Of a stretch of DNA of 56,101 nucleotides, positions 1 through 56,101 are shown piece by piece. The position numbers were made by a program, and so were the translations under genes. The stretch covers positions 1-56,101 of the forward strand of contig DXIO01000085.1 of NCBI GenBank assembly GCA_019112875.1. Reading direction: 5' to 3'. How positions within the stretch are numbered: the stretch's first letter is position 1; each line of letters begins with the position of its first letter. Below the pieces are notes generated by a model, which worked only from the letters and a program-made list of their open reading frames with translations, made no database searches and was not told the origin of the DNA. The DNA comes from Candidatus Aquabacterium excrementipullorum. Lineage in GTDB: Bacteria > Pseudomonadota > Gammaproteobacteria > Burkholderiales > Burkholderiaceae_C.

Positions 1-1
1 C

Positions 2-2551
2 CACGGCCTGCCCATCGAGAACCAGATCGAGAAGACCTTCGGCCGCAACCTGAGCCGCGATGATGTCCAGGCCAAGGCCCGTGCCTACGCCGGCGAGCAG
101 GTCGACCTGCAGCGCACCGACTTCAAGCGCCTGGGCGTGCTGGCCGACTGGGACAAGCCCTACCGCACGATGGACTTCGGCAACGAGGCCGGCGAGATCC
201 GTGCGCTCAAGCAGATCATCGAGCGCGGCTTCGTCTACCGGGGCTTGAAGCCCGTGTACTGGTGCTTCGACTGCGGCTCGTCGCTGGCCGAGTTCGAGAT
301 CGAGTACGCCGACAAGAAGTCGCAGACGCTGGACGTGGCCTTCCTGAGCGCGGAGCCCGCCAAGCTGGCCGCCGCGTTCGGCCTGAGCAGCCTCGACAAG
401 GACGCCTTCGCGGTGATCTGGACGACCACCGCCTGGACCATCCCCGCCAACCAGGCCCTGAACGTGCACCCCGAGCTGAGCTACGCCCTGGTGGACACGC
501 CCAAGGGCGTGCTGCTGCTGGCCGAGGCCCTGGTCGAGAAGGCCACCACCCGCTACGGCTTCACCGCCGACCAGGTCAAGGTGCTGGCCACCACCGCCGG
601 CGCCAAGCTGGAGCACCTCAAGTTCAAGCACCCGCTGGCCCATGTGGACGCCGGCTACGACCGCGAATCCCCCGTCTACCTGGCCGACTACGTCAGCGCC
701 GAAGACGGCACCGGCATCGTGCATTCGGCCCCGGCCTATGGCGTGGACGACTTCAACAGTTGCGTGGCCAATGGCCTGAAGTTCGACGACATCCTGAACC
801 CCGTGCAGGGCCATGGCGTCTACGAGGCCGAGCTGCCCCTGTTCGGCGGCCAGCACATCTGGAAGGCCGCCCCCGTGGTGCTGGAGACGCTGCGCGAGCA
901 CGGCCGCGTGCTGGCCTCCAGCGAGATCACCCACAGCTACCCGCACTGCTGGCGCCACAAGAAGCCGGTGATCTTCCGCGCCGCCGCGCAGTGGTTCGTG
1001 CGCATGGACGAAGGGCAGGGCGTGTTCACCACGAACAAGGCCGACAAGACCCTGCGCCAGCTCGCCCTGGACGCCATCGACCAGACCAGCTTCTACCCCG
1101 AGAACGGCCGCGCCCGCCTGCGCGACATGATCGCCAACCGCCCTGACTGGTGCATCAGCCGCCAGCGAAACTGGGGCGTGCCGCTGCCGTTCTTCCTGCA
1201 CAAGATCACGGGCGAGCTGCACCCGCAAACCCTGGCCTTCATCGACCGCGCGGCCGACCTGGTGCAGCAGGGCGGTGTCGAGGCCTGGTCCAAGCTGGAC
1301 CCGGCCGAGTGGCTGGGCACCGAGGCAGCTGATTACAGCAAGTCCACCGACATCCTCGATGTGTGGTTCGACTCCGGCTCCACCTTCTTCCACGTGCTCA
1401 ACCCCGAGCAGGGCAGCCACCCCACGGCCGGCCACGCGCACGGCCCCGAGGCTGATCTGTACCTGGAAGGGCACGATCAGCACCGCGGCTGGTTCCACAG
1501 CTCGCTGCTGGTGGCCTGCGCCATCTACGGCCGCGCGCCCTACAAGGGCCTGCTGACCCACGGCTTCACGGTGGACAGCCAGGGCCGCAAGATGAGCAAG
1601 TCGCTGGGCAACGGCGTCGATCCTCAGGAGACATCGAAGAAGCTGGGCGCCGAGATCATCCGCCTATGGGTGGCCTCCAGCGACTACTCGGGCGACATCG
1701 CCGGTGACGACAAGATCCTGGCCCGCGTGGTCGATGGCTACCGCCGCATCCGCAACACGCTGCGCTTCCTGCTCGCCAACACGGTCGATTTCGACCCGAA
1801 GGCCGACACGGTGGCGGCATCTGATCTGCTGGAGATCGACCGCCACGCGCTGGCACGCGCCGCCGAGCTGCAGGCCGACATCCTGGCCCACTACGAGCGC
1901 TACGAGTTCCACCCCGTGGTCGGCAAGCTGCAGGTGTACTGCTCCGAGGATCTGGGCGCGTTCTACCTGGACGTGCTCAAGGACCGCCTCTACACCACCG
2001 GTGCCAAGAGCCTGGCGCGCCGCAGCGCCCAGACCGCGCTGTGGCAGATCACGCAAGCCATGCTGCGCTGGATGGCGCCTTTCCTGAGCTTCACGGCCGA
2101 AGAGGCCTGGCAGGTGCTGGGCCTGGGCGAGACCATCTTCACCGAGACCTACAGCGATTTCGCCGGCGCCGAGCAGCAGACCGAGCTGCTGGCCAAGTGG
2201 GCCCGCATCCGCGAGATCCGCGAGCTGGTCAACAAGGAGATCGAGGCCGTGCGCACCACCGGCCAGGTCGGTGCCTCGCTGCAGGCCGAGATCGAGCTGA
2301 CAGCACCAAGCGAAGACCACGCCCTGCTGGCCTCACTGGGCGATGACCTCAAGTTCGTGCTGATCGTCTCGAAGGTGACGCTGCGCGAAGGCGACGCGAT
2401 CGCCGTGAAGGTCACGCCGTCCGAGGCCGCCAAGTGCGAGCGCTGCTGGCACTACCGCGACGACGTGGGCAGCGACCCGCGCTACGTCGGCGTGTGCGGC
2501 CGCTGTGCGCTCAACCTGGGCGGCGCGGGCGAAACCCGCACGGTGGCCTGA
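2..2551 (+). CDS. ileS: Isoleucyl-tRNA synthetase, 5'-truncated by window edge
   Basis: Class I aminoacyl-tRNA synthetase that charges tRNA-Ile in the cytoplasm. The frame is open from base 2, so the start lies outside the window; 849 residues are visible and roughly 100 N-terminal residues, including the HIGH motif, are missing. The first residues, [11 protein letters not shown], are typical of IleS just after the HIGH region. The KMSKS loop is at bases 1589-1603, the editing domain lies in the first half, and the C-terminus carries a Cys4 zinc site (CERCWHY and CGRC). The stop codon overlaps the lspA start by one base, so the two are co-transcribed. Identification is secure. Confidence 0.97.
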
Positions 2552-3072
2552 TGGCGGCGCGCGGTAAAGGAAGTGCCGGCGGCGGCACGCTGTGGCCCTG
2601 GCTGGGCCTGGCGGCGATCATCATCCTGCTGGACCAGATCACCAAGGTCGTGGTGATCCGGGTCTTTGAATATGGCGATTCGCGGCACATCACCAGCTTC
2701 TTCAACCTGGTGCGGGTGCACAACGAAGGCGCGGCCTTCTCCTTCCTGTCGCAGGCGGGGGGCTGGCAGCGCTGGTTCTTCGTCGCGCTGGGCACGGCGG
2801 CGGTGGGCTTCATGGTCTACATGCTGCGCCAGCACGGCGGGCAGCGCATGTTCTCGCTGGCGCTGTCGCTGATCATGGGCGGCGCCATCGGCAACGTGAT
2901 CGACCGGCTGATCCACGGCTACGTGGTCGATTTCCTGGATTTCCACTGGCGCTTCCTGGAGCCGATGTTCCATGGCGGGCACTTCCCGGCCTTCAACATC
3001 GCTGATTGCGGCATCACCATCGGGGCGGCGCTGCTGATCCTCGACGAGCTGCGGCGCGTGCGCCGGGGTTGA
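2551..3072 (+). CDS. lspA: Lipoprotein signal peptidase (signal peptidase II)
   Basis: Inner-membrane aspartic protease that removes signal peptides from diacylglyceryl-prolipoproteins. The 173-residue protein has four hydrophobic segments and both catalytic aspartates in their usual contexts: GNVIDR and FPAFNIADC. The ATG at 2551 overlaps the ileS stop (TGATG). An in-frame ATG upstream lies inside ileS and is not the start. ileS-lspA is a common pairing in proteobacteria. LptM, encoded further along, would be one of its lipoprotein substrates. Confidence 0.96.
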
Positions 3073-3222
3073 TCGCCGGGGCTGATCGATCCGCCCTTCA
3101 TTCCGCCATCCCACAGGGAACTGACTGCCCTTCGGTGACACGAACCGTCTGCTTTACGATGCGAAGTCCTCCGCTCGGTGCGCCGTGATGGCGTGCCGCG
3201 AGGGCAGCAAAAGGTGGTCGCG

Positions 3223-4359
3223 ATGGTGTCGAAACGATGGTGGTGGGCCGGCCTGGCCCTGGTGGCGGGCTTGCTGGCCTGGCTGAGCACGGCCTGGTCG
3301 CCACGCCTGCAGGCGTCGAGCGCGCCCAAGGCCGCCCAGACCGTGCCCGTGCGCGTGGCCCAGGCCGCGCGGCAGACCCTGCCCACCACGCTCACCGCCG
3401 TCGGCCAGGTGCAGGCCCTGCAGCAGGTGCTGGTGCGTCCGCAAATCGAAGGCGTGCTCACCGAGGTGCTCTTCAAGGAAGGCCAGCCCGTGGCCAAGGG
3501 CCAGGTGCTGGCCCGTCTGGATGACCGCGCCTTGCGTGCCCAGGTCGACCAGGCCCAGGCCGAGGTGCAGCACCTCAAGGCCCAGTTGCAGATCGCCCAA
3601 CTCGACCTGAAGCGTTACGAAGGCCTGGCCTCGCAAGCCGCCGTGCCCGTGCAGCAGCGCGATCAGCAGGTGGCGCTGGTGGCGCAGTTGCAGGCCCAGG
3701 TGAAGTCGCAGGAGGCGATGCTCAAAGCCGCGAAGGTGCAGCTCTCCTACGCCACCGTCACCTCGCCCATCGCCGGCCGCGCCGGCCTGCGCCAGGTCGA
3801 TGTCGGCAACCTGGTGCGCCCCACCGATGTCAATGGCCTGGTCACCGTGGTGCAGGTGCAGCCGGTGGCGGTGCTGTTCGCCGTGCCGCAGGGCCGCCTG
3901 GCCGAGGTGCGCCAAGCCCTCAAGCAGCAAGGCCCCGCCCGCGTGCAGATCGCCGACCAGGAGCGCGGCACGCCGCTGGCCGAAGGCCGACTGACCACGG
4001 TGGACAACCGGGTCGATCCCACCAGCGGTTCGCTCAAGCTCAAGGCCGAGGTGCCCAATGCCAAGGACGAACTCTGGCCCGGCCAGTTCGTCACGGTCAC
4101 GCTGTCCACTGGCGCGATGGACCAGGCCCTGGTCGTGCCCACGCAGGCGCTGCAGCGCGGCCTGAAGGACGCCTCCTTCGTCTGGCGCGTGCGCGACAAC
4201 GTGGCCGAGATGGCGCCCGTCAAAGTGCGCTGGCAGGACGACCAGCGCGCCGTGATCGCCTCCGGCCTCGAAGCGGGCGACACCGTCGTGGTCGATGGCC
4301 AGTCGCGCCTCAAGCCCAAGGCGGCGGTGAAGGTGTTGCCAGCCGCCAGCGGGGGCTGA
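3223..4359 (+). CDS. RND efflux periplasmic adaptor (HlyD/MdtA-like)
   Basis: Membrane fusion protein that links an inner-membrane RND pump to an outer-membrane channel. It has an N-terminal hydrophobic anchor (WWWAGLALVAGLLAWL), a biotinyl/lipoyl-like segment, an Ala/Gln-rich coiled-coil hairpin around residues 90-160, then beta-barrel and membrane-proximal domains. The ATG at 3223 is preferred over an upstream in-frame ATG at 3178 because AAGGTGG at 3211-3217 sits five bases ahead of it. Only four bases separate its stop from the permease gene. It resembles MdtA/MexE-type adaptors; the substrate cannot be read from the sequence. Confidence 0.92.
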   Translation: MVSKRWWWAGLALVAGLLAWLSTAWSPRLQASSAPKAAQTVPVRVAQAARQTLPTTLTAVGQVQALQQVLVRPQIEGVLTEVLFKEGQPVAKGQVLARLDDRALRAQVDQAQAEVQHLKAQLQIAQLDLKRYEGLASQAAVPVQQRDQQVALVAQLQAQVKSQEAMLKAAKVQLSYATVTSPIAGRAGLRQVDVGNLVRPTDVNGLVTVVQVQPVAVLFAVPQGRLAEVRQALKQQGPARVQIADQERGTPLAEGRLTTVDNRVDPTSGSLKLKAEVPNAKDELWPGQFVTVTLSTGAMDQALVVPTQALQRGLKDASFVWRVRDNVAEMAPVKVRWQDDQRAVIASGLEAGDTVVVDGQSRLKPKAAVKVLPAASGG

Positions 4360-4363
4360 TCGC

Positions 4364-7300
4364 ATGAGCATGCCCCCGCCCGTGCCCGCCAACGCCAACG
4401 CGGAACCACCGCGCCGCAACCTCTCCGCCTGGTTCATCGCCCATCCCATCGCCACCACGCTGCTCACGCTGTCGCTGGTGCTGCTGGGTGTGCTGGCGTT
4501 TCCGCGCTTGCCGGTGGCGCCGCTGCCGCAGGCGGAGTTCCCCACCATCCAGATCTCGGCCAAGCTGCCCGGCGCCAGCCCGGACACCATGGCCGCCGCG
4601 GTGGCCACGCCGCTGGAGGTCGAGCTCAGCGGCATCGCCGGCATCACCGAGATGACCTCGTCCAGCGCCCTGGGCACCACCAGCATCACCCTGCAGTTCG
4701 TGCTGGACAAGGACATCAATACCGCCGCGCAAGAGGTGCAATCGGCCATCAACGCCGTCTCCGGCCGCCTGCCTTCGGACATGCCCTCGCTGCCCACCTG
4801 GCGCAAGGTCAACCCCGCCGACAGCCCTATCCTGGTGCTGGTGGTGCAGTCGGATGTGATCTCCGGCACCGAACTCAGTGATCTGACCGACACCGTGCTG
4901 GCCCGCCAGATCAGCCAGATCGAGGGTGTCTCTGATGTGGGCATCACCGGCCAGCGCAAGCCCGCCATCCGCATCCAGGCCTCGCCGGCCAAGCTCGCGG
5001 CCCATGGCCTCACGCTGGCCGACATCCGCGCCGCCGTGCAGAAGGCCAGCGTCAACCAGCCCAAGGGCTCGCTCGTCGGCCCCGACCGCAACGCGACGCT
5101 GTCCACCAACGACCAGCTGTTCAAGTCCGCCGACTACGCCGACCTCGTCATCACCGACCACGACGGCGTGCCCGTGCGCGTGGGCGACGTGGCCCGCATC
5201 ACCGACGGCGCCGAGAACGACTACGTGCAGGCCTGGCAGAACGGCCGCGAGGGCGTGAACCTCATCATCCGCCGCCAGCCCGAGGCCAACATCGTCGCCA
5301 CGGTGGACCGCATCATGGCCGCGTTGCCGCGCCTCTCGGAGCGCCTGCCCGCCAGCGTCGAGGTCGGCGTGCTCAACGACCGCACGCGCACCATCCGCGC
5401 CTCGCTGCACGAGGTCGAGATCACGCTGGCGCTGACCGTGGTGCTGGTGGTGGCCGTGATGGGCTTCTTCCTGCGGCAGGTCTCGGCCACGGTGATCGTC
5501 ACAGCCGTGCTGGGCGTCGCCATGATCGCCACCATCGCGGCCATGGACGCGCTGGGCTTCAGCCTCAACAACCTCACGCTGGTGGCGCTGATCATCGCCG
5601 TGGGCTTCGTGGTCGACGACGCCATCGTGGTGGTCGAGAACATCCACCGCCACCTGGAGCACGGCGAGCCCATGCGCATCGCCGCGCTCAAGGGCTCGGC
5701 CGAGATCGGCTTCACCGTGGTGTCCATCAGCCTGTCGCTGATCGCCGCCTTCATCCCGCTGCTGTTCATGGACGGCGTGGTGGGGCGCCTGTTCCGCGAG
5801 TTCGCCGTCACCGTCACGGTGGCCATCCTGATCTCGGTGGTAGCCTCGCTCACCTTGGCGCCGATGATGGCCTCGCGCTTCATGAAGTCCGCGCCCAGGC
5901 ATCAAGAGGGCGGCTTCGTGCAGCGCCTGATCGATGGCTACGGCCGCAGCCTGGATTGGGCGCTCAGGCACCAGGGCCGCATGCTGCTGGTGTTCTTCGT
6001 GACACTGGGCATGGCCGTGGCCGGCTATGTCTACGTGCCCAAGGGCTTCTTCCCGCTGCAGGACACGGCCTTCGTGCTGGGCACCTCTCAAGGCCCGCAG
6101 GATGCGTCGTACGACCAGATGGTGGCCAAGCACAAGGCGCTCGAAGCCATCGTCGCCAAGGACCCGGCCGTGCTGACTTTCGCGCATTCGGTGGGCGCCA
6201 CCGGCGGCAGCCAGAACATGTCCAGCGGCCGTTTCTGGATCGTGCTGAAGGACCGGGGCGACCGCGATGTGTCCGCGCAAGGCTTCATCGACCGCTTGCG
6301 CCCGCAACTGGCCCAGGTGCCCGGCGTGGTCCTCTACATGCGCGCCGCGCAAGATATCAACTTGGGCACCGGTCCCTCGCGCACGCAGTACCAGTACGCC
6401 TTGCAAGGCGACGACAACGCCGCCCTGGCCGAATGGGCCGACAAGCTCACCGAGCGTCTCTCGTCCACGACGCAGTTCCGCGATGTCTCCAATGACCTGC
6501 AGATGGGCGCCGGCGTCGCGCGCCTGACCATCGACCGCACCGCCGCCGCGCGCTACGGCCTGAGCGTGGACGACATCAACCAGCTGCTCTACAACGCCTA
6601 CGGCCAGCGCCAGATCAGCGAGATGCAGACCGAGGTCAACCAGTACCAGGTGGTGCTGGAGATCGACCCCGCCCTGCGCGGCCGCACCGACAGCCTGGAC
6701 TGGCTCTACCTGCGCTCGCCCAAGACCGAGCAGATGGTGCCGCTGTCCGCCGTGGCGCGCCTGGAGCCGCCGCAGACCGGCCCGCTCGCCATCAACCACT
6801 ACGGCATGTCGCCCGCGGTGAACCTGTCGTTCAACCTGGCGCCGGGCGTGGCCCTGGGCGATGCCGTCAAGCTGCTGGCCCAGGCCCGGGCCGACATCCA
6901 GATGCCCGACAACCTGCCCGGGCGCTTCCAGGGCGCGGCGCAGGCCTTCCAGCAATCGCTGGCCTCGCAGCCGCTGCTGATCCTGGCCGCGGTGCTGGCG
7001 GTCTACATCATCCTGGGTGTGCTGTACGAAAGCTTCGTGCACCCGCTCACCATCCTGTCCACCTTGCCCTCGGCTGGCGTGGGCGCGGTGGCGCTGCTGT
7101 GGCTGGGGGGCTTCGACTTCTCGGTGATGGCGCTGATCGGCGTGGTGCTGCTGATCGGCATCGTCAAGAAGAACGGCATCCTGCTGGTGGACTTCGCCTT
7201 GCAGGCCCAGCGAGAGCAGGGCCTGAGCCCGCGCGAGGCCATCCACCAGGCCTGCCTGGCGCGCTTCCGCCCCATCATGATGACCACGATTGCCGCGTTG

Positions 7301-7504
7301 CTGGCCGCCATCCCGCTGATGCTGGGCTTCGGCACGGGCGCCGAGCTGCGCCAGCCGCTGGGCTTCGCGGTGGTGGGCGGGCTGCTGGTCAGCCAGGTGC
7401 TCACGCTGTATTCGACGCCGGTGGTCTACTTGGGGTTGGACAAGCTGTTCCATCGCCGCCGGGGTGATCAGCCGGATGCGGGTGTGCCCCTGACCAACGC
7501 GTGA
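4364..7504 (+). CDS. RND multidrug efflux permease (MdtB/MuxB-like)
   Basis: Proton-driven inner-membrane exporter of the HAE-1 RND family, 1,046 residues, the normal length. It shows the RND pattern of a TM1 start (AHPIATTLLTLSLVLLGVL), two large periplasmic loops and two blocks of membrane helices. The proton-relay residues are present: the Asp-Asp pair in GFVVDDAIVVVEN (TM4) and the lysine in GIVKKNGILLVDF (TM10). It is translated with the adaptor upstream. MdtB/MdtC- and MuxB/MuxC-type systems carry two permeases; only one is present here and no outer-membrane factor gene follows, so TolC or a similar channel must be encoded elsewhere. Confidence 0.95.
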   Translation: MSMPPPVPANANAEPPRRNLSAWFIAHPIATTLLTLSLVLLGVLAFPRLPVAPLPQAEFPTIQISAKLPGASPDTMAAAVATPLEVELSGIAGITEMTSSSALGTTSITLQFVLDKDINTAAQEVQSAINAVSGRLPSDMPSLPTWRKVNPADSPILVLVVQSDVISGTELSDLTDTVLARQISQIEGVSDVGITGQRKPAIRIQASPAKLAAHGLTLADIRAAVQKASVNQPKGSLVGPDRNATLSTNDQLFKSADYADLVITDHDGVPVRVGDVARITDGAENDYVQAWQNGREGVNLIIRRQPEANIVATVDRIMAALPRLSERLPASVEVGVLNDRTRTIRASLHEVEITLALTVVLVVAVMGFFLRQVSATVIVTAVLGVAMIATIAAMDALGFSLNNLTLVALIIAVGFVVDDAIVVVENIHRHLEHGEPMRIAALKGSAEIGFTVVSISLSLIAAFIPLLFMDGVVGRLFREFAVTVTVAILISVVASLTLAPMMASRFMKSAPRHQEGGFVQRLIDGYGRSLDWALRHQGRMLLVFFVTLGMAVAGYVYVPKGFFPLQDTAFVLGTSQGPQDASYDQMVAKHKALEAIVAKDPAVLTFAHSVGATGGSQNMSSGRFWIVLKDRGDRDVSAQGFIDRLRPQLAQVPGVVLYMRAAQDINLGTGPSRTQYQYALQGDDNAALAEWADKLTERLSSTTQFRDVSNDLQMGAGVARLTIDRTAAARYGLSVDDINQLLYNAYGQRQISEMQTEVNQYQVVLEIDPALRGRTDSLDWLYLRSPKTEQMVPLSAVARLEPPQTGPLAINHYGMSPAVNLSFNLAPGVALGDAVKLLAQARADIQMPDNLPGRFQGAAQAFQQSLASQPLLILAAVLAVYIILGVLYESFVHPLTILSTLPSAGVGAVALLWLGGFDFSVMALIGVVLLIGIVKKNGILLVDFALQAQREQGLSPREAIHQACLARFRPIMMTTIAALLAAIPLMLGFGTGAELRQPLGFAVVGGLLVSQVLTLYSTPVVYLGLDKLFHRRRGDQPDAGVPLTNA

Positions 7505-7580
7505 TGCCGCTGTCCCCCGCTGCTGAAGGCAGGGGTGGGCTGTCCAGTTCCCGCTCTGCTTTAATGACGGGCTTGCCCGA

Positions 7581-8552
7581 TTGAACCGGCCCGCCGCCTT
7601 GAAGCACCTCGACCCCCGCACGCTGTTTTTCCTCACCCTGCCGCCGCTGATGTGGGCCGGCAATGCCGTGGTCGGCCGCCTGATGGTCGGCCACATGCCG
7701 CCCGTGCTGACCAACGCGCTGCGCTGGGCCCTGGTGGCCGCCTTGATGGCGCCCTGGGCCTGGCACGTGCTGCGCCAGCGCGAGGCCTTGCGCCGTCGCG
7801 CCGGTTACCTGGCCCTGATCGGCGCTTTGGGCGTGGGCAACTACAACGCCTTGCAGTACCTGGCGCTGCGCACCTCCTCGCCGCTCAACGTCACGCTGAT
7901 CGGCGCCAGCATGCCCATGTGGATGATGCTGGTCGGTGTGATCGGCTTCGGCCAGCGCGTCACGCCGCGCCAACTGGGCGGCGCGCTGCTCTCGTGCGCG
8001 GGCGTGGTGCTGGTGATGTCGCAGGGCAGCTGGACGCTGCTGCGCGAGGTGCGCCTGGTGCCGGGCGATCTGCTGATGCTGCTGGCCGCGCTCTCATGGT
8101 CCATCTACAGCTGGCTGCTCGTGCGCAAGCCCGCCTCGATGGACGGCGAGCCGAGCTGGAACTGGCTGGAGTTCCTGTGGCTGCAGGTGATCTTCGGCGT
8201 GGTGTGGGCGGCGGCCTGTGCGGGGGCCGAGTCGGCCATCGTCGGGCAAGACCATCCCTGGCCTGCGGATGCAAAGGCCTGGGACACGGTGGTGATCGGG
8301 CTGGTCTTCATCGCCATCGGCCCGTCCATCCTGGCCTACTGGGGCTGGGGGCAGGGCGTGCGTGCCGTGGGCCCCACGGTGGCCGCCTTCTTCAGCAACC
8401 TCACGCCGGTGTTCGCGGCCGTGTGGGCCTGGGCCCTGCTGGGCACCACGCCACGCTGGTACCACCCCTGCGCGCTGGTGCTGATCGCGGCGGGCATCGT
8501 CCTGTCCTCAGCGCGGCCCGCCGCGCAAGGCCAATCAAAAACGGCCGCGTGA
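7581..8552 (+). CDS. EamA/DMT-family transporter
   Basis: Ten-helix inner-membrane transporter of the drug/metabolite transporter superfamily, with two EamA repeats of about five helices each. The second repeat begins near FLWLQVIFGVVWAAACAG and ends in LVLIAAGIVLSS. The usual substrates are amino acids, metabolites or drugs; none can be assigned here. No in-frame ATG precedes the first helix, so a TTG at 7581 (or 7599) is the likely start; the ATG at 7650 would remove half of TM1. The 3' end overlaps the convergent rhomboid gene by 18 bases. Confidence 0.85.
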   Translation: MNRPAALKHLDPRTLFFLTLPPLMWAGNAVVGRLMVGHMPPVLTNALRWALVAALMAPWAWHVLRQREALRRRAGYLALIGALGVGNYNALQYLALRTSSPLNVTLIGASMPMWMMLVGVIGFGQRVTPRQLGGALLSCAGVVLVMSQGSWTLLREVRLVPGDLLMLLAALSWSIYSWLLVRKPASMDGEPSWNWLEFLWLQVIFGVVWAAACAGAESAIVGQDHPWPADAKAWDTVVIGLVFIAIGPSILAYWGWGQGVRAVGPTVAAFFSNLTPVFAAVWAWALLGTTPRWYHPCALVLIAAGIVLSSARPAAQGQSKTAA

Positions 8553-9152
8553 GCCGCGTGTGCGGGGCGGGAAGGGCGGCTTGCCGCCCCAATAGCGCAG
8601 CATCAGCCAGCCGCCCAGCATGCCGCCCAGGTGGGCGAAGTGCGCCACGCCCGATTGCGTGCCGGACACGCCCTGGTACAGCTCGATGACGCCATAGATC
8701 ATCACCAGGTACTTGGCCTTGATGGGGATGGGCGGGATCAGCAGCAGGATGGTGCGGTCCGGAAAGGTCATGCCGAAGGCCATCAGCAGCGCGAACAGCG
8801 CGCCCGAGGCGCCCACCATCGGGTTGCCCCAGCCTGCCAGCAGGGAGATGACCAACTGGAAGGCGGCTGCCGCCAGGGCGCCGGCCGCGTAGAACTGCAG
8901 GTAGCGCTTCGGGCCCCACAGGCGTTCCATCTCGCCACCGAACATCCACAGGCCCAGCATGTTGAGCCCCAGATGGGTGATCGAGCCGTGCATGAAGGCA
9001 TAGGACACAACCTGCCAGGGCATGAAGTTGGGGCTGGTCACCGGCCACAATTCCGTCCAGTAGGTCAGCAGGCCTCCCAGGGCGATGTCGATGCAGTACA
9101 GCGCGACGTTGAGCAGGATGATGGCCTGGGTGATCGGTGGCAGCGGTGGCAT
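8535..9152 (-). CDS. Rhomboid-family intramembrane serine protease
   Basis: Polytopic inner-membrane protease that cleaves transmembrane substrates. The catalytic serine is in GASGALFALL, and the paired histidine is in VAHFAHLGGMLGG. The supporting HxxxN-type motif is in THLGLNMLGLWMFGGEMERLWG. Six hydrophobic segments fit the minimal bacterial rhomboid. I chose the ATG at 9152, giving MPPLPPITQ, a start common in the family; a TTG at 9179 would add nine residues and neither has a strong ribosome-binding site. The C-terminus is proline/arginine-rich (FPPRTRGSRGRF). Substrate unknown. Confidence 0.88.
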   Translation of the reverse strand: MPPLPPITQAIILLNVALYCIDIALGGLLTYWTELWPVTSPNFMPWQVVSYAFMHGSITHLGLNMLGLWMFGGEMERLWGPKRYLQFYAAGALAAAAFQLVISLLAGWGNPMVGASGALFALLMAFGMTFPDRTILLLIPPIPIKAKYLVMIYGVIELYQGVSGTQSGVAHFAHLGGMLGGWLMLRYWGGKPPFPPRTRGSRGRF

Positions 9153-9311
9153 CTTCTCGACAAGGGAAGGTCGTGACAATGGACATCATCATAGTTCCCT
9201 TGACGCTGCCGCCGCCCCATGGTGTCATCAAAGCCGGATGCGCACCCTGGTACGGTCCTCGCTTGACGTCGCCCGATTTGTTTTTGACCGTTGTTCCCGG
9301 AGTACCCGCTG

Positions 9312-9953
9312 ATGCCGCTTGAATTTCCCAACCTGACCGTCGTCACCCACCCCCTGATCCAGCACAAGCTGACCTGGATCCGCGCGGAAGAGACGAACAC
9401 GGACAGCTTCCGCCAGCTGCTGCGCGAGGTCAGCAAGCTGCTTGCCTACGAGGCCACCCGCGCCCTGCCCACCGAGACCATCACCATCAAGACGCCGGTC
9501 ACCACGATGGAATCGGCCGTCATCAGTGGCAAGAAGCTGTGCCTGGTCTCCATCCTGCGCGCCGGCAACGGCATGCTCGAAGGCTTCCTCGACATCCTGC
9601 CGCTGGCCCGCGTCGGCCACATCGGGCTGTACCGCGACCCGGCCACGCTCGAGCCGGTGGAGTACTACTTCAAGGTGCCCTCCGACATCGCCGACCGCCA
9701 GGTGCTGGTGGTCGATCCCATGCTGGCCACCGGCCATTCCGCCGCCGCCGGCATCGCGCGCCTGAAGGCCGCCGGCTGCACCCAGATCACGCTGATTTCG
9801 CTGCTCGCCTCGCCTGAAGGCGTGAAGCACCTGTCTGAAACGCACCCCGACGTTCCCATCTTCAGCGCGGCCCTCGACAGCCACCTGAACGAGCATGGCT
9901 ACATCGTGCCTGGCCTGGGCGACGCTGGGGATCGGCTGTACGGCACGCGCTGA
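9312..9953 (+). CDS. upp: Uracil phosphoribosyltransferase
   Basis: Cytoplasmic salvage enzyme that makes UMP from uracil and PRPP. The 213-residue length fits the family (about 208-212). The PRPP-binding loop is [14 protein letters not shown], the substrate region [12 protein letters not shown] is present, and the conserved end [11 protein letters not shown] is intact. The ATG at 9312 is preceded by GGAG at 9299-9302; a TTG at 9291 is also in frame. The codA homologue 2 kb downstream would supply uracil from cytosine, so the two form one salvage route even though a chemoreceptor gene lies between them. Confidence 0.96.
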
Positions 9954-9962
9954 AAGGGGCAC

Positions 9963-10040
9963 GCCCGCAAGGTATCTGAAAAATCTGAAAATTGCGGGCA
10001 GATTCCGCTGTTCCACACGCCTTTGCATTCAGCGGAATCT
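9963..10040 (+). promoter_or_regulatory. upp-mcp intergenic inverted and tandem repeats
   Basis: Three ordered elements fill the gap. GCCCGCAA at 9963-9970 pairs perfectly with TTGCGGGC at 9992-9999. Between them lies an exact tandem copy of ATCTGAAAA (9974-9982 and 9983-9991). Next, an 11-base arm AGATTCCGCTG at 10000-10010 pairs perfectly with CAGCGGAATCT at 10030-10040 across a 19-base loop. There is no run of T, so this is not a classic terminator. It could be an operator or an RNA structure ahead of the chemoreceptor gene. Confidence 0.5.
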
Positions 10041-10103
10041 CTCAAACTCCTTTGCCGACGGCATGCTGTGAGCCTGCTGCCGAATCCCCCAGGAGAACAC
10101 AAC

Positions 10104-11882
10104 ATGCAATGGTTTGCCAACCTGCGCCTCAAGCCCAAACTGATCCTGTCTTTTGCGATCGTGATGGCGCTGGCGGCGATCATGGGCCTGCTGGCCGAGC
10201 GGCGCCTGTCCGGCCTCAACGATGCGACGCACGACGTCGCGGACAACTGGATGCCCAGCATCCGGCTCGCTTCCGACATCAACGCCCGCATGGGCCAGTT
10301 CCGCGTGGCCGAACTGCAGCACGTGCTGTCCACCGAAGAGGCCTTCATGCAGCGCTACGAGGGCTTCATGAACGACGCCCTCAAGATCATCAACGAGGAC
10401 AAGGCCCAGTACGCCAAGCTGATCAACAGCCCCGAAGAGCGGTCGCAATGGGACAAGTTCAACCAGCAATGGGATGCCTACCTGGTCCAGCACGACAAGG
10501 TGGTGCAGCTGTCCAAGCAGAACCTCAATGACGAGGCGCGCAACCTGGCCAGCCGCGATGCACAGCAACGTTTCCAGGAGGCGCTCGCCTCGCTGGACAG
10601 CATCGTCAAGCTCAATGTCAAGGGCGGCGATGCCTCGCGCGATGCGGCCCAGAACACCTATGAAACCGCCCGCTGGGCCATCCTGCTGTCGGTGGCCGTC
10701 ATCGTGGGGCTGGGCATGGCCGTGGCCCTGTACGTCAGCCGCCTGATCGCCGCCCCCGTGCAGGACACGGTGGACGTGCTCAAGTCCGTGGCCGCCGGTG
10801 ACCTTACGCACACCGTGCGTCATGACCGCCACGACGAGATCGGCGACATGCAGCAGGCCCTGTCCCAGATGATCGACAGCCTGTCGAACATCGTGCAGCA
10901 GGTGCGCATGGGCGCCGATTCGGTGGCCACCGCCTCCACGCAGATCGCCCAGGGCAACACCGACCTGAGCGGCCGCACCGAAGAGCAGGCCTCCAGCCTG
11001 GAAGAGACCGCCGCTGCCGTCGAAGAGATGGCCGGCACCGTGCGCACCAACGCCGACAACGCGCAGCAGGCCAACCAACTGGCCAGTGCCGCGTCCAGCG
11101 TGGCCGCGCGTGGTGGCGATGTCGTGAACCAGGTCGTGCAGACCATGAACGGCATCCAGTCGTCCAGCCAGAAGATCGCCGACATCATCGGCGTGATCGA
11201 TGGCATCGCCTTCCAGACCAACATCCTGGCGCTGAACGCGGCGGTCGAAGCCGCCCGTGCCGGTGAGCAAGGCCGCGGCTTCGCCGTGGTGGCCGGCGAG
11301 GTGCGTTCGCTGGCCCAGCGCAGCGCCCAGGCCGCCCGCGAGATCAAGACTCTGATCAACGACAGCGTCGAGAAGGTCAACTCCGGCAGCGAACTGGTCG
11401 GCACGGCTGGAGTCACCATGAACGACGTGGTCACGCAGGTGCGCAAGGTCACCGACCTGGTCGGCGAGATCGCGCATGCCAGCACCGAGCAGAGCCAGGG
11501 CATCGGCCAGATCAACCAGGCCGTCACCCAGCTCGACCAGATGACGCAGCAGAACGCCGCGCTGGTCGAAGAAAGCATGGCCGCCGCCGAAAGCCTGCGC
11601 CAGCAGGCCCAGCGCCTCACCGAGGCCGTGGGCGTGTTCAAGACGCGCCAGGTGCAGGCCGAGTTGCACACGCAGCAGATCATCCGCCAGGCCAAGGCGC
11701 CCATTGGCGCTGCACGCCTGGAGTCGCGCCCTGTGAGCACGGCCCCCAAGGTCAAGGCGAGGGCGCCCGTGCGTCCGGCCGTGGGCACCACGAAGCCCGC
11801 ATCGGAAGCCTCGCCTCAATTGCCTTCACCTCCCGCGCGCACGGCCAAGGCCGGTGCCGACGACGATTGGGAAACCTTCTGA
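10104..11882 (+). CDS. Methyl-accepting chemotaxis protein (Tsr/Tar-like)
   Basis: Transmembrane chemoreceptor of 592 residues. It has TM1 near residues 12-31, a periplasmic domain of about 155 residues that looks like a four-helix bundle, TM2 near 190-212 (WAILLSVAVIVGLGMAVALY), a HAMP domain, and a cytoplasmic coiled coil with the conserved tip DGIAFQTNILALNAAVEAAR. An Ala/Pro/Lys-rich linker ends in DWETF, close to the NWETF pentapeptide that tethers CheR/CheB in enteric receptors. The start at 10104 has AGGAGA seven bases upstream; a longer frame from 10023 lacks such a site. The ligand is unknown, but the gene lies between upp and codA. Confidence 0.95.
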   Translation: MQWFANLRLKPKLILSFAIVMALAAIMGLLAERRLSGLNDATHDVADNWMPSIRLASDINARMGQFRVAELQHVLSTEEAFMQRYEGFMNDALKIINEDKAQYAKLINSPEERSQWDKFNQQWDAYLVQHDKVVQLSKQNLNDEARNLASRDAQQRFQEALASLDSIVKLNVKGGDASRDAAQNTYETARWAILLSVAVIVGLGMAVALYVSRLIAAPVQDTVDVLKSVAAGDLTHTVRHDRHDEIGDMQQALSQMIDSLSNIVQQVRMGADSVATASTQIAQGNTDLSGRTEEQASSLEETAAAVEEMAGTVRTNADNAQQANQLASAASSVAARGGDVVNQVVQTMNGIQSSSQKIADIIGVIDGIAFQTNILALNAAVEAARAGEQGRGFAVVAGEVRSLAQRSAQAAREIKTLINDSVEKVNSGSELVGTAGVTMNDVVTQVRKVTDLVGEIAHASTEQSQGIGQINQAVTQLDQMTQQNAALVEESMAAAESLRQQAQRLTEAVGVFKTRQVQAELHTQQIIRQAKAPIGAARLESRPVSTAPKVKARAPVRPAVGTTKPASEASPQLPSPPARTAKAGADDDWETF

Positions 11883-11921
11883 TCCTCGCCTGATCCGGGG
11901 CCTTCTGGCCTGATCCCTGCT

Positions 11922-11953
11922 AGGCTCCTGATACCCCCGTGTCAGGAGCCTTT
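11922..11953 (+). terminator. Strong hairpin between mcp and codA, overlapping the codA ribosome-binding site
   Basis: Arms at 11922-11934 (AGGCTCCTGATAC) and 11939-11951 (GTGTCAGGAGCCT) are complementary over 13 bases with one mismatch and a CCCC loop, and are followed by TTTC. The shape fits an intrinsic terminator for the chemoreceptor gene. The right arm also contains CAGGAG at 11943-11948, the best ribosome-binding site for the codA GTG start at 11957, so the same structure could block codA translation. Confidence 0.6.
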
Positions 11954-11956
11954 CTC

Positions 11957-13231
11957 GTGTTCGAGCTGATCCTTCGCCACTGCACCTTGCCCGACGGGCG
12001 CCAGGACCAGGACATCGCCATCGCGCAGGGCCGCATCACCGCCGTGGGGCCGGGCCTGCAGGCCAGTGCTGCCCAAGAGATCGATGCTGCGGGCCAACTG
12101 GTCACGCCGCCCTTCGTCGATGCGCACTTTCACATGGATTCGACGCTCAGCTACGGCCAGCCGCGCGTCAACCAGTCGGGCACGCTGCTCGAAGGCATCG
12201 CGCTGTGGGGCGAGCTCAAGCCGTTGCTGGTGCAGGAAGCGATCGTCGAGCGGGCGCTGGCCTATTGCGATTGGGCCGTGGCGCGCGGCCTGCTGGCCAT
12301 CCGATCGCATGTCGATGTGTGCGACCCGCGCCTGCTGGCCGTCGAAGCGCTTCTGCACGTCAAGCAGAAGGTCAAACCTTACCTGGACCTGCAACTCGTC
12401 GCCTTCCCGCAGGATGGCATCCTGCGGAGCCCCGGCGCGCTCGACAACCTGCGCCGCGCGCTCGACATGGGCGTGGATGTGGTCGGCGGCATCCCCCATT
12501 TCGAACGCACCATGGCCGATGGCGCCGAATCCGTGCGCCTGCTGTGCGAACTGGCCGCCGAGCGCGGCCTGCGCGTCGACATGCATTGCGACGAGACGGA
12601 CGACCCGATGTCCCGCCACATCGAGACGCTGGCCTTTCACGCGCAGCGCCTGGGCTTGCAGGGCAGGGTGGCCGGCTCGCACCTCACCTCCATGCACAGC
12701 ATGGACAACTACTACGTCAGCAAGCTGCTGCCGCTGATCAAGGAATCAGGGGTGGCCGCCATCGCCAACCCGCTCATCAACATCACCTTGCAGGGCCGGC
12801 ACGACACCTATCCCAAGCGCCGCGGCATGACGCGCGTGCCGGAGATGCTGGCCCAGGGCATCGACGTGGCCTTCGGTCACGACTGCGTGATGGACCCGTG
12901 GTACGGCCTGGGCAGCGGCGACATGCTGGAGGTGGCCCACATGGGCCTGCACGTGGCGCAGATGACAGGGCAGCAGGCCATGCGCCAGTGCTTCGAGGCC
13001 GTCACGGCCGCTCCGGCCCGCATCCTGGGGCTCGATGGCTACGGATTGGACGTCGGCTGCAAGGCCGATCTGGTGCTGCTGCAGGCACGCGATGCTGTCG
13101 AGGCGATCCGCCTGCGGTCCACGCGCTTGACGGTGATCCGCGCGGGCCAGGTCATCGCGACCGCGCCGCCGCAGATCAGCCAGCTGCAACTGCCGGGGCG
13201 GCCTTCAGCCGTGTCCTTCCAGAACGGCTGA
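11957..13231 (+). CDS. codA: Cytosine deaminase-like amidohydrolase
   Basis: Metal-dependent amidohydrolase expected to deaminate cytosine to uracil, feeding upp. At 424 residues it is close to E. coli CodA (427) and collinear with it: metal motif DAHFHMDST, NQSGTLLEGI, the HCDE block with the catalytic Glu, GSHLTSMHS, NPLINITLQGRHDTYPKRRG and FGHDCVMDPWYGLG. One active-site change stands out: the residue after the metal-binding Asp is Cys (C310), where E. coli has Asp314. The GTG at 11957 is chosen because AGGAG lies eight bases upstream; a GTG at 11939 precedes that site. Related deaminases may act on isocytosine or isoguanine, so substrate is inferred. Confidence 0.88.
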   Translation: MFELILRHCTLPDGRQDQDIAIAQGRITAVGPGLQASAAQEIDAAGQLVTPPFVDAHFHMDSTLSYGQPRVNQSGTLLEGIALWGELKPLLVQEAIVERALAYCDWAVARGLLAIRSHVDVCDPRLLAVEALLHVKQKVKPYLDLQLVAFPQDGILRSPGALDNLRRALDMGVDVVGGIPHFERTMADGAESVRLLCELAAERGLRVDMHCDETDDPMSRHIETLAFHAQRLGLQGRVAGSHLTSMHSMDNYYVSKLLPLIKESGVAAIANPLINITLQGRHDTYPKRRGMTRVPEMLAQGIDVAFGHDCVMDPWYGLGSGDMLEVAHMGLHVAQMTGQQAMRQCFEAVTAAPARILGLDGYGLDVGCKADLVLLQARDAVEAIRLRSTRLTVIRAGQVIATAPPQISQLQLPGRPSAVSFQNG

Positions 13232-13263
13232 GGCGCTTCTCGGCATCACCTGAAACCGCGCAT

Positions 13264-13935
13264 TCAGGCCGACAGGTTCAGGTTGGCGTCGTTGGTCTGG
13301 TAGCCGGCATTGGCCACTGACTGGTACTCCGCGCTGCCCATCTGGTGCAGGCGCGAGAACAGCGTCTTCATCTTCTCTTCGAAGGCGCTGACCTCGTCGC
13401 TGCTCAGATCGCCGCTGTCGTCGGTGTCGATGGCGCTGAACAACTCGTCCGAGTCGTCGTCATCGCCGCTGCTGGTGCTGCTCACGCCGAACTCCTCGGC
13501 GGTGATGGTGCCGTCGTCATCGCCGTCCAGCTCGCTCAGCGAGGGTGGCGGCGGTGGCGGCGGGCCTTGCATCATCATCGTCGCGAACGATTGCGTGTCC
13601 ATCTGCATGCCGGCCCAACCGCCTTCCTCGGCAGCGCGCTCGGGCGGCTTCATGCCCTCGTCCAGCTCCGATTCGGAGATGCTGCCGTCGCCATCGGTGT
13701 CCAGCGTCGAGAACAGCTCCGACACATCGCTCGACGATGATGTGGCACTGCTGGTGCCCGACGCGGTGCTGCTGGCGCCCTTCGGGCCCTTCTCCAGCAT
13801 GGCCGTCAGTTCCGACTCGTCCAGTCCGCCGCTGCCATCCTGGTCCAGGGTGGAGAAATCGGGCTTCTCGCGCTTGTCCGGGCGGGCCGGCGGCGTGTAG
13901 TAGGTGATGCTCGACCAGCTGGTGATGCTTGTCAT
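13264..13935 (-). CDS. Four-EF-hand calcium-binding protein
   Basis: A 223-residue acidic, serine-rich protein without a signal peptide or membrane segment. Four canonical EF-hand loops are visible: residues 31-42 (DQDGSGGLDESE), 79-90 (DTDGDGSISESE), 137-148 (DGDDDGTITAEE) and 170-181 (DTDDSGDLSSDE). Loops 1 and 2 are joined by a Ser/Thr/Ala linker, and loops 2 and 3 by a segment ending in seven consecutive prolines. Similar proteins occur across Burkholderiales and Xanthomonadaceae, usually as single genes. It converges on codA and diverges from the regulator gene upstream. Function beyond likely Ca2+ binding is unknown. Confidence 0.85.
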   Translation of the reverse strand: MTSITSWSSITYYTPPARPDKREKPDFSTLDQDGSGGLDESELTAMLEKGPKGASSTASGTSSATSSSSDVSELFSTLDTDGDGSISESELDEGMKPPERAAEEGGWAGMQMDTQSFATMMMQGPPPPPPPSLSELDGDDDGTITAEEFGVSSTSSGDDDDSDELFSAIDTDDSGDLSSDEVSAFEEKMKTLFSRLHQMGSAEYQSVANAGYQTNDANLNLSA

Positions 13936-14188
13936 GGCCGTTTCCTTTCCTGCTCGGCGCGCCTTCTTCCGTGGCGCATCCCACCCACCATGGGTGATGG
14001 ACGGATTTTTCGGCCCCTGTGTATATGGCGTGTGTCTGCTTTGTATCGACCGGGGCGCCGTGCTTCACACAGGCGCGCGGCACGGCATCAAGCGTGGCAA
14101 ATGCCACCAATTCAGCCCATTCAGAAACAGGTCGCCCGCCTAAGCTCTCACCTGCACGCGGCTGGGGCCGTGGCACATGGAGTGCGTC

Positions 14189-14971
14189 ATGGATGGGGCA
14201 ATGTCGGTGTGGTGGCTGGATCAACGGCCTGGATGCGATGTCCAGGACCGCCAGGCCATGCTCGACTACCTGCGCAACTTCAACCTGGCGCCTCGCGCCG
14301 TGCCCGATCTGGCCTCGCTCGACCTGCCCCTGATGCGCCGCGTCGATCCCGAAGGCGTGCTCCTGCTGTTCGCCGACGATGCCGACCAGCCGGAACTGCA
14401 CTACTGCCTGCGCCAGGCCCGCCAGCACGGCCTGCCCGGCATCGTGCTGCTGCCCGCCGTGTCGGCCAGCGACCGCGCCGACCTGCTCGACCGCGGCGCC
14501 GACGATTGCATGAGCGAGCCCATCGAACGCCGCGAGCTCGCCGCCCGCATCCATGTGCTGCGCCGCCGCCGCGCCCAGCGCCAGGCCGCCGTGGCCCAGG
14601 CGCCGGAAGGCGACTGCATTCGATTCGGCCAGTGGCAGCTGGACATCCGTGCCCAGAGCCTGCGCAGCACCGACACCGAAGTGGCCCTGTCCAACGCGGA
14701 ATGTCGCCTGCTGCTCACCTTCCTGAACCGGCCTAACCAGGTCTTCACCCGTGACCGCCTGATGGACGAAGCGCGCGGACGCGGCCTCGAGGCCTTCGAG
14801 CGCAGCATCGACCTGCTGGTCTCGCGCCTGCGCCACAAGCTGGGCGACGACCCGCGCCAGCCCGCCCTGATCCAGACCGTTCGGGGCCGGGGCTATCTGT
14901 TCGCCGCTGCACCCGTGCGTGGCCGGATGCCCATGGGTGTCCACGCGCAGCTGTCCACCGGCATGGCCTGA
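14189..14971 (+). CDS. OmpR-family response regulator with degenerate receiver
   Basis: DNA-binding regulator of 260 residues. The C-terminal winged helix is intact (VFTRDRLMDEA, ERSIDLLVSRLRHKLGDD, IQTVRGRGYLF). The N-terminal receiver keeps the fold pattern but not the chemistry: phenylalanine occupies the place of the phospho-acceptor Asp (VLLLFADD), and the conserved Lys is Glu (MSEPIERREL). No kinase gene is adjacent. Starts at 14177, 14189 and 14201 are possible; 14189 has GGAG six bases upstream. It probably works without phosphorylation or binds another signal (inference). Its targets are unknown. Confidence 0.88.
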   Translation: MDGAMSVWWLDQRPGCDVQDRQAMLDYLRNFNLAPRAVPDLASLDLPLMRRVDPEGVLLLFADDADQPELHYCLRQARQHGLPGIVLLPAVSASDRADLLDRGADDCMSEPIERRELAARIHVLRRRRAQRQAAVAQAPEGDCIRFGQWQLDIRAQSLRSTDTEVALSNAECRLLLTFLNRPNQVFTRDRLMDEARGRGLEAFERSIDLLVSRLRHKLGDDPRQPALIQTVRGRGYLFAAAPVRGRMPMGVHAQLSTGMA

Positions 14972-14982
14972 GCGCCCCCCTG

Positions 14983-14991
14983 TGCTAACAT
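14983..14991 (+). promoter_or_regulatory. Possible extended -10 promoter of tRNA-Leu
   Basis: TGCTAACAT at 14983-14991 resembles an extended -10 element (TGn followed by TAACAT) and sits about 20 bases upstream of the tRNA 5' end. No good -35 box is visible. Confidence 0.35.
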
Positions 14992-15010
14992 TTCTGTCTT
15001 TCCGACCAGT

Positions 15011-15095
15011 GCCCTGGTGGTGAAATTGGTAGACGCGCCGGATTCAAAATCCGGTTCCGCAAGGAGTGCCGGTTCGAGTCCGGCCCGGGGCACCA
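15011..15095 (+). tRNA. tRNA-Leu (anticodon CAA)
   Basis: An 85-base leucine tRNA with a long variable arm. The acceptor stem GCCCTGG pairs with CCGGGGC (15085-15091) with one G-U pair, followed by discriminator A and an encoded CCA (15093-15095). The anticodon stem CCGGA/TCCGG encloses the loop TTCAAAA, with anticodon CAA at 15045-15047, reading UUG. The T arm contains GGTTCGAGTCC. It stands alone; I saw no second tRNA or integration site next to it. Confidence 0.97.
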
Positions 15096-15225
15096 GCACA
15101 AGATCCGCGCCACACCCGTGGCCTCCGCCATGGCGGACGACAAGGCAGGCCCCGCGCCCTGAACGCCTTTCACGGCACCAAGCCGCTGTCCCGCACCGGG
15201 TTTCAACGCCTGACACAATAGCGGG

Positions 15226-16131
15226 ATGATGAATTACCCAACGCTCGAAGACGTCATCGGCAAGACGCCCCTGGTGCGCCTGCAGCGCCTGCCCGGGCAG
15301 GACAACGCCGACCGCGGCAACGTGATCCTGGCCAAGCTCGAGGGCAACAACCCCGCCGGTTCCGTCAAGGATCGCCCGGCCGCCAGCATGATTCGCCGTG
15401 CCGAAGAGCGTGGCGACATCAAGCCCGGCGACACCCTCATCGAAGCCACCTCCGGCAACACCGGCATCGCGCTGGCCATGGCCGCCGCCATCCGCGGCTA
15501 CCGCATGGTGCTGATCATGCCGGAGGACCTCAGCATCGAGCGCGCCCAGACCATGAAGGCCTTCGGCGCCGAGCTCGTGCTCACGCCCAAGAGCGGCGGC
15601 ATGGAATACGCCCGCGATCTGGCCGACCAGATGGTGCGCGAAGGCAAGGGCGTCGTGCTCGACCAGTTCGCCAACCCCGACAATCCGCGCATCCATTACG
15701 AGACCACCGGCCCCGAGATCTGGACGGACACGGGCGGCGAGATCACCCATTTCGTCAGCGCCATGGGCACCACCGGCACCATCACCGGCACCTCGCGCTA
15801 CCTGAAGGAGCAGAACCCGGCGGTGCGCATCATCGGCGCCCAGCCTTCGGAAGGTTCGCGCATTCCCGGCATCCGCAAGTGGCCCGAGGCCTACCTGCCC
15901 AAGATCTACGATCCCAGCACGGTCGATGAGTTGATCCTGGTCGGCCAGGCCGACGCCGAGGACATGGCCCGCCGCCTCGCGCGTGAAGAGGGCCTCTTCT
16001 GCGGCATCTCCGCCGCCGGCGCCTGCTGGGCGGCCTTGCAACTGGCCCGCACCCTCACCAACGCCACCATCGTCTTCGTGGTGTGCGACCGAGGCGACCG
16101 TTACCTGTCCACCGGCGTCTTCCCGGCCTGA
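15226..16131 (+). CDS. cysM: Cysteine synthase B (O-acetylserine sulfhydrylase)
   Basis: PLP enzyme that makes cysteine from O-acetylserine and sulfide or thiosulfate. The PLP lysine lies in NNPAGSVKDRP; SVKDR rather than SVKCR points to CysM rather than CysK. The substrate loop EATSGNTGIALA and the phosphate-binding GTTGTITG are present. Length 301 fits the family. Two ATGs in tandem (15226, 15229) are possible starts. A CACAAT box at 15214-15219 is so close that the mRNA may begin near the start codon. A TusA-like sulfur carrier gene follows 54 bases downstream. Confidence 0.95.
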   Translation: MMNYPTLEDVIGKTPLVRLQRLPGQDNADRGNVILAKLEGNNPAGSVKDRPAASMIRRAEERGDIKPGDTLIEATSGNTGIALAMAAAIRGYRMVLIMPEDLSIERAQTMKAFGAELVLTPKSGGMEYARDLADQMVREGKGVVLDQFANPDNPRIHYETTGPEIWTDTGGEITHFVSAMGTTGTITGTSRYLKEQNPAVRIIGAQPSEGSRIPGIRKWPEAYLPKIYDPSTVDELILVGQADAEDMARRLAREEGLFCGISAAGACWAALQLARTLTNATIVFVVCDRGDRYLSTGVFPA

Positions 16132-16157
16132 CCGAAGGCGGGTCCCCGGCCTACAAT
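16128..16157 (+). promoter_or_regulatory. Predicted sigma-70 promoter for tusA-like gene
   Basis: CTGACC at 16128-16133 and TACAAT at 16152-16157 are separated by 18 bases; the -10 box matches five of six consensus bases. It lies across the cysM stop, 29 bases before the tusA-like start, so this gene may be transcribed independently of cysM. Confidence 0.45.
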
Positions 16158-16185
16158 CCATCTCAAGACGCAAGGGACACCACAC

Positions 16186-16425
16186 ATGGACGCTCAAAAG
16201 GAACTCGACACCCGGGGCCTGACCTGCCCGCTGCCCATCCTCAAGGCCAAGAAGGCCTTGTCGGACATGCAAAGCGGCGAGTTGCTGCGCGTGGTCGCCA
16301 CCGACCCCGGCTCCGTGCGTGACTTCCAGGCCTTCGCCCGCCAGACCGGCAACGACCTGGTCGACCAGCAGGCCAGCCAGATCGGCGGCAAGGACGAGTT
16401 CATCCACGTGCTGCGCCGCCGCTGA
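16186..16425 (+). CDS. tusA: TusA-family sulfur-carrier protein
   Basis: A 79-residue SirA/TusA-fold protein with the signature DTRGLTCPLPILKAKKAL, whose cysteine would carry the persulfide. The family passes sulfur in tRNA thiolation, molybdenum cofactor synthesis or sulfur metabolism. AAGGGA upstream of the ATG fits a ribosome-binding site. Its place after cysM suggests a general link to sulfur metabolism. Because several TusA paralogues may exist in one genome, the gene symbol is a family-level assignment. Confidence 0.88.
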   Translation: MDAQKELDTRGLTCPLPILKAKKALSDMQSGELLRVVATDPGSVRDFQAFARQTGNDLVDQQASQIGGKDEFIHVLRRR

Positions 16426-16450
16426 GCCTTCCGCCAGCGCAAATGAGACA

Positions 16451-16471
16451 AAGGGGCCTTCGAGGCCCCTT
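16451..16471. terminator. Terminator hairpin between convergent tusA and ruvB
   Basis: AAGGGGCCT at 16451-16459 pairs with AGGCCCCTT at 16463-16471 around a TCG loop. It lies between two convergent genes and could serve both strands. A short palindrome TCTATATAGA follows at 16479-16488. Confidence 0.75.
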
Positions 16472-16496
16472 CCACATATCTATATAGAGAGTGGGT

Positions 16497-17582
16497 TCAG
16501 ATCAGCCCGCCCTGCACATCGTCCGACGGCGGTGTGAGTCCGACATGCCGGAACGCCTGCGCCGTCGCGATACGCCCGCGCGGCGTGCGCTGCAGGAAGC
16601 CCTGCTGGATCAGATACGGCTCGATCACATCCTCGATCGTGTCGCGCTCCTCGCCGATCGCCGCGGCCACGTTGTCCAGTCCCACCGGCCCGCCGTCGAA
16701 GCGGTGGATGATGGCGTCCAGCAGCTTGCGGTCCATCACATCGAAGCCCAGCGGGTCCACGTCCAGCATCGCCAGCGCCTTGTCAGCCATCTCGCGGGTG
16801 ATGCGGCCGGAGCCCTTCACCTCGGCATAGTCCCGAACGCGGCGCAGCAAACGGTTGGCGATCCGGGGCGTACCGCGTGAGCGGCGGGCCACTTCCAGCG
16901 CGCCCTCCGGGTCGATCGGCGCTCCCAGCAGCCCGGCCGAGCGCGTGACGATGCGCGTGAGCTCGTCCGCCGTATAGAACTCCAGCCGCGCCACGATGCC
17001 GAAGCGGTCGCGCAGCGGGTTGGTCAACATGCCGGCGCGGGTGGTGGCGCCCACCAGTGTGAAGGGCTGCAGGTCCAGCTTGATCGAGCGGGCCGCCGGG
17101 CCCTCCCCGATCATGATGTCGATCTGGTAGTCCTCCAGCGCCGGATAGAGGATCTCCTCGACGACCGGGCTCAGGCGATGGATCTCGTCGATGAAGAGCA
17201 CATCGTTGCGCTCCAGGTTGGTCAGGATCGCGGCCAGGTCCTTGGGCTTCTCCAGCACGGGGCCGGAGGTCTGCCGCAAGTTCACGCCCAGTTCATTGGC
17301 CACGATGTGGCTGAGCGTGGTTTTTCCGAGACCTGGCGGCCCGAACAGCAGCACGTGGTCCAGCGCTTCCGCGCGTTTCTTGGCCGCGCCGATGAAGATT
17401 TCCAACTGCTCCCGCGCCTTGGCCTGACCCACGTAAGTGTCCAGATCCTTGGGGCGCAGGGCCCTTTCCAGGGCATCTTCCTGCGGGGAAGCCACGCCCC
17501 CTCCGACCACCCGCTCGGCCTCGGCCGGTGCACGGGAAGGGGCCGGGCGGCGGGACGACAGATCGTCGGTCTGGATACTCAT
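16497..17582 (-). CDS. ruvB: Holliday junction branch-migration ATPase RuvB
   Basis: AAA+ motor that drives Holliday junction migration with RuvA/RuvC. Walker A is GPPGLGKTT, Walker B is [10 protein letters not shown], the sensor region is GATTRAGML, and the C-terminal winged helix ends in [13 protein letters not shown]. At 361 residues it is slightly long because of a low-complexity N-terminal tail before the conserved [13 protein letters not shown]. ruvA and ruvC are not next to it here. It diverges from the porin gene across 287 bases. Confidence 0.97.
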
Positions 17583-17774
17583 ACAGTGATTATCACAGGT
17601 CTGAGCTTGTTGTCAGGAGGCAACAATAATCCGGCAGGACCATAGCAATCGGCAGGGTTGTCACAAAAGAAATCTCGAAATCCTGTTGCAATTGCTTCCT
17701 GTCAGCAGCCGGCGTGATGTGGTTTGCCGGACAGATTTGTGATTTTTCCGGTCGACGGTATGCGCAAATCTTCT

Positions 17775-17804
17775 TTGGTCACCTGCAAAACGCCTGCTGA
17801 TACT
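17775..17804 (+). promoter_or_regulatory. Possible promoter of first porin gene
   Basis: TTGGTC at 17775-17780 and GATACT at 17799-17804 with an 18-base spacer, each matching four of six consensus bases. The position, 65 bases before the porin start in the ruvB-porin gap, is suitable. The rest of that gap shows no other clear signal. Confidence 0.3.
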
Positions 17805-17869
17805 CGCGTCAGACGCCCAGGGCTCGCGGCCCGCGGCGCACTGAACTTGCAATGATTCTGGAGAATTTC

Positions 17870-18925
17870 ATGAAAAAAACCGTTCTGGCTCTGGCCACGC
17901 TGGCCGCCGTGTCGGGTTCCGCTTTCGCCCAATCGTCCGTGACCATCTATGGTGTGGTCGACGCCTCGCTGGAACACCTCAAGGGTGATGACTCGGTGAC
18001 CCGCGTCTCGTCCGATGCTTTCAACTCGTCGCGCCTGGGTTTCCGTGGCGTTGAAGACCTGGGTGGCGGCCTGAAGGCCAAGTTCAACCTGGAATCGGCC
18101 ATCGCCGTTGACACCGGCGGCGTCGGCACCGGTAGCTTCTGGAGCCGCGCTGCTTGGGTGGGTCTGGAAGGTGGCTTCGGTGAACTGCGCATCGGCCGTC
18201 AGGATTCGCTGATCGGCGGTCTGGCTGGCAACACCAGCATCCTGGGCGCCCAGCCCTACGATGACCTGAACATCGCTGGCACGTTCTCCGGTTCTTCGTC
18301 GGAATACCGTCGCGTCAACAACGGCATCACCTACTTCCTGCCGAAGTTCGTGGACGGCCTGACGCTGGCTGCCCAGTACTCCACGGCTGCCAAGGCCGAT
18401 GAAGTCGCCAACAACGACACCGGCAAGACCTGGGGCCTGAATGCCCAGTACGTGGCTGGCCCGTTCGGTATCGGCGCTGCCTACATCAACTCCAAGGCCG
18501 ACAACCTCGGCAACAAGGACATCGGCTGGCTGGCCTTCGCTTCGTACGACTTCGGCGTTCTGAAGCTGACCGGCTACTACGAGCAAGACGACCGTGAGGC
18601 GCTGTCCGCCGCCACGACGTACGACAAGCGCGACGTCTACGGCCTGAAGGTGGGCGTGCCCATCGGTTCCGACTTCAACCTGAGCGCCGGCGTGTCGAAG
18701 GCCAACAACGTGGCCTTCAACAACAACCGCGATGCCACCTTCGTGACCATCAAGGGCGTGTACACCCTGTCCAAGCGCACGGCTCTGTACGCTCTGGTGA
18801 CCAACGTGGCCAACGACTCCAACGTCGACACCACTGGCGGTCTGAACGTGGGTTCCGCACAGGCTCCCGTCGGTCAAGACAGCACCGGCCGTGGCATCGC
18901 CATCGGTGTGCGTCACGCGTTCTGA
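17870..18925 (+). CDS. Gram-negative porin (Omp32-like)
   Basis: Outer-membrane trimeric beta-barrel porin of 351 residues. The signal peptide MKKTVLALATLAAVSGSAFA is followed by QSSVTIYGVVDASLEH, the usual first strand of betaproteobacterial porins. LGFRGVEDLGGGLKAKFNLE and the loop-3 region are recognisable, and the protein ends in phenylalanine (GVRHAF), the outer-membrane insertion signal. The ATG at 17870 has GGAG at 17860-17863. Codon use is strongly biased towards common codons, as in highly expressed genes. A terminator follows, and a second porin of the same family comes next. Confidence 0.95.
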   Translation: MKKTVLALATLAAVSGSAFAQSSVTIYGVVDASLEHLKGDDSVTRVSSDAFNSSRLGFRGVEDLGGGLKAKFNLESAIAVDTGGVGTGSFWSRAAWVGLEGGFGELRIGRQDSLIGGLAGNTSILGAQPYDDLNIAGTFSGSSSEYRRVNNGITYFLPKFVDGLTLAAQYSTAAKADEVANNDTGKTWGLNAQYVAGPFGIGAAYINSKADNLGNKDIGWLAFASYDFGVLKLTGYYEQDDREALSAATTYDKRDVYGLKVGVPIGSDFNLSAGVSKANNVAFNNNRDATFVTIKGVYTLSKRTALYALVTNVANDSNVDTTGGLNVGSAQAPVGQDSTGRGIAIGVRHAF

Positions 18926-18954
18926 TCAAACCAGAAACATTCGTTTCTTGTTTA

Positions 18955-18980
18955 AAAAGGGGCCTATTGGCCCCTTTTCT
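18955..18980 (+). terminator. Intrinsic terminator after first porin
   Basis: AAAAGGGGCC (18955-18964), loop TATT, GGCCCCTTTT (18969-18978), then CTTATTT: a ten-base stem with a T-rich tail. Confidence 0.9.
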
Positions 18981-19059
18981 TATTTCCCTGTCCGTTTGAA
19001 ACATTCTCCCTGTTGTGTTGTTGCGACAGCAGGTGGAAACCCGAAATGGCCAGGAAAGA

Positions 19060-19099
19060 GGGCGGGACAACAATTTGTCCGCCCCCCATTCAAGGGGGG
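19060..19099 (+). promoter_or_regulatory. Stem-loops in the leader of the second porin
   Basis: A stem with one bulge pairs GGGCGGGACA with TGTCCGCCC near 19060-19085, and CCCCCC (19082-19087) pairs with GGGGGG (19094-19099) around ATTCAA. The two share bases, so they may be alternatives. They end seven bases before CAGGAG at 19106-19111, the ribosome-binding site of the porin. Confidence 0.4.
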
Positions 19100-19116
19100 T
19101 GTTCACAGGAGCCCTC

Positions 19117-20430
19117 ATGAAAAAAACCGCAATGACCAAGGCCGCGCTGCTGGCCCTGGCTACCTTCGGCGCCAGCACCGCTTTCGCCCAGTCCAGCCTG
19201 ACCATCTACGGCAACATTGACGTTGCGGTCGACAACGTTCACAAGGGCCAGGGCAATGTCGCTGGCACCACCCTGGCTGCGCTGGCCGCGGCAAGCCCTG
19301 CGTTCAAGGCGGGCTTCGTCGACAAGAGCACCGTCACCCGCCTGACCTCCAGCGTTTCCTCCGTGAACGCCCTGGGTTTCCGCGGCACTGAAGACCTGGG
19401 CGATGGCTACAAGGCCAACTTCGTCCTCGAAGGCCAGTTCCAGCTCGACATCGGTGCCCAGAGCGGCCAGGACAACCGCATGTGGGGCCGTCAGGCTTAC
19501 GTCGGCCTGACCACGCCGGGCGGTGAAGTCCGTCTGGGCCGTCAATACGCGCCCATGTTCTTCACCTTCGCGTTCACGACCATCGAAGCGCTGGGCGGTG
19601 CCGACATCCAGGGTTCCGGCCTGATCGTGAACAACCTGCAGGTTCGCCAGGACAATCAGATCAGCTACTGGCTGAAGACCGGCGGCCTGACGGCAGCACT
19701 GTCGTACGCCACCAACGCCGGTGTCGATGCCCGTGTTTCGTCCACCCGCGGTTCGGCGGTCACCACGACCAGCGGCCAGATCATCGGCGGCCTGAGCGCT
19801 GGCAACGAAACCGCCAATTCCGGCAACCGTGGCCAGACCTTCGGCCTGTTCGTGAACTACGCCTTCAACCCGGGCTTCCTGGTCAACGGCTCCTACCACT
19901 CCAACAAGTTCGGCAACGCACAGCTGTACACCGCTGGCGTGGGCGCATGGGACAACCTGGACAAGTACGATGCCTTCGCCGTGGGTGCCAAGTTCACCAT
20001 CCCTGGCGCTGACACGATCCTGTCGGGCATCTACCACCATGGCAAGTTCACCAACGACGCTGGTGACAATGAAGGCGCCAAGATCAACACCTTCGCCCTG
20101 GGTGTGAAGCAGCCGATCGGCAACTTCGCCGTGGGTGCCCAGTTCGCCTACTCCAAGTTCAGCAACTTCACCGAGGGCAAGGACACCTCGCTGATGCTGA
20201 TCGGCGACTACAACTTCTCCAAGCGCACCAAGCTGTACATCCGCGCCGGTTACGCCAAGGATGAGGCCGGCAACACGGCGCTGACGGGCACGGGTCTGCC
20301 GGTCCGCGGTGGCCCGCTGCCCCTGCTGACGGGCTTCGGTTCGCTGGAAACGCCGTTCTTCTCGGGCGGCGGCGCCAACATCGATGCCACGACCCGCGTG
20401 GTGGCCGTCGGTATCCGCCACCAGTTCTGA
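19117..20430 (+). CDS. Gram-negative porin, second copy
   Basis: Outer-membrane porin of 437 residues, about 85 longer than its upstream neighbour. The signal peptide runs MKKTAMTKAALLALATFGAS to AFA, followed by QSSLTIYGNIDVAVDNVH. The pattern LGFRGTEDLGDGYKANFVLEG, an arginine-lined loop (GEVRLGRQYAPMF) and the terminal phenylalanine (GIRHQF) place it in the same family. The ATG at 19117 is supported by CAGGAG five bases ahead. Extra length sits in external loops, for instance after NVHKGQGN and in SSTRGSAVTTTSGQ. The two porins look like an old tandem duplication with different pore loops (inference). Confidence 0.94.
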   Translation: MKKTAMTKAALLALATFGASTAFAQSSLTIYGNIDVAVDNVHKGQGNVAGTTLAALAAASPAFKAGFVDKSTVTRLTSSVSSVNALGFRGTEDLGDGYKANFVLEGQFQLDIGAQSGQDNRMWGRQAYVGLTTPGGEVRLGRQYAPMFFTFAFTTIEALGGADIQGSGLIVNNLQVRQDNQISYWLKTGGLTAALSYATNAGVDARVSSTRGSAVTTTSGQIIGGLSAGNETANSGNRGQTFGLFVNYAFNPGFLVNGSYHSNKFGNAQLYTAGVGAWDNLDKYDAFAVGAKFTIPGADTILSGIYHHGKFTNDAGDNEGAKINTFALGVKQPIGNFAVGAQFAYSKFSNFTEGKDTSLMLIGDYNFSKRTKLYIRAGYAKDEAGNTALTGTGLPVRGGPLPLLTGFGSLETPFFSGGGANIDATTRVVAVGIRHQF

Positions 20431-20454
20431 TCGCTCAGGCGAATCGGCGCCAAC

Positions 20455-20481
20455 AAAAACCGCCCCTCGGGGCGGTTTTTT
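20455..20481 (+). terminator. Intrinsic terminator after second porin
   Basis: AAAAACCGCCC at 20455-20465 pairs with GGGCGGTTTTT ending at 20480, with a CTCG loop and a run of six T. It lies between convergent genes and may also serve lysA. Confidence 0.9.
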
Positions 20482-20500
20482 CATGGGCGGCTGCTGTTGA

Positions 20501-21784
20501 TCACTTCGCCGGCAGCAGACGCTCCTGGCTGAACAGCTCGCGCACGCTCTCACGCTCGCGGATCACCCAGGTCTGGGCGCCGTCCACCATCACCTCGGCC
20601 GCGCGGCCACGGGTGTTGTAGTTGCTCGCCATGGTCATGCCATAGGCGCCTGCCGACAGCACGGCCAGCACGTCGCCGGGCTGTACGTTCAATGCGCGGT
20701 CGCGCCCCAGCCAGTCGCCGGATTCGCACACGGGGCCGACCACGTCCCACACCACGGCCGGGGTGTCGGTGCGCTGCCGCAGGTTCACGATGCCCATGTA
20801 GGCCTCGTACAGGGCGGGGCGCATCAGGTCGTTCATCGCGGCATCGACCACGCAGAAGTTTTTCTGCTCGCCGGGCTTGAGGAACATCACCTCGGTCAGC
20901 AGCACGCCGGCGTTGCCCACCAGCGAGCGGCCGGGCTCGAACATCACTTCGCGGTGGCCATGGCCACGCGCGTCGATGCGGGTCAGCAGCAGGCCGATCA
21001 GTTCATCGGCGGCCGGTGGCTTCTCGTCGGTGTAGGTGATGCCCAGCCCGCCGCCCAGGTCCAGGTGGTGGATCTTCACGCCGGCAGCCTCGATGGCCTC
21101 GACCAGGTCCAGCACGCGGTCGAGCGCGTCCAGGTAGGGGCCGGTGTCCGTGATCTGCGAGCCGATGTGGCAATCGATGCCCACCACATCGATGCCGGGC
21201 AGCGAGGCCGCGCGCTGGTAGGTCTGCACCGCCAGTTCATGGGCGATGCCGAACTTGTTGCCCTTCAGGCCCGTGGAGATGTAGGGGTGGGTGCCGGCGT
21301 CCACGTCCGGGTTGACGCGCAGGCTGATGCGTGCGGTCAGCTTCAGGCCGGCGGCCACGTCGGACAGCACTTCCAGTTCAGCGGTGCTCTCCACGTTGAA
21401 GCACTTCACGCCCGCCTGCAGGGCCTCGGCCATTTCCTGGCGTGTCTTGCCCACGCCCGAAAACACCACCTTGGCCGGATCGCCGCCGGCGGCCAGCACG
21501 CGCGCCAGCTCACCCGAGGAGACGATGTCGAAACCGCAGCCTGCCTGGGCGAAGGTCTGCAGCACCGCGATGTTGGAGTTGGCCTTGACGGCGTAGCACA
21601 CCAGGTGCGCGCGGCCCTTCAGGGCACGCTGGTAGGGCGCCAGGGCGGCCAGCATGGCCTGGCGCGAGTAGACATACAGCGGCGTGCCGTGGGTGAGGGC
21701 CAGCTCGCGCAGCGAGACGTCCTCCAGGTAGAGGTCCTGCCCTCGGTAGGCCAGAAAGGGGGAGCCGGGAAGTGCGGTGGTCAT
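20501..21784 (-). CDS. lysA: Diaminopimelate decarboxylase
   Basis: PLP enzyme of fold type III that converts meso-diaminopimelate to L-lysine, the last lysine step. The PLP lysine lies in CYAVKANSN, the phosphate-binding glycines in LGGGLGITY, and the dimer-site cysteine in PVCESGDWLG. The 427 residues are normal for the family. The ATG at 21784 overlaps the stop of the upstream lipoprotein gene by four bases (ATGA), so the two are translationally coupled. This lptM-lysA pairing next to divergent cyaY recurs in beta- and gammaproteobacteria. Confidence 0.97.
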   Translation of the reverse strand: MTTALPGSPFLAYRGQDLYLEDVSLRELALTHGTPLYVYSRQAMLAALAPYQRALKGRAHLVCYAVKANSNIAVLQTFAQAGCGFDIVSSGELARVLAAGGDPAKVVFSGVGKTRQEMAEALQAGVKCFNVESTAELEVLSDVAAGLKLTARISLRVNPDVDAGTHPYISTGLKGNKFGIAHELAVQTYQRAASLPGIDVVGIDCHIGSQITDTGPYLDALDRVLDLVEAIEAAGVKIHHLDLGGGLGITYTDEKPPAADELIGLLLTRIDARGHGHREVMFEPGRSLVGNAGVLLTEVMFLKPGEQKNFCVVDAAMNDLMRPALYEAYMGIVNLRQRTDTPAVVWDVVGPVCESGDWLGRDRALNVQPGDVLAVLSAGAYGMTMASNYNTRGRAAEVMVDGAQTWVIRERESVRELFSQERLLPAK

Positions 21785-21999
21785 GGCTGCGTGGAGGAAT
21801 TGGAGGTGGGGGTCGATGCGGTGCTGGCCGCTGATGGCGCGGCCGCCGCCTTGGGCGCAGCGCCATGCCGATGGGAGGCTGGCGGGTGGTCGGGCATGTA
21901 CAGCGGGCCTTTCTGGCCGCAGGCGGCCAGGGTCGACAAGAGCATCCCGATCGCGGCGGCGGTACCCCATCGGCGGCCGAGAAGCACGGTTTCCGCCAT
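21781..21999 (-). CDS. lptM: LptM-like small lipoprotein
   Basis: A 72-residue lipoprotein. The hydrophobic signal GTAAAIGMLLSTLAAC has the lipobox LAAC, and the mature part begins with CGQKGPLYMP, the hallmark of LptM (formerly YifL), which helps mature the LptD/LptE lipopolysaccharide translocon in the outer membrane. A Pro/Ala/Ser/Thr tail follows. The start at 21999 is chosen to give a normal signal peptide; an upstream ATG at 22074 would add 25 residues. It overlaps lysA by four bases. Confidence 0.88.
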   Translation of the reverse strand: MAETVLLGRRWGTAAAIGMLLSTLAACGQKGPLYMPDHPPASHRHGAAPKAAAAPSAASTASTPTSNSSTQP

Positions 22000-22100
22000 C
22001 GCCCATGGGGCAGGGCAGGGATTACCGTGGGTCGGGAACCGAGAGGTCACTACAATTTTTGGCTGGCTGTTCATCGTTCCAATTTTAAGGATTGCTTCTC

Positions 22101-22466
22101 ATGTCCGACACCACCACGCCATCGGGATGGCCCGACGCGCTTTATGACCAGGCCGCGCACCGTGCCCTGGCGCGCATCGAGTCCTGCATCGACCAGTGGC
22201 TGGAAGATGACGTGGTCGACATCGACAGCGCCCGTTCCGGCGGCATGATCACCCTGACCCTGCCCAACCGCACCCAGCTGATCATCAACATGCAGCCCCC
22301 CCTGCACGAGCTGTGGCTGGCGGCCCGCAGCGGTGGCTACCACTTCCGCTTCGGCGGTGAATCGACCGGCGAGGGCGTCTGGCAGGACACCCGCACGGGC
22401 GAGGACTTCTTCCTGGTGCTGTCGCGCTGCGCGTCCGAGCAGGCTGGCAAGGCGCTGCAGTTCTGA
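22101..22466 (+). CDS. cyaY: Frataxin-like iron-sulfur assembly protein CyaY
   Basis: Small cytoplasmic frataxin homologue that binds iron and modulates IscS in iron-sulfur cluster assembly. The 121 residues contain the acidic helix (IDQWLEDDVVDIDSARSGG) and the central sheet GMITLTLPNRTQLIINMQPP, then LHELWLAARSGGYHF. AAGGA at 22087-22091 supports the ATG at 22101. A TACAAT box at 22051-22056 may be its -10 element. It is divergent from lptM-lysA and convergent with the PBP1A gene. Confidence 0.94.
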   Translation: MSDTTTPSGWPDALYDQAAHRALARIESCIDQWLEDDVVDIDSARSGGMITLTLPNRTQLIINMQPPLHELWLAARSGGYHFRFGGESTGEGVWQDTRTGEDFFLVLSRCASEQAGKALQF

Positions 22467-22487
22467 GCCCCGGCTCCGGCGCGCGCG

Positions 22488-24896
22488 TCAGGGTGGCGTG
22501 CCGCCGCTGTTGCTGTTATTGGAGCCGCCGGTGCCGAACAGATCCAGGATGCTGCGTTTCTCGTCTTCGTTGGCCGGGGCAGGGGCGTGCGCATCGTCGT
22601 TGTTCAGTTCGCGCACACCGGTGCCCGGCGTGTATTCCTCGTAGTACCACTCGCCACCGATGTTGACCACGCCCTCGGGCACGGCCGGCTCTTCCACCGG
22701 CACACCCTTGAGGCTGGTGCGCATGTAGTCGATCCACACAGGCAGGGCCAGGCCGCCACCCGTTTCACGGTCACCCAGCTTGCGCGGCTGGTCGTAGCCG
22801 ATCCATACCACGGCCACGGTGCGCACGGTGTAGCCGGCGAACCAGGCGTCCATCGAGTCGTTGGTCGTGCCCGTCTTGCCGTACACGTCGGGGCGGCCGA
22901 GCTGGGCCTGGGCCTTGGCCGCCGTGCCCGAGCGGGTCACTTCCTGCAGCAGGCTGGACATCAGGAAGGCATTGCGGGCCTCGATCGCGCGCATGGACTC
23001 GTCCAGCACGGCGGGTTTGTTCTGTGCCAGTACGCGGTCACGTGAATCGGTCACCTTGGTCACCAGCATGGGATTCACGCGGTAGCCGCCGTTGGCGAAC
23101 ACGGCGTAGGCGTCGGCCATCTGCATCGGCGTGACCGAGCCGGCGCCCAGCGCCATCGTCAGGTAGGCCGGATGCTTGGAGGCCTCGAAGCCGAAGTGCG
23201 TGATCCACTCCTGGCCGTACTGCGCGCCGATGGAGCGCAGCACCCGGATCGAGATCATGTTCTTGGACTTGGCCAGGCCGCGGCGCAGCGTCATCGGGCC
23301 TTCGAACTTGCCGTCGTAGTTCTTGGGCTCCCAGGGCTGGCTCCCGGTGACGCCCGCATCGAAGAACAGCGGCGCGTCGTTGACCGTGGTGCTCGGGGTG
23401 AAGCCTTTTTCCAGTGCGGCCGAGTAGATGAACGGCTTGAAGCTGGAGCCGGGCTGGCGCCAGGCCTGCGTCACGTGGTTGAATTTGTTGCGGTCGAAGT
23501 CGAAACCGCCGGCCATGGCCTTGACGGCTCCGGTGTGGGTGTCCAGCGAGACCAGGGCGCCCTCCACCGTGGGCAACTGGGTGATCTGCCAGCGGTCCTT
23601 GGCCTGCACCACGCGGACCACGGCGCCGCGGCGGATCTGCTGCTTGGGCTGGGCCTTGTCCGACAGCGCCTGCGCCACGAACTTCAGGCTGTCGCCCTGG
23701 ATGTCGATGGATTCGCCGGTCTGCAGCAGGGCCACCACGCGCTTGGGCTCGGCCGAGAGCACCACGGCGGCCTTGATGTCGTCGCTGTCCGGGTGGTCTT
23801 CCAGGGCCTCGGCCACGCGCACGTCGATGTGCTTGGGATCGGAGGGCAGGTCGATGAAGGCTTCGGGGCCGCGCCAGGGCTGGCGGCGGTCGTAATCCAG
23901 CAGGCCCTTGCGCAGGGCGCGCGTGGCCGAGATTTGCTCGTCCATGCGGACGGTGGTGGTGACCTTCAGGCCCCGAGTGTAGGCATCGGCGCCGTACTGC
24001 TCGTACATCAACGCGCGGGCCGCTTCGGCCACGTACTCGGCCTCGGGGGCGATGGGGGCCTTCACGTGGTAGTGCAGCTCTTCGTCGCGGGCCTCTTCGT
24101 ACTGCGCCTGCGTGATGAAGCCGTTCTCCAGCATGCGCTGCAGGATGTACTGCTGCCGCACCACGGCCCGCTTGGGGTTGCGCAGCGGGTTGTAGGCCGA
24201 GGGCGCCTTGGGCAGGCCGGCCAGCATGGCGGCCTCGGCCAGGGTGATGTCCTTGAGCGACTTGCCGAAGTAGGTCTCGGCCGCGGCCGCGAAGCCGTAG
24301 GCCCGCTGCCCCAGGTAGATCTGGTTCATGTAGAGCTCGAGGATCTGGTCCTTGCTCAGCAGGCCTTCGATCTTCAGGGCCAGCAGGATCTCGTAGATCT
24401 TGCGCGAGAAGGTCTTTTCGGTGGACAGGTAGAAGTTGCGGGCCACCTGCATCGTGATCGTGGAGGCGCCCTGGCTGCGGGCCTCGCCGAAGTTGGCCAA
24501 GCCGGCGCGCAGCACGCCGATGTAGTCCACGCCCCCGTGGCGGTAGAAGCGCGCGTCCTCGATGGCGAGCACCGCGTCCTTCATGGACTTGGGCATCTGC
24601 GCGATCGGCTGGAAATTGCGCTTTTCCTCGCCGAACTCGCCGATCAGGGTGCTGTCCGCCGCGTAGACGCGCAAGGGCATCTTGGGGCGGTAGTCCATCA
24701 GGCCGTTCAGCGGGGGCAGGTTGGGGTAGATGACCGCCAGGCTGATGCCCGCGACCATGGCGCCTGCCAGCGCGCCGGCCACACCCAGACCGATCAGCCA
24801 GGCCAGGGGCCGGACCAGCCACTGGATCCACCAAGCATCGGCACTGAAGACCCGGCTGCGGGACGACGAATTGGGACGGGTGTCAGGCGAGCTCAT
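22488..24896 (-). CDS. mrcA: Penicillin-binding protein 1A, bifunctional peptidoglycan synthase
   Basis: Inner-membrane class A PBP with both glycosyltransferase and transpeptidase activity; 802 residues. After one N-terminal membrane helix (LAWLIGLGVAGALAGAMVAG), the GT51 domain shows EDARFYRHGGVD and QGASTITMQVARNFYL. An OB-like insert separates it from the transpeptidase, whose catalytic motifs are SSFK, SKN and KTGTT. The C-terminal tail is Asn/Ser/Gly-rich. The ATG at 24896 is preceded in frame only by a TTG. It is divergent from pilM, an arrangement that recurs in related proteobacteria. Confidence 0.96.
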   Translation of the reverse strand: MSSPDTRPNSSSRSRVFSADAWWIQWLVRPLAWLIGLGVAGALAGAMVAGISLAVIYPNLPPLNGLMDYRPKMPLRVYAADSTLIGEFGEEKRNFQPIAQMPKSMKDAVLAIEDARFYRHGGVDYIGVLRAGLANFGEARSQGASTITMQVARNFYLSTEKTFSRKIYEILLALKIEGLLSKDQILELYMNQIYLGQRAYGFAAAAETYFGKSLKDITLAEAAMLAGLPKAPSAYNPLRNPKRAVVRQQYILQRMLENGFITQAQYEEARDEELHYHVKAPIAPEAEYVAEAARALMYEQYGADAYTRGLKVTTTVRMDEQISATRALRKGLLDYDRRQPWRGPEAFIDLPSDPKHIDVRVAEALEDHPDSDDIKAAVVLSAEPKRVVALLQTGESIDIQGDSLKFVAQALSDKAQPKQQIRRGAVVRVVQAKDRWQITQLPTVEGALVSLDTHTGAVKAMAGGFDFDRNKFNHVTQAWRQPGSSFKPFIYSAALEKGFTPSTTVNDAPLFFDAGVTGSQPWEPKNYDGKFEGPMTLRRGLAKSKNMISIRVLRSIGAQYGQEWITHFGFEASKHPAYLTMALGAGSVTPMQMADAYAVFANGGYRVNPMLVTKVTDSRDRVLAQNKPAVLDESMRAIEARNAFLMSSLLQEVTRSGTAAKAQAQLGRPDVYGKTGTTNDSMDAWFAGYTVRTVAVVWIGYDQPRKLGDRETGGGLALPVWIDYMRTSLKGVPVEEPAVPEGVVNIGGEWYYEEYTPGTGVRELNNDDAHAPAPANEDEKRSILDLFGTGGSNNSNSGGTPP

Positions 24897-25158
24897 CAAT
24901 CAGGGGGATCCGTATGGAACCCTGATTATAGAAAGCCGGGGCGGGCGTCTTTCGTCCGCAATAGCCCCTCTTCGGGGTGAACCTGAACCGCTGGCATACC
25001 CCCGCATTTACGTTTGAAACCGCTTGTAATACGTGTGGAACGCGCAACGACTAGGTGAAAAGCCGGGCTACATTGACTTTCATACACAAAAACTTTGCTG
25101 CTAGCATTGAAGTGGTTTATTAACTTCCCAGCGCTCGCGTGGGGCGATGGAGGACTTT

Positions 25159-26238
25159 GTGAGCTTTATAGACACGCTGCTGGGCCGCAAGCACCCGGCC
25201 ATGGTCGGGCTTGACGTCAGCTCGTCCAGCGTCAAGCTCGTCGAACTCAGCCAAAATGCAGCAGGAGAATTGACGCTCGAACGTTTCGCGTCGGAACCCC
25301 TGGACAAAGGCTGGATCGCCGACGGACAAATCGAAAAATTCGACGAAGTGGCGGAAGCAGTTCGCAAGGTTGTGACCAAAAGTGGCACGCGAACCAAGTT
25401 TGTCGCCATGGCCATGCCCCAATCCGCCGTGATCACGAAAAAGATCATGCTGCCGGCAGGCCTGCGCGAGGAAGAAATGGAAATGCAGGTCGAGGCGGAG
25501 GCCAACCAGTACATCCCATTCTCGCTCGACGAAGTTAGCCTTGATTTTTGTGTGGTCGGCCCGGCACCGCAATCGGCGGGTGATGTCGAAGTGCTGATCG
25601 CCGCCTCCCGCAAGGACCGCGTCCAGGACCGTCAGGGCCTGGCCGAGGCTGCGGGCCTCAAGCCCGCCATCCTCGACATCGAGTCCTATGCCTCGCGCCT
25701 GGCCATGCAACGCCTGATCTCGGCCTTGCCGGGTGGCGGCAAGGATGCGCTGGTCGCGCTGTTCGAGATCGGCGCCGAGAACACCAGCCTCAAGGTCTTG
25801 CGAGACGAAGAGCTCCTCTACGATCGCGACCAGGCCTTCGGTGGTGCGCAGCTCACGCAGCTGATCTCCCGCCAGTACGGCTTCTCGTTCGAAGAAGCCG
25901 AGTCCAAGAAGCTGTCGGGCGATCTGCCCGAAGATTTCCAATCGACACTGCTCGCCCCGTTCGTGGACAGCCTGTCCCAGGAGATCGGCCGGGCGCTGCA
26001 GTATTTCTTCACCAGCACGCCGCACCACAAGGTGCATTACGTGATGCTGGCAGGGGGCACGGCTTCCTTGCCCGGCCTGAAAGAGCGGGTGACCGAGTTG
26101 ACGGGCTTCGCATCCATGGTGGTGAATCCCTTCGACGGCATGAAACTGGGGTCCGCCGTGCGTGAAAGCAAGTTGCGTCGTGAGGCGCCGTCCTACCTGA
26201 CGGCCTGCGGTCTGGCCATGCGGAGGTTCCTCGCATGA
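25159..26238 (+). CDS. pilM: Type IV pilus assembly protein PilM
   Basis: Cytoplasmic actin-like ATPase that binds the PilN tail at the base of the type IV pilus. VGLDVSSSSVKLVELS near the start and the late nucleotide-binding block VMLAGGTASLPGL are typical of the FtsA/actin fold. The GTG at 25159 is preferred to the ATG at 25147 because GGAGG at 25149-25153 lies five bases before the GTG and inside the longer version. It is the first gene of pilMNOPQ, whose members overlap or nearly touch; the 262-base gap upstream must hold the operon promoter, but I could not place it. Confidence 0.95.
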   Translation: MSFIDTLLGRKHPAMVGLDVSSSSVKLVELSQNAAGELTLERFASEPLDKGWIADGQIEKFDEVAEAVRKVVTKSGTRTKFVAMAMPQSAVITKKIMLPAGLREEEMEMQVEAEANQYIPFSLDEVSLDFCVVGPAPQSAGDVEVLIAASRKDRVQDRQGLAEAAGLKPAILDIESYASRLAMQRLISALPGGGKDALVALFEIGAENTSLKVLRDEELLYDRDQAFGGAQLTQLISRQYGFSFEEAESKKLSGDLPEDFQSTLLAPFVDSLSQEIGRALQYFFTSTPHHKVHYVMLAGGTASLPGLKERVTELTGFASMVVNPFDGMKLGSAVRESKLRREAPSYLTACGLAMRRFLA

Positions 26239-26879
26239 TCCTGATCAACCTGCTTCCTCACCGCGAGGAAAAACGCCTCCAGCGCAAGCAGCGCTTCTAT
26301 GCGGGGCTGGGCATGTCCGCCCTGATCGGCCTGGTGCTCGTGGCCCTGTGGTACGGCATCCAGCAGCAGATGATCGGCTCGCAGCAGTCGCGCAACGAGT
26401 TCCTGAAGTCCGAGATCGCCAAGCTCGACGACGAAATCAAGGACGTGTCGACGCTCAAGGCCGAGATCGAGTCGCTCAAGGCCCGCCAAAAGGCCGTGGA
26501 AGACCTGCAGACCGACCGCAACATGCCGGTGCACATCCTCAACGAGCTGGCTCGCCAGACGCCCGAAGGCATCTACCTGAAGACCATCAAGCAGGAAGGC
26601 CAGTTCGTCACGGTGACCGGCGTGGCCCAGACCAACGAGCGCGTCTCCGCCTTCCTTCGCAACACGGGCAACAACTCGCCCTGGCTGGAACGGCCTGAAC
26701 TCCAGGAAATCAAGGCCGCGTCCGTCGTCCTGCCGGACACCAAGGATCCCAAGCGCCTGTTCGAGTTCTCGATGCGCGTGGGCCTGAAGCGCCCGCAGGA
26801 TGCCAACGCGGCAGCCGGTGGCGCCTCGGCGCCCGCCCGTGGTGCGGCCGTTGGCGCTTCTGCGCCTTCTCCTGTCTGA
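26235..26879 (+). CDS. pilN: Type IV pilus inner-membrane protein PilN
   Basis: Bitopic inner-membrane protein of the pilus alignment complex, 214 residues. It begins with the PilM-binding motif INLLPHREEKR, then one membrane helix (GMSALIGLVLVALWYGI), a coiled coil (SEIAKLDDEIKDVSTLKAEI) and a ferredoxin-like periplasmic domain. The tail is rich in Ala, Gly and Pro. Its ATG overlaps the pilM stop by four bases, indicating coupled translation. Confidence 0.95.
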   Translation: MILINLLPHREEKRLQRKQRFYAGLGMSALIGLVLVALWYGIQQQMIGSQQSRNEFLKSEIAKLDDEIKDVSTLKAEIESLKARQKAVEDLQTDRNMPVHILNELARQTPEGIYLKTIKQEGQFVTVTGVAQTNERVSAFLRNTGNNSPWLERPELQEIKAASVVLPDTKDPKRLFEFSMRVGLKRPQDANAAAGGASAPARGAAVGASAPSPV

Positions 26880-26892
26880 GCGCGGAGTCAGC

Positions 26893-27618
26893 ATGGCCAA
26901 TCCGAACATCAACATCGACCTCAATGCCTGGTTCGCCGACGCGCAGGACCAGTTCCGGGGGCTCAACCCCAACGAACCGGGGCAGTGGCCCATCCTTCCG
27001 AAGATCGCGGCAGGCCTGGCGGCCGGTGCCGTGATGGTGATACTGGGCTGGGTTCTCCTCCTGTCCTCGCAGGCTGACGAACTGCAGACCGAGCGTGACC
27101 GCGAGCCACAGCTGAAGCAGGAATACCAGACCAAGCTGGCGCAGGCCGTCAACCTCGTTGAACTGCGCAAGCAGCGCGTTCAAGTGCAGGAGTACGTCAC
27201 CCAGCTCGAAAAGCAGCTGCCGGGCAAGGCCGAAATGGACGCCCTGCTGTCCGACATCAACCAGGCAGGGCTGGGCCGCGGCCTTGAATTCGAACTGTTC
27301 AAGCCTGGCCAGGTGGTGGTCAAGGATTACTACGCCGAGCTGCCCATTTCGATCAGGGTGTCCGGTCGATATCACGATGCCGGGGCCTTTGCCGCCGACA
27401 TCGCGAACCTGTCGCGCATCGTGACGCTGCACGATCTCAACATCACCTCGGTGCAGGCTTCTGCCTCTGGTGGTGCGAAGGCTGTCAGCAGTGGCGGCCC
27501 TCTGGTGATGGAAGCCACGGCACGCACCTACCGCTATCTGGATCAGGCTGAGCTGGATCAGCAGCGCGCCGACAAGGCCAAGAAGAACGCGGCCAAGAAG
27601 TCCGGAGGGCAAGCATGA
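26893..27618 (+). CDS. pilO: Type IV pilus inner-membrane protein PilO
   Basis: Partner of PilN in the periplasmic alignment subcomplex; 241 residues. One membrane helix (AAGLAAGAVMVILGWVLLLS) is followed by a coiled coil and the PilO core (GLEFELFKPGQVVVKDYYAELPI). The ATG at 26893 has CGGAG at 26883-26887; an open frame extends upstream but lies within pilN. A Lys/Ala-rich end precedes the overlap with pilP. Confidence 0.95.
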   Translation: MANPNINIDLNAWFADAQDQFRGLNPNEPGQWPILPKIAAGLAAGAVMVILGWVLLLSSQADELQTERDREPQLKQEYQTKLAQAVNLVELRKQRVQVQEYVTQLEKQLPGKAEMDALLSDINQAGLGRGLEFELFKPGQVVVKDYYAELPISIRVSGRYHDAGAFAADIANLSRIVTLHDLNITSVQASASGGAKAVSSGGPLVMEATARTYRYLDQAELDQQRADKAKKNAAKKSGGQA

Positions 27619-28148
27619 TGTCCAGAGTTCAGCTTGGCATGATGCTGGGCATGGTGGCGGCTTTGGCAGGATGCACCTCCGAGCATGAAGAGTTGCAAGC
27701 CTGGATGGCGCAGGAGCGCGCGCAGACGCACCCCAGCGTGCAGCCGATTTCGCCGCCTCAGAAATTCAATCCGCAGCGCTATGAGGTGGGTGAGACGGTC
27801 GAGCCGTTCAGCGCTCAGAAATTGATTGTCGTGCTCAAGCAGGATCGGTCCCAGCCGAATTCAGCGGTGGCGGCTGAGCTCAATCGCCGCAAGGAGCCGC
27901 TGGAGGCCTTCCCGCTGGACAGCATGTCGATGGTCGGCAGCGTGGCGCGCAAGGGCGTTCAGTACGCCTTGCTGAAGGTCGACAACCTTCTCTATCAGGT
28001 CAAGGTGGGTGACTACCTGGGACAGAACTTTGGAAGAATCATGAAGCTCACCGAGACGGAAATCGAGCTGCGCGAGATCGTGCAGGACGCATCTGGCGAA
28101 TGGATCGAACGGCCGGCCGCCTTGCAGCTTCAGGAAGGGGGGCACTGA
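27615..28148 (+). CDS. pilP: Type IV pilus lipoprotein PilP
   Basis: Periplasmic lipoprotein that connects PilN/PilO to the secretin PilQ; 177 residues. The lipobox is LAGC in MMLGMVAALAGCTSE. An unstructured, proline-containing linker (HPSVQPISPPQKFNPQRY) leads to the beta-sandwich domain (GVQYALLKVDNLLYQVKVGDYLG). The ATG at 27615 overlaps the pilO stop; the next codon, at 27618, is also ATG. Confidence 0.94.
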   Translation: MMSRVQLGMMLGMVAALAGCTSEHEELQAWMAQERAQTHPSVQPISPPQKFNPQRYEVGETVEPFSAQKLIVVLKQDRSQPNSAVAAELNRRKEPLEAFPLDSMSMVGSVARKGVQYALLKVDNLLYQVKVGDYLGQNFGRIMKLTETEIELREIVQDASGEWIERPAALQLQEGGH

Positions 28149-28150
28149 CC

Positions 28151-30310
28151 ATGAGCAAGTTCATCAAGACGCTGGCGGCCGCGACCATGGCCGTCGCGGC
28201 CTCCTGTGCGTTCGCGGCACCGGCGATCCAGGCCATCACGGCCAACCAGCAAGCCGGAACCGACATCGTCCGCATCGAATTGAGCGAGGCCCTGCCTTCG
28301 CTGCCGGCCAGCTTTTCCGTCCAGGCACCTCCGCGTGTCGCCATCGACCTGCCCGGCGTGAGCAATGCGCTCGGACGCAACGTGGTCGAGGTCAACCAGG
28401 GCAATGTCCGCACGGTGAACATCGCCCAAGCCGGCGAACGCACCCGCCTGGTGCTCAACCTGCGCCAGCCCTCGGCCTACAAGGCCAGCCTGCAAGGCAA
28501 GGTGCTGCTGCTGACGCTCGACAGCCCTTCGGCCGCCGCTGTGGCGCCGGCTGAACCGGTGGGCGTGCAGAACGCCGTCAAGGCCACGGGCGGTGAGACC
28601 GAGACCGTCCATTTCGCGGAAAGCCGCAATGCCGTGCCGTTGGCCCTGAAGGACATCGATTTCCGCCGCGGCAACGATGGCGCGGGGCGTGTGGTGGTCG
28701 AGTTGCCCAACAACCAGGTGGGCGTCGACATCAAGCAGCAAGGCCAGAACCTCGTGGTCGAGTTCATGCGGACCACCTTGCCGGATCGCCTGCGCCGTCG
28801 CTTCGACACGACCGATTTCGGCACGCCGGTGCAGGGCATGACCGCCAGCCAGGTGGGCGAGCGGGTGCGCCTGGTCGTGGAGCCTCGTGGCAGCTGGGAG
28901 CACTCGGCCTACCAGAGCGACAACCAGTTCGTGCTTGAAATCCGCAAGCAGAAGGTGGATCAGAACAAGCTGACGCAAGGCCCGGGTTACGCGGGTGAGA
29001 AGCTGTCCCTGAATTTCCAGAACATCGAAGTGCGCGCCCTGTTGCAGGTGATCGCCGACTTCACCAACTTCAACGTGGTGACCAGCGACACGGTGACGGG
29101 CACGGTGACCCTGCGCCTCAAGGACGTCCCTTGGGACCAGGCCCTGGACATCATCATGCAGGCCAAGGGCCTGGGCGTCCGCAAGAACGGCAACGTGCTG
29201 TGGATCGCGCCGAAGGATGAGATCAACGCCAAGGAAAAGATGGATCTGGAGGCCAAGGTCGAGGTGGCCAAACTGGAGCCGCTGCGCACGCAGGCTTTCC
29301 AGCTGAACTACGTCAAGGCCGAGGACATCGCCAAGGGTCTGACCGGGCAAGCCCTGGCCAGCAGCGGCGGCAGTGGCAACAACACGACCACCAAGATGCT
29401 GTCCGAGCGTGGCAGCGTGCTGTTCGAAACCCGGACCAACCAGCTGTTCGTGAGCGACATTCCCTCGCGCCTCGAAGAGATCCAGCAGCTGATCGCCAAG
29501 GTCGACATCCCGGTTCGCCAGGTGCTGATCGAAGCGCGCATCGTGGAGGCGGACGACACGTTCAGCCGCACGCTGGGTGCTCGATTGGGGAGCATCATGG
29601 AAAACCGGAGCGGTCTGGGCAATGGTGACCTGCGGGCCAGCGTTGGCGGCTCCTACACCGGGGTGGCCAATCAGATGGGCTGGCTGGAAACGAAGCCGGA
29701 CATCTCCACCTCCAACTTCTTCAACCTGCCGGCGGCCACGATCGACGGCACCTCGCCGGCCACCTTCGCCGTGTCCCTGTTCAAGGCCGGCAGCGAGAAG
29801 TTCCTGAATTTGGAACTGTCGGCCCTGGAAGCCGACAACAAGGGACGCATCGTGTCCAGCCCGCGCGTCATCACCGCCGACCAGGTCAAGGCCTTGATCG
29901 AGCAGGGCACGGAATTGCCTTACCTGGTGGCGTCTTCGAGCGGTGCCACGTCGATCGCGTTCCGCAAGGCCAACCTCAAGCTGGAGGTCACGCCGCAGAT
30001 CACGCCGGAGGGTGGCATCATCCTGGACGTGGACGTGAACAAGGACAGCGTGGGCATCCAGACGTCGGCGGGCTATGCCATCGACACCAAGCACGTGCAG
30101 ACGCAGGTGCTGGTCGAGAATGGCGGCACGGTCGTGATCGGCGGCATCTTCGTGCAGACCGAACGCAATGACGTGAACAAGGTGCCTCTGCTGGGCGACA
30201 TCCCCTTCCTGGGCCACCTGTTCAAGAACACGACCAAGACCAACGACAAGTCTGAACTGCTGATTTTCCTGACGCCCAAGGTGGTGTCCGAGAAAACCGG
30301 CCTGCGTTGA
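28151..30310 (+). CDS. pilQ: Type IV pilus secretin PilQ
   Basis: Outer-membrane secretin through which the pilus passes; 719 residues. A signal peptide ends at SCAFAAP. Two AMIN domains follow (AITANQQAGTDIVRIELSE and DFRRGNDGAGRVVVELPNN), then the STN/N0 domain near residue 280 (LSLNFQNIEVRALLQVIADF), an N1 domain and the secretin core, with VPLLGDIPFLGHLFK and ELLIFLTPKVV at the end. AMIN domains bind peptidoglycan. The ATG at 28151 gives a normal signal peptide and follows pilP by two bases. Confidence 0.97.
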   Translation: MSKFIKTLAAATMAVAASCAFAAPAIQAITANQQAGTDIVRIELSEALPSLPASFSVQAPPRVAIDLPGVSNALGRNVVEVNQGNVRTVNIAQAGERTRLVLNLRQPSAYKASLQGKVLLLTLDSPSAAAVAPAEPVGVQNAVKATGGETETVHFAESRNAVPLALKDIDFRRGNDGAGRVVVELPNNQVGVDIKQQGQNLVVEFMRTTLPDRLRRRFDTTDFGTPVQGMTASQVGERVRLVVEPRGSWEHSAYQSDNQFVLEIRKQKVDQNKLTQGPGYAGEKLSLNFQNIEVRALLQVIADFTNFNVVTSDTVTGTVTLRLKDVPWDQALDIIMQAKGLGVRKNGNVLWIAPKDEINAKEKMDLEAKVEVAKLEPLRTQAFQLNYVKAEDIAKGLTGQALASSGGSGNNTTTKMLSERGSVLFETRTNQLFVSDIPSRLEEIQQLIAKVDIPVRQVLIEARIVEADDTFSRTLGARLGSIMENRSGLGNGDLRASVGGSYTGVANQMGWLETKPDISTSNFFNLPAATIDGTSPATFAVSLFKAGSEKFLNLELSALEADNKGRIVSSPRVITADQVKALIEQGTELPYLVASSSGATSIAFRKANLKLEVTPQITPEGGIILDVDVNKDSVGIQTSAGYAIDTKHVQTQVLVENGGTVVIGGIFVQTERNDVNKVPLLGDIPFLGHLFKNTTKTNDKSELLIFLTPKVVSEKTGLR

Positions 30311-30319
30311 ACCGAGGGC

Positions 30320-30363
30320 AGGGTTGGATCACGTGCTCACATGGCACGTGATCGACCAACCCC
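30320..30363 (+). promoter_or_regulatory. Long hairpin between pilQ and aroK
   Basis: GATCACGTGC at 30327-30336 pairs perfectly with GCACGTGATC at 30344-30353 around a seven-base loop. After a three-base bulge the stem continues for seven more pairs (30320-30326 with 30357-30363). There is no T tract. It ends 16 bases before the aroK GTG start, so it may be a processing or attenuation element inside the operon, or an operator because each arm holds CACGTG. Confidence 0.6.
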
Positions 30364-30379
30364 TAGTGATTGAGTTGAT

Positions 30380-30982
30380 GTGTTGATCGTACTTATCGGC
30401 CTGCCGGGCGGTGGCAAGTCCACCGTGGGACGGCAGTTGGCCAGAAGAATGGGTGTTCGCTTCCTGGATGCGGACACGGTGCTCGAAGAGCGGATCGGCA
30501 TGCCGATCCGTTCTTTTTTTGAGCTGCACGGCGAGCAGGTGTTCCGCGATCTCGAGGAAACCGTGCTGGACGAACTGACGCTGTTGCCGCCCTCCTTGGA
30601 GGACGACGCGCAGGCATCCACCCCGCGGAGCGGGTTGGTGCTGGCCACGGGCGGCGGGGCGGTCTTGCGTGAAAACAACCGCACGCACCTGAAGTCCCGA
30701 GGCACCGTGATCTACCTGCGCTCCACCCCCGAAGAACTCTACAGGCGACTGCGCCACGACACCCAGCGCCCCTTGCTGCAGGTGGCCGATCCGATGGCCA
30801 AACTGCGGGAGTTGTACGACCAGCGGCACCCCTTGTACGAGCAGACGGCGCACTACACCGTGGACACCGGCAGGCCCTCGGTGGGCTCGCTGGTGAACAT
30901 GATCATCATGCAGCTGGAGATGGCCGGGGTGGTGGCGCCGACTTCACCGACGCCACCCGCCCCAGAGGGGCGATCCAGCTAG
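30380..30982 (+). CDS. aroK: Shikimate kinase
   Basis: Phosphorylates shikimate in the chorismate pathway. Walker A is GLPGGGKST, the shikimate-binding Asp is in FLDADTVLEERIG, and the conserved LATGGGAVLR is present. The GTG at 30380 is the most likely start, because an in-frame stop lies just upstream and the next in-frame option is TTG at 30383. At 200 residues it is longer than usual: about 15 extra residues (LPPSLEDDAQASTPRSG region) precede LATGGG, and there is a Pro/Thr-rich tail. In many relatives aroB follows aroK; here convergent valS follows after four bases. Confidence 0.93.
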   Translation: MLIVLIGLPGGGKSTVGRQLARRMGVRFLDADTVLEERIGMPIRSFFELHGEQVFRDLEETVLDELTLLPPSLEDDAQASTPRSGLVLATGGGAVLRENNRTHLKSRGTVIYLRSTPEELYRRLRHDTQRPLLQVADPMAKLRELYDQRHPLYEQTAHYTVDTGRPSVGSLVNMIIMQLEMAGVVAPTSPTPPAPEGRSS

Positions 30983-30986
30983 CTGA

Positions 30987-33836
30987 TCAGCCCGCGAGCA
31001 GGCGGCTCAGCTGCTGGCGCACACGCTCCAGCGTGGCACTGAAGTCCGCCATGCGCTGCTTTTCCTGCTCGACCACGGCGGCCGGGGCGCGGGCCACGAA
31101 GCTCTCGTTGCCCAGCTTGGCCTGTGCCTTCGTGATTTCGCCTTCCAGGCGGGTGGCTTCCTTGGACAGGCGCGCCTTCTCGGCCTCGACGTCGATCTCG
31201 ACGTGCAGCGCGAGGCGGGCGTCGCCCTGCACGGCCACAGGCGCGGCGGCAGTGGCCGCGGCAAATGCGGCCTCATCCAGCACCTGCACATCGCTGAGCT
31301 TGCCCAGGGCCTGGATGATGGGGGCGGCCTGACGGATGAAGTCGGCATCGCCCGTGGTCAGCAAGGGCACGCGCTCGGCCGGCGAGATGCTCATCTCGCT
31401 GCGCAGGTTGCGGGTGGTGCCGACCAGGGCCTTGAGCTTGGCCACCCAGGCGTCGGATTCGGCATCGATGCGGCCCAGGTCGGCCACGGGGTAGGCGGCC
31501 ACGACGATGGAGTCGTCGCTGCCTTCGGCCTTGCGGCCGGCCACCGGCGCCACGACCTGCCACAGCTCTTCGGTGATGAAGGGTGTGATGGGGTGCAGCA
31601 GTCGCAGCACGGTTTCGAGCACGCGGATCAGCGTGCGGCGGGTGGCGCGCTGTTTGGCCTCGTTGCCCTCGGCCTTGGCGGCATTGAGCTGGGCCTTGGC
31701 GATCTCGATGTACCAGTCGCAGTATTCGTCCCAGACGAACTGGTAGATGGCGTTGGCGACGTTGTCCAGGCGGAAGTCGGTGAAGCCCTGGGCCACGGCG
31801 GCCTCGACGCGCTGCAGTTCGCTGACGATCCACTTGTCAGCCGGGCTGAAGTCGAGGTAACCGCCGGTGGCGCACACGCCGGGCTGATGCGCCTTGAGGC
31901 CGCAATCCTGGCCTTCGGTGTTCATCAGCACGAACTTGGTGGCGTTCCAGAGCTTGTTGCAGAAGTTGCGGTAGCCCTCGCAGCGCTTGCTGTCGAAGTT
32001 GATGCTGCGGCCCAGGCTGGCCAGCGCGGCGAAGGTGAAGCGCAGGGCATCGGCGCCGTAGCCGGGGATGCCTTCGGGGAACTCCTTCTCGGTGTTCTTG
32101 CGCACCTTGGGCGCGGTCTCGGGCTTGCGCAGGCCGGTGGTGCGCTTGTCGAGCAGCGGGGCCAGCTCAATCCCGTCGATCAGGTCGACCGGGTCCAGCA
32201 CATTGCCTTCGGACTTGGACATCTTCTGGCCTTGCGCGTCGCGCACCAGGCCGTGGATGTACACGTGCTTGAAAGGCACCTTGCCGGTGAAGTGCTTGGT
32301 CATCATGATCATCCGGGCGACCCAGAAGAAGATGATGTCGTAGCCGGTGACCAGCACGGAAGACGGCAGGAAGAGGTCCTGCTCGATGGTCTTCTCGGGC
32401 CAGCCCAGGGTGGAGAAGGGCACCAGGGCGGATGAGTACCAGGTGTCCAGCACGTCTTCGTCACGGGTCAGATCGCCCGTGTAGCCGGCGGCCGTGGCCT
32501 TGGCGCGGGCCTCTTCCTCGCTCGTGGCGACGAACAGCTCGCCGCCCGTGCCGTACCAGGCCGGGATCTGATGGCCCCACCACAGCTGGCGGCTGATGCA
32601 CCAGTCCTGGATGTTCTTCATCCACTGGTTATAGGTGTTGACCCAGTTCTCGGGCACGAACTTGACCTCGCCGCTCTCGACCACGTCGATGGCCTGCTGG
32701 GCGATGCTCTTGCCGCTGGGGCCGGGCTTGGTCATGGCCACGAACCACTGGTCCGTCAGCATGGGCTCGATCACCTGGCCGGTGCGGGCGCAGCGCGGCA
32801 CCATCAGCTTGTGCTTCTTGACCTCGACCAGCAGGCCGTCGGCCTCGAGCTGGGCGACGATCTTCTTGCGGGCCACGAAGCGGTCCAGGCCACGCAATTC
32901 GACCGGGATGTCGGCCAGGTCGTCGACCACCTTCGCTTCGAGCGTGAAGATGGTGATCATGGGCAGGTCGTGGCGCAGGCCGACCTGGTAGTCGTTGGTG
33001 TCGTGCGCGGGCGTGACCTTCACGACGCCGGTGCCGAATTCCTTGTCGACGTAGTCGTCGGCGATCACGGGCACCAGGCGGCCCGTGATGGGCAGGCGAA
33101 CCTGCTGGCCGATCAGGTGGGCGTAGCGGTCATCTTCCGGGTGCACCATCACGGCGGTGTCGCCCAGCATGGTCTCGGGGCGGGTGGTGGCCACGACCAG
33201 GGTGTCGCTGCTGCCCTCGACGGGGTAGCGGATGTGCCACAGCGAGCCGTCTTCCTCTTCGCTTTCGACCTCCAGGTCGGACACGGCCGACTTGAGGATC
33301 GGATCCCAGCTGACCAGGCGCTTGCCGCGGTAGATCAGGCCCTGCTCGTACAGCTTCACGAAGGTGTCGTTCACGACGTTGGACAGCTTCTCGTCCATCG
33401 TGAAGTACTCGTGCGGCCAACTGACCGAATCGCCCATGCGGCGCATCTGGCGGGTGATGGTCGAGCCGCTTTCTTCCTTCCACTCCCAGATCTTGGCGAC
33501 GAAGTTCTTGCGGCCCAGGTCGTGGCGGCTTTGTCCCTTGTCTTGCAGCTGGCGCTCCACCACGATCTGCGTGGCGATGCCGGCGTGGTCGGTGCCCGGC
33601 ACCCACAGTGTGTTGAAGCCGCGCATGCGGTGGTAGCGCGTCAACGAGTCCATGATGGTCTGGTTGAAGGCATGGCCCATGTGCAGCGTGCCCGTGACGT
33701 TGGGCGGCGGCAGCTGGATGCTGAAGGAGGGCTTGGCCGCGTCCAGCGTGGGCTCGTACAGGCCGCGCTGCTCCCACAGGGGGCCGTACTTGGCTTCAAT
33801 GGGGGCGGGGTCGAAGGATTTGGCGAGTTCGGTCAT
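30987..33836 (-). CDS. valS: Valyl-tRNA synthetase
   Basis: Class I synthetase of 949 residues that charges tRNA-Val and edits mischarged threonine. The HIGH motif appears as HMGH ([14 protein letters not shown]) and KMSKS as KMSKSEGN. The editing domain is recognised by [17 protein letters not shown]-terminal coiled coil ([20 protein letters not shown]) is the usual ValRS tail. The ATG at 33836 starts [10 protein letters not shown], as in relatives; an upstream in-frame start would add 34 low-complexity residues. Confidence 0.97.
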
Positions 33837-34105
33837 GTTCAGCGGTGGCGCTGGGCAGCGCCGGGGTTCGCGGTCACGGGCTGACGCCTGCGCGCGGGTG
33901 TTCTGTGCGGGATCCCGTGATTTTAGGCGGGAAGCCATCCGTGGGCCGCACTACCACCTGATTGCGATGCATCAAGGTATTGAAAGGTTCATCCGCGCTG
34001 TCAAGGTGGGTTTTACACAGGGTGTTCCCATGGCCCTAAGATGGCCTTGGCACATCAATCAAGAGGCCCTGCGCCGCAGCAAGATCTTCACAAGGAGACA
34101 AGCCC

Positions 34106-34552
34106 ATGTTCGAACACATTCTGGTTCCGGTGGATGGCGGCGATCTGTCGGACAAGTGCATCGAGCACAGCATTGGCCTGGCCAAGATGCTGGGCGCCTC
34201 GATCACTGGTTTCACCGTGGAGCCGCCGTTGCCGCCGCTGGTGGTCGAACAGATGGCCGTGCCTTACTACGTCGAGACCTCCAAGGAACACCAGGAGCGC
34301 TGCGAGGTGCATGCCCGCGAGGTGCTCAGGTCTTTCGCGGACCGGGCTGTGGCCGCGGGCGTGGCCTTCGATGGCCAGTTCATGATTTCCGACAACGTGC
34401 AGCAGGCGATCGTCGACATCGCCCAGCGCCAGGGCTGTGACCTGATCGTGATGGCCACGCATGGCCGCCACGGGATCGACGCCCTGATCAATGGCTCGCT
34501 CACCAAGAGCGTGCTGTCGCACAGCAAGGTGCCCTTGCTGGTGCTGCACTGA
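34106..34552 (+). CDS. Universal stress protein (UspA family)
   Basis: Cytoplasmic 148-residue protein of the Usp alpha/beta fold. It begins MFEHILVPVDGGDLSDKC and ends with the nucleotide-binding signature GCDLIVMATHGRHGIDALI and HSKVPLLVLH, so it belongs to the ATP-binding type. AAGGAGA upstream of the ATG is a good ribosome-binding site. It is divergent from valS across 269 bases in which I see no clear promoter. The DUF883 gene starts 43 bases downstream and may be co-transcribed. Confidence 0.93.
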   Translation: MFEHILVPVDGGDLSDKCIEHSIGLAKMLGASITGFTVEPPLPPLVVEQMAVPYYVETSKEHQERCEVHAREVLRSFADRAVAAGVAFDGQFMISDNVQQAIVDIAQRQGCDLIVMATHGRHGIDALINGSLTKSVLSHSKVPLLVLH

Positions 34553-34595
34553 CAAACTGTTTCCAATTTCGATAACCCTAGAACAGGAGCGAGAG

Positions 34596-34904
34596 ATGAG
34601 CGATACCGCAGAACACCGTGAAAAGCTGATGGCCGATCTGAAACTGGTGGTGGCCGATGCAGAAGCCCTGCTGCAGGCCACGGCCGGGCAAGCCGGTGAA
34701 GGCGTGGCCGAACTGCGCGCACGCGTGCAGGCCAGCCTGAGCCAGGCCAAGGACGGCCTGATCAATGTGCAGCACGCCGTGGTTGAAAAGGCCAAGGCCA
34801 CGGCCAAGGCGACCGACGAGTACGTGCACGAGAACCCCTGGTCGTCCGTCGGCATCGCGGCGGGCGTGGGCCTGCTGGTCGGCCTGCTGATCGGGCGCCG
34901 CTGA
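34596..34904 (+). CDS. DUF883 (ElaB/YqjD-like) membrane-anchored protein
   Basis: A 102-residue, mostly helical protein with a C-terminal membrane segment (SSVGIAAGVGLLVGLLIGRR) preceded by the family signature YVHENPW. E. coli YqjD and ElaB are inner-membrane proteins that bind stationary-phase ribosomes. AGGAG upstream of the ATG at 34596 supports the start. The gene is first of three that match the yqjD-yqjE-yqjK order in E. coli. Function here is inferred from that family. Confidence 0.88.
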   Translation: MSDTAEHREKLMADLKLVVADAEALLQATAGQAGEGVAELRARVQASLSQAKDGLINVQHAVVEKAKATAKATDEYVHENPWSSVGIAAGVGLLVGLLIGRR

Positions 34905-34906
34905 CC

Positions 34907-35362
34907 GTGGCGGGAGAGACGCCTCCGCCCCCCCCGCTCGGATCCGGCTTGTGGGCTTCCGCGCAGAACCTGCTGGCCACCTTGGTGGCCATCGTGCAGA
35001 CGCGCGTGGAGTTGCTGGCCACCGAGCTGGAGGAGGAAAAGCGCCGTTTGTTGAGTGTGATGGCTTGGGGCGCGGTGGCCGTGCTGCTGGCCTGCTTCGG
35101 CCTGGTCTTCCTGGCCGTGTTCGTGACGGTGCTGTTCTGGGATGACCGGGTGCTGGTGGCAGGTGTGATCGCCGTGCTGTTCCTCGCCGCCGGCGGGCTG
35201 GCCTGGTGGCGTGTGGAGCAACTGCTCAAGGCGTCATCGGGGTTGCTGTCGGCCAGCATCGGCGAGCTCGACGGAGACCGCCAGGCCCTGGCGGCCGCGG
35301 CTGCCCGTGTCACCGGGCAGCCGCCCACCACACCGGCGGGAGGGCCGCATGCTGACCGATGA
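34907..35362 (+). CDS. Phage-holin-superfamily (YqjE-like) membrane protein
   Basis: A 151-residue inner-membrane protein with two adjacent hydrophobic helices (GAVAVLLACFGLVFLAVFVTVLF and VLVAGVIAVLFLAAGGLAWW), as in the Phage_holin_3_6/YqjE family. The helices follow an amphipathic stretch, RVELLATELEEEKRR. The name reflects fold similarity, and nothing around it suggests a phage. It starts with GTG at 34907, two bases after the DUF883 stop, and its end overlaps the next gene by 14 bases. Confidence 0.85.
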   Translation: MAGETPPPPPLGSGLWASAQNLLATLVAIVQTRVELLATELEEEKRRLLSVMAWGAVAVLLACFGLVFLAVFVTVLFWDDRVLVAGVIAVLFLAAGGLAWWRVEQLLKASSGLLSASIGELDGDRQALAAAAARVTGQPPTTPAGGPHADR

Positions 35363-35639
35363 GGAACTGGCGCTCAAGAAGCGCTACCTCCAGTTGCACA
35401 GTGCCGTGTTGCGGCACACGCTGGCGCAGCAGGTGTCCGGCACGCTGGCACCGGTGTCCAACGCGCACGAACGTGTTCAAGCCGTGGGCTCCTGGGTTCG
35501 CCGACACCCCGTGCTGGTGGCCGGTGCGGCCTTGACCCTGGTGTTTTGGCGTCCGCGAGGCCTGAGCCTCCTGGCGGAGCGGGCCCTGTGGGCATGGCAG
35601 ACCTTCCAGCGGGTGCAATCGCTGCGCGGGCCTCGCTGA
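35349..35639 (+). CDS. YqjK-like small protein
   Basis: A 96-residue basic protein, mostly helical, with one weak hydrophobic segment (HPVLVAGAALTLVFW). Its place as third gene after DUF883 and YqjE-like genes, its size and the motif VRRHPVLVAGAALTL suggest the YqjK-like family. GGGAGGG at 35337-35343 precedes the ATG at 35349, which lies inside the end of the previous gene, so translation is probably coupled. Function is unknown. Confidence 0.75.
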   Translation: MLTDEELALKKRYLQLHSAVLRHTLAQQVSGTLAPVSNAHERVQAVGSWVRRHPVLVAGAALTLVFWRPRGLSLLAERALWAWQTFQRVQSLRGPR

Positions 35640-35667
35640 AGGCCGCGATCCGGCTTCGGCGCCTTTT

Positions 35668-35690
35668 CAGACCGGCCTAGTGCCGGTCTG
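35668..35690. terminator. Hairpin between convergent yqjK-like and M48 genes
   Basis: CAGACCGGC (35668-35676) pairs perfectly with GCCGGTCTG (35682-35690) around CTAGT. The M48 stop codon lies in and around the loop. Neither strand has a full T tract, so termination efficiency is uncertain. Confidence 0.5.
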
Positions 35691-36825
35691 CTTCCTTGAA
35701 GCGGGCGATGCGTTCGGCATCGGCGGGGTGGCTGCTGAAGGCGATGCCCAGGCTGTCGGCGTCGTCCGAGTCGTGATCTTCATCGTCTGGCGTACCGGGC
35801 TCGTCGTCGGGCGATGCGTCGCGGGGCCGCTGTGACTCGCCGGCTTCGTCCTTGTCGTCCTCATCCCGAGGCGGGCGTTTGCGGTAAGCCGCTATTTCTT
35901 CGAAGAAGGTCACCATGGCCGAGGGGCGGATGCCATTGGCGCGCATCAGATCGATGGACGCCACGTCCGCCTCGCGCTCGAAATCGCGGGAGTAGGCCAT
36001 GTGGCCCAGCAGGGCGGGGGCGGCGGCCAGCCATTGGCTGAAGTCGCCCAGGGCCACGCTGGTGGCCGCGGCCAGCAAGCCGGACTGGACCAGCTGGCGC
36101 ATGGTGTGGCGCTCCCGAACATGGCCCAGTTCATGGCCGAACACGCCGATCAGGGTGTCGTCGTGGCCCTTGAGCAGGTTGATCAACTCGTCCGTGAAGA
36201 CGATGCTGCCATCCGGCAGGGCGAAGGCGTTGGGGCCGATGCGCGAACGGCGGAAGTGGATCTGCACGGGCAGGGTGTCTGTGCCGGGCTCCTGCACCAG
36301 GTGGTGCTGTGCCTGGGCACGCAGAAAGAGGGCGCGCAGGCGCTGCTGCTCGGCCTTGGGGATTCTGCTGGGACGCAGCCATTCTTCTTCCACGGCGCGC
36401 ATGGCCAGCTCCCCCACTTCCTGGTCCACCGAGCGGGGCGTCGCGGCAATGATGGTGCGCCCGGCCAGCGGCAGCCCCCAGAGGTAGGCGGCGATGCACA
36501 GCAGCACCAGCACGACGGTGGACGCGGCGACCAGGCGCCAGCTCTGCTGGATGTGCACCACCCAGCCATCCTGGATGCCGTGCTCGCGCACCCAGTGATC
36601 CCATTCGGCCGGCACGCGCGCATGCAGGGCGCCGCCATCGGGCAACTGGGCGATGCGGGCGCCGTGGCGCGTGCGTTCCGGCCAGCGGATGTCGCGCACC
36701 GGGATCTGCAGGTCGACATCGGGCCCTCGCAGGTGAAGGACACCTTCCTGGATCCGCAGACCGACCGGAATGGCCTGGGCGTGCTCCCCGTCGAAGTAGT
36801 CGACGCTCAGCGCGGCATCGCTCAT
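35677..36825 (-). CDS. M48-family zinc metallopeptidase
   Basis: Membrane-anchored protease of 382 residues. A soluble N-terminal part of about 110 residues precedes one membrane helix (LVAASTVVLVLLCIAAYLWG). The peptidase domain carries the zinc motif HELGH and the downstream glutamate in FEREADVASIDLM. The C-terminus includes a very acidic stretch (PPRDEDDKDEAGE and DDEDHDSDDADS) before SHPADAERIARF. It resembles YcaL/LoiP-type proteases but with its own N-terminal domain. It starts four bases after the DUF898 gene, so the pair is likely one operon. Confidence 0.9.
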   Translation of the reverse strand: MSDAALSVDYFDGEHAQAIPVGLRIQEGVLHLRGPDVDLQIPVRDIRWPERTRHGARIAQLPDGGALHARVPAEWDHWVREHGIQDGWVVHIQQSWRLVAASTVVLVLLCIAAYLWGLPLAGRTIIAATPRSVDQEVGELAMRAVEEEWLRPSRIPKAEQQRLRALFLRAQAQHHLVQEPGTDTLPVQIHFRRSRIGPNAFALPDGSIVFTDELINLLKGHDDTLIGVFGHELGHVRERHTMRQLVQSGLLAAATSVALGDFSQWLAAAPALLGHMAYSRDFEREADVASIDLMRANGIRPSAMVTFFEEIAAYRKRPPRDEDDKDEAGESQRPRDASPDDEPGTPDDEDHDSDDADSLGIAFSSHPADAERIARFKEADRH

Positions 36826-36829
36826 GCCA

Positions 36830-38035
36830 TCACAGGCCGAAGTCGATGCCGGCCAGATCCGCCGCGGCGTCGCCGACGCCTTCTCGGTGCAGCGAGCCCT
36901 TCTGGCGCGAGACCAGCGTGTCCAGGTCGATGCGGGCATGGATGCTCACCGCCTGCAGGCGCAGCCGCGCCATGGCGATGGCTGCGAAAGGCCAGTACAG
37001 GCCGAGCGTGAACACCATCAACGTCCAGTTGATCAGCGTCTGCTTGAGCATGGGGCCAAAGTTCAACTGGCTTTTGAAGCGAAGGTCGCGGCAGCCAGTC
37101 TGCGTCCAGACCAGGTTCTGCATGCGCGACTGGATGTAGGGAATGGGTACGGCATAGACCGCGACCATGACGAAGATCATCACCGGAAAGGCCATGGCCG
37201 CCGCCTCGGCTCCGCGCCGTGCGCCGCCGCCCATGCCCACCAAGCTGGCGCCACCGATGATGCCCACCAGCACGCTGGCCGCGATGCCCAGGCCGATGGC
37301 CAGTCCGAAGGTCTTCAGACAGATCTTGACGACATCACCGAAGCTGGCACGGAACTCGGTGCGCAATTGGCCGTAGACGTAGTTCTGGTGCTGGTACTTC
37401 TTGAACCGGTAATAGGCATAGGGCAAGGCGCCCAGGTACGCCATCACCATCAGGAGGCCTCCCGCCACGATGCCGGCCATGTTCTTGGTGGCGATGAGCG
37501 CGAAGCCCACCCCGAAGAAGCCGGCCATCACCAACACCGGAATCAGGAAGACCAGGTAGGCGTCCTTCAGCGACCCTGTGAACTGCAAGCGCAGGCCACG
37601 CCAGCTGGTGTTGGCCAGCCGGAACTGCATCGAGGCACGCAGCAGTGCCGGCCACACGGCCATGAAGATCAGGAAGGCGATGCCGCCGGCCAACGGCGAG
37701 GCCTTGAGTGCCACGTTGTAGACCAGCAGCAGCGCGGCCATCAGCAGGAAGCCACGCAGCATGCGCTTGGGATCGCCATGGAAATCCAGCGCATGGCCCG
37801 CCACGTGCGTGTTGCCGTAGAAATAGCGCAGCTTGCGCACCTTGGCCCAGGGGTAATACAACCCGAAGGTGACCAACGTTAGCAGCAGGTTGACGATCCA
37901 GATGCGGAAGTACTCGCTGCCCGAGCCGGTGAACTCGATCGGGTGGCGTTGCACGGGGCTTGGGGCGCCCAGATTGCCGGTGATCAATGGCGAGGCGTCG
38001 CGCACGGAAGCGCTCGGGTCGTCGGACTGCAGCAT
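36830..38035 (-). CDS. DUF898 (YjgN-like) multi-pass membrane protein
   Basis: A 401-residue inner-membrane protein with about eight hydrophobic segments. The DUF898 hallmark F/Y-GLYYPWAKVRKLRYFYGNT occurs after the first helix, and a second version, TLGLYWPFAAIAMARLR, occurs near the end, which suggests an internal repeat. GGGAGGA sits five bases before the ATG at 38035. Function is unknown. Its tight linkage to the M48 protease suggests that the two act together in the membrane (inference). Confidence 0.88.
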   Translation of the reverse strand: MLQSDDPSASVRDASPLITGNLGAPSPVQRHPIEFTGSGSEYFRIWIVNLLLTLVTFGLYYPWAKVRKLRYFYGNTHVAGHALDFHGDPKRMLRGFLLMAALLLVYNVALKASPLAGGIAFLIFMAVWPALLRASMQFRLANTSWRGLRLQFTGSLKDAYLVFLIPVLVMAGFFGVGFALIATKNMAGIVAGGLLMVMAYLGALPYAYYRFKKYQHQNYVYGQLRTEFRASFGDVVKICLKTFGLAIGLGIAASVLVGIIGGASLVGMGGGARRGAEAAAMAFPVMIFVMVAVYAVPIPYIQSRMQNLVWTQTGCRDLRFKSQLNFGPMLKQTLINWTLMVFTLGLYWPFAAIAMARLRLQAVSIHARIDLDTLVSRQKGSLHREGVGDAAADLAGIDFGL

Positions 38036-38085
38036 GAAATCCTCCCTTGTGGTGCTGTGTGTATTTGTGTCAATCGGGCGCAAGA

Positions 38086-38115
38086 TTAACCGATGGCCCG
38101 GGGGAGGCCTACAAT
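38086..38115 (+). promoter_or_regulatory. Predicted promoter of uvrD
   Basis: TTAACC at 38086-38091 and TACAAT at 38110-38115 are spaced by 18 bases. The expected transcription start falls at or next to the uvrD ATG at 38122, which would give a leaderless or nearly leaderless message. Confidence 0.45.
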
Positions 38116-38121
38116 TTTTGG

Positions 38122-40578
38122 ATGAATTTCGCTTCTGACGTTTCCTTGCCTCCCTCCGCGGCCGCCTCTTCCCTGTTGAAGGGGCTCAACCCGGAGCAAC
38201 TGGCCGCCGTGACCGCACCACCCGGCCCGTGGCTGATCCTGGCTGGCGCCGGATCGGGCAAGACGCGCGTGCTGACGACCCGCATCGCCTGGCTGCTGCA
38301 GACGGGCCAGGTGTCGCCGGCCGGCGTGATGGCCGTGACCTTCACCAACAAGGCGGCCAAGGAGATGCTGACCCGCCTGTCGGCCATGCTGCCCATCAAC
38401 GCGCGCGGCATGTGGATCGGCACCTTTCACGGGCTGTGCAACCGCTTCCTGCGGGCGCACTACAAGGTGGCGGGCCTGCCGCAGGCCTTTCAGATCCTGG
38501 ACACGCAGGACCAGCTCTCTGCCGTCAAGCGCGTCATCAAGGGCCTGAAGTACGACGAGGAAAAGGTGATCCCCAAGCAGACCACCTGGTTCATCGCCAA
38601 CGCCAAGGAAGACGGCCTGCGCCCACGCGACATCGTGCCGCGCGACGAGCTCGGCCGCCTGCAGCTCAGCGTCTACGAAGCCTATGAAGACCAGTGCATT
38701 CGCGAAGGCGTGGTCGATTTCGCCGAGTTGATGCTGCGCACCTACGAGCTGATGCGCGACAACGCCGAGTTGCGCGCGCACTACCAGCGGCGCTTCCGCC
38801 ACATCCTGGTCGACGAGTTCCAGGACACCAACAAGCTGCAGTACGCCTGGCTGAAGATGTTCTCCGGCAAGCCTGAAGAAACCGGGACCAGCGTGATGGC
38901 CGTGGGCGACGACGACCAGAGCATTTACGCCTTCCGTGGTGCGCAGGTGAGCAACATGGGTGATTTCGAACGCGAGTTCAAGGTGCCCGGCGTGATCAAG
39001 CTGGAACAGAACTACCGCAGCTTCGGCCACATCCTGGATTCGGCCAACGTGCTGATCGCCAACAACAGCCGCCGCCTGGGCAAGACGCTGCGCACCGATG
39101 CGGGCGCGGGCGAGCCGCTGCGCGTGTACGAGGCCAGCAGCGACTATGCCGAGGCGCAGTGGCTGGTGGACGAAGCGCGGCAGATGCACCGCGAGGGCCA
39201 GTCCTACAAGGAGGTGGCCGTGCTCTACCGCAGCAACGCGCAATCGCGGGTGATCGAATCGGCGCTGTTCAATTCAGGCGTGCCCTACAAGGTGTATGGG
39301 GGCCTGCGCTTCTTCGAGCGGGCCGAGGTGAAGCACGCGTTGGCCTACCTGCGCCTGATCGAGAACCCGAACGACGACACCAGCTTCCTGCGCGTGGTGA
39401 ATTTCCCGGCGCGCGGCATCGGCGCGCGCACGATCGAGGTGCTGCAGGACACGGCCCGCGCCAGTGGCCGCAGCCTGGGCCAGAGCGTGACGGCGGTGCC
39501 CGGCAAGGCTGGCGCCAACCTGCAGGCCTTCGTGACGAAGGTGGACGGGATGCGCGAGGCCACGCGCGGCCTGACGCTGCGCCACATCATCGAGCACGTG
39601 GTCGAGGCCTCGGGCCTGGCCGATTTCTACCGCACCGAGAAGGAAGGCCAGGAGCGCCTGGAGAACCTGGCCGAACTGGTCAACGCGGCAGAGGCCTTCG
39701 TCACGCAGGAGGGCTTCGGCAAGGACGCCGTGGCCTTGCCGGTGGACGAGCCCGCGGGCACGATCGCGCAGGGCCTGCCGGCCGCCGTGGCGCGCGTGGA
39801 CACCCTGCCCGATGCCGAGACCGGTGAGATCATCTCGCCGCTGGTGGCCTTCCTGACGCACGCCGCGCTCGAGGCTGGCGACAACCAGGCCCAGGCGGGC
39901 CAGGACGCCGTGCAACTGATGACGGTGCACGCGGCCAAGGGTCTGGAGTTCGACAACGTGTTCATCACTGGTCTGGAAGAAGGCCTTTTCCCACACGAGA
40001 ACTCGATGAACGACGGCGACAGCCTGGAAGAGGAGCGTCGCCTGATGTACGTGGCCATCACCCGGGCACGCAAGAAACTGCACATCAGCTTCTGCCAGAC
40101 GCGCATGCTGCACGGCCAGACACGCTACAACCTCAAGAGCCGCTTCCTGGAGGAACTGCCCGAAGCCTCCCTGAAATGGCTGACCCCGCGCAACCAGGGC
40201 TTCGGCTCGGGCTATGCACGCCAGTACCAGGAAGCCTGGGCCAGCGGACGCGGGCTGGGCTCGATGGTGGGGGCCGGTGCGCAGCCATGGCGTGGCGGCG
40301 CGGGTGGCAGCGGTGGCGGTCAGGCCTATGGCAGCGCCAAAGTGCGTGGCGAAGACGATTTCAAGGACCTGACCGCGCCCTTGCCCAGCCGCATGGCCCA
40401 GGCCAAGACCGAGAGCGGCTTCAAGGTGGGCCAGGGCGTGTTCCACAACAAGTTCGGCGAGGGCGTGATCCTGACGCTGGAAGGACAGGGCCCTGATGCG
40501 CGTGTTCAGGTCAACTTCGGGCGGCATGGCACCAAATGGCTGATGCTGAGCGTGGCCAAGCTGACCCCCACGGACTAA
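38122..40578 (+). CDS. uvrD: UvrD/PcrA-type DNA helicase II
   Basis: Superfamily 1A 3'-5' helicase of 818 residues acting in nucleotide-excision and mismatch repair. Motifs are seen in order: Q motif (LNPEQLAAV), Walker A (GAGSGKTR), motif Ia ([10 protein letters not shown]), Walker B (LVDEFQDTN), motif III ([13 protein letters not shown]), motif IV (EQNYRS), motif V ([14 protein letters not shown]) and motif VI ([12 protein letters not shown]). A Gly/Ser-rich linker leads to a C-terminal Tudor-like module ([19 protein letters not shown]), which in relatives contacts RNA polymerase. No strong ribosome-binding site lies within ten bases of the ATG. Confidence 0.97.
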
Positions 40579-40700
40579 GCCTTTCGGGCGAGTGGACTGA
40601 TGCGGTATTGACGCAGCATCATCGAGCCCTCACCCAAAGGCGCTACGATCAGGCCTTGAAATCCACCCATCACTCTCTAGGTTCCAGGAGTCACCGCACC

Positions 40701-41264
40701 ATGGCGAAGTCCGACAAGAAACCAGCCGTCAAGGCGCCCGTGAAAACCGCCGCGAGGCCCGTCACCAAGGCGGCGTCCAAGTCGGCCGTGGGCCCGATCG
40801 ACATCGGCATCTCCGGCAAGGACCGCGAGGCCATCGCCAAGGGCCTGAACGGTCTGCTGGCCGACACCTTCACGCTGTACCTGACCACGCACAACTTCCA
40901 CTGGAACGTGACGGGCCCGATGTTCAACACGCTGCACGTGATGTTCATGGACCAGTACACCGAGCTGTGGAACGCGGTGGACCCGATCGCCGAGCGCATC
41001 CGCGCGCTGGGCGTGTGCGCCAGCGGCTCCTTTGGCGATTTCCGCAAGCTGAGCACGCTGCCGGATGCGCCCAGCACGCCGCCCAAGGCCAAGGACATGA
41101 TCCGCACGCTGGTCAATGGCCACGAGGCCGTGGCGCGCACGGCGCGCTCGCTGTTCCCGCTGGTGGACCAGGCCTCCGACGAGCCGACGGCCGATCTGCT
41201 GACCCAGCGCCTGGATGTGCACGAGAAGGCGGCCTGGATGCTGCGTTCGTTGCTGGAAGAGTGA
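40701..41264 (+). CDS. dps: Dps-family ferritin-like DNA-protection protein
   Basis: Stress protein that forms a 12-mer, oxidises iron with peroxide and can bind DNA. The ferroxidase site is visible in [12 protein letters not shown] (from residue 64) and in [21 protein letters not shown]. An N-terminal extension of about 30 residues is rich in Lys and Ala ([18 protein letters not shown]), the type of tail that binds DNA in E. coli Dps. The total is 187 residues. CAGGAG at 40685-40690 precedes the ATG at 40701. Confidence 0.95.
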
Positions 41265-41302
41265 TCTTTGGCCGCTGGGGTTCAAGCCCTGGCTTTGAGC
41301 AG

Positions 41303-41325
41303 AAGGGGGCCTTGGGGCTCCCTTT
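41303..41325 (+). terminator. Terminator-like hairpin after dps
   Basis: AAGGGGGCC at 41303-41311 pairs with GGCTCCCTT (41316-41324) around TTGG, with one G-U pair, followed by TTG. Confidence 0.65.
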
Positions 41326-41364
41326 GTCGTTTGTGGTGGTGCTTTTTGGAGCTTTCGAGGGGGC

Positions 41365-42031
41365 GAGCGCTTTGTCGGGAGAGCGCGGGGCGCGGGATGT
41401 GGAGGCAGGTGGCCGGACCTGCGGTGGCGGTCCTGCCTGCGGCAGGACTTCCCTCCGATGCTCGCGGCGAGGTGGGGCCGCATGACTCACTACGCGCCTG
41501 CGGCGCTGCGTTCAAACAGATGCGGCCAGTCAGATGACGAAGCATGCGCTGCGCGCATGCCCACCTCGCCACTGCGCTTCTCGGCGCCACCGAAGGCGCC
41601 CGGCCGCCCGCCCCCACATCCCTTTGATCGCCCCGCTTGCCGCAGGCGCAGAAGATCGAGCCGTGCGTACCCTGGAGCGCAAGAGACCATCAGCCATCAG
41701 GTCAGCGCACGACAAATGGCCCGGGGACGTCGCCGCTTGCGAACGCCAGGACGGCGGCCTTTGAATGCGGCGAGCGGGGCGCCAAAGGGCTGAGCCGGTA
41801 TTCGGCCGGGCGCCTTGTTGGCGTCGGAGGCGCGCAGGGAGGGACAGGTTTGCCCCTGGCCTGTGGCCAGGGGATGGCGAGCATGTCTGAGCCCCGAAGG
41901 GGCGAGTTGCGCAGCCACCTGTCCCGGACGAGCACGCGCAGAGCAGTCACGCCGAAGGCGTGACCGCCAACATTGAAGCCCGGCCGAATACCGGCTCAGC
42001 CCCCGCCCCGCGCTCTCCCGACAAAGCGCTC
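41365..42031. repeat. 667-bp non-coding element of nested inverted repeats
   Basis: The 790 bases between dps and the response regulator gene contain no credible gene but are highly structured. A perfect 28-bp pair bounds the element: 41365-41392 (starting GAGCGCTTTGTC) and 42004-42031. Inside it is a perfect 25-bp pair (41787-41811 and 41978-42002). Perfect short hairpins with three-base loops fill the interior: 41430-41448 (loop TGC), 41494-41506 (TGC), 41542-41560 (TGC), 41853-41873 (TGT), 41891-41903 (GAA) and 41946-41964 (GAA). Larger pairs also occur: GGCGAGGTGGG (41466-41476) with 41560-41570, and GGCCGCAT (41476-41483) with 41520-41527. No transposase or target-site duplication is visible. 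It may be an intergenic repeat, a MITE relative or a structured RNA. Confidence 0.85.
41787..42002. repeat. Inner inverted-repeat unit with clustered hairpins
   Basis: This unit is bounded by the perfect 25-bp arms 41787-41811 and 41978-42002. Just inside, TGTTGGCG (41816-41823) pairs with CGCCAACA (41965-41972). Deeper still, GGGACAGGT (41841-41849) pairs with ACCTGTCCC (41917-41925) and encloses two of the triloop hairpins; a third hairpin (41946-41964) lies outside that pair. The symmetry implies a multi-branched stem-loop in RNA or a cruciform in DNA. Confidence 0.8.
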
Positions 42032-42054
42032 ACACCGCCGCAAGCAACGGATCC

Positions 42055-42684
42055 TCAAACCAATCCGTTGCGAATCGCGTAAACCGTCAGTTCAGAGTTG
42101 TTCGTCAACCCCAGCTTTTCCAGCACACGCGCCCGGTACACGCTCACGGTCTTCGGACTCAACAGCAACTGCTCCGCGATGTCCGACAGCCGCTTGCCCG
42201 AAGCGATCATCACCAGCGTCTGCAGCTCCCGGTCGGACAGCTTCTGGTGCGCATCTTCCGGCGCGGGCGTGGTCAGGTTGTCCACCAGCATCTGCGCCAT
42301 CTCGGGCGTCACGTACTTCTTGCCCTGCGACACCGTGCGCACCGCCGCCACGATCTGGGCCGCATCCCCGCCCTTGTTCAGATAGCCGCTGGCCCCCGCC
42401 TTCAGCGCGCGCATCGCGTACTGGTCCTCCGGGAACATCGACACCACCAGCACCTTGAGCTGCGTGCCTTCTTCCTTGAGCACATGCAGCACGTCCAGGC
42501 CGCTGCGGCCGGGCAGGTTGATGTCCAGCACCAGCACGTCGCACGAGCGCTCGCGCAGCAGGGTGCGCAGCTCGCCGTAATCGCCGGCCTCGCCCACGAC
42601 CTCGATGTCGCTGGCGTCGGCCAGGGTGTCTCGGATGCCTCGGCGGATCAAGGCATGGTCGTCGCAAAGAATGACTTTGATCAT
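42055..42684 (-). CDS. LuxR/NarL-family response regulator
   Basis: A 209-residue two-component regulator. The receiver has the acidic pocket (LCDDH), phospho-acceptor Asp in VLVLDINLPG and Lys in YLNKGG. The C-terminal LuxR-type helix-turn-helix reads KLSDRELQTLVMIASGKRLS and ends SPKTVSVYRARVLEKLGL. The ATG at 42684 overlaps the stop of the upstream kinase gene by four bases, so this is a cognate pair. A TTG at 42696 would add four residues and is less likely. Target genes are unknown. Confidence 0.93.
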   Translation of the reverse strand: MIKVILCDDHALIRRGIRDTLADASDIEVVGEAGDYGELRTLLRERSCDVLVLDINLPGRSGLDVLHVLKEEGTQLKVLVVSMFPEDQYAMRALKAGASGYLNKGGDAAQIVAAVRTVSQGKKYVTPEMAQMLVDNLTTPAPEDAHQKLSDRELQTLVMIASGKRLSDIAEQLLLSPKTVSVYRARVLEKLGLTNNSELTVYAIRNGLV

Positions 42685-43865
42685 GGTTGCCCCCAAATGG
42701 TGGGGTCGTCAGGGTCCAGGTCGGATGCAGACGGGATAGAGGTCAATTCTGAACCGAACAGGTCGATGAAGCCGTTCTCGGGGCCGGACAGGGGCACCGA
42801 CAGGATGAGGGTGGTGCCCTGGGGGCCGCTGCTGATGTCGACCCAGCCGCCCACGGTCTCGGCGCGCTCGCGCAGGCCCCGGATACCGAAGGACCGGGCC
42901 TTGGCCAGGTCGTCCTGACTCAGGCCCCGGCCGTTGTCCGACACTTCGAGCGACAGCACACCGCCGGCCTGGGTCAGGTCGACCGTGACGCAATCGGCGT
43001 GCGCATGCTTGGAGATGTTGGTCAGCGCCTCCTGCGCGAACCGGTAGGCCACCAGCGGCACGGCGGTGGGCAGGGTGAGGGTCTCGTGGCTGGTGCGGAA
43101 GGTGGTGTCCACGCCGGTGCGCTTGCCGAAGCGGTCCGTCATCCACTGCAGGGCGGCGATCAGGCCTTGTTCCAGAATGGCCGGTCGCAGGTTGTGCATG
43201 ATCCGCTGGCTGGCCTCATGGGCCATGTTCACCGCCTCCATGGCCTGGTTGGCACGGTCGGCCACGGGCGTGCCTTCCGCATGGCGAACGATCCAGGCCA
43301 GGTCCAGCTTCACCGCAGTCAGTGCACCCCCGACATCGTCATGGATTTCACGTGCAATGGCGGCCCGTTCCTGTTCAATGCTGGTTTGAAGGTGCTGGGC
43401 CAGTTCACTGAGCTGCTGGCGCGACTGGCTCAGGGCCAGGTCGGCCTTCTGCTTGGCGATGCGGGTGCGGTTGGCTTCGATGGCCAGCAAGGCGGCCGGG
43501 GCCAGGCGGGCGAGGTTGCTCTTGAGCAGGTAGTCGTTGGCACCGTTGCGCATGGCCTGCACGGCGATGTCTTCGCCGATCTCGCCAGACACCAGGATGA
43601 AGGGCACGAGCTTGCCGGTCGAGCGGACCTTGTCCAGCGCCGCCAAGCCGGAGTAGCCCGGCAGGTTGTAGTCGGAGAGGATCAGGTCCCAGTCGTCCTC
43701 GAGCGCCTCGATCAGGGCCGATTCGGTCTCGATGCGTTCGATGTCCGCGTCGATGCCGCCACGGCGCAGGTGGGCGGCGACCAGGGCATGGTCGGCCTCG
43801 TTGTCCTCGAGGTGCAGGACACGCAGTCGGCGGGGCGTCGTCATGTCGGATTGGGCGTCATCCAC
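42681..43865 (-). CDS. Receiver-histidine kinase fusion (HisKA_3 type)
   Basis: A 394-residue cytoplasmic sensor kinase with no membrane segment. The N-terminal receiver is complete (LHLEDNEADHAL, LILSDYNLPG, DYLLKSNL). A coiled coil leads to the HisKA_3 dimerisation domain with the phospho-His in AAIAREIHDDVGGALTAVKL, then an ATPase domain (NISKHAHADCV, VSDNGRGL, GIRGLRERAETVGG). About 30 residues of tail follow. The GTG at 43865 has GAGAG upstream; the ATG at 43844 is an alternative. Since its input domain is a receiver, it is probably controlled by another phosphodonor protein (inference). Confidence 0.92.
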   Translation of the reverse strand: MDDAQSDMTTPRRLRVLHLEDNEADHALVAAHLRRGGIDADIERIETESALIEALEDDWDLILSDYNLPGYSGLAALDKVRSTGKLVPFILVSGEIGEDIAVQAMRNGANDYLLKSNLARLAPAALLAIEANRTRIAKQKADLALSQSRQQLSELAQHLQTSIEQERAAIAREIHDDVGGALTAVKLDLAWIVRHAEGTPVADRANQAMEAVNMAHEASQRIMHNLRPAILEQGLIAALQWMTDRFGKRTGVDTTFRTSHETLTLPTAVPLVAYRFAQEALTNISKHAHADCVTVDLTQAGGVLSLEVSDNGRGLSQDDLAKARSFGIRGLRERAETVGGWVDISSGPQGTTLILSVPLSGPENGFIDLFGSELTSIPSASDLDPDDPTIWGQP

Positions 43866-43957
43866 TTAAGGGCTCTCAATCTCCGGATATGCGCCAAGTT
43901 TTACCGCGTCATCGGCACGACTTGCCGCGCTGCAAGATGAAAAATTCTAACAACCAT

Positions 43958-43970
43958 GCACATCATGTGC
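43958..43970. promoter_or_regulatory. Palindrome in the kinase / CheZ-like divergent region
   Basis: GCACAT (43958-43963) and ATGTGC (43965-43970) form a perfect inverted repeat around one base, in the 170-base gap between divergent genes. It has the form of a dimeric regulator site; no regulator can be named. Confidence 0.35.
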
Positions 43971-44035
43971 GTTGATCTTGGCCGGGGGATTTCACAGGTG
44001 TGTATCCCGCGAGACGCTGGGGTCCTGGAGCCGCC

Positions 44036-44488
44036 ATGCAGAACCATCAAGAAATCCCCGATTCGCCGGTAGAGCGCGACATCCCGCTGTTCGTGGCCGC
44101 CGAACTGCAGGACCACTTGATGATGGCCACCAATGACCTTGAACGCCTGCAACGCCTGCTGGACGACGCCTATGGCGTGCTGCAGGAAGGGTTTCATGGC
44201 ACGGCACACCAGTTGGGGCAAGCCATCGATGGCGGGCAGGGGGACATCTCGTCGATGCAGAACGCGCTGCAGACCCTTTACAAGGCCGTCACCGCACTGC
44301 AGTTCCAGGACATGGCCACCCAACTCATCCACCATACCAGCAAACGCCTGCGCAACTGTGCCGACCAGATCGCGCGCGATGCGATGGGCGACGACCCCGA
44401 CGGGGAGGCCATCGTCGAGACGGAACCCCTCAAACCCAACCCGGTGACCCAGGACGAAATGGACGCCGGCTCCGTGGAATTGTTCTAA
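44036..44488 (+). CDS. Short CheZ-like chemotaxis protein
   Basis: A 150-residue soluble helical protein at the head of a cheY-cheA-cheW cluster. The stretch ALQFQDMATQLIHH carries the D-x-x-x-Q arrangement of CheZ (E. coli QDLTGQ, the catalytic Asp and Gln that dephosphorylate CheY-P), and the helix around it is Leu/Gln-rich as in CheZ. The acidic C-terminus DEMDAGSVELF resembles the CheY-binding tail of CheZ. It is shorter than classical CheZ (about 210), so the CheZ assignment is an inference from motif and context. CTGGAG precedes the ATG at 44036. Its stop codon forms part of the next promoter. Confidence 0.7.
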   Translation: MQNHQEIPDSPVERDIPLFVAAELQDHLMMATNDLERLQRLLDDAYGVLQEGFHGTAHQLGQAIDGGQGDISSMQNALQTLYKAVTALQFQDMATQLIHHTSKRLRNCADQIARDAMGDDPDGEAIVETEPLKPNPVTQDEMDAGSVELF

Positions 44489-44512
44489 AGCCTGACGGTT
44501 TTTGGCCGAAAA
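44486..44512 (+). promoter_or_regulatory. Sigma-28 (FliA) promoter for cheY-cheA-cheW
   Basis: TAAAGCCT at 44486-44493, an 11-base spacer and GCCGAAAA at 44505-44512 match the FliA consensus (TAAAGTTT-N11-GCCGATAA) at 13 of 16 positions with the exact spacing. It begins on the stop codon of the CheZ-like gene and gives a leader of about 66 bases before cheY. Confidence 0.75.
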
Positions 44513-44585
44513 AGTCGCAAATCGCCCTCGGGCCAGCCCATTCCAAACAGATTCGACTCTCACCTAAAAAGCACCGGAGAGAACC

Positions 44586-44945
44586 ATGCATTCGATTCTT
44601 GCCGTCGACGATTCGGCTTCCATGCGCCAGATGGTGGCCTTCACCCTCAAGAGCGCCGGCTACAACGTGGTGGAGGCCGTGGACGGGCAGGACGCTTGGG
44701 AAAAAGCCGGCGGCCGCACTTTCGACCTGGTGCTGACCGACCAGAACATGCCCCGCATGGACGGCATCAGCCTGACCAAGAAGCTGCGCGAATCGCCGCA
44801 GTTCAAGGCCACGCCGATCCTGATCCTGACCACCGAATCGAGCGACCAGATGAAGCAGGCCGGCCGTGCCGCTGGCGCCACCGGTTGGCTGGTGAAACCC
44901 TTCGATCCGAACAAGCTGATCGAAGTCATCAAAAAAGTGATTTGA
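44586..44945 (+). CDS. cheY: Chemotaxis response regulator CheY
   Basis: Single-domain receiver of 119 residues. The acidic pair in ILAVDDSAS, the phospho-acceptor in LVLTDQNMPRMDG, the Thr in ILTTESS and the Lys in WLVKPFDP are all present. Phosphorylated by CheA, it would act on the flagellar switch or on another motility output. CCGGAGAG upstream supports the ATG. A FliA-type promoter lies just ahead and a hairpin with a T run lies between it and cheA. Confidence 0.94.
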   Translation: MHSILAVDDSASMRQMVAFTLKSAGYNVVEAVDGQDAWEKAGGRTFDLVLTDQNMPRMDGISLTKKLRESPQFKATPILILTTESSDQMKQAGRAAGATGWLVKPFDPNKLIEVIKKVI

Positions 44946-44948
44946 GCG

Positions 44949-44970
44949 GAGGCCCCCGGGGGCCTCTTTT
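44949..44970 (+). terminator. Hairpin terminator between cheY and cheA
   Basis: GAGGCCCCC (44949-44957) is directly followed by its complement GGGGGCCTC (44958-44966) and TTTT. It lies in the 68 bases between two genes that should be co-expressed, so it may be a partial terminator that sets the CheY:CheA ratio. Confidence 0.65.
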
Positions 44971-45013
44971 CAAGCAGATACACGTTCCCCCACAGGATTA
45001 GCAGGAGCCAGTC

Positions 45014-47185
45014 ATGGCAGACACGAGCACCGACAGCGGTCAGATGGACGCAGGCATCGATCTGAGTCAGTTCTACCAGGTCTTCTTCGAGGAGGCCGGC
45101 GAGAACCTGGACCAGATGGAGCAGTTGCTGCTCGGCCTGGACCTGACCGAGGCCGACGACGAGGAGCTCAACGCCATCTTCCGTTGCGCGCACTCGATCA
45201 AGGGCGGCGCCGCCACCTTCGGTTTTGCCGACGTGGCCGAGCTGACGCACCAGATGGAGACGCTGCTGGACAAGCTGCGCCGCCACGAACTGGCGCCCAA
45301 CAACTCCATGGTCGACGTGCTGCTGGCCTCGGGCGATGCGCTCAAGGCCATGCTGGGCCGCCATCAGGGCGTGAACAGCGATGTGATCGACACGACCGAG
45401 CTGCTGAGCAACATCCGCGCCTTCGTGGCCGGCGAGGTGCCGCCGCCCGTGGTCGCCAGTGCGCCGGTGAAGGCCGAGCCTGTGCCGCAAGCTGCTGCCG
45501 CCCCGGTGGCCGTGGCGTCTGCGGCACCGGCCACCCAGGCCGCCCCCACCACTGGCCAGCGCACCGTGGAGCTGCAGGTCGGCCCGCTGAGCAATCCGGC
45601 CCAGGCCGACAACCTGATCGACCTGTTCAAGGAAATCACCGACCTGGGCACCATCTCGGCCCTGCCGGATGACCCGGCCCTGCCTGGCGTGCGCCGCTTC
45701 ACCGTGAGCACCGCCTCGGCCGAATCCGATCTGCTGGACCTGTTCACCTTCCATGTGGCCCGTGAGCAGGTGAAGTTCCTGGCGCTGGGCGCCACGCCCC
45801 AGGCCGGCGCCACCGATGCCGGCTACGGCTTCTTCGATCCCGATGAAGACCGCCCGGGCCCGCCCGTGGAAGCGCCTGGCTATGGCTTCTTCGACAACGC
45901 GCCTGGTGCGCCGGCCCAGACGGCCCCGAAGGCGGCGAGCAGCGCCGAGCCGGTGGTCGCCAAGCCCTTGGCGGCCAAGCAGCCCGCTGCCGCCAAGGCC
46001 GAGAAGCCGCAGGCTGCGCTGGAAGCCTCCACCATCCGCGTGTCGGTCGAGAAGGTCGACCAGCTCATCAACCTGGTGGGCGAACTGGTCATCACCCAGG
46101 CCATGCTGGCCCAGAACAGCCGCGGCCTGGACCCGGTGCTCTACCAGCAACTGACCAGCGGCCTGACCGACCTGGACCGCAACACCCGCGACCTGCAAGA
46201 GGCCGTGATGTCGATCCGGATGATTCCGATGTCGACCGTGTTCAGCCGCTTCCCGCGCATGCTGCGCGACCTGGCCAACAAGCTGGGCAAGAAGGTCGAG
46301 CTGGTCATGCAGGGTGAAGCCACCGAACTGGACAAGGGCCTGGTCGAGAAGATCACCGACCCGCTGACCCACCTGGTGCGCAACAGCTGCGACCACGGCA
46401 TCGAGATGCCGGCCGACCGTCTGGCCAAGGGCAAGTCCGAGGTCGGCACGATCACCTTGGCGGCCTCCCACCAGGGCGGCTCCATCGTGATCGAGGTGCG
46501 CGACGACGGCCGTGGCCTGAACCGCGACAAGCTGATCAAGAAGGCCCGCGAGAAGGGCATCGATGCGCCCGACACCATGACCGATTCGGAGGTCTGGAAC
46601 CTGATCTTCGCGCCGGGCTTCTCCACCGCCGAGGAAGTGACCGACGTGTCCGGCCGCGGCGTGGGCATGGACGTGGTCAAGAAGAACATCGCCTCGCTGG
46701 GCGGCACGGTCGAGATCGACTCCGCCGAGGGCTATGGCATGCGCGTCTCGGTGCGCCTGCCGCTGACGCTGGCCATCATGGACGGCATGAGCGTGGGCGT
46801 GGGCGAAGAGGTCTACATCCTGCCGCTGTCGTCCGTGGTCGAGAGCTTCCAGGTCAATGCCGAGATGGTCAAGACCATCGGTGGCTCGGGCCGGGTGGTC
46901 GAGGTGCGCGACGAGTACATGCCCGTGGTCGAACTGGAGAAGGTCTTCCAGGTGCCGCGCTTCGATTGGGAGCACACCAGCGGGATCATGGTGGTCGTCG
47001 AGGCTGAAAGCGGCCGCGTGGCCATGCTGGTCGACGAACTGCTCGGTCAGCAGCAGGTCGTGGTCAAGAACCTCGAGTCCAACTACCGCAAGGTCAACGA
47101 CGTCTCGGGTGCGACGATCATGGGTGACGGCCGCGTCGCCCTGATCCTGGACGTGGGCGCCCTGGTGCGCCGCTCGCGCCACTGA
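45014..47185 (+). CDS. cheA: Chemotaxis histidine kinase CheA
   Basis: Cytoplasmic kinase of 723 residues that relays receptor signals to CheY. The P1 Hpt domain has phospho-His 60 in CAHSIKGGAATFGF. A P2-like CheY-binding domain spans about 176-258. A linker of about 70 residues contains GYGFFD twice (near 270 and 289). P3 dimerisation, the P4 ATPase (HLVRNSCDHGIEMP, VRDDGRGLNRD, GRGVGMDVV) and the P5 CheW-like domain follow, ending GRVALILDVGALVRR. GCAGGAG upstream supports the ATG. cheW follows 22 bases later. Confidence 0.96.
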   Translation: MADTSTDSGQMDAGIDLSQFYQVFFEEAGENLDQMEQLLLGLDLTEADDEELNAIFRCAHSIKGGAATFGFADVAELTHQMETLLDKLRRHELAPNNSMVDVLLASGDALKAMLGRHQGVNSDVIDTTELLSNIRAFVAGEVPPPVVASAPVKAEPVPQAAAAPVAVASAAPATQAAPTTGQRTVELQVGPLSNPAQADNLIDLFKEITDLGTISALPDDPALPGVRRFTVSTASAESDLLDLFTFHVAREQVKFLALGATPQAGATDAGYGFFDPDEDRPGPPVEAPGYGFFDNAPGAPAQTAPKAASSAEPVVAKPLAAKQPAAAKAEKPQAALEASTIRVSVEKVDQLINLVGELVITQAMLAQNSRGLDPVLYQQLTSGLTDLDRNTRDLQEAVMSIRMIPMSTVFSRFPRMLRDLANKLGKKVELVMQGEATELDKGLVEKITDPLTHLVRNSCDHGIEMPADRLAKGKSEVGTITLAASHQGGSIVIEVRDDGRGLNRDKLIKKAREKGIDAPDTMTDSEVWNLIFAPGFSTAEEVTDVSGRGVGMDVVKKNIASLGGTVEIDSAEGYGMRVSVRLPLTLAIMDGMSVGVGEEVYILPLSSVVESFQVNAEMVKTIGGSGRVVEVRDEYMPVVELEKVFQVPRFDWEHTSGIMVVVEAESGRVAMLVDELLGQQQVVVKNLESNYRKVNDVSGATIMGDGRVALILDVGALVRRSRH

Positions 47186-47207
47186 TTCCTAGAAGGAGAC
47201 CCCAATC

Positions 47208-47684
47208 ATGGGCATGATGGAAAAGATCGACGTGCAGACCAGCCTGGCGCGCGAGTACCTCACCTTCCGGCTGGGCGACGAAGAGTACGGCATCGACATC
47301 CTGAAGGTGCAGGAGATCCGGGGCTACGAGAACCCGACCCGCATCGCCAATGCGCCGCACTTCCTCAAGGGCGTGGTCAACCTGCGCGGCACCATCGTGC
47401 CCATCGTCGACCTGCGCATGCGCTTCGGCTGCTCGTCCAGCGAGTACAACTCTTTCACGGTGACCATCGTGCTGCACATCGGGCAGCGCACCATCGGCAC
47501 CGTGGTCGATTCCGTCAGCGACGTGATGGAGATCCCGGCCGATGCGATTCGCTCGGCGCCGGAGATGTCTTCCGCCATCGATGCCACCTACATCCGGGGC
47601 CTGGCCCAGGTGGGCGAGCGCATGGTGATCCTGCTGGACATCGAGAGCATGCTGATGAGCCCCGACATGGGCCTGATCGACTGA
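47208..47684 (+). CDS. cheW: Chemotaxis coupling protein CheW
   Basis: A 158-residue scaffold that couples receptors to CheA. The fold markers EYLTFRLGDEEYGIDILKVQEI, NLRGTIVPIVDLRMRFG and VVDSVSDVMEIP are all present. AAGGAGA at the cheA-cheW junction supports the ATG at 47208. A strong terminator follows, so cheW is the last gene of the cheY-cheA-cheW transcript. Confidence 0.96.
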   Translation: MGMMEKIDVQTSLAREYLTFRLGDEEYGIDILKVQEIRGYENPTRIANAPHFLKGVVNLRGTIVPIVDLRMRFGCSSSEYNSFTVTIVLHIGQRTIGTVVDSVSDVMEIPADAIRSAPEMSSAIDATYIRGLAQVGERMVILLDIESMLMSPDMGLID

Positions 47685-47698
47685 TCTGCCATCCACCG

Positions 47699-47724
47699 CA
47701 AGGGCCCGCTGTCGGGCCCTTGTC
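47699..47724 (+). terminator. Terminator after cheW
   Basis: CAAGGGCCCG (47699-47708), loop CTGT, CGGGCCCTTG (47713-47722), then TC: a perfect ten-base stem. Confidence 0.8.
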
Positions 47725-47779
47725 GCATCTGCCCGGTTCGCCGGGCTCTCTTCCCAAACCCCCGCAGGAGAAACAACCC

Positions 47780-48250
47780 ATGAAGATGATCTCTGGTGTG
47801 GCTGGCGTGGCCTTGTGCACCGCGCTGATGGCGATGACTCCGGCAGCCCAGGCGGCCGATGGTGGCGCGAACAAGGACGATGCCGTGTCCATGGTCAAGA
47901 AGGGCGTGGCCGAGATCAAGTCGCAGGGGGCGGACAAGACCTACGCCGCCATCATCGACAAGGACAACAAGGAGTTCCACGACCGTGACCTCTACCTCGT
48001 GGTCTACGGCTTGGACGGCACCGTGAAGGCCCACGGCGCCAACACCAAGATGGTCGGCAAGAACCTCATCGACCTCAAGGACATCGACGGCAAGCCCTTC
48101 GTGAAGGAACGCGTCGAGATGGCGCAAAAGCAGGCCAGCTTCTGGCAGGACTACAAGTTCACCAACCCAGAGAACAAGAAGATCGAGCCCAAGAGCATGT
48201 ACTGCGAACGGCTCGAGCAGACGGTGGTCTGCGGCGGTATCTACAAGTAA
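47780..48250 (+). CDS. Secreted stand-alone Cache-domain protein
   Basis: A 156-residue protein with a signal peptide ending in PAAQAADGG and a single Cache domain (AIIDKDNKEFHDRDLYLVVY, then GLDGTVKAHG, NLIDLKDIDGKPF). It has no membrane helix after the signal, so it is probably free in the periplasm. Two cysteines near the end (MYCERLEQTVVCGGIYK) could form a disulfide. Cache domains are usually the ligand-binding part of chemoreceptors. Placed after cheW, this may be a soluble binding protein or receptor partner (inference). AGGAG precedes the ATG at 47780. Confidence 0.85.
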   Translation: MKMISGVAGVALCTALMAMTPAAQAADGGANKDDAVSMVKKGVAEIKSQGADKTYAAIIDKDNKEFHDRDLYLVVYGLDGTVKAHGANTKMVGKNLIDLKDIDGKPFVKERVEMAQKQASFWQDYKFTNPENKKIEPKSMYCERLEQTVVCGGIYK

Positions 48251-48269
48251 CGGTTCTTCCGCGGGGGCC

Positions 48270-48287
48270 CACCGCCGGGAGGCGGTG
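48270..48287 (+). promoter_or_regulatory. Hairpin after the Cache gene
   Basis: CACCGCC (48270-48276) pairs with GGCGGTG (48281-48287) around GGGA. No T tract follows; it may stabilise or end the Cache transcript. Confidence 0.4.
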
Positions 48288-48341
48288 AGGCCGCCGGCCG
48301 ACAGATCCAGGGGCAACCCGCCCCTTCAGCCTAGGTGCGTG

Positions 48342-48372
48342 ACCTGTCGGAACAGGTGGATGCCGGACATCC
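48342..48372 (+). promoter_or_regulatory. Two adjacent hairpins with GGA-containing loops
   Basis: ACCTGT-CGGA-ACAGGT (48342-48357) is directly followed by GGATG-CCGGA-CATCC (48358-48372). They lie 52 bases before the GTG start of the next gene. GGA exposed in small hairpin loops is the pattern recognised by CsrA/RsmA, though the flanking bases are not ideal. Confidence 0.35.
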
Positions 48373-48424
48373 GCCGTTTAAGGCGTGGCAAGATCCCTCC
48401 GTTGTGTTCCAGACGGAGATCCCT

Positions 48425-49006
48425 GTGTCCAAGAACGTCTTTGCCTCGGTGATGCTGGGCATGGCCCTGTGCATGGGCCATGTTCAGGCTCAGCAGGGGC
48501 GCGCGGACGATACCGAGACCGAGGTGCGCGTGGCCGCACTCCAGGCCTTGTGGCCCGCCGATCTGGTTCGCCTGACCACGGAATACGTGCAGCAGTACCC
48601 GCGTGGTCCATGGGCTGACGTGGCGCGCAACTGGCAGCGCCGGGCCGCCGACACCATGCGCGTGCTCAACCGGGGTGATGTGCACCTGTACCGCAGCGCC
48701 TTCCAGGGTACGGGCGAAGAGGCCTCGGTCAACGACGAAATCCGTGAGGCCGCCCTGGGCAGCCAGGCCGCCGCCGTGCGCCTGGCTTACAAGTACCAGA
48801 AGGGCGAGGGCGGTCTGACCCGCGACGAGAACCGCTACGTCGGCTGGCTGCAGTTCGCCTCCGTGCTGGGCAACGCCGCCGCTTCCTACGAACTGGCGCT
48901 GTACTTCCGCAAGGAAAACCAGCCCGCCCTGGCTTCCCAATACGAGGCACGGGCCGTCAGCCTGGGCTACAACCCCCCGCTGGCGCTGGACCACGTCCGG
49001 AAATAG
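48425..49006 (+). CDS. Secreted Sel1-like protein, copy 1
   Basis: A 193-residue protein with a signal peptide (MSKNVFASVMLGMALCMGHVQA) and a helical mature part. The second half resembles degenerate Sel1-like repeats: AAVRLAYKYQKGEGG, then ENRYVGWLQFASVLGNAAASYELALYF. The C-terminus is YEARAVSLGYNPPLALDHVRK. The GTG at 48425 is selected because GGAG lies six bases upstream and it gives a clean signal peptide; the open frame extends upstream to 48335. It is clearly paralogous to the next gene. No specific function is recognised. Confidence 0.82.
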   Translation: MSKNVFASVMLGMALCMGHVQAQQGRADDTETEVRVAALQALWPADLVRLTTEYVQQYPRGPWADVARNWQRRAADTMRVLNRGDVHLYRSAFQGTGEEASVNDEIREAALGSQAAAVRLAYKYQKGEGGLTRDENRYVGWLQFASVLGNAAASYELALYFRKENQPALASQYEARAVSLGYNPPLALDHVRK

Positions 49007-49047
49007 TCACGGAAAACACATCCACGAACCGGTGGATACAGACGAAA

Positions 49048-49061
49048 CGGTACTAGTACCG
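49048..49061. promoter_or_regulatory. 14-bp perfect palindrome between Sel1-like paralogues
   Basis: CGGTACTAGTACCG reads the same on both strands. It lies 70 bases before the second paralogue and could be an operator. Confidence 0.4.
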
Positions 49062-49131
49062 GTGCGATCCCCCCTGTTTGCGCGCTGATCTGCAACACTT
49101 CAGTCATCGACCACCCATTTGGGGGATTGTT

Positions 49132-49710
49132 ATGACGATCAAGACAGTTGTTGCTTCTTTCGTGCTGGGCCTGGCCTGCGTGGCTGGTGTGGCGAATGCT
49201 GCTCCCGCCGCTGAACCGACAACCGAAACCAGCCTGCGCCAATCGATGCAGGAGGCCCTGTGGCCCGCCGACATCGTGCAAGCCGCGGGTGACTATCTTC
49301 GTCAATACCCCAACGGTGACTGGGCCGATGCCGCCCGCGCCCTGTACGAGCGCGCTTCGACCTCTGCCCGTGTGCTGGCCCGCAGCGATGTGCGCCTGTA
49401 CCGCGGTGCCTTCCAGTCCGACCTGCTGCCCGCCCCCGTGAAGGCGGACCTGCGCAAGGCCGCGCTGGGTGACCAGGACGCCGCCGTGCGCCTGGCCCAT
49501 GCCTACAAGCAGGCTGGTGGCGACAAGGCCGGCAGCCGCTACGTCGGCTGGCTGCAGTACGCCGCCGTGATGGGCCATGACAAGGCCGCGTACGAGCTGG
49601 CGCTGCACTTCCGCAATCAAGACCAGCCCGTGCTGGCCTCGCAATACGAAGCCCGTGCCCTGGCGCTGGGTTATGTGATGCCCACCGTGCTGGACCACGT
49701 GCGCAAGTGA
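49132..49710 (+). CDS. Secreted Sel1-like protein, copy 2
   Basis: A 192-residue secreted protein with signal peptide MTIKTVVASFVLGLACVAGV ending at ANA. It aligns with copy 1 along its whole mature length: EALWPADIV, LRQYPNGDWADAARALYERA, DVRLYRGAFQ, AALGDQDAAVRLAHAYKQ, RYVGWLQYAAVMGHDKAAYE, ASQYEARALALGY and LDHVRK. The ATG at 49132 follows GGGGGA. The 125-base gap between the copies holds a perfect palindrome. A terminator follows. The pair lies directly after the chemotaxis cluster, but nothing in the sequence ties its function to it. Confidence 0.85.
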   Translation: MTIKTVVASFVLGLACVAGVANAAPAAEPTTETSLRQSMQEALWPADIVQAAGDYLRQYPNGDWADAARALYERASTSARVLARSDVRLYRGAFQSDLLPAPVKADLRKAALGDQDAAVRLAHAYKQAGGDKAGSRYVGWLQYAAVMGHDKAAYELALHFRNQDQPVLASQYEARALALGYVMPTVLDHVRK

Positions 49711-49745
49711 AACGACATCGCCGGCATCACCCCGCCGCGCCCATG

Positions 49746-49772
49746 AAAAAAGCCCCCTTGGGGGCTTTTTGC
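49746..49772 (+). terminator. Intrinsic terminator after copy 2
   Basis: AAAAAGCCCCC ending at 49757 pairs with GGGGGCTTTTT (49760-49770) around TT, followed by GCTTTTC. It lies between convergent genes. Confidence 0.9.
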
Positions 49773-49807
49773 TTTTCTGGACCGAAGAAAGAAGCGCCGC
49801 TGGTGCC

Positions 49808-50248
49808 TCAGGACAGACTGAGCTGGATCTGCTGGTCCAGCTCCAGCAGCTTGCCCGGATCGAAGGGGGGCTCGGCTGGCGCCTCGCGCTGCTGCGCGCC
49901 CCAGATGGGCTGCGGAAAGTGCGGGTCGTCGCGGTAACGGGCGATCAGATGCCAGTGCAGGTGCGGCACCATGTTGCCCAGGCTGGCCAGGTTGACCTTG
50001 ATGGGCTGCAGGTGCATGCGGATCAGCGATTCGATCAGGGCGACCGCGTCCATGCAGCGCCCCCGTTCAGCCTGCGACAGATCGCTGAACTCTGCCACGT
50101 GGTCGTTCCAGATCACGCGGTAAAAGCCAGGGTGCAGCGCATCGCTCACCCGCACCACGCGCAACTCGGTGTTGCGCACCACCAGCGCGCCGCCGGGCTG
50201 TTCGCACAGCTCGCAACCGGCGCGGCGGGTGGTGTCCAGCTGTCCCAT
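49808..50248 (-). CDS. HIT-family (histidine triad) protein
   Basis: A 146-residue nucleotide-binding protein with the histidine triad NMVPHLHWHLIARYRDDP; the family hydrolyses or transfers nucleotidyl groups. CELCEQ near the N-terminus may be half of a metal site, as in some HIT proteins. The ATG at 50248 leaves 20 bases to the oxidoreductase stop; a GTG at 50272 would overlap it. Tight spacing on the same strand suggests co-transcription with the large FAD protein upstream, though any shared substrate is unknown. Confidence 0.9.
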   Translation of the reverse strand: MGQLDTTRRAGCELCEQPGGALVVRNTELRVVRVSDALHPGFYRVIWNDHVAEFSDLSQAERGRCMDAVALIESLIRMHLQPIKVNLASLGNMVPHLHWHLIARYRDDPHFPQPIWGAQQREAPAEPPFDPGKLLELDQQIQLSLS

Positions 50249-50268
50249 GGTCACAGGCTCGACCCGCC

Positions 50269-53200
50269 TCACACCAGCACGCGTTCGATGCCGCCTTCAT
50301 TGGCGCGCTTGACGTACTCGGGCAGCCAGTTCTCGCCCAGGATCTGCCGGGCCATCTCGATGACGATGTAGTCGGCTTCGAGCAGGCCGTTCTGCAGGTC
50401 GTCCTGGTAGCGGTTCAGGCCCTGCAGGCAGCTGGGGCAGGAGGTCAGGATCTTGACGTTGTCCTTCGGGGCCACCAGGCCCTGCTCGCGCAGCGCGGCC
50501 TCGCCCTTGCGGATCTCGTGTTCCTTGCGGAAGCGCACCTGCGTGGACACGTCGGGCCGGTTGGCGAACAGGGTGCCCGATTCGCCGCAGCAGCGGTCCG
50601 ACTTGATCACGTTGTCGCCCACCAGCGCCTTCACCGTCTTCATCGGCTCCTGCAACTTCATGGGGCTGTGGCAGGGGTCGTGGAAGAGATAGGCGTCCTT
50701 GCCCTGCAGCTTGATGCCTTTTTCGAGCAGGTACTCGTGGATGTCGATGATGCGGCAGCCCGGGAAGATCTTGTCGAACTGGTAGCCCTGCAGCTGGTCG
50801 TAGCAGGTGCCGCAGGACACGACCACGGTCTTGATGTCCAGGTAGTTCAGCGTGTTGGCCACGCGGTGGAACAGCACCCGGTTGTCGGTGATCATCTTCT
50901 CGGCGGTGTCGAACTGGCCGGCGCCGCGCTGCGGGTAGCCGCAGCACAGGTAGCCCGGCGGCAGCACGGTCTGCACGCCCGCATGCCAGAGCATGGCCTG
51001 CGTGGCCAGACCCACCTGGCTGAACAGGCGCTCGGAGCCGCAGCCCGGGAAGTAGAACACCGCCTCGGTGTCAGCCGAGGTCTGCTTGGGGTTGCGGATG
51101 ATCGGGACGTAGTTCTTGTCCTCGATGTCCAGCAGCGCGCGCGCGGTCTTCTTGGGCAGGCCGCCCGGCATCTTCTTGTTGATGAAGTGGATGACCTGTT
51201 CTTTGATCGGCGCGGTGCCGTGGGTGGCCGGCGGCGCGCTGGTCTGCTTGCGCGCGACCAGCTTGAGCGCATCGTTGGCCAGGCGCTGGGCCTTGTAGCC
51301 GACTTCGGTCATGCCGGCCCGCATGATCTTGATGGTCTGCGGGTTGTTGGTGTTCAGGAAGGCCATGCCCACCTTGGCCACCGGCCGGAACGACTTCTTG
51401 CCCAGCTTGTTGAGCAGGTTGCGCATGTTCATCGACACGTCGCCGAAGTCGATGTTGACCGGGCAGGGCGTGACGCACTTGTGGCAGACCGTGCAGTGGT
51501 CGGACACGTCCTCGAACTCCGACCAGTGCTTGATGGACACGCCACGGCGCGTCTGCTCTTCGTACAGGAAGGCCTCGATCAGCAGCGAGGTGGCCAGGAT
51601 CTTGTTGCGCGGGCTGTACAGCAGGTTGGCGCGCGGCACGTGCGTGGCGCACACCGGCTTGCACTTGCCGCAGCGCAGGCAGTCCTTGAAGCTGGCGGCG
51701 ATGTCGCCGATGTCGCTCTGCTGCATGATCAGCGACTCGTGGCCCATCAGGCCGAACGAGGGCGTGTAGGCCTCGGTGAGGTCGGCCGCGTGGACATCAT
51801 CGCCCAGGGCCTTGAGGTGCGCGCCGCGCAGCAGCTTGCCCTTGTTGAAGCGGCCTTGCGGGTCGATGCGCAGCTTGTACTCGGTGAAGGCCTGCATCTC
51901 GTCGTCGGACAAGAACTCAAGCTTGGTGATGCCGATGCCGTGCTCGCCCGAAATCACGCCGTCCAGGCTGCGCGCCAGCTTCATGATGCGCGCCACGGCC
52001 TCGTGGGCCGTCTGCAGCATCTCGTAGTTGTCGCTGTTGACGGGGATGTTGGTGTGCACGTTGCCGTCGCCGGCGTGCATGTGCAGGGCCACCCACACGC
52101 GGCCGCGCAGCACCTGCTTGTGGATGCGCTTGAGCTCGTTGATGACCTCGCCCAGGGCGTTGCCGGCGAACTCCTGCGCCAGCGCGTCTCGGATCTCCTT
52201 CTTCCAGCTGACGCGGATGCTCCACGTCTGCAGCAGGTTGAAGACGGTGTCGCCCTCGGCCGGGGTGTAGGTGCCGTCGCGGTGCTGCTCGTAGCCCAGC
52301 GCCACGAGGTGGTCGCCCGCCACGCTCAGCGGCGTGTCGATGCGGTCGTGCAGGAACTGCCAGCGTTCGCGCACCTTGGCCAGGTGGGCCAGCGCGAACT
52401 GCACCTTCTCGCCCAGTTGCTCAGGGCTGGGCAGCTCGGCGGAATCCTCGACCTTGCCCAGGGGCAGGTTGCCTGTCTTGAAGAAGGCCTCGAAGGCGTC
52501 GATCAGGGCCAGCTTGTTGCGCAGGCTCAGTTCGATGTTGATGCGCTCGATGCCCAGGGTGTACTCGCCCATGCGCGGCAGCGGGATCACCACGTCTTCG
52601 TTCACCTTGAACGCGTTGGTGTGCTTGGCGATGGCGGCGGTGCGCTTGCGGTCGGCCCAGAACTTCTTGCGGGCGTCGGCGCTCACGGCCACGAAGCCTT
52701 CGCCGGAGCGGCCGTTGGCCAGGCGGATGACCTCGCTGGTGGCGCGGGCCACGCGGTCTTCGTCGTCACCGACGATGTCACCGATCAGCACCATCTTGGG
52801 CAGGCCCGAGCCGCCCACGTTGCGCTTGCTCTTGGTGGCGTAGCCCACGGCGCGCAGGTAGCGGTCGTCCAGGTGCTCCAGGCCCGCGAGGATGGCGCCG
52901 CCAGGCTGCTTCATCTCCTCGAACATGAAGTCCTTGATCTCGACGATCGAGGGCACGCAATCCTTCGGGTTGCCGAAGAACTCCAGGCACACGGTGCGCG
53001 TGTGCTTGGGCATGCGGTGCACCACCCAACGGCAGCTGGTGATCAGGCCGTCGCAGCCTTCCTTCTGGATGCCGGGCAGGCCGGCCAGGAACTTGTCGGT
53101 GACGTCCTTGCCCAGGCCTTCCTTGCGGAAGATGCGGCCGGGGATGTCCAGGCGTTCGGTGCGGATGGGCGTCTTGCCGTCGGGCTGGTAGTAGTGCAAC

Positions 53201-54264
53201 TCGAAGCTGGCCACGTCCACATCATGGATCTTGCCCATGTTGTGGTTCAGGCGGACCACTTCCAGCCACTGCGCGTCCGGGGTGACCATGCGCCAGCTGG
53301 CCAGGTTGTCCAGCGCGGTGCCCCACAGCACGGCTTTCTTGCCGCCGGCGTTCATGGCGACGTTGCCGCCCACGCAGCTGGCCTCGGCCGAGGTCGGATC
53401 GACCGCGAACACGTAGCCCGCGCGCTCGGCCGCATCGGCCACGCGCTGCGTGACCACGCCGGCGCCCGTCCAGACGGTGGCCACGGGGTGGTCCATGCCG
53501 GGCAGGGTGACCATCTCGACCTCGGTCATCTGCTCCAGCTTCTCGGTGTTGATCACCGCGCTGCGCCACGTCAGGGGCACGGCGCCGCCGGTGTAGCCGG
53601 TGCCGCCCCCACGGGGGATGATGGTCAGATCAAGATCGACGCAGCCCTTGACCAGGGCGGCCATCTCTTCTTCGGTGTCGGGCGTGAGCACGACGAAGGG
53701 GTACTCCACGCGCCAGTCGGTGGCGTCGGTCACGTGCGAAACGCGGCTCAGCCCGTCGAACTTGATGTTGTCCTTGGCGGTGACCTTGCCCAGCACCTTG
53801 GTGGCGCGCTCGCGCAGGGCGCCCATCTGCTCGAAGGCCTTGGCGAAGCGGTCCACTGCACCGCGGGCGGCAGCCAGCAGTTCACCGACCAGGGTGTCGC
53901 GCGAGGTGTCGCCCGCTGGGGTACGGCGCTTGTCGACCTCGCCCAGGCGGTGGTGCAGGGCTTCGGTGAGCTGAGCACGGCGCTTGGGGTTGTCCAGCAA
54001 GTCATCTTGCAGGTAGGGGTTGCGCTGCACCACCCAGATGTCGCCCAGCACCTCGTAGAGCATGCGGGCGGAACGGCCGGTCTGGCGCTCGGTGCGCAGC
54101 AGGCTGAGCAGTTCCCAGGCGCGCTGGCCCAGCAGGCGCTGGACGATTTCCCGGTCGGAGAACGAGGTGTAGTTGTACGGGATCTCGCGCAGGCGGGGTT
54201 GGCCGTCGCCGTGGCCGTCGGCGGCCTGGGCGGTCATGTGGGTCAGCTCGGTGGGTGCGTTCAT
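50269..54264 (-). CDS. DUF3683-FAD-iron-sulfur oxidoreductase (D-2-hydroxyacid dehydrogenase type)
   Basis: A very long soluble flavoprotein of 1,331 residues. Domains in order: DUF3683 (about residues 25-165), a PCMH-type FAD-binding domain (about 185-400, with [17 protein letters not shown]), a FAD-linked oxidase C-terminal domain ([22 protein letters not shown]), a two-cluster ferredoxin domain ([11 protein letters not shown] near 865, [12 protein letters not shown] near 921), and two CCG/heterodisulfide-reductase-type cysteine domains ([10 protein letters not shown] and CCGYPQRG near 1070-1110; [14 protein letters not shown] and DRCCGESG up to about 1230). This is GlcD plus GlcF in one chain. 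It probably oxidises a D-2-hydroxyacid and passes electrons through the clusters; the substrate is unassigned. Confidence 0.9.
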
Positions 54265-54581
54265 GAGGGCGCCAGACGCGAAAGGGGCCTGAAAACTGAA
54301 AAGATCGAGCGTCCGGAGGCGGTTTCGGCGTCCGGACGCGATGGGGATGTGGTTTTTCGCGGCTGAGGCGAGATGGTACCGCAGCGGGGCATGTCCTGAC
54401 CGGAAATGGGGCATCCGTGCCCCTCGGGGCGGTGGCCGAGCGAGGCGTTTGCGGACGCTTTTTGCTTGGGACATGCGAGGCTGGTGCGCGGGCGCCACGC
54501 CCCGGGCGCGCGCGGCGCCGCGGCGGTGGGCGGGTTTGCTAAGCTGGGCTGTCCGAACATGCCCCGCACATGAGGCCCTCG

Positions 54582-55361
54582 ATGGCAATGACAAGGGATC
54601 CGCACCCTCCAATCTGGCCGTATCCGCGCTGGATCGCCCACCGTGGCGCCGGCAAGCTGGCGCCGGAAAACACCCTGGCGGCGTTCAAACGGGGCGCATC
54701 CTACGGCTACCGGATGTTCGAGTGCGACGTGAAGCTCAGCGCCGATGGCGAGGCCTTCCTGCTGCACGACGCCGAACTGGCGCGCACCACGAACGGACGC
54801 GGCCTGGCCGGCGCGCTGAACTGGGCCGAGCTTGCACGGCTGGATGCCGGGGCTTGGCACGGCGCCGCCTTCGCTGGTGAGCCCTTGCTGCACCTGGACG
54901 CGCTGGCCGCCTGGCTGCAGGCCGAGGGCCATGCAGTGAACCTGGAGATCAAGCCCACGCCCGGCACCGAAAAGCTGACGGGCGAGGTGGTGGCCCGGCG
55001 TGTCGATCAACTGTGGGCTGGCAGCGAGATCAAGCCCTTGCTGAGCTCTTTCCAGCCGGTGGCGCTGGCGGCGGCGCGGGAGGCGGTGCCTTCGCTGCCC
55101 CGGGCCCTGTTGTTGACCGAATGGGTGCCCAACGCGGTGGCGCTGGCGCTGGACCTGGGCTGCGTCGCGCTGGTGGTGCAGCACGCCGGGCTGGACGCCC
55201 CTCGCATCACCGAAGGCCACCAGGCGGGCCTGCGCATGCTGACCTACACCGTCAATGACGCCGACCGCGCGCAGGCGCTGTGGGCGGCGGGCCTCGATGG
55301 CCTGATCACCGACCGGGTGGACCTGTTCGATCCGCGGTCCGAGCCCGGCGCGCGAGGTTAG
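54582..55361 (+). CDS. ugpQ: Glycerophosphodiester phosphodiesterase
   Basis: Cytoplasmic-type GDPD of 259 residues that hydrolyses glycerophosphodiesters to glycerol-3-phosphate and an alcohol. The TIM-barrel active site is visible: [36 protein letters not shown] (catalytic histidines and metal-binding Glu/Asp) and [10 protein letters not shown]. The end [13 protein letters not shown] is typical. No signal peptide is present. Three nearby ATGs (54570, 54582, 54588) could start it; 54582 has GAGG six bases upstream. It diverges from the large oxidoreductase across 317 bases (54,265-54,581), where I see no clear promoter. Confidence 0.93.
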
Positions 55362-55363
55362 CC

Positions 55364-55388
55364 AAAAAAGCGGCCCGGAGGCCGCTTC
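55364..55388. terminator. Terminator between convergent ugpQ and mpl
   Basis: AAGCGGCC (55368-55375) pairs with GGCCGCTT (55380-55387) around CGGA and is preceded by a run of A, giving mpl a T tail on the minus strand. Confidence 0.75.
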
Positions 55389-55426
55389 GTGCACGGCGCC
55401 AGGCCGCATCGAGGTTTCGTGCCGCC

Positions 55427-56101
55427 TCAGCCCAGCGCCTTGAGCAGCTTCTCGTGGATGCCGCCGAAGCCGCCGTTGCTCATGCACAGGATCTGGTCGC
55501 CTGGCTGGGCGGCCTTGACCACCTTGGCCACGAGCGTGTCGATGTTGTCTGCCACGAAGGCCTTGTCGCCCATGGGCGCCAGCGCTTCTTGCGCATCCCA
55601 GCCCAGGCCGCCGCTGTGGCAGAAGGACAGGTCGGCCTCTTCGAGCGACCAGGGCAGCAGGGCCTTCATCGTGCCCAGCTTCATGGTGTTGGAGCGGGGC
55701 TCGAACACGGCCAGGATGCGCTGATCCGGGCCCACCTTGCGGCGCAGGCCGTCGAGCGTGGTGCGGATGGCGGTCGGGTGGTGGGCGAAGTCGTCGTAGA
55801 CGGTGATGCCGCCCACCTCTCCGCGCAACTCCAGTCGGCGCTTGACGTTGGCGAAGCGGCACAGCGCGTCGCAGGCGGCCTGCGGCGCCACGCCCGCATG
55901 CTCGGCCGCGGCGATGGCGGCCAGCGCGTTCATCTGGTTGTGCTCGCCCAGCAGGGGCCACTCGACGCGGCCGACCAGCACGCCGGCCTTCATCACGTCG
56001 AAGGCGTGCGGCTCGCCCCGGGCGCGGAAGCCCGGTGTGTCGCCGCGCACGCCGAAGCGCGCCACGTCGCTCCAGCAGCCGCGCTCCAGCACGCGCTGCA
56101 G
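55427..56101 (-). CDS. mpl: UDP-N-acetylmuramate:L-Ala-gamma-D-Glu-meso-DAP ligase, N-terminus cut by window edge
   Basis: Peptidoglycan-recycling ligase that joins the recovered tripeptide to UDP-MurNAc. Only the C-terminal 224 residues are in the window; the frame runs off the right edge. Mur-ligase middle and C-terminal domain features are visible: GEHNQMNALAAIAAAEHAGV, VYDDFAHHPTAIRTTLDGLR and LAVFEPRSNTMKLG. MurC is similar, but FAHHPTAI and SNTMKLG are the Mpl forms. meso-DAP, part of its substrate, is also the substrate of LysA encoded at 20.5 kb. Confidence 0.93.
   Translation of the reverse strand: MQRVLERGCWSDVARFGVRGDTPGFRARGEPHAFDVMKAGVLVGRVEWPLLGEHNQMNALAAIAAAEHAGVAPQAACDALCRFANVKRRLELRGEVGGITVYDDFAHHPTAIRTTLDGLRRKVGPDQRILAVFEPRSNTMKLGTMKALLPWSLEEADLSFCHSGGLGWDAQEALAPMGDKAFVADNIDTLVAKVVKAAQPGDQILCMSNGGFGGIHEKLLKALG

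Follow-up and report, generated by a model that had tools for sequence, protein, structure and literature searches.

The DNA between a dps-like gene and a response regulator gene in the window, a 56,101-nucleotide stretch of the Candidatus Aquabacterium excrementipullorum genome, is one copy of a repeat family in which each copy is an inverted pair of multi-branched units of ~260-280 nt around a variable centre. It is all but certain that the family is dispersed and that its fold is conserved. Our preferred reading, to which we give a probability of roughly 0.45, is that the copies are giant REPIN-like elements that would act as a folded single strand, likely RNA, would spread as REPINs do, and would have a cis role at transcript ends.

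An inverted pair of structured units between convergent genes

The whole element (41365-42031, assigned to neither strand) lies between a gene for a dps-like protein of the ferritin family (PF00210; 40701-41264, plus strand) and a convergent gene for a LuxR-type response regulator (PF00072 and PF00196; 42055-42696, minus strand). Profile and model matches both identified unit A, of type A, at 41367-41644 on the plus strand with its outer end toward the dps-like gene, and unit B, of the shorter type B, at 41765-42029 on the minus strand with its outer end toward the response regulator. Between them is a variable centre (41645-41764), which is 120 bp long at this site and has no strand. The outer arm of unit A (41365-41392, plus strand) is a 28-bp perfect inverted copy of the outer arm of unit B (42004-42031, minus strand). 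Inside these arms each unit has a branched arm, likewise unstranded: that of unit A (41394-41622) is closed by a stem of 41394-41416 with 41600-41622 that is 87% complementary, and that of unit B (41787-42002) by a perfect 25-bp stem of 41787-41811 with 41978-42002.

The earlier note had described the 28-bp outer and 25-bp inner arms as perfect inverted copies, which we confirmed letter by letter, and had counted at least six hairpins with three-base loops, of which six are readable in the sequence. The two outer arms pair because they end two inverted repeat units; the outer ends of other pairs are often non-identical, as seen in the first alignment block. The longest perfect inverted match is 28 bases, compared with 8-16 in 20 mononucleotide shuffles. 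The fold energy was -447 kcal/mol for the plus strand (shuffle mean -330, z -17.8) and -459 kcal/mol for the minus strand (shuffle mean -342, z -13.0), and on neither strand did any of 20 shuffles fold as low. These shuffles, of both fold energy and inverted-match length, rule out a chance origin of the palindromes, as the note had supposed.

A codon-usage gene caller called no gene within 41365-42031, which agrees with the earlier claim that no convincing coding frame is present; mechanical open reading frames wholly within the element reach 111 aa. No sigma-70-like promoter was found by a promoter scan of 41200-42120, and a terminator scan found no U-run terminator inside the element. The same kind of scan placed an intrinsic-terminator-like hairpin 3' of the dps-like gene and outside the element (41302-41325, plus strand), which alone is not significant (one found, shuffle mean 0.9). 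A search of the window region against Rfam 15 returned five matches at E values up to 5, each scoring well below the gathering threshold, and six other loci returned none, which excludes a known Rfam family; for a group II intron, no Rfam intron model was among the matches of the window region or the six other loci.

A repeat family of large inverted dimers

A DNA search of the own genome yielded 55 matches, diverged at 68-90% identity with the self match excluded, and a model search found 20 units there. The second copy on which the earlier note had made its proposal of a repeat family depend is thus present many times over. Motif rules sorted 155 near-full distinct units into 112 of type A (profile-defined length ~277 nt), 21 of type B (~262 nt) and 22 of neither type; by eye, 15 of these 22 make up a third type, all of them in genomes G004, G016, G034 and G063, and the others resemble type A. 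Lengths fall at 255-289 nt in 148 of the 155 and at 240-254 nt in the other 7. Both A/B and A/A pairs are present, as judged by eye.

The inverted arrangement is the rule. Among 97 genus clusters scored (10 more at contig edges were dropped), the unit order was '+-' in 63, '+--' in 3, '++-' in 1, '--' in 1 and '-+' in none, and single units were '-' in 19 and '+' in 10. In other genera 29 of 40 clusters were '+-' and 11 were single. Whole elements of ~530 bp recur within a genome, with identities to one reference copy of 89-97% at six places in G155, 79-96% in G227 and 91-96% in G160. Some elements of G155 (flanks of L334, L336 and L337) appear by eye to be nested in a further outer inverted repeat.

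Pair centres range from -23 to 2371 bp, with 63 of 75 at 15-237 bp. When the 10 of 75 centres longer than 400 bp were checked for cargo, no transposase was recognised (frames by eye, five centre proteins against Pfam). Several centres carry other genes: a Phd/YefM antitoxin-like gene (L054 2208-2525), a PIN7-domain gene (L191 2465-3124) and a gene for a PEP-CTERM protein (L192 2689-3447). L051 2340-4712 and L059 359-1816 are an orthologous site in two species, with a right flank 94.9% identical, where the gene between the inverted units encodes a DUF1963 protein in one case and is a 206-aa frame in the other; from this comparison the centre content seems exchangeable. The centres of L051, L053 and L059 share one stretch of ~220 bp, and their genes otherwise look unrelated. 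Six-base tandem repeats were seen by eye in or near the centres of L055, L057, L065, L177, L179, L180, L182, L184 and L217, elements that come from G003, G062 and G027. At L058 (1875-3301) an IS110-family transposase gene (PF02371, PF01548) splits a unit at about unit position 213-216; this insertion may have been aimed at the palindromes.

The core model matched 24 of the 41 genomes sampled in the genus, with as many as 42 units in one genome, and 111 of 200 sampled genomes of the bacterial family, in 84 of 141 genera. In the family-wide search at most 14 candidates were scored per genome and per-genome counts are lower bounds. A further model (R1), built from mixed unit types with 33 pairs, served as a finder only. 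Scanned for a motif, named genomes yielded 30 stretches, which come from Aquabacterium, Acidovorax, Delftia, Xenophilus, Oryzisolibacter, Ramlibacter, Rubrivivax and records with less precise names. A DNA search of 61 genomes, drawn from the genus and from 24 further families of its order, matched 21 genus genomes and one other weakly. Only 1 of 72,556 plasmid records matched (Comamonas, over 16-18% of the query) and none of 50,697 phage records matched the window copy, which excludes a plasmid or phage repeat. Among the open-access papers listed in literature searches, no title or opening of an abstract describes the repeat.

The fold is conserved by compensatory change

We aligned 38 type A units in the minus sense and derived a consensus fold with RNAalifold. 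The fold has 86 pairs in 12 helices, and both sides have changed in a compensatory manner at 62 of the 86. Paired cells made up 96.5% (82.1% in shuffles). The covariation score was 0.422 compared with 0.158 after shuffling, and none of 500 shuffles scored as high, although relatedness of the units can inflate this test. Slid structures reached at most 0.083, in a comparison that favours the unslid fold since the structure was derived from the same alignment. The earlier note had let its case hang on compensatory changes in homologues, and such changes are present. Many unpaired columns of the unit alignment are also invariant or nearly so, and the minus strand folds better than the plus strand in 126 of 156 full units.

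Compensation was also seen at fixed sites. In 19 orthologous type A unit pairs, whose counts are not all independent because some units enter several pairs, there were 63 double Watson-Crick changes, 31 mismatches and 10 other doubles, along with 55 minus and 14 plus wobbles. This comparison of sequences suggests that selection on the fold continues at fixed sites. At L079/L171 and L077/L169 divergence is greater in the units than in the flanking DNA, most clearly at L079/L171 (flank 95.6% identity, unit 79%), and gene conversion between copies could lie behind some of the double changes.

Wobble pairs are kept mainly on one strand

A structure that acts on one strand tolerates G-U pairs there, which are seen as A-C on the other strand. 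Wobble pairs in the family are retained at about 3:1 in favour of the strand that runs from the centre to the outside, which is the minus strand of the unit, is read toward the flanking gene and is antisense to that adjoining gene. Over 85 pairs with a Watson-Crick share of 80% or more in 112 type A units, there were 208 minus wobble cells (A-C on plus) and 68 plus, or 52:12 by columns; type B units gave 25 and 2 cells, or 17:2 by columns. Parsimony counted 170 minus and 44 plus wobble events, with 127 events to mismatches. At unpaired positions G>A and C>T were equal per base by parsimony (43 per 1062 and 65 per 1689 letters), and in conserved unpaired columns T>C was somewhat commoner than A>G (0.041 vs 0.026). 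A set of 108 units, mostly from other genera (motif-scan units plus other genera, Aquabacterium loci included), gave wobbles of 120:41 toward minus and columns of 26:10 (P 0.011). Single genomes lean the same way (G155 28:5, G160 16:11, G227 21:11, G246 3:1), except G171, which has no bias (8:8). In the minus sense one U.G wobble has come close to fixation (34 of 38 units), and the minus strand is A-rich at its unpaired consensus positions (23 of 61).

It is well supported by these comparisons that one strand of the unit would act as a single strand. From the family counts, the favoured strand would be the window minus strand for unit A and, from the type B counts, the window plus strand for unit B. 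The earlier idea of a site that serves only to form a cruciform is disfavoured because the wobble bias favours one strand. The idea of a structured non-coding RNA fared better, with covariation and the one-sided wobble bias in its favour, both of which are comparisons of sequence. We infer that RNA is probably the acting form rather than single-stranded DNA; the same wobble bias would arise from a hairpin of single-stranded DNA that contains G.T mismatches.

These data also bear on the view that the element is an old MITE-like relic without function, its palindromes kept by template switching and gene conversion. The lack of a called gene, the divergence of the own-genome matches and the deletion remnants at orthologous sites (see below) would all suit such a relic. 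Correction of palindromes should, however, be strand-equal, and the wobbles fall about 3:1 on one strand, while many unpaired columns scarcely vary. We regard a neutral relic as very improbable.

Copies lie downstream of genes

Gene context was counted with a simple codon-usage gene caller for clusters with genes on both sides. The genus loci are search matches rather than all copies, some of them are orthologous, and four pairs with a gene between the units (L051, L054, L058 and L192) count as two clusters each. With these limits, 66 of 97 genus clusters were convergent, 28 codirectional and 3 divergent, and the other adjacent gene pairs at the same loci were 27 convergent, 170 codirectional and 66 divergent (n=263), a strong convergent enrichment (66/97 vs 27/263, P 1e-26). 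In the own genome 11 of 13 clusters were convergent. In five genomes of other genera, 40 clusters were 10 convergent, 29 codirectional and 1 divergent, and 67 control pairs were 7, 41 and 19, respectively. Convergent enrichment is not clear there (10/40 vs 7/67, P 0.06), and the convergent share varies, from half in G160 to none in G155 and G246; divergent sites are avoided (1/40 vs 19/67, P 0.0006). Non-divergent placements make up 94 of the 97 clusters in the genus and 39 of the 40 from other genera. For the family, the rule is thus placement downstream of one gene or more; convergent placement is a rule in the window genus only. Convergent placement as a family-wide rule is ruled out by the 10 of 40 outside the genus, and because the enrichment is unclear there, a role tied to convergent genes is not general.

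The units come very close to genes. Among 142 gene ends facing an outer unit end, 49 were less than 30 nt away, only 2 of these 49 with another terminator before the unit, and on 21 of the 142 sides the stop codon was less than 15 nt away; in some copies it stands directly before the unit end. Such proximity, together with the convergent bias in the genus, would suit a host-selected two-way transcription terminator or insulator between convergent genes. Several observations speak against that explanation, which we consider improbable. An intrinsic terminator of their own already serves 44 of the 142 facing gene ends (33 of the 44 at a distance of 60 nt or above; among other gene ends, the control, 23 of 259), the dps-like gene has its own terminator-like hairpin, and no U-run terminator was found inside the window element. 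The favoured strand is antisense to the adjoining gene, most copies outside the genus are not between convergent genes, and most relatives do without the element at the orthologous sites.

In codirectional contexts, the unit that the upstream gene could transcribe in the favoured sense was no better kept by score (8 of 17), and single units there had no orientation preference (4 vs 5). A cis role through read-through is therefore not supported by the codirectional test.

Gain and decay at orthologous sites

In the own genome, as in eight relatives, the dps-like gene and the regulator lie side by side and converge. The own genome has 790 bp between them; in G025 the gap is 268 bp and contains a shortened remnant, and in the seven other relatives it is 0-89 bp and holds no unit, from which we conclude that the element was gained at this site. 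This conserved gene order, and the recurrence of the element at many places, make the assembly mis-join that the earlier note had allowed for unlikely.

Two further loci, compared in 25 rows each, also include filled, shortened and empty sites. At the second locus the element is present in G016 and G004 and reduced to a 313-bp remnant in G034; gaps of 3-44 bp occur in 13 rows and gaps of 644-1199 bp that lack a unit in three. The remaining six rows include one with a unit and no clear partner gene. At the third, the filled sites are those of G016 and G063, a 115-bp remnant is left in G034, G004 carries a unit with the partner gene out of reach, G014 has 29 bp that look scar-like, and 15 rows have gaps or overlaps of -81 to 76 bp; in the other rows the partner gene is absent or the gap large. 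By this comparison the three ancestral sites were short convergent gaps. The element is dispensable at orthologous sites, because it is absent or decayed there.

Inspection by eye of the few filled and empty sites, where exact ends are not definable, showed no target duplication. The genome-wide search for a parent transposase covered PF01797 only; it had no match in the own genome, and in the genus 12 of the 24 genomes that carry the element have such a gene, as do 10 of the 17 that lack the element (P 0.75), an absence of association. These results do not support the classical MITE suggested by the earlier note. As a separate observation, in several species a Y1_Tnp (PF01797) gene lies ~17-24 kb from one conserved gene (the L197 locus; for example G016:C1 704599 and 727100), which suggests a vertically inherited copy.

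Comparison with known repeats

REPs and REPINs are the closest known systems. As described in parts of two papers (PMC3733652, PMC3116915), REPs are intergenic palindromes of 20-40 bp with a GTAG or CGTC tag that form homo- or heterodimers with variable spacers, show compensatory changes and can supply a stop codon with their ends; the inverted dimers lie near gene ends, between convergent or unidirectional genes, and the REPIN dimer is the replicative unit. The present element is likewise made of inverted dimers (the order is '+-' in 63 of the 97 clusters of the genus and in 29 of the 40 from other genera) and likewise adjoins gene 3' ends between convergent or unidirectional genes. It differs from REPs in unit size, mostly 255-285 nt and multi-branched rather than a 20-40 bp palindrome, and in having no RAYT link. 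It also differs in the tag: scored at the unit ends, with the feet of inner hairpins left unscored, GTAG/CTAC occurred within 14 nt in 4 of 112 type A units and CGTC/GACG in 3 of 112. A RAYT-driven REP is ruled out by the missing PF01797 association and the missing tag at unit ends. The BIME- or REPIN-like family proposed earlier therefore stands as to organisation and gene-end position and fails as to unit size, tag and RAYT link; the element is organised like a REPIN and, because these three differ, is not filed as one.

Other comparisons were less close. Like the BRE (Beta-proteobacterial repeat element), which part of PMC3110155 describes as 75-91 bp, often tandem (VNTR), mostly intergenic and listed in Delftia and Acidovorax, the element is a dispersed, mostly intergenic repeat of Betaproteobacteria; it differs in unit size and arrangement, and is set apart by that description rather than by sequence. 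Burkholderiales-1, a candidate structured RNA motif that has no Rfam accession in the table of PMC2864571, comes from the same order and was compared by its description in that part of the paper. Like a MITE, the element is non-coding and dispersed with inverted ends (28-bp outer arms here, less alike elsewhere); unlike a MITE, its ends belong to branched structured units.

The likeness to REPs bears on the view that the element is purely a DNA repeat, whose hairpins would serve a transposase or recombinase as single-stranded substrates, as REPs serve RAYTs, and which would have no host role. The wobble bias would then reflect the enzyme-bound DNA strand, and gene ends would simply be where insertions are tolerated. 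We take this to be a real possibility, held with less confidence than our preferred reading. The REPIN-like inverted dimers, the gain and decay at orthologous sites, the dispersed near-identical whole elements, the avoidance of divergent sites within and outside the genus with no general convergent rule, and the lack of a promoter in 41200-42120 all fit it, as do REPs with the same position and dimers in the parts of the two papers cited above. The PF01797 results in the own genome and the genus argue against it, as does compensation that appears to continue at orthologous sites, and three ancestral sites that were short convergent gaps would be a narrow target for tolerance alone.

Proposed mechanism and significance

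On our preferred reading, of a giant REPIN-like element acting as a folded strand, each unit would fold on its own, and the strand running from the centre to the outside would act as a single strand, most likely RNA. Copies would be multiplied in a REPIN-like manner by a putative trans-acting enzyme and would be targeted to, or survive at, gene 3' ends. Once inserted, the folded RNA may affect neighbouring transcript ends in cis, by 3'-end protection or as a barrier to read-through, and such an effect would explain the continued compensation at fixed sites. Against this reading stand the lack of a sigma-70-like promoter in 41200-42120, the unclear convergent enrichment outside the genus, the null result in codirectional contexts, the dispensability of the element at orthologous sites, the double changes that gene conversion could have made, and the even wobble count in G171. 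A bolder version, in which inverted pairs of ~275-nt structured RNAs make up a new class of mobile elements centred on RNA, spread into gene 3' ends across a whole bacterial family by way of an RNA or single-strand intermediate and a putative trans-acting enzyme, and then acting in cis on nearby transcript ends, seems to us doubtful.

The family thus adds a structured element in which 62 of 86 pairs show compensatory change, which has no match in Rfam 15 and which was found in 111 of 200 sampled genomes of a large bacterial family. It indicates that REPIN-like organisation can be reached with units about 10 times larger, of RNA-like complexity and with no evident RAYT. Its filled, empty and decayed sites offer a natural panel for the old question of whether such repeats are parasites or devices at gene ends.
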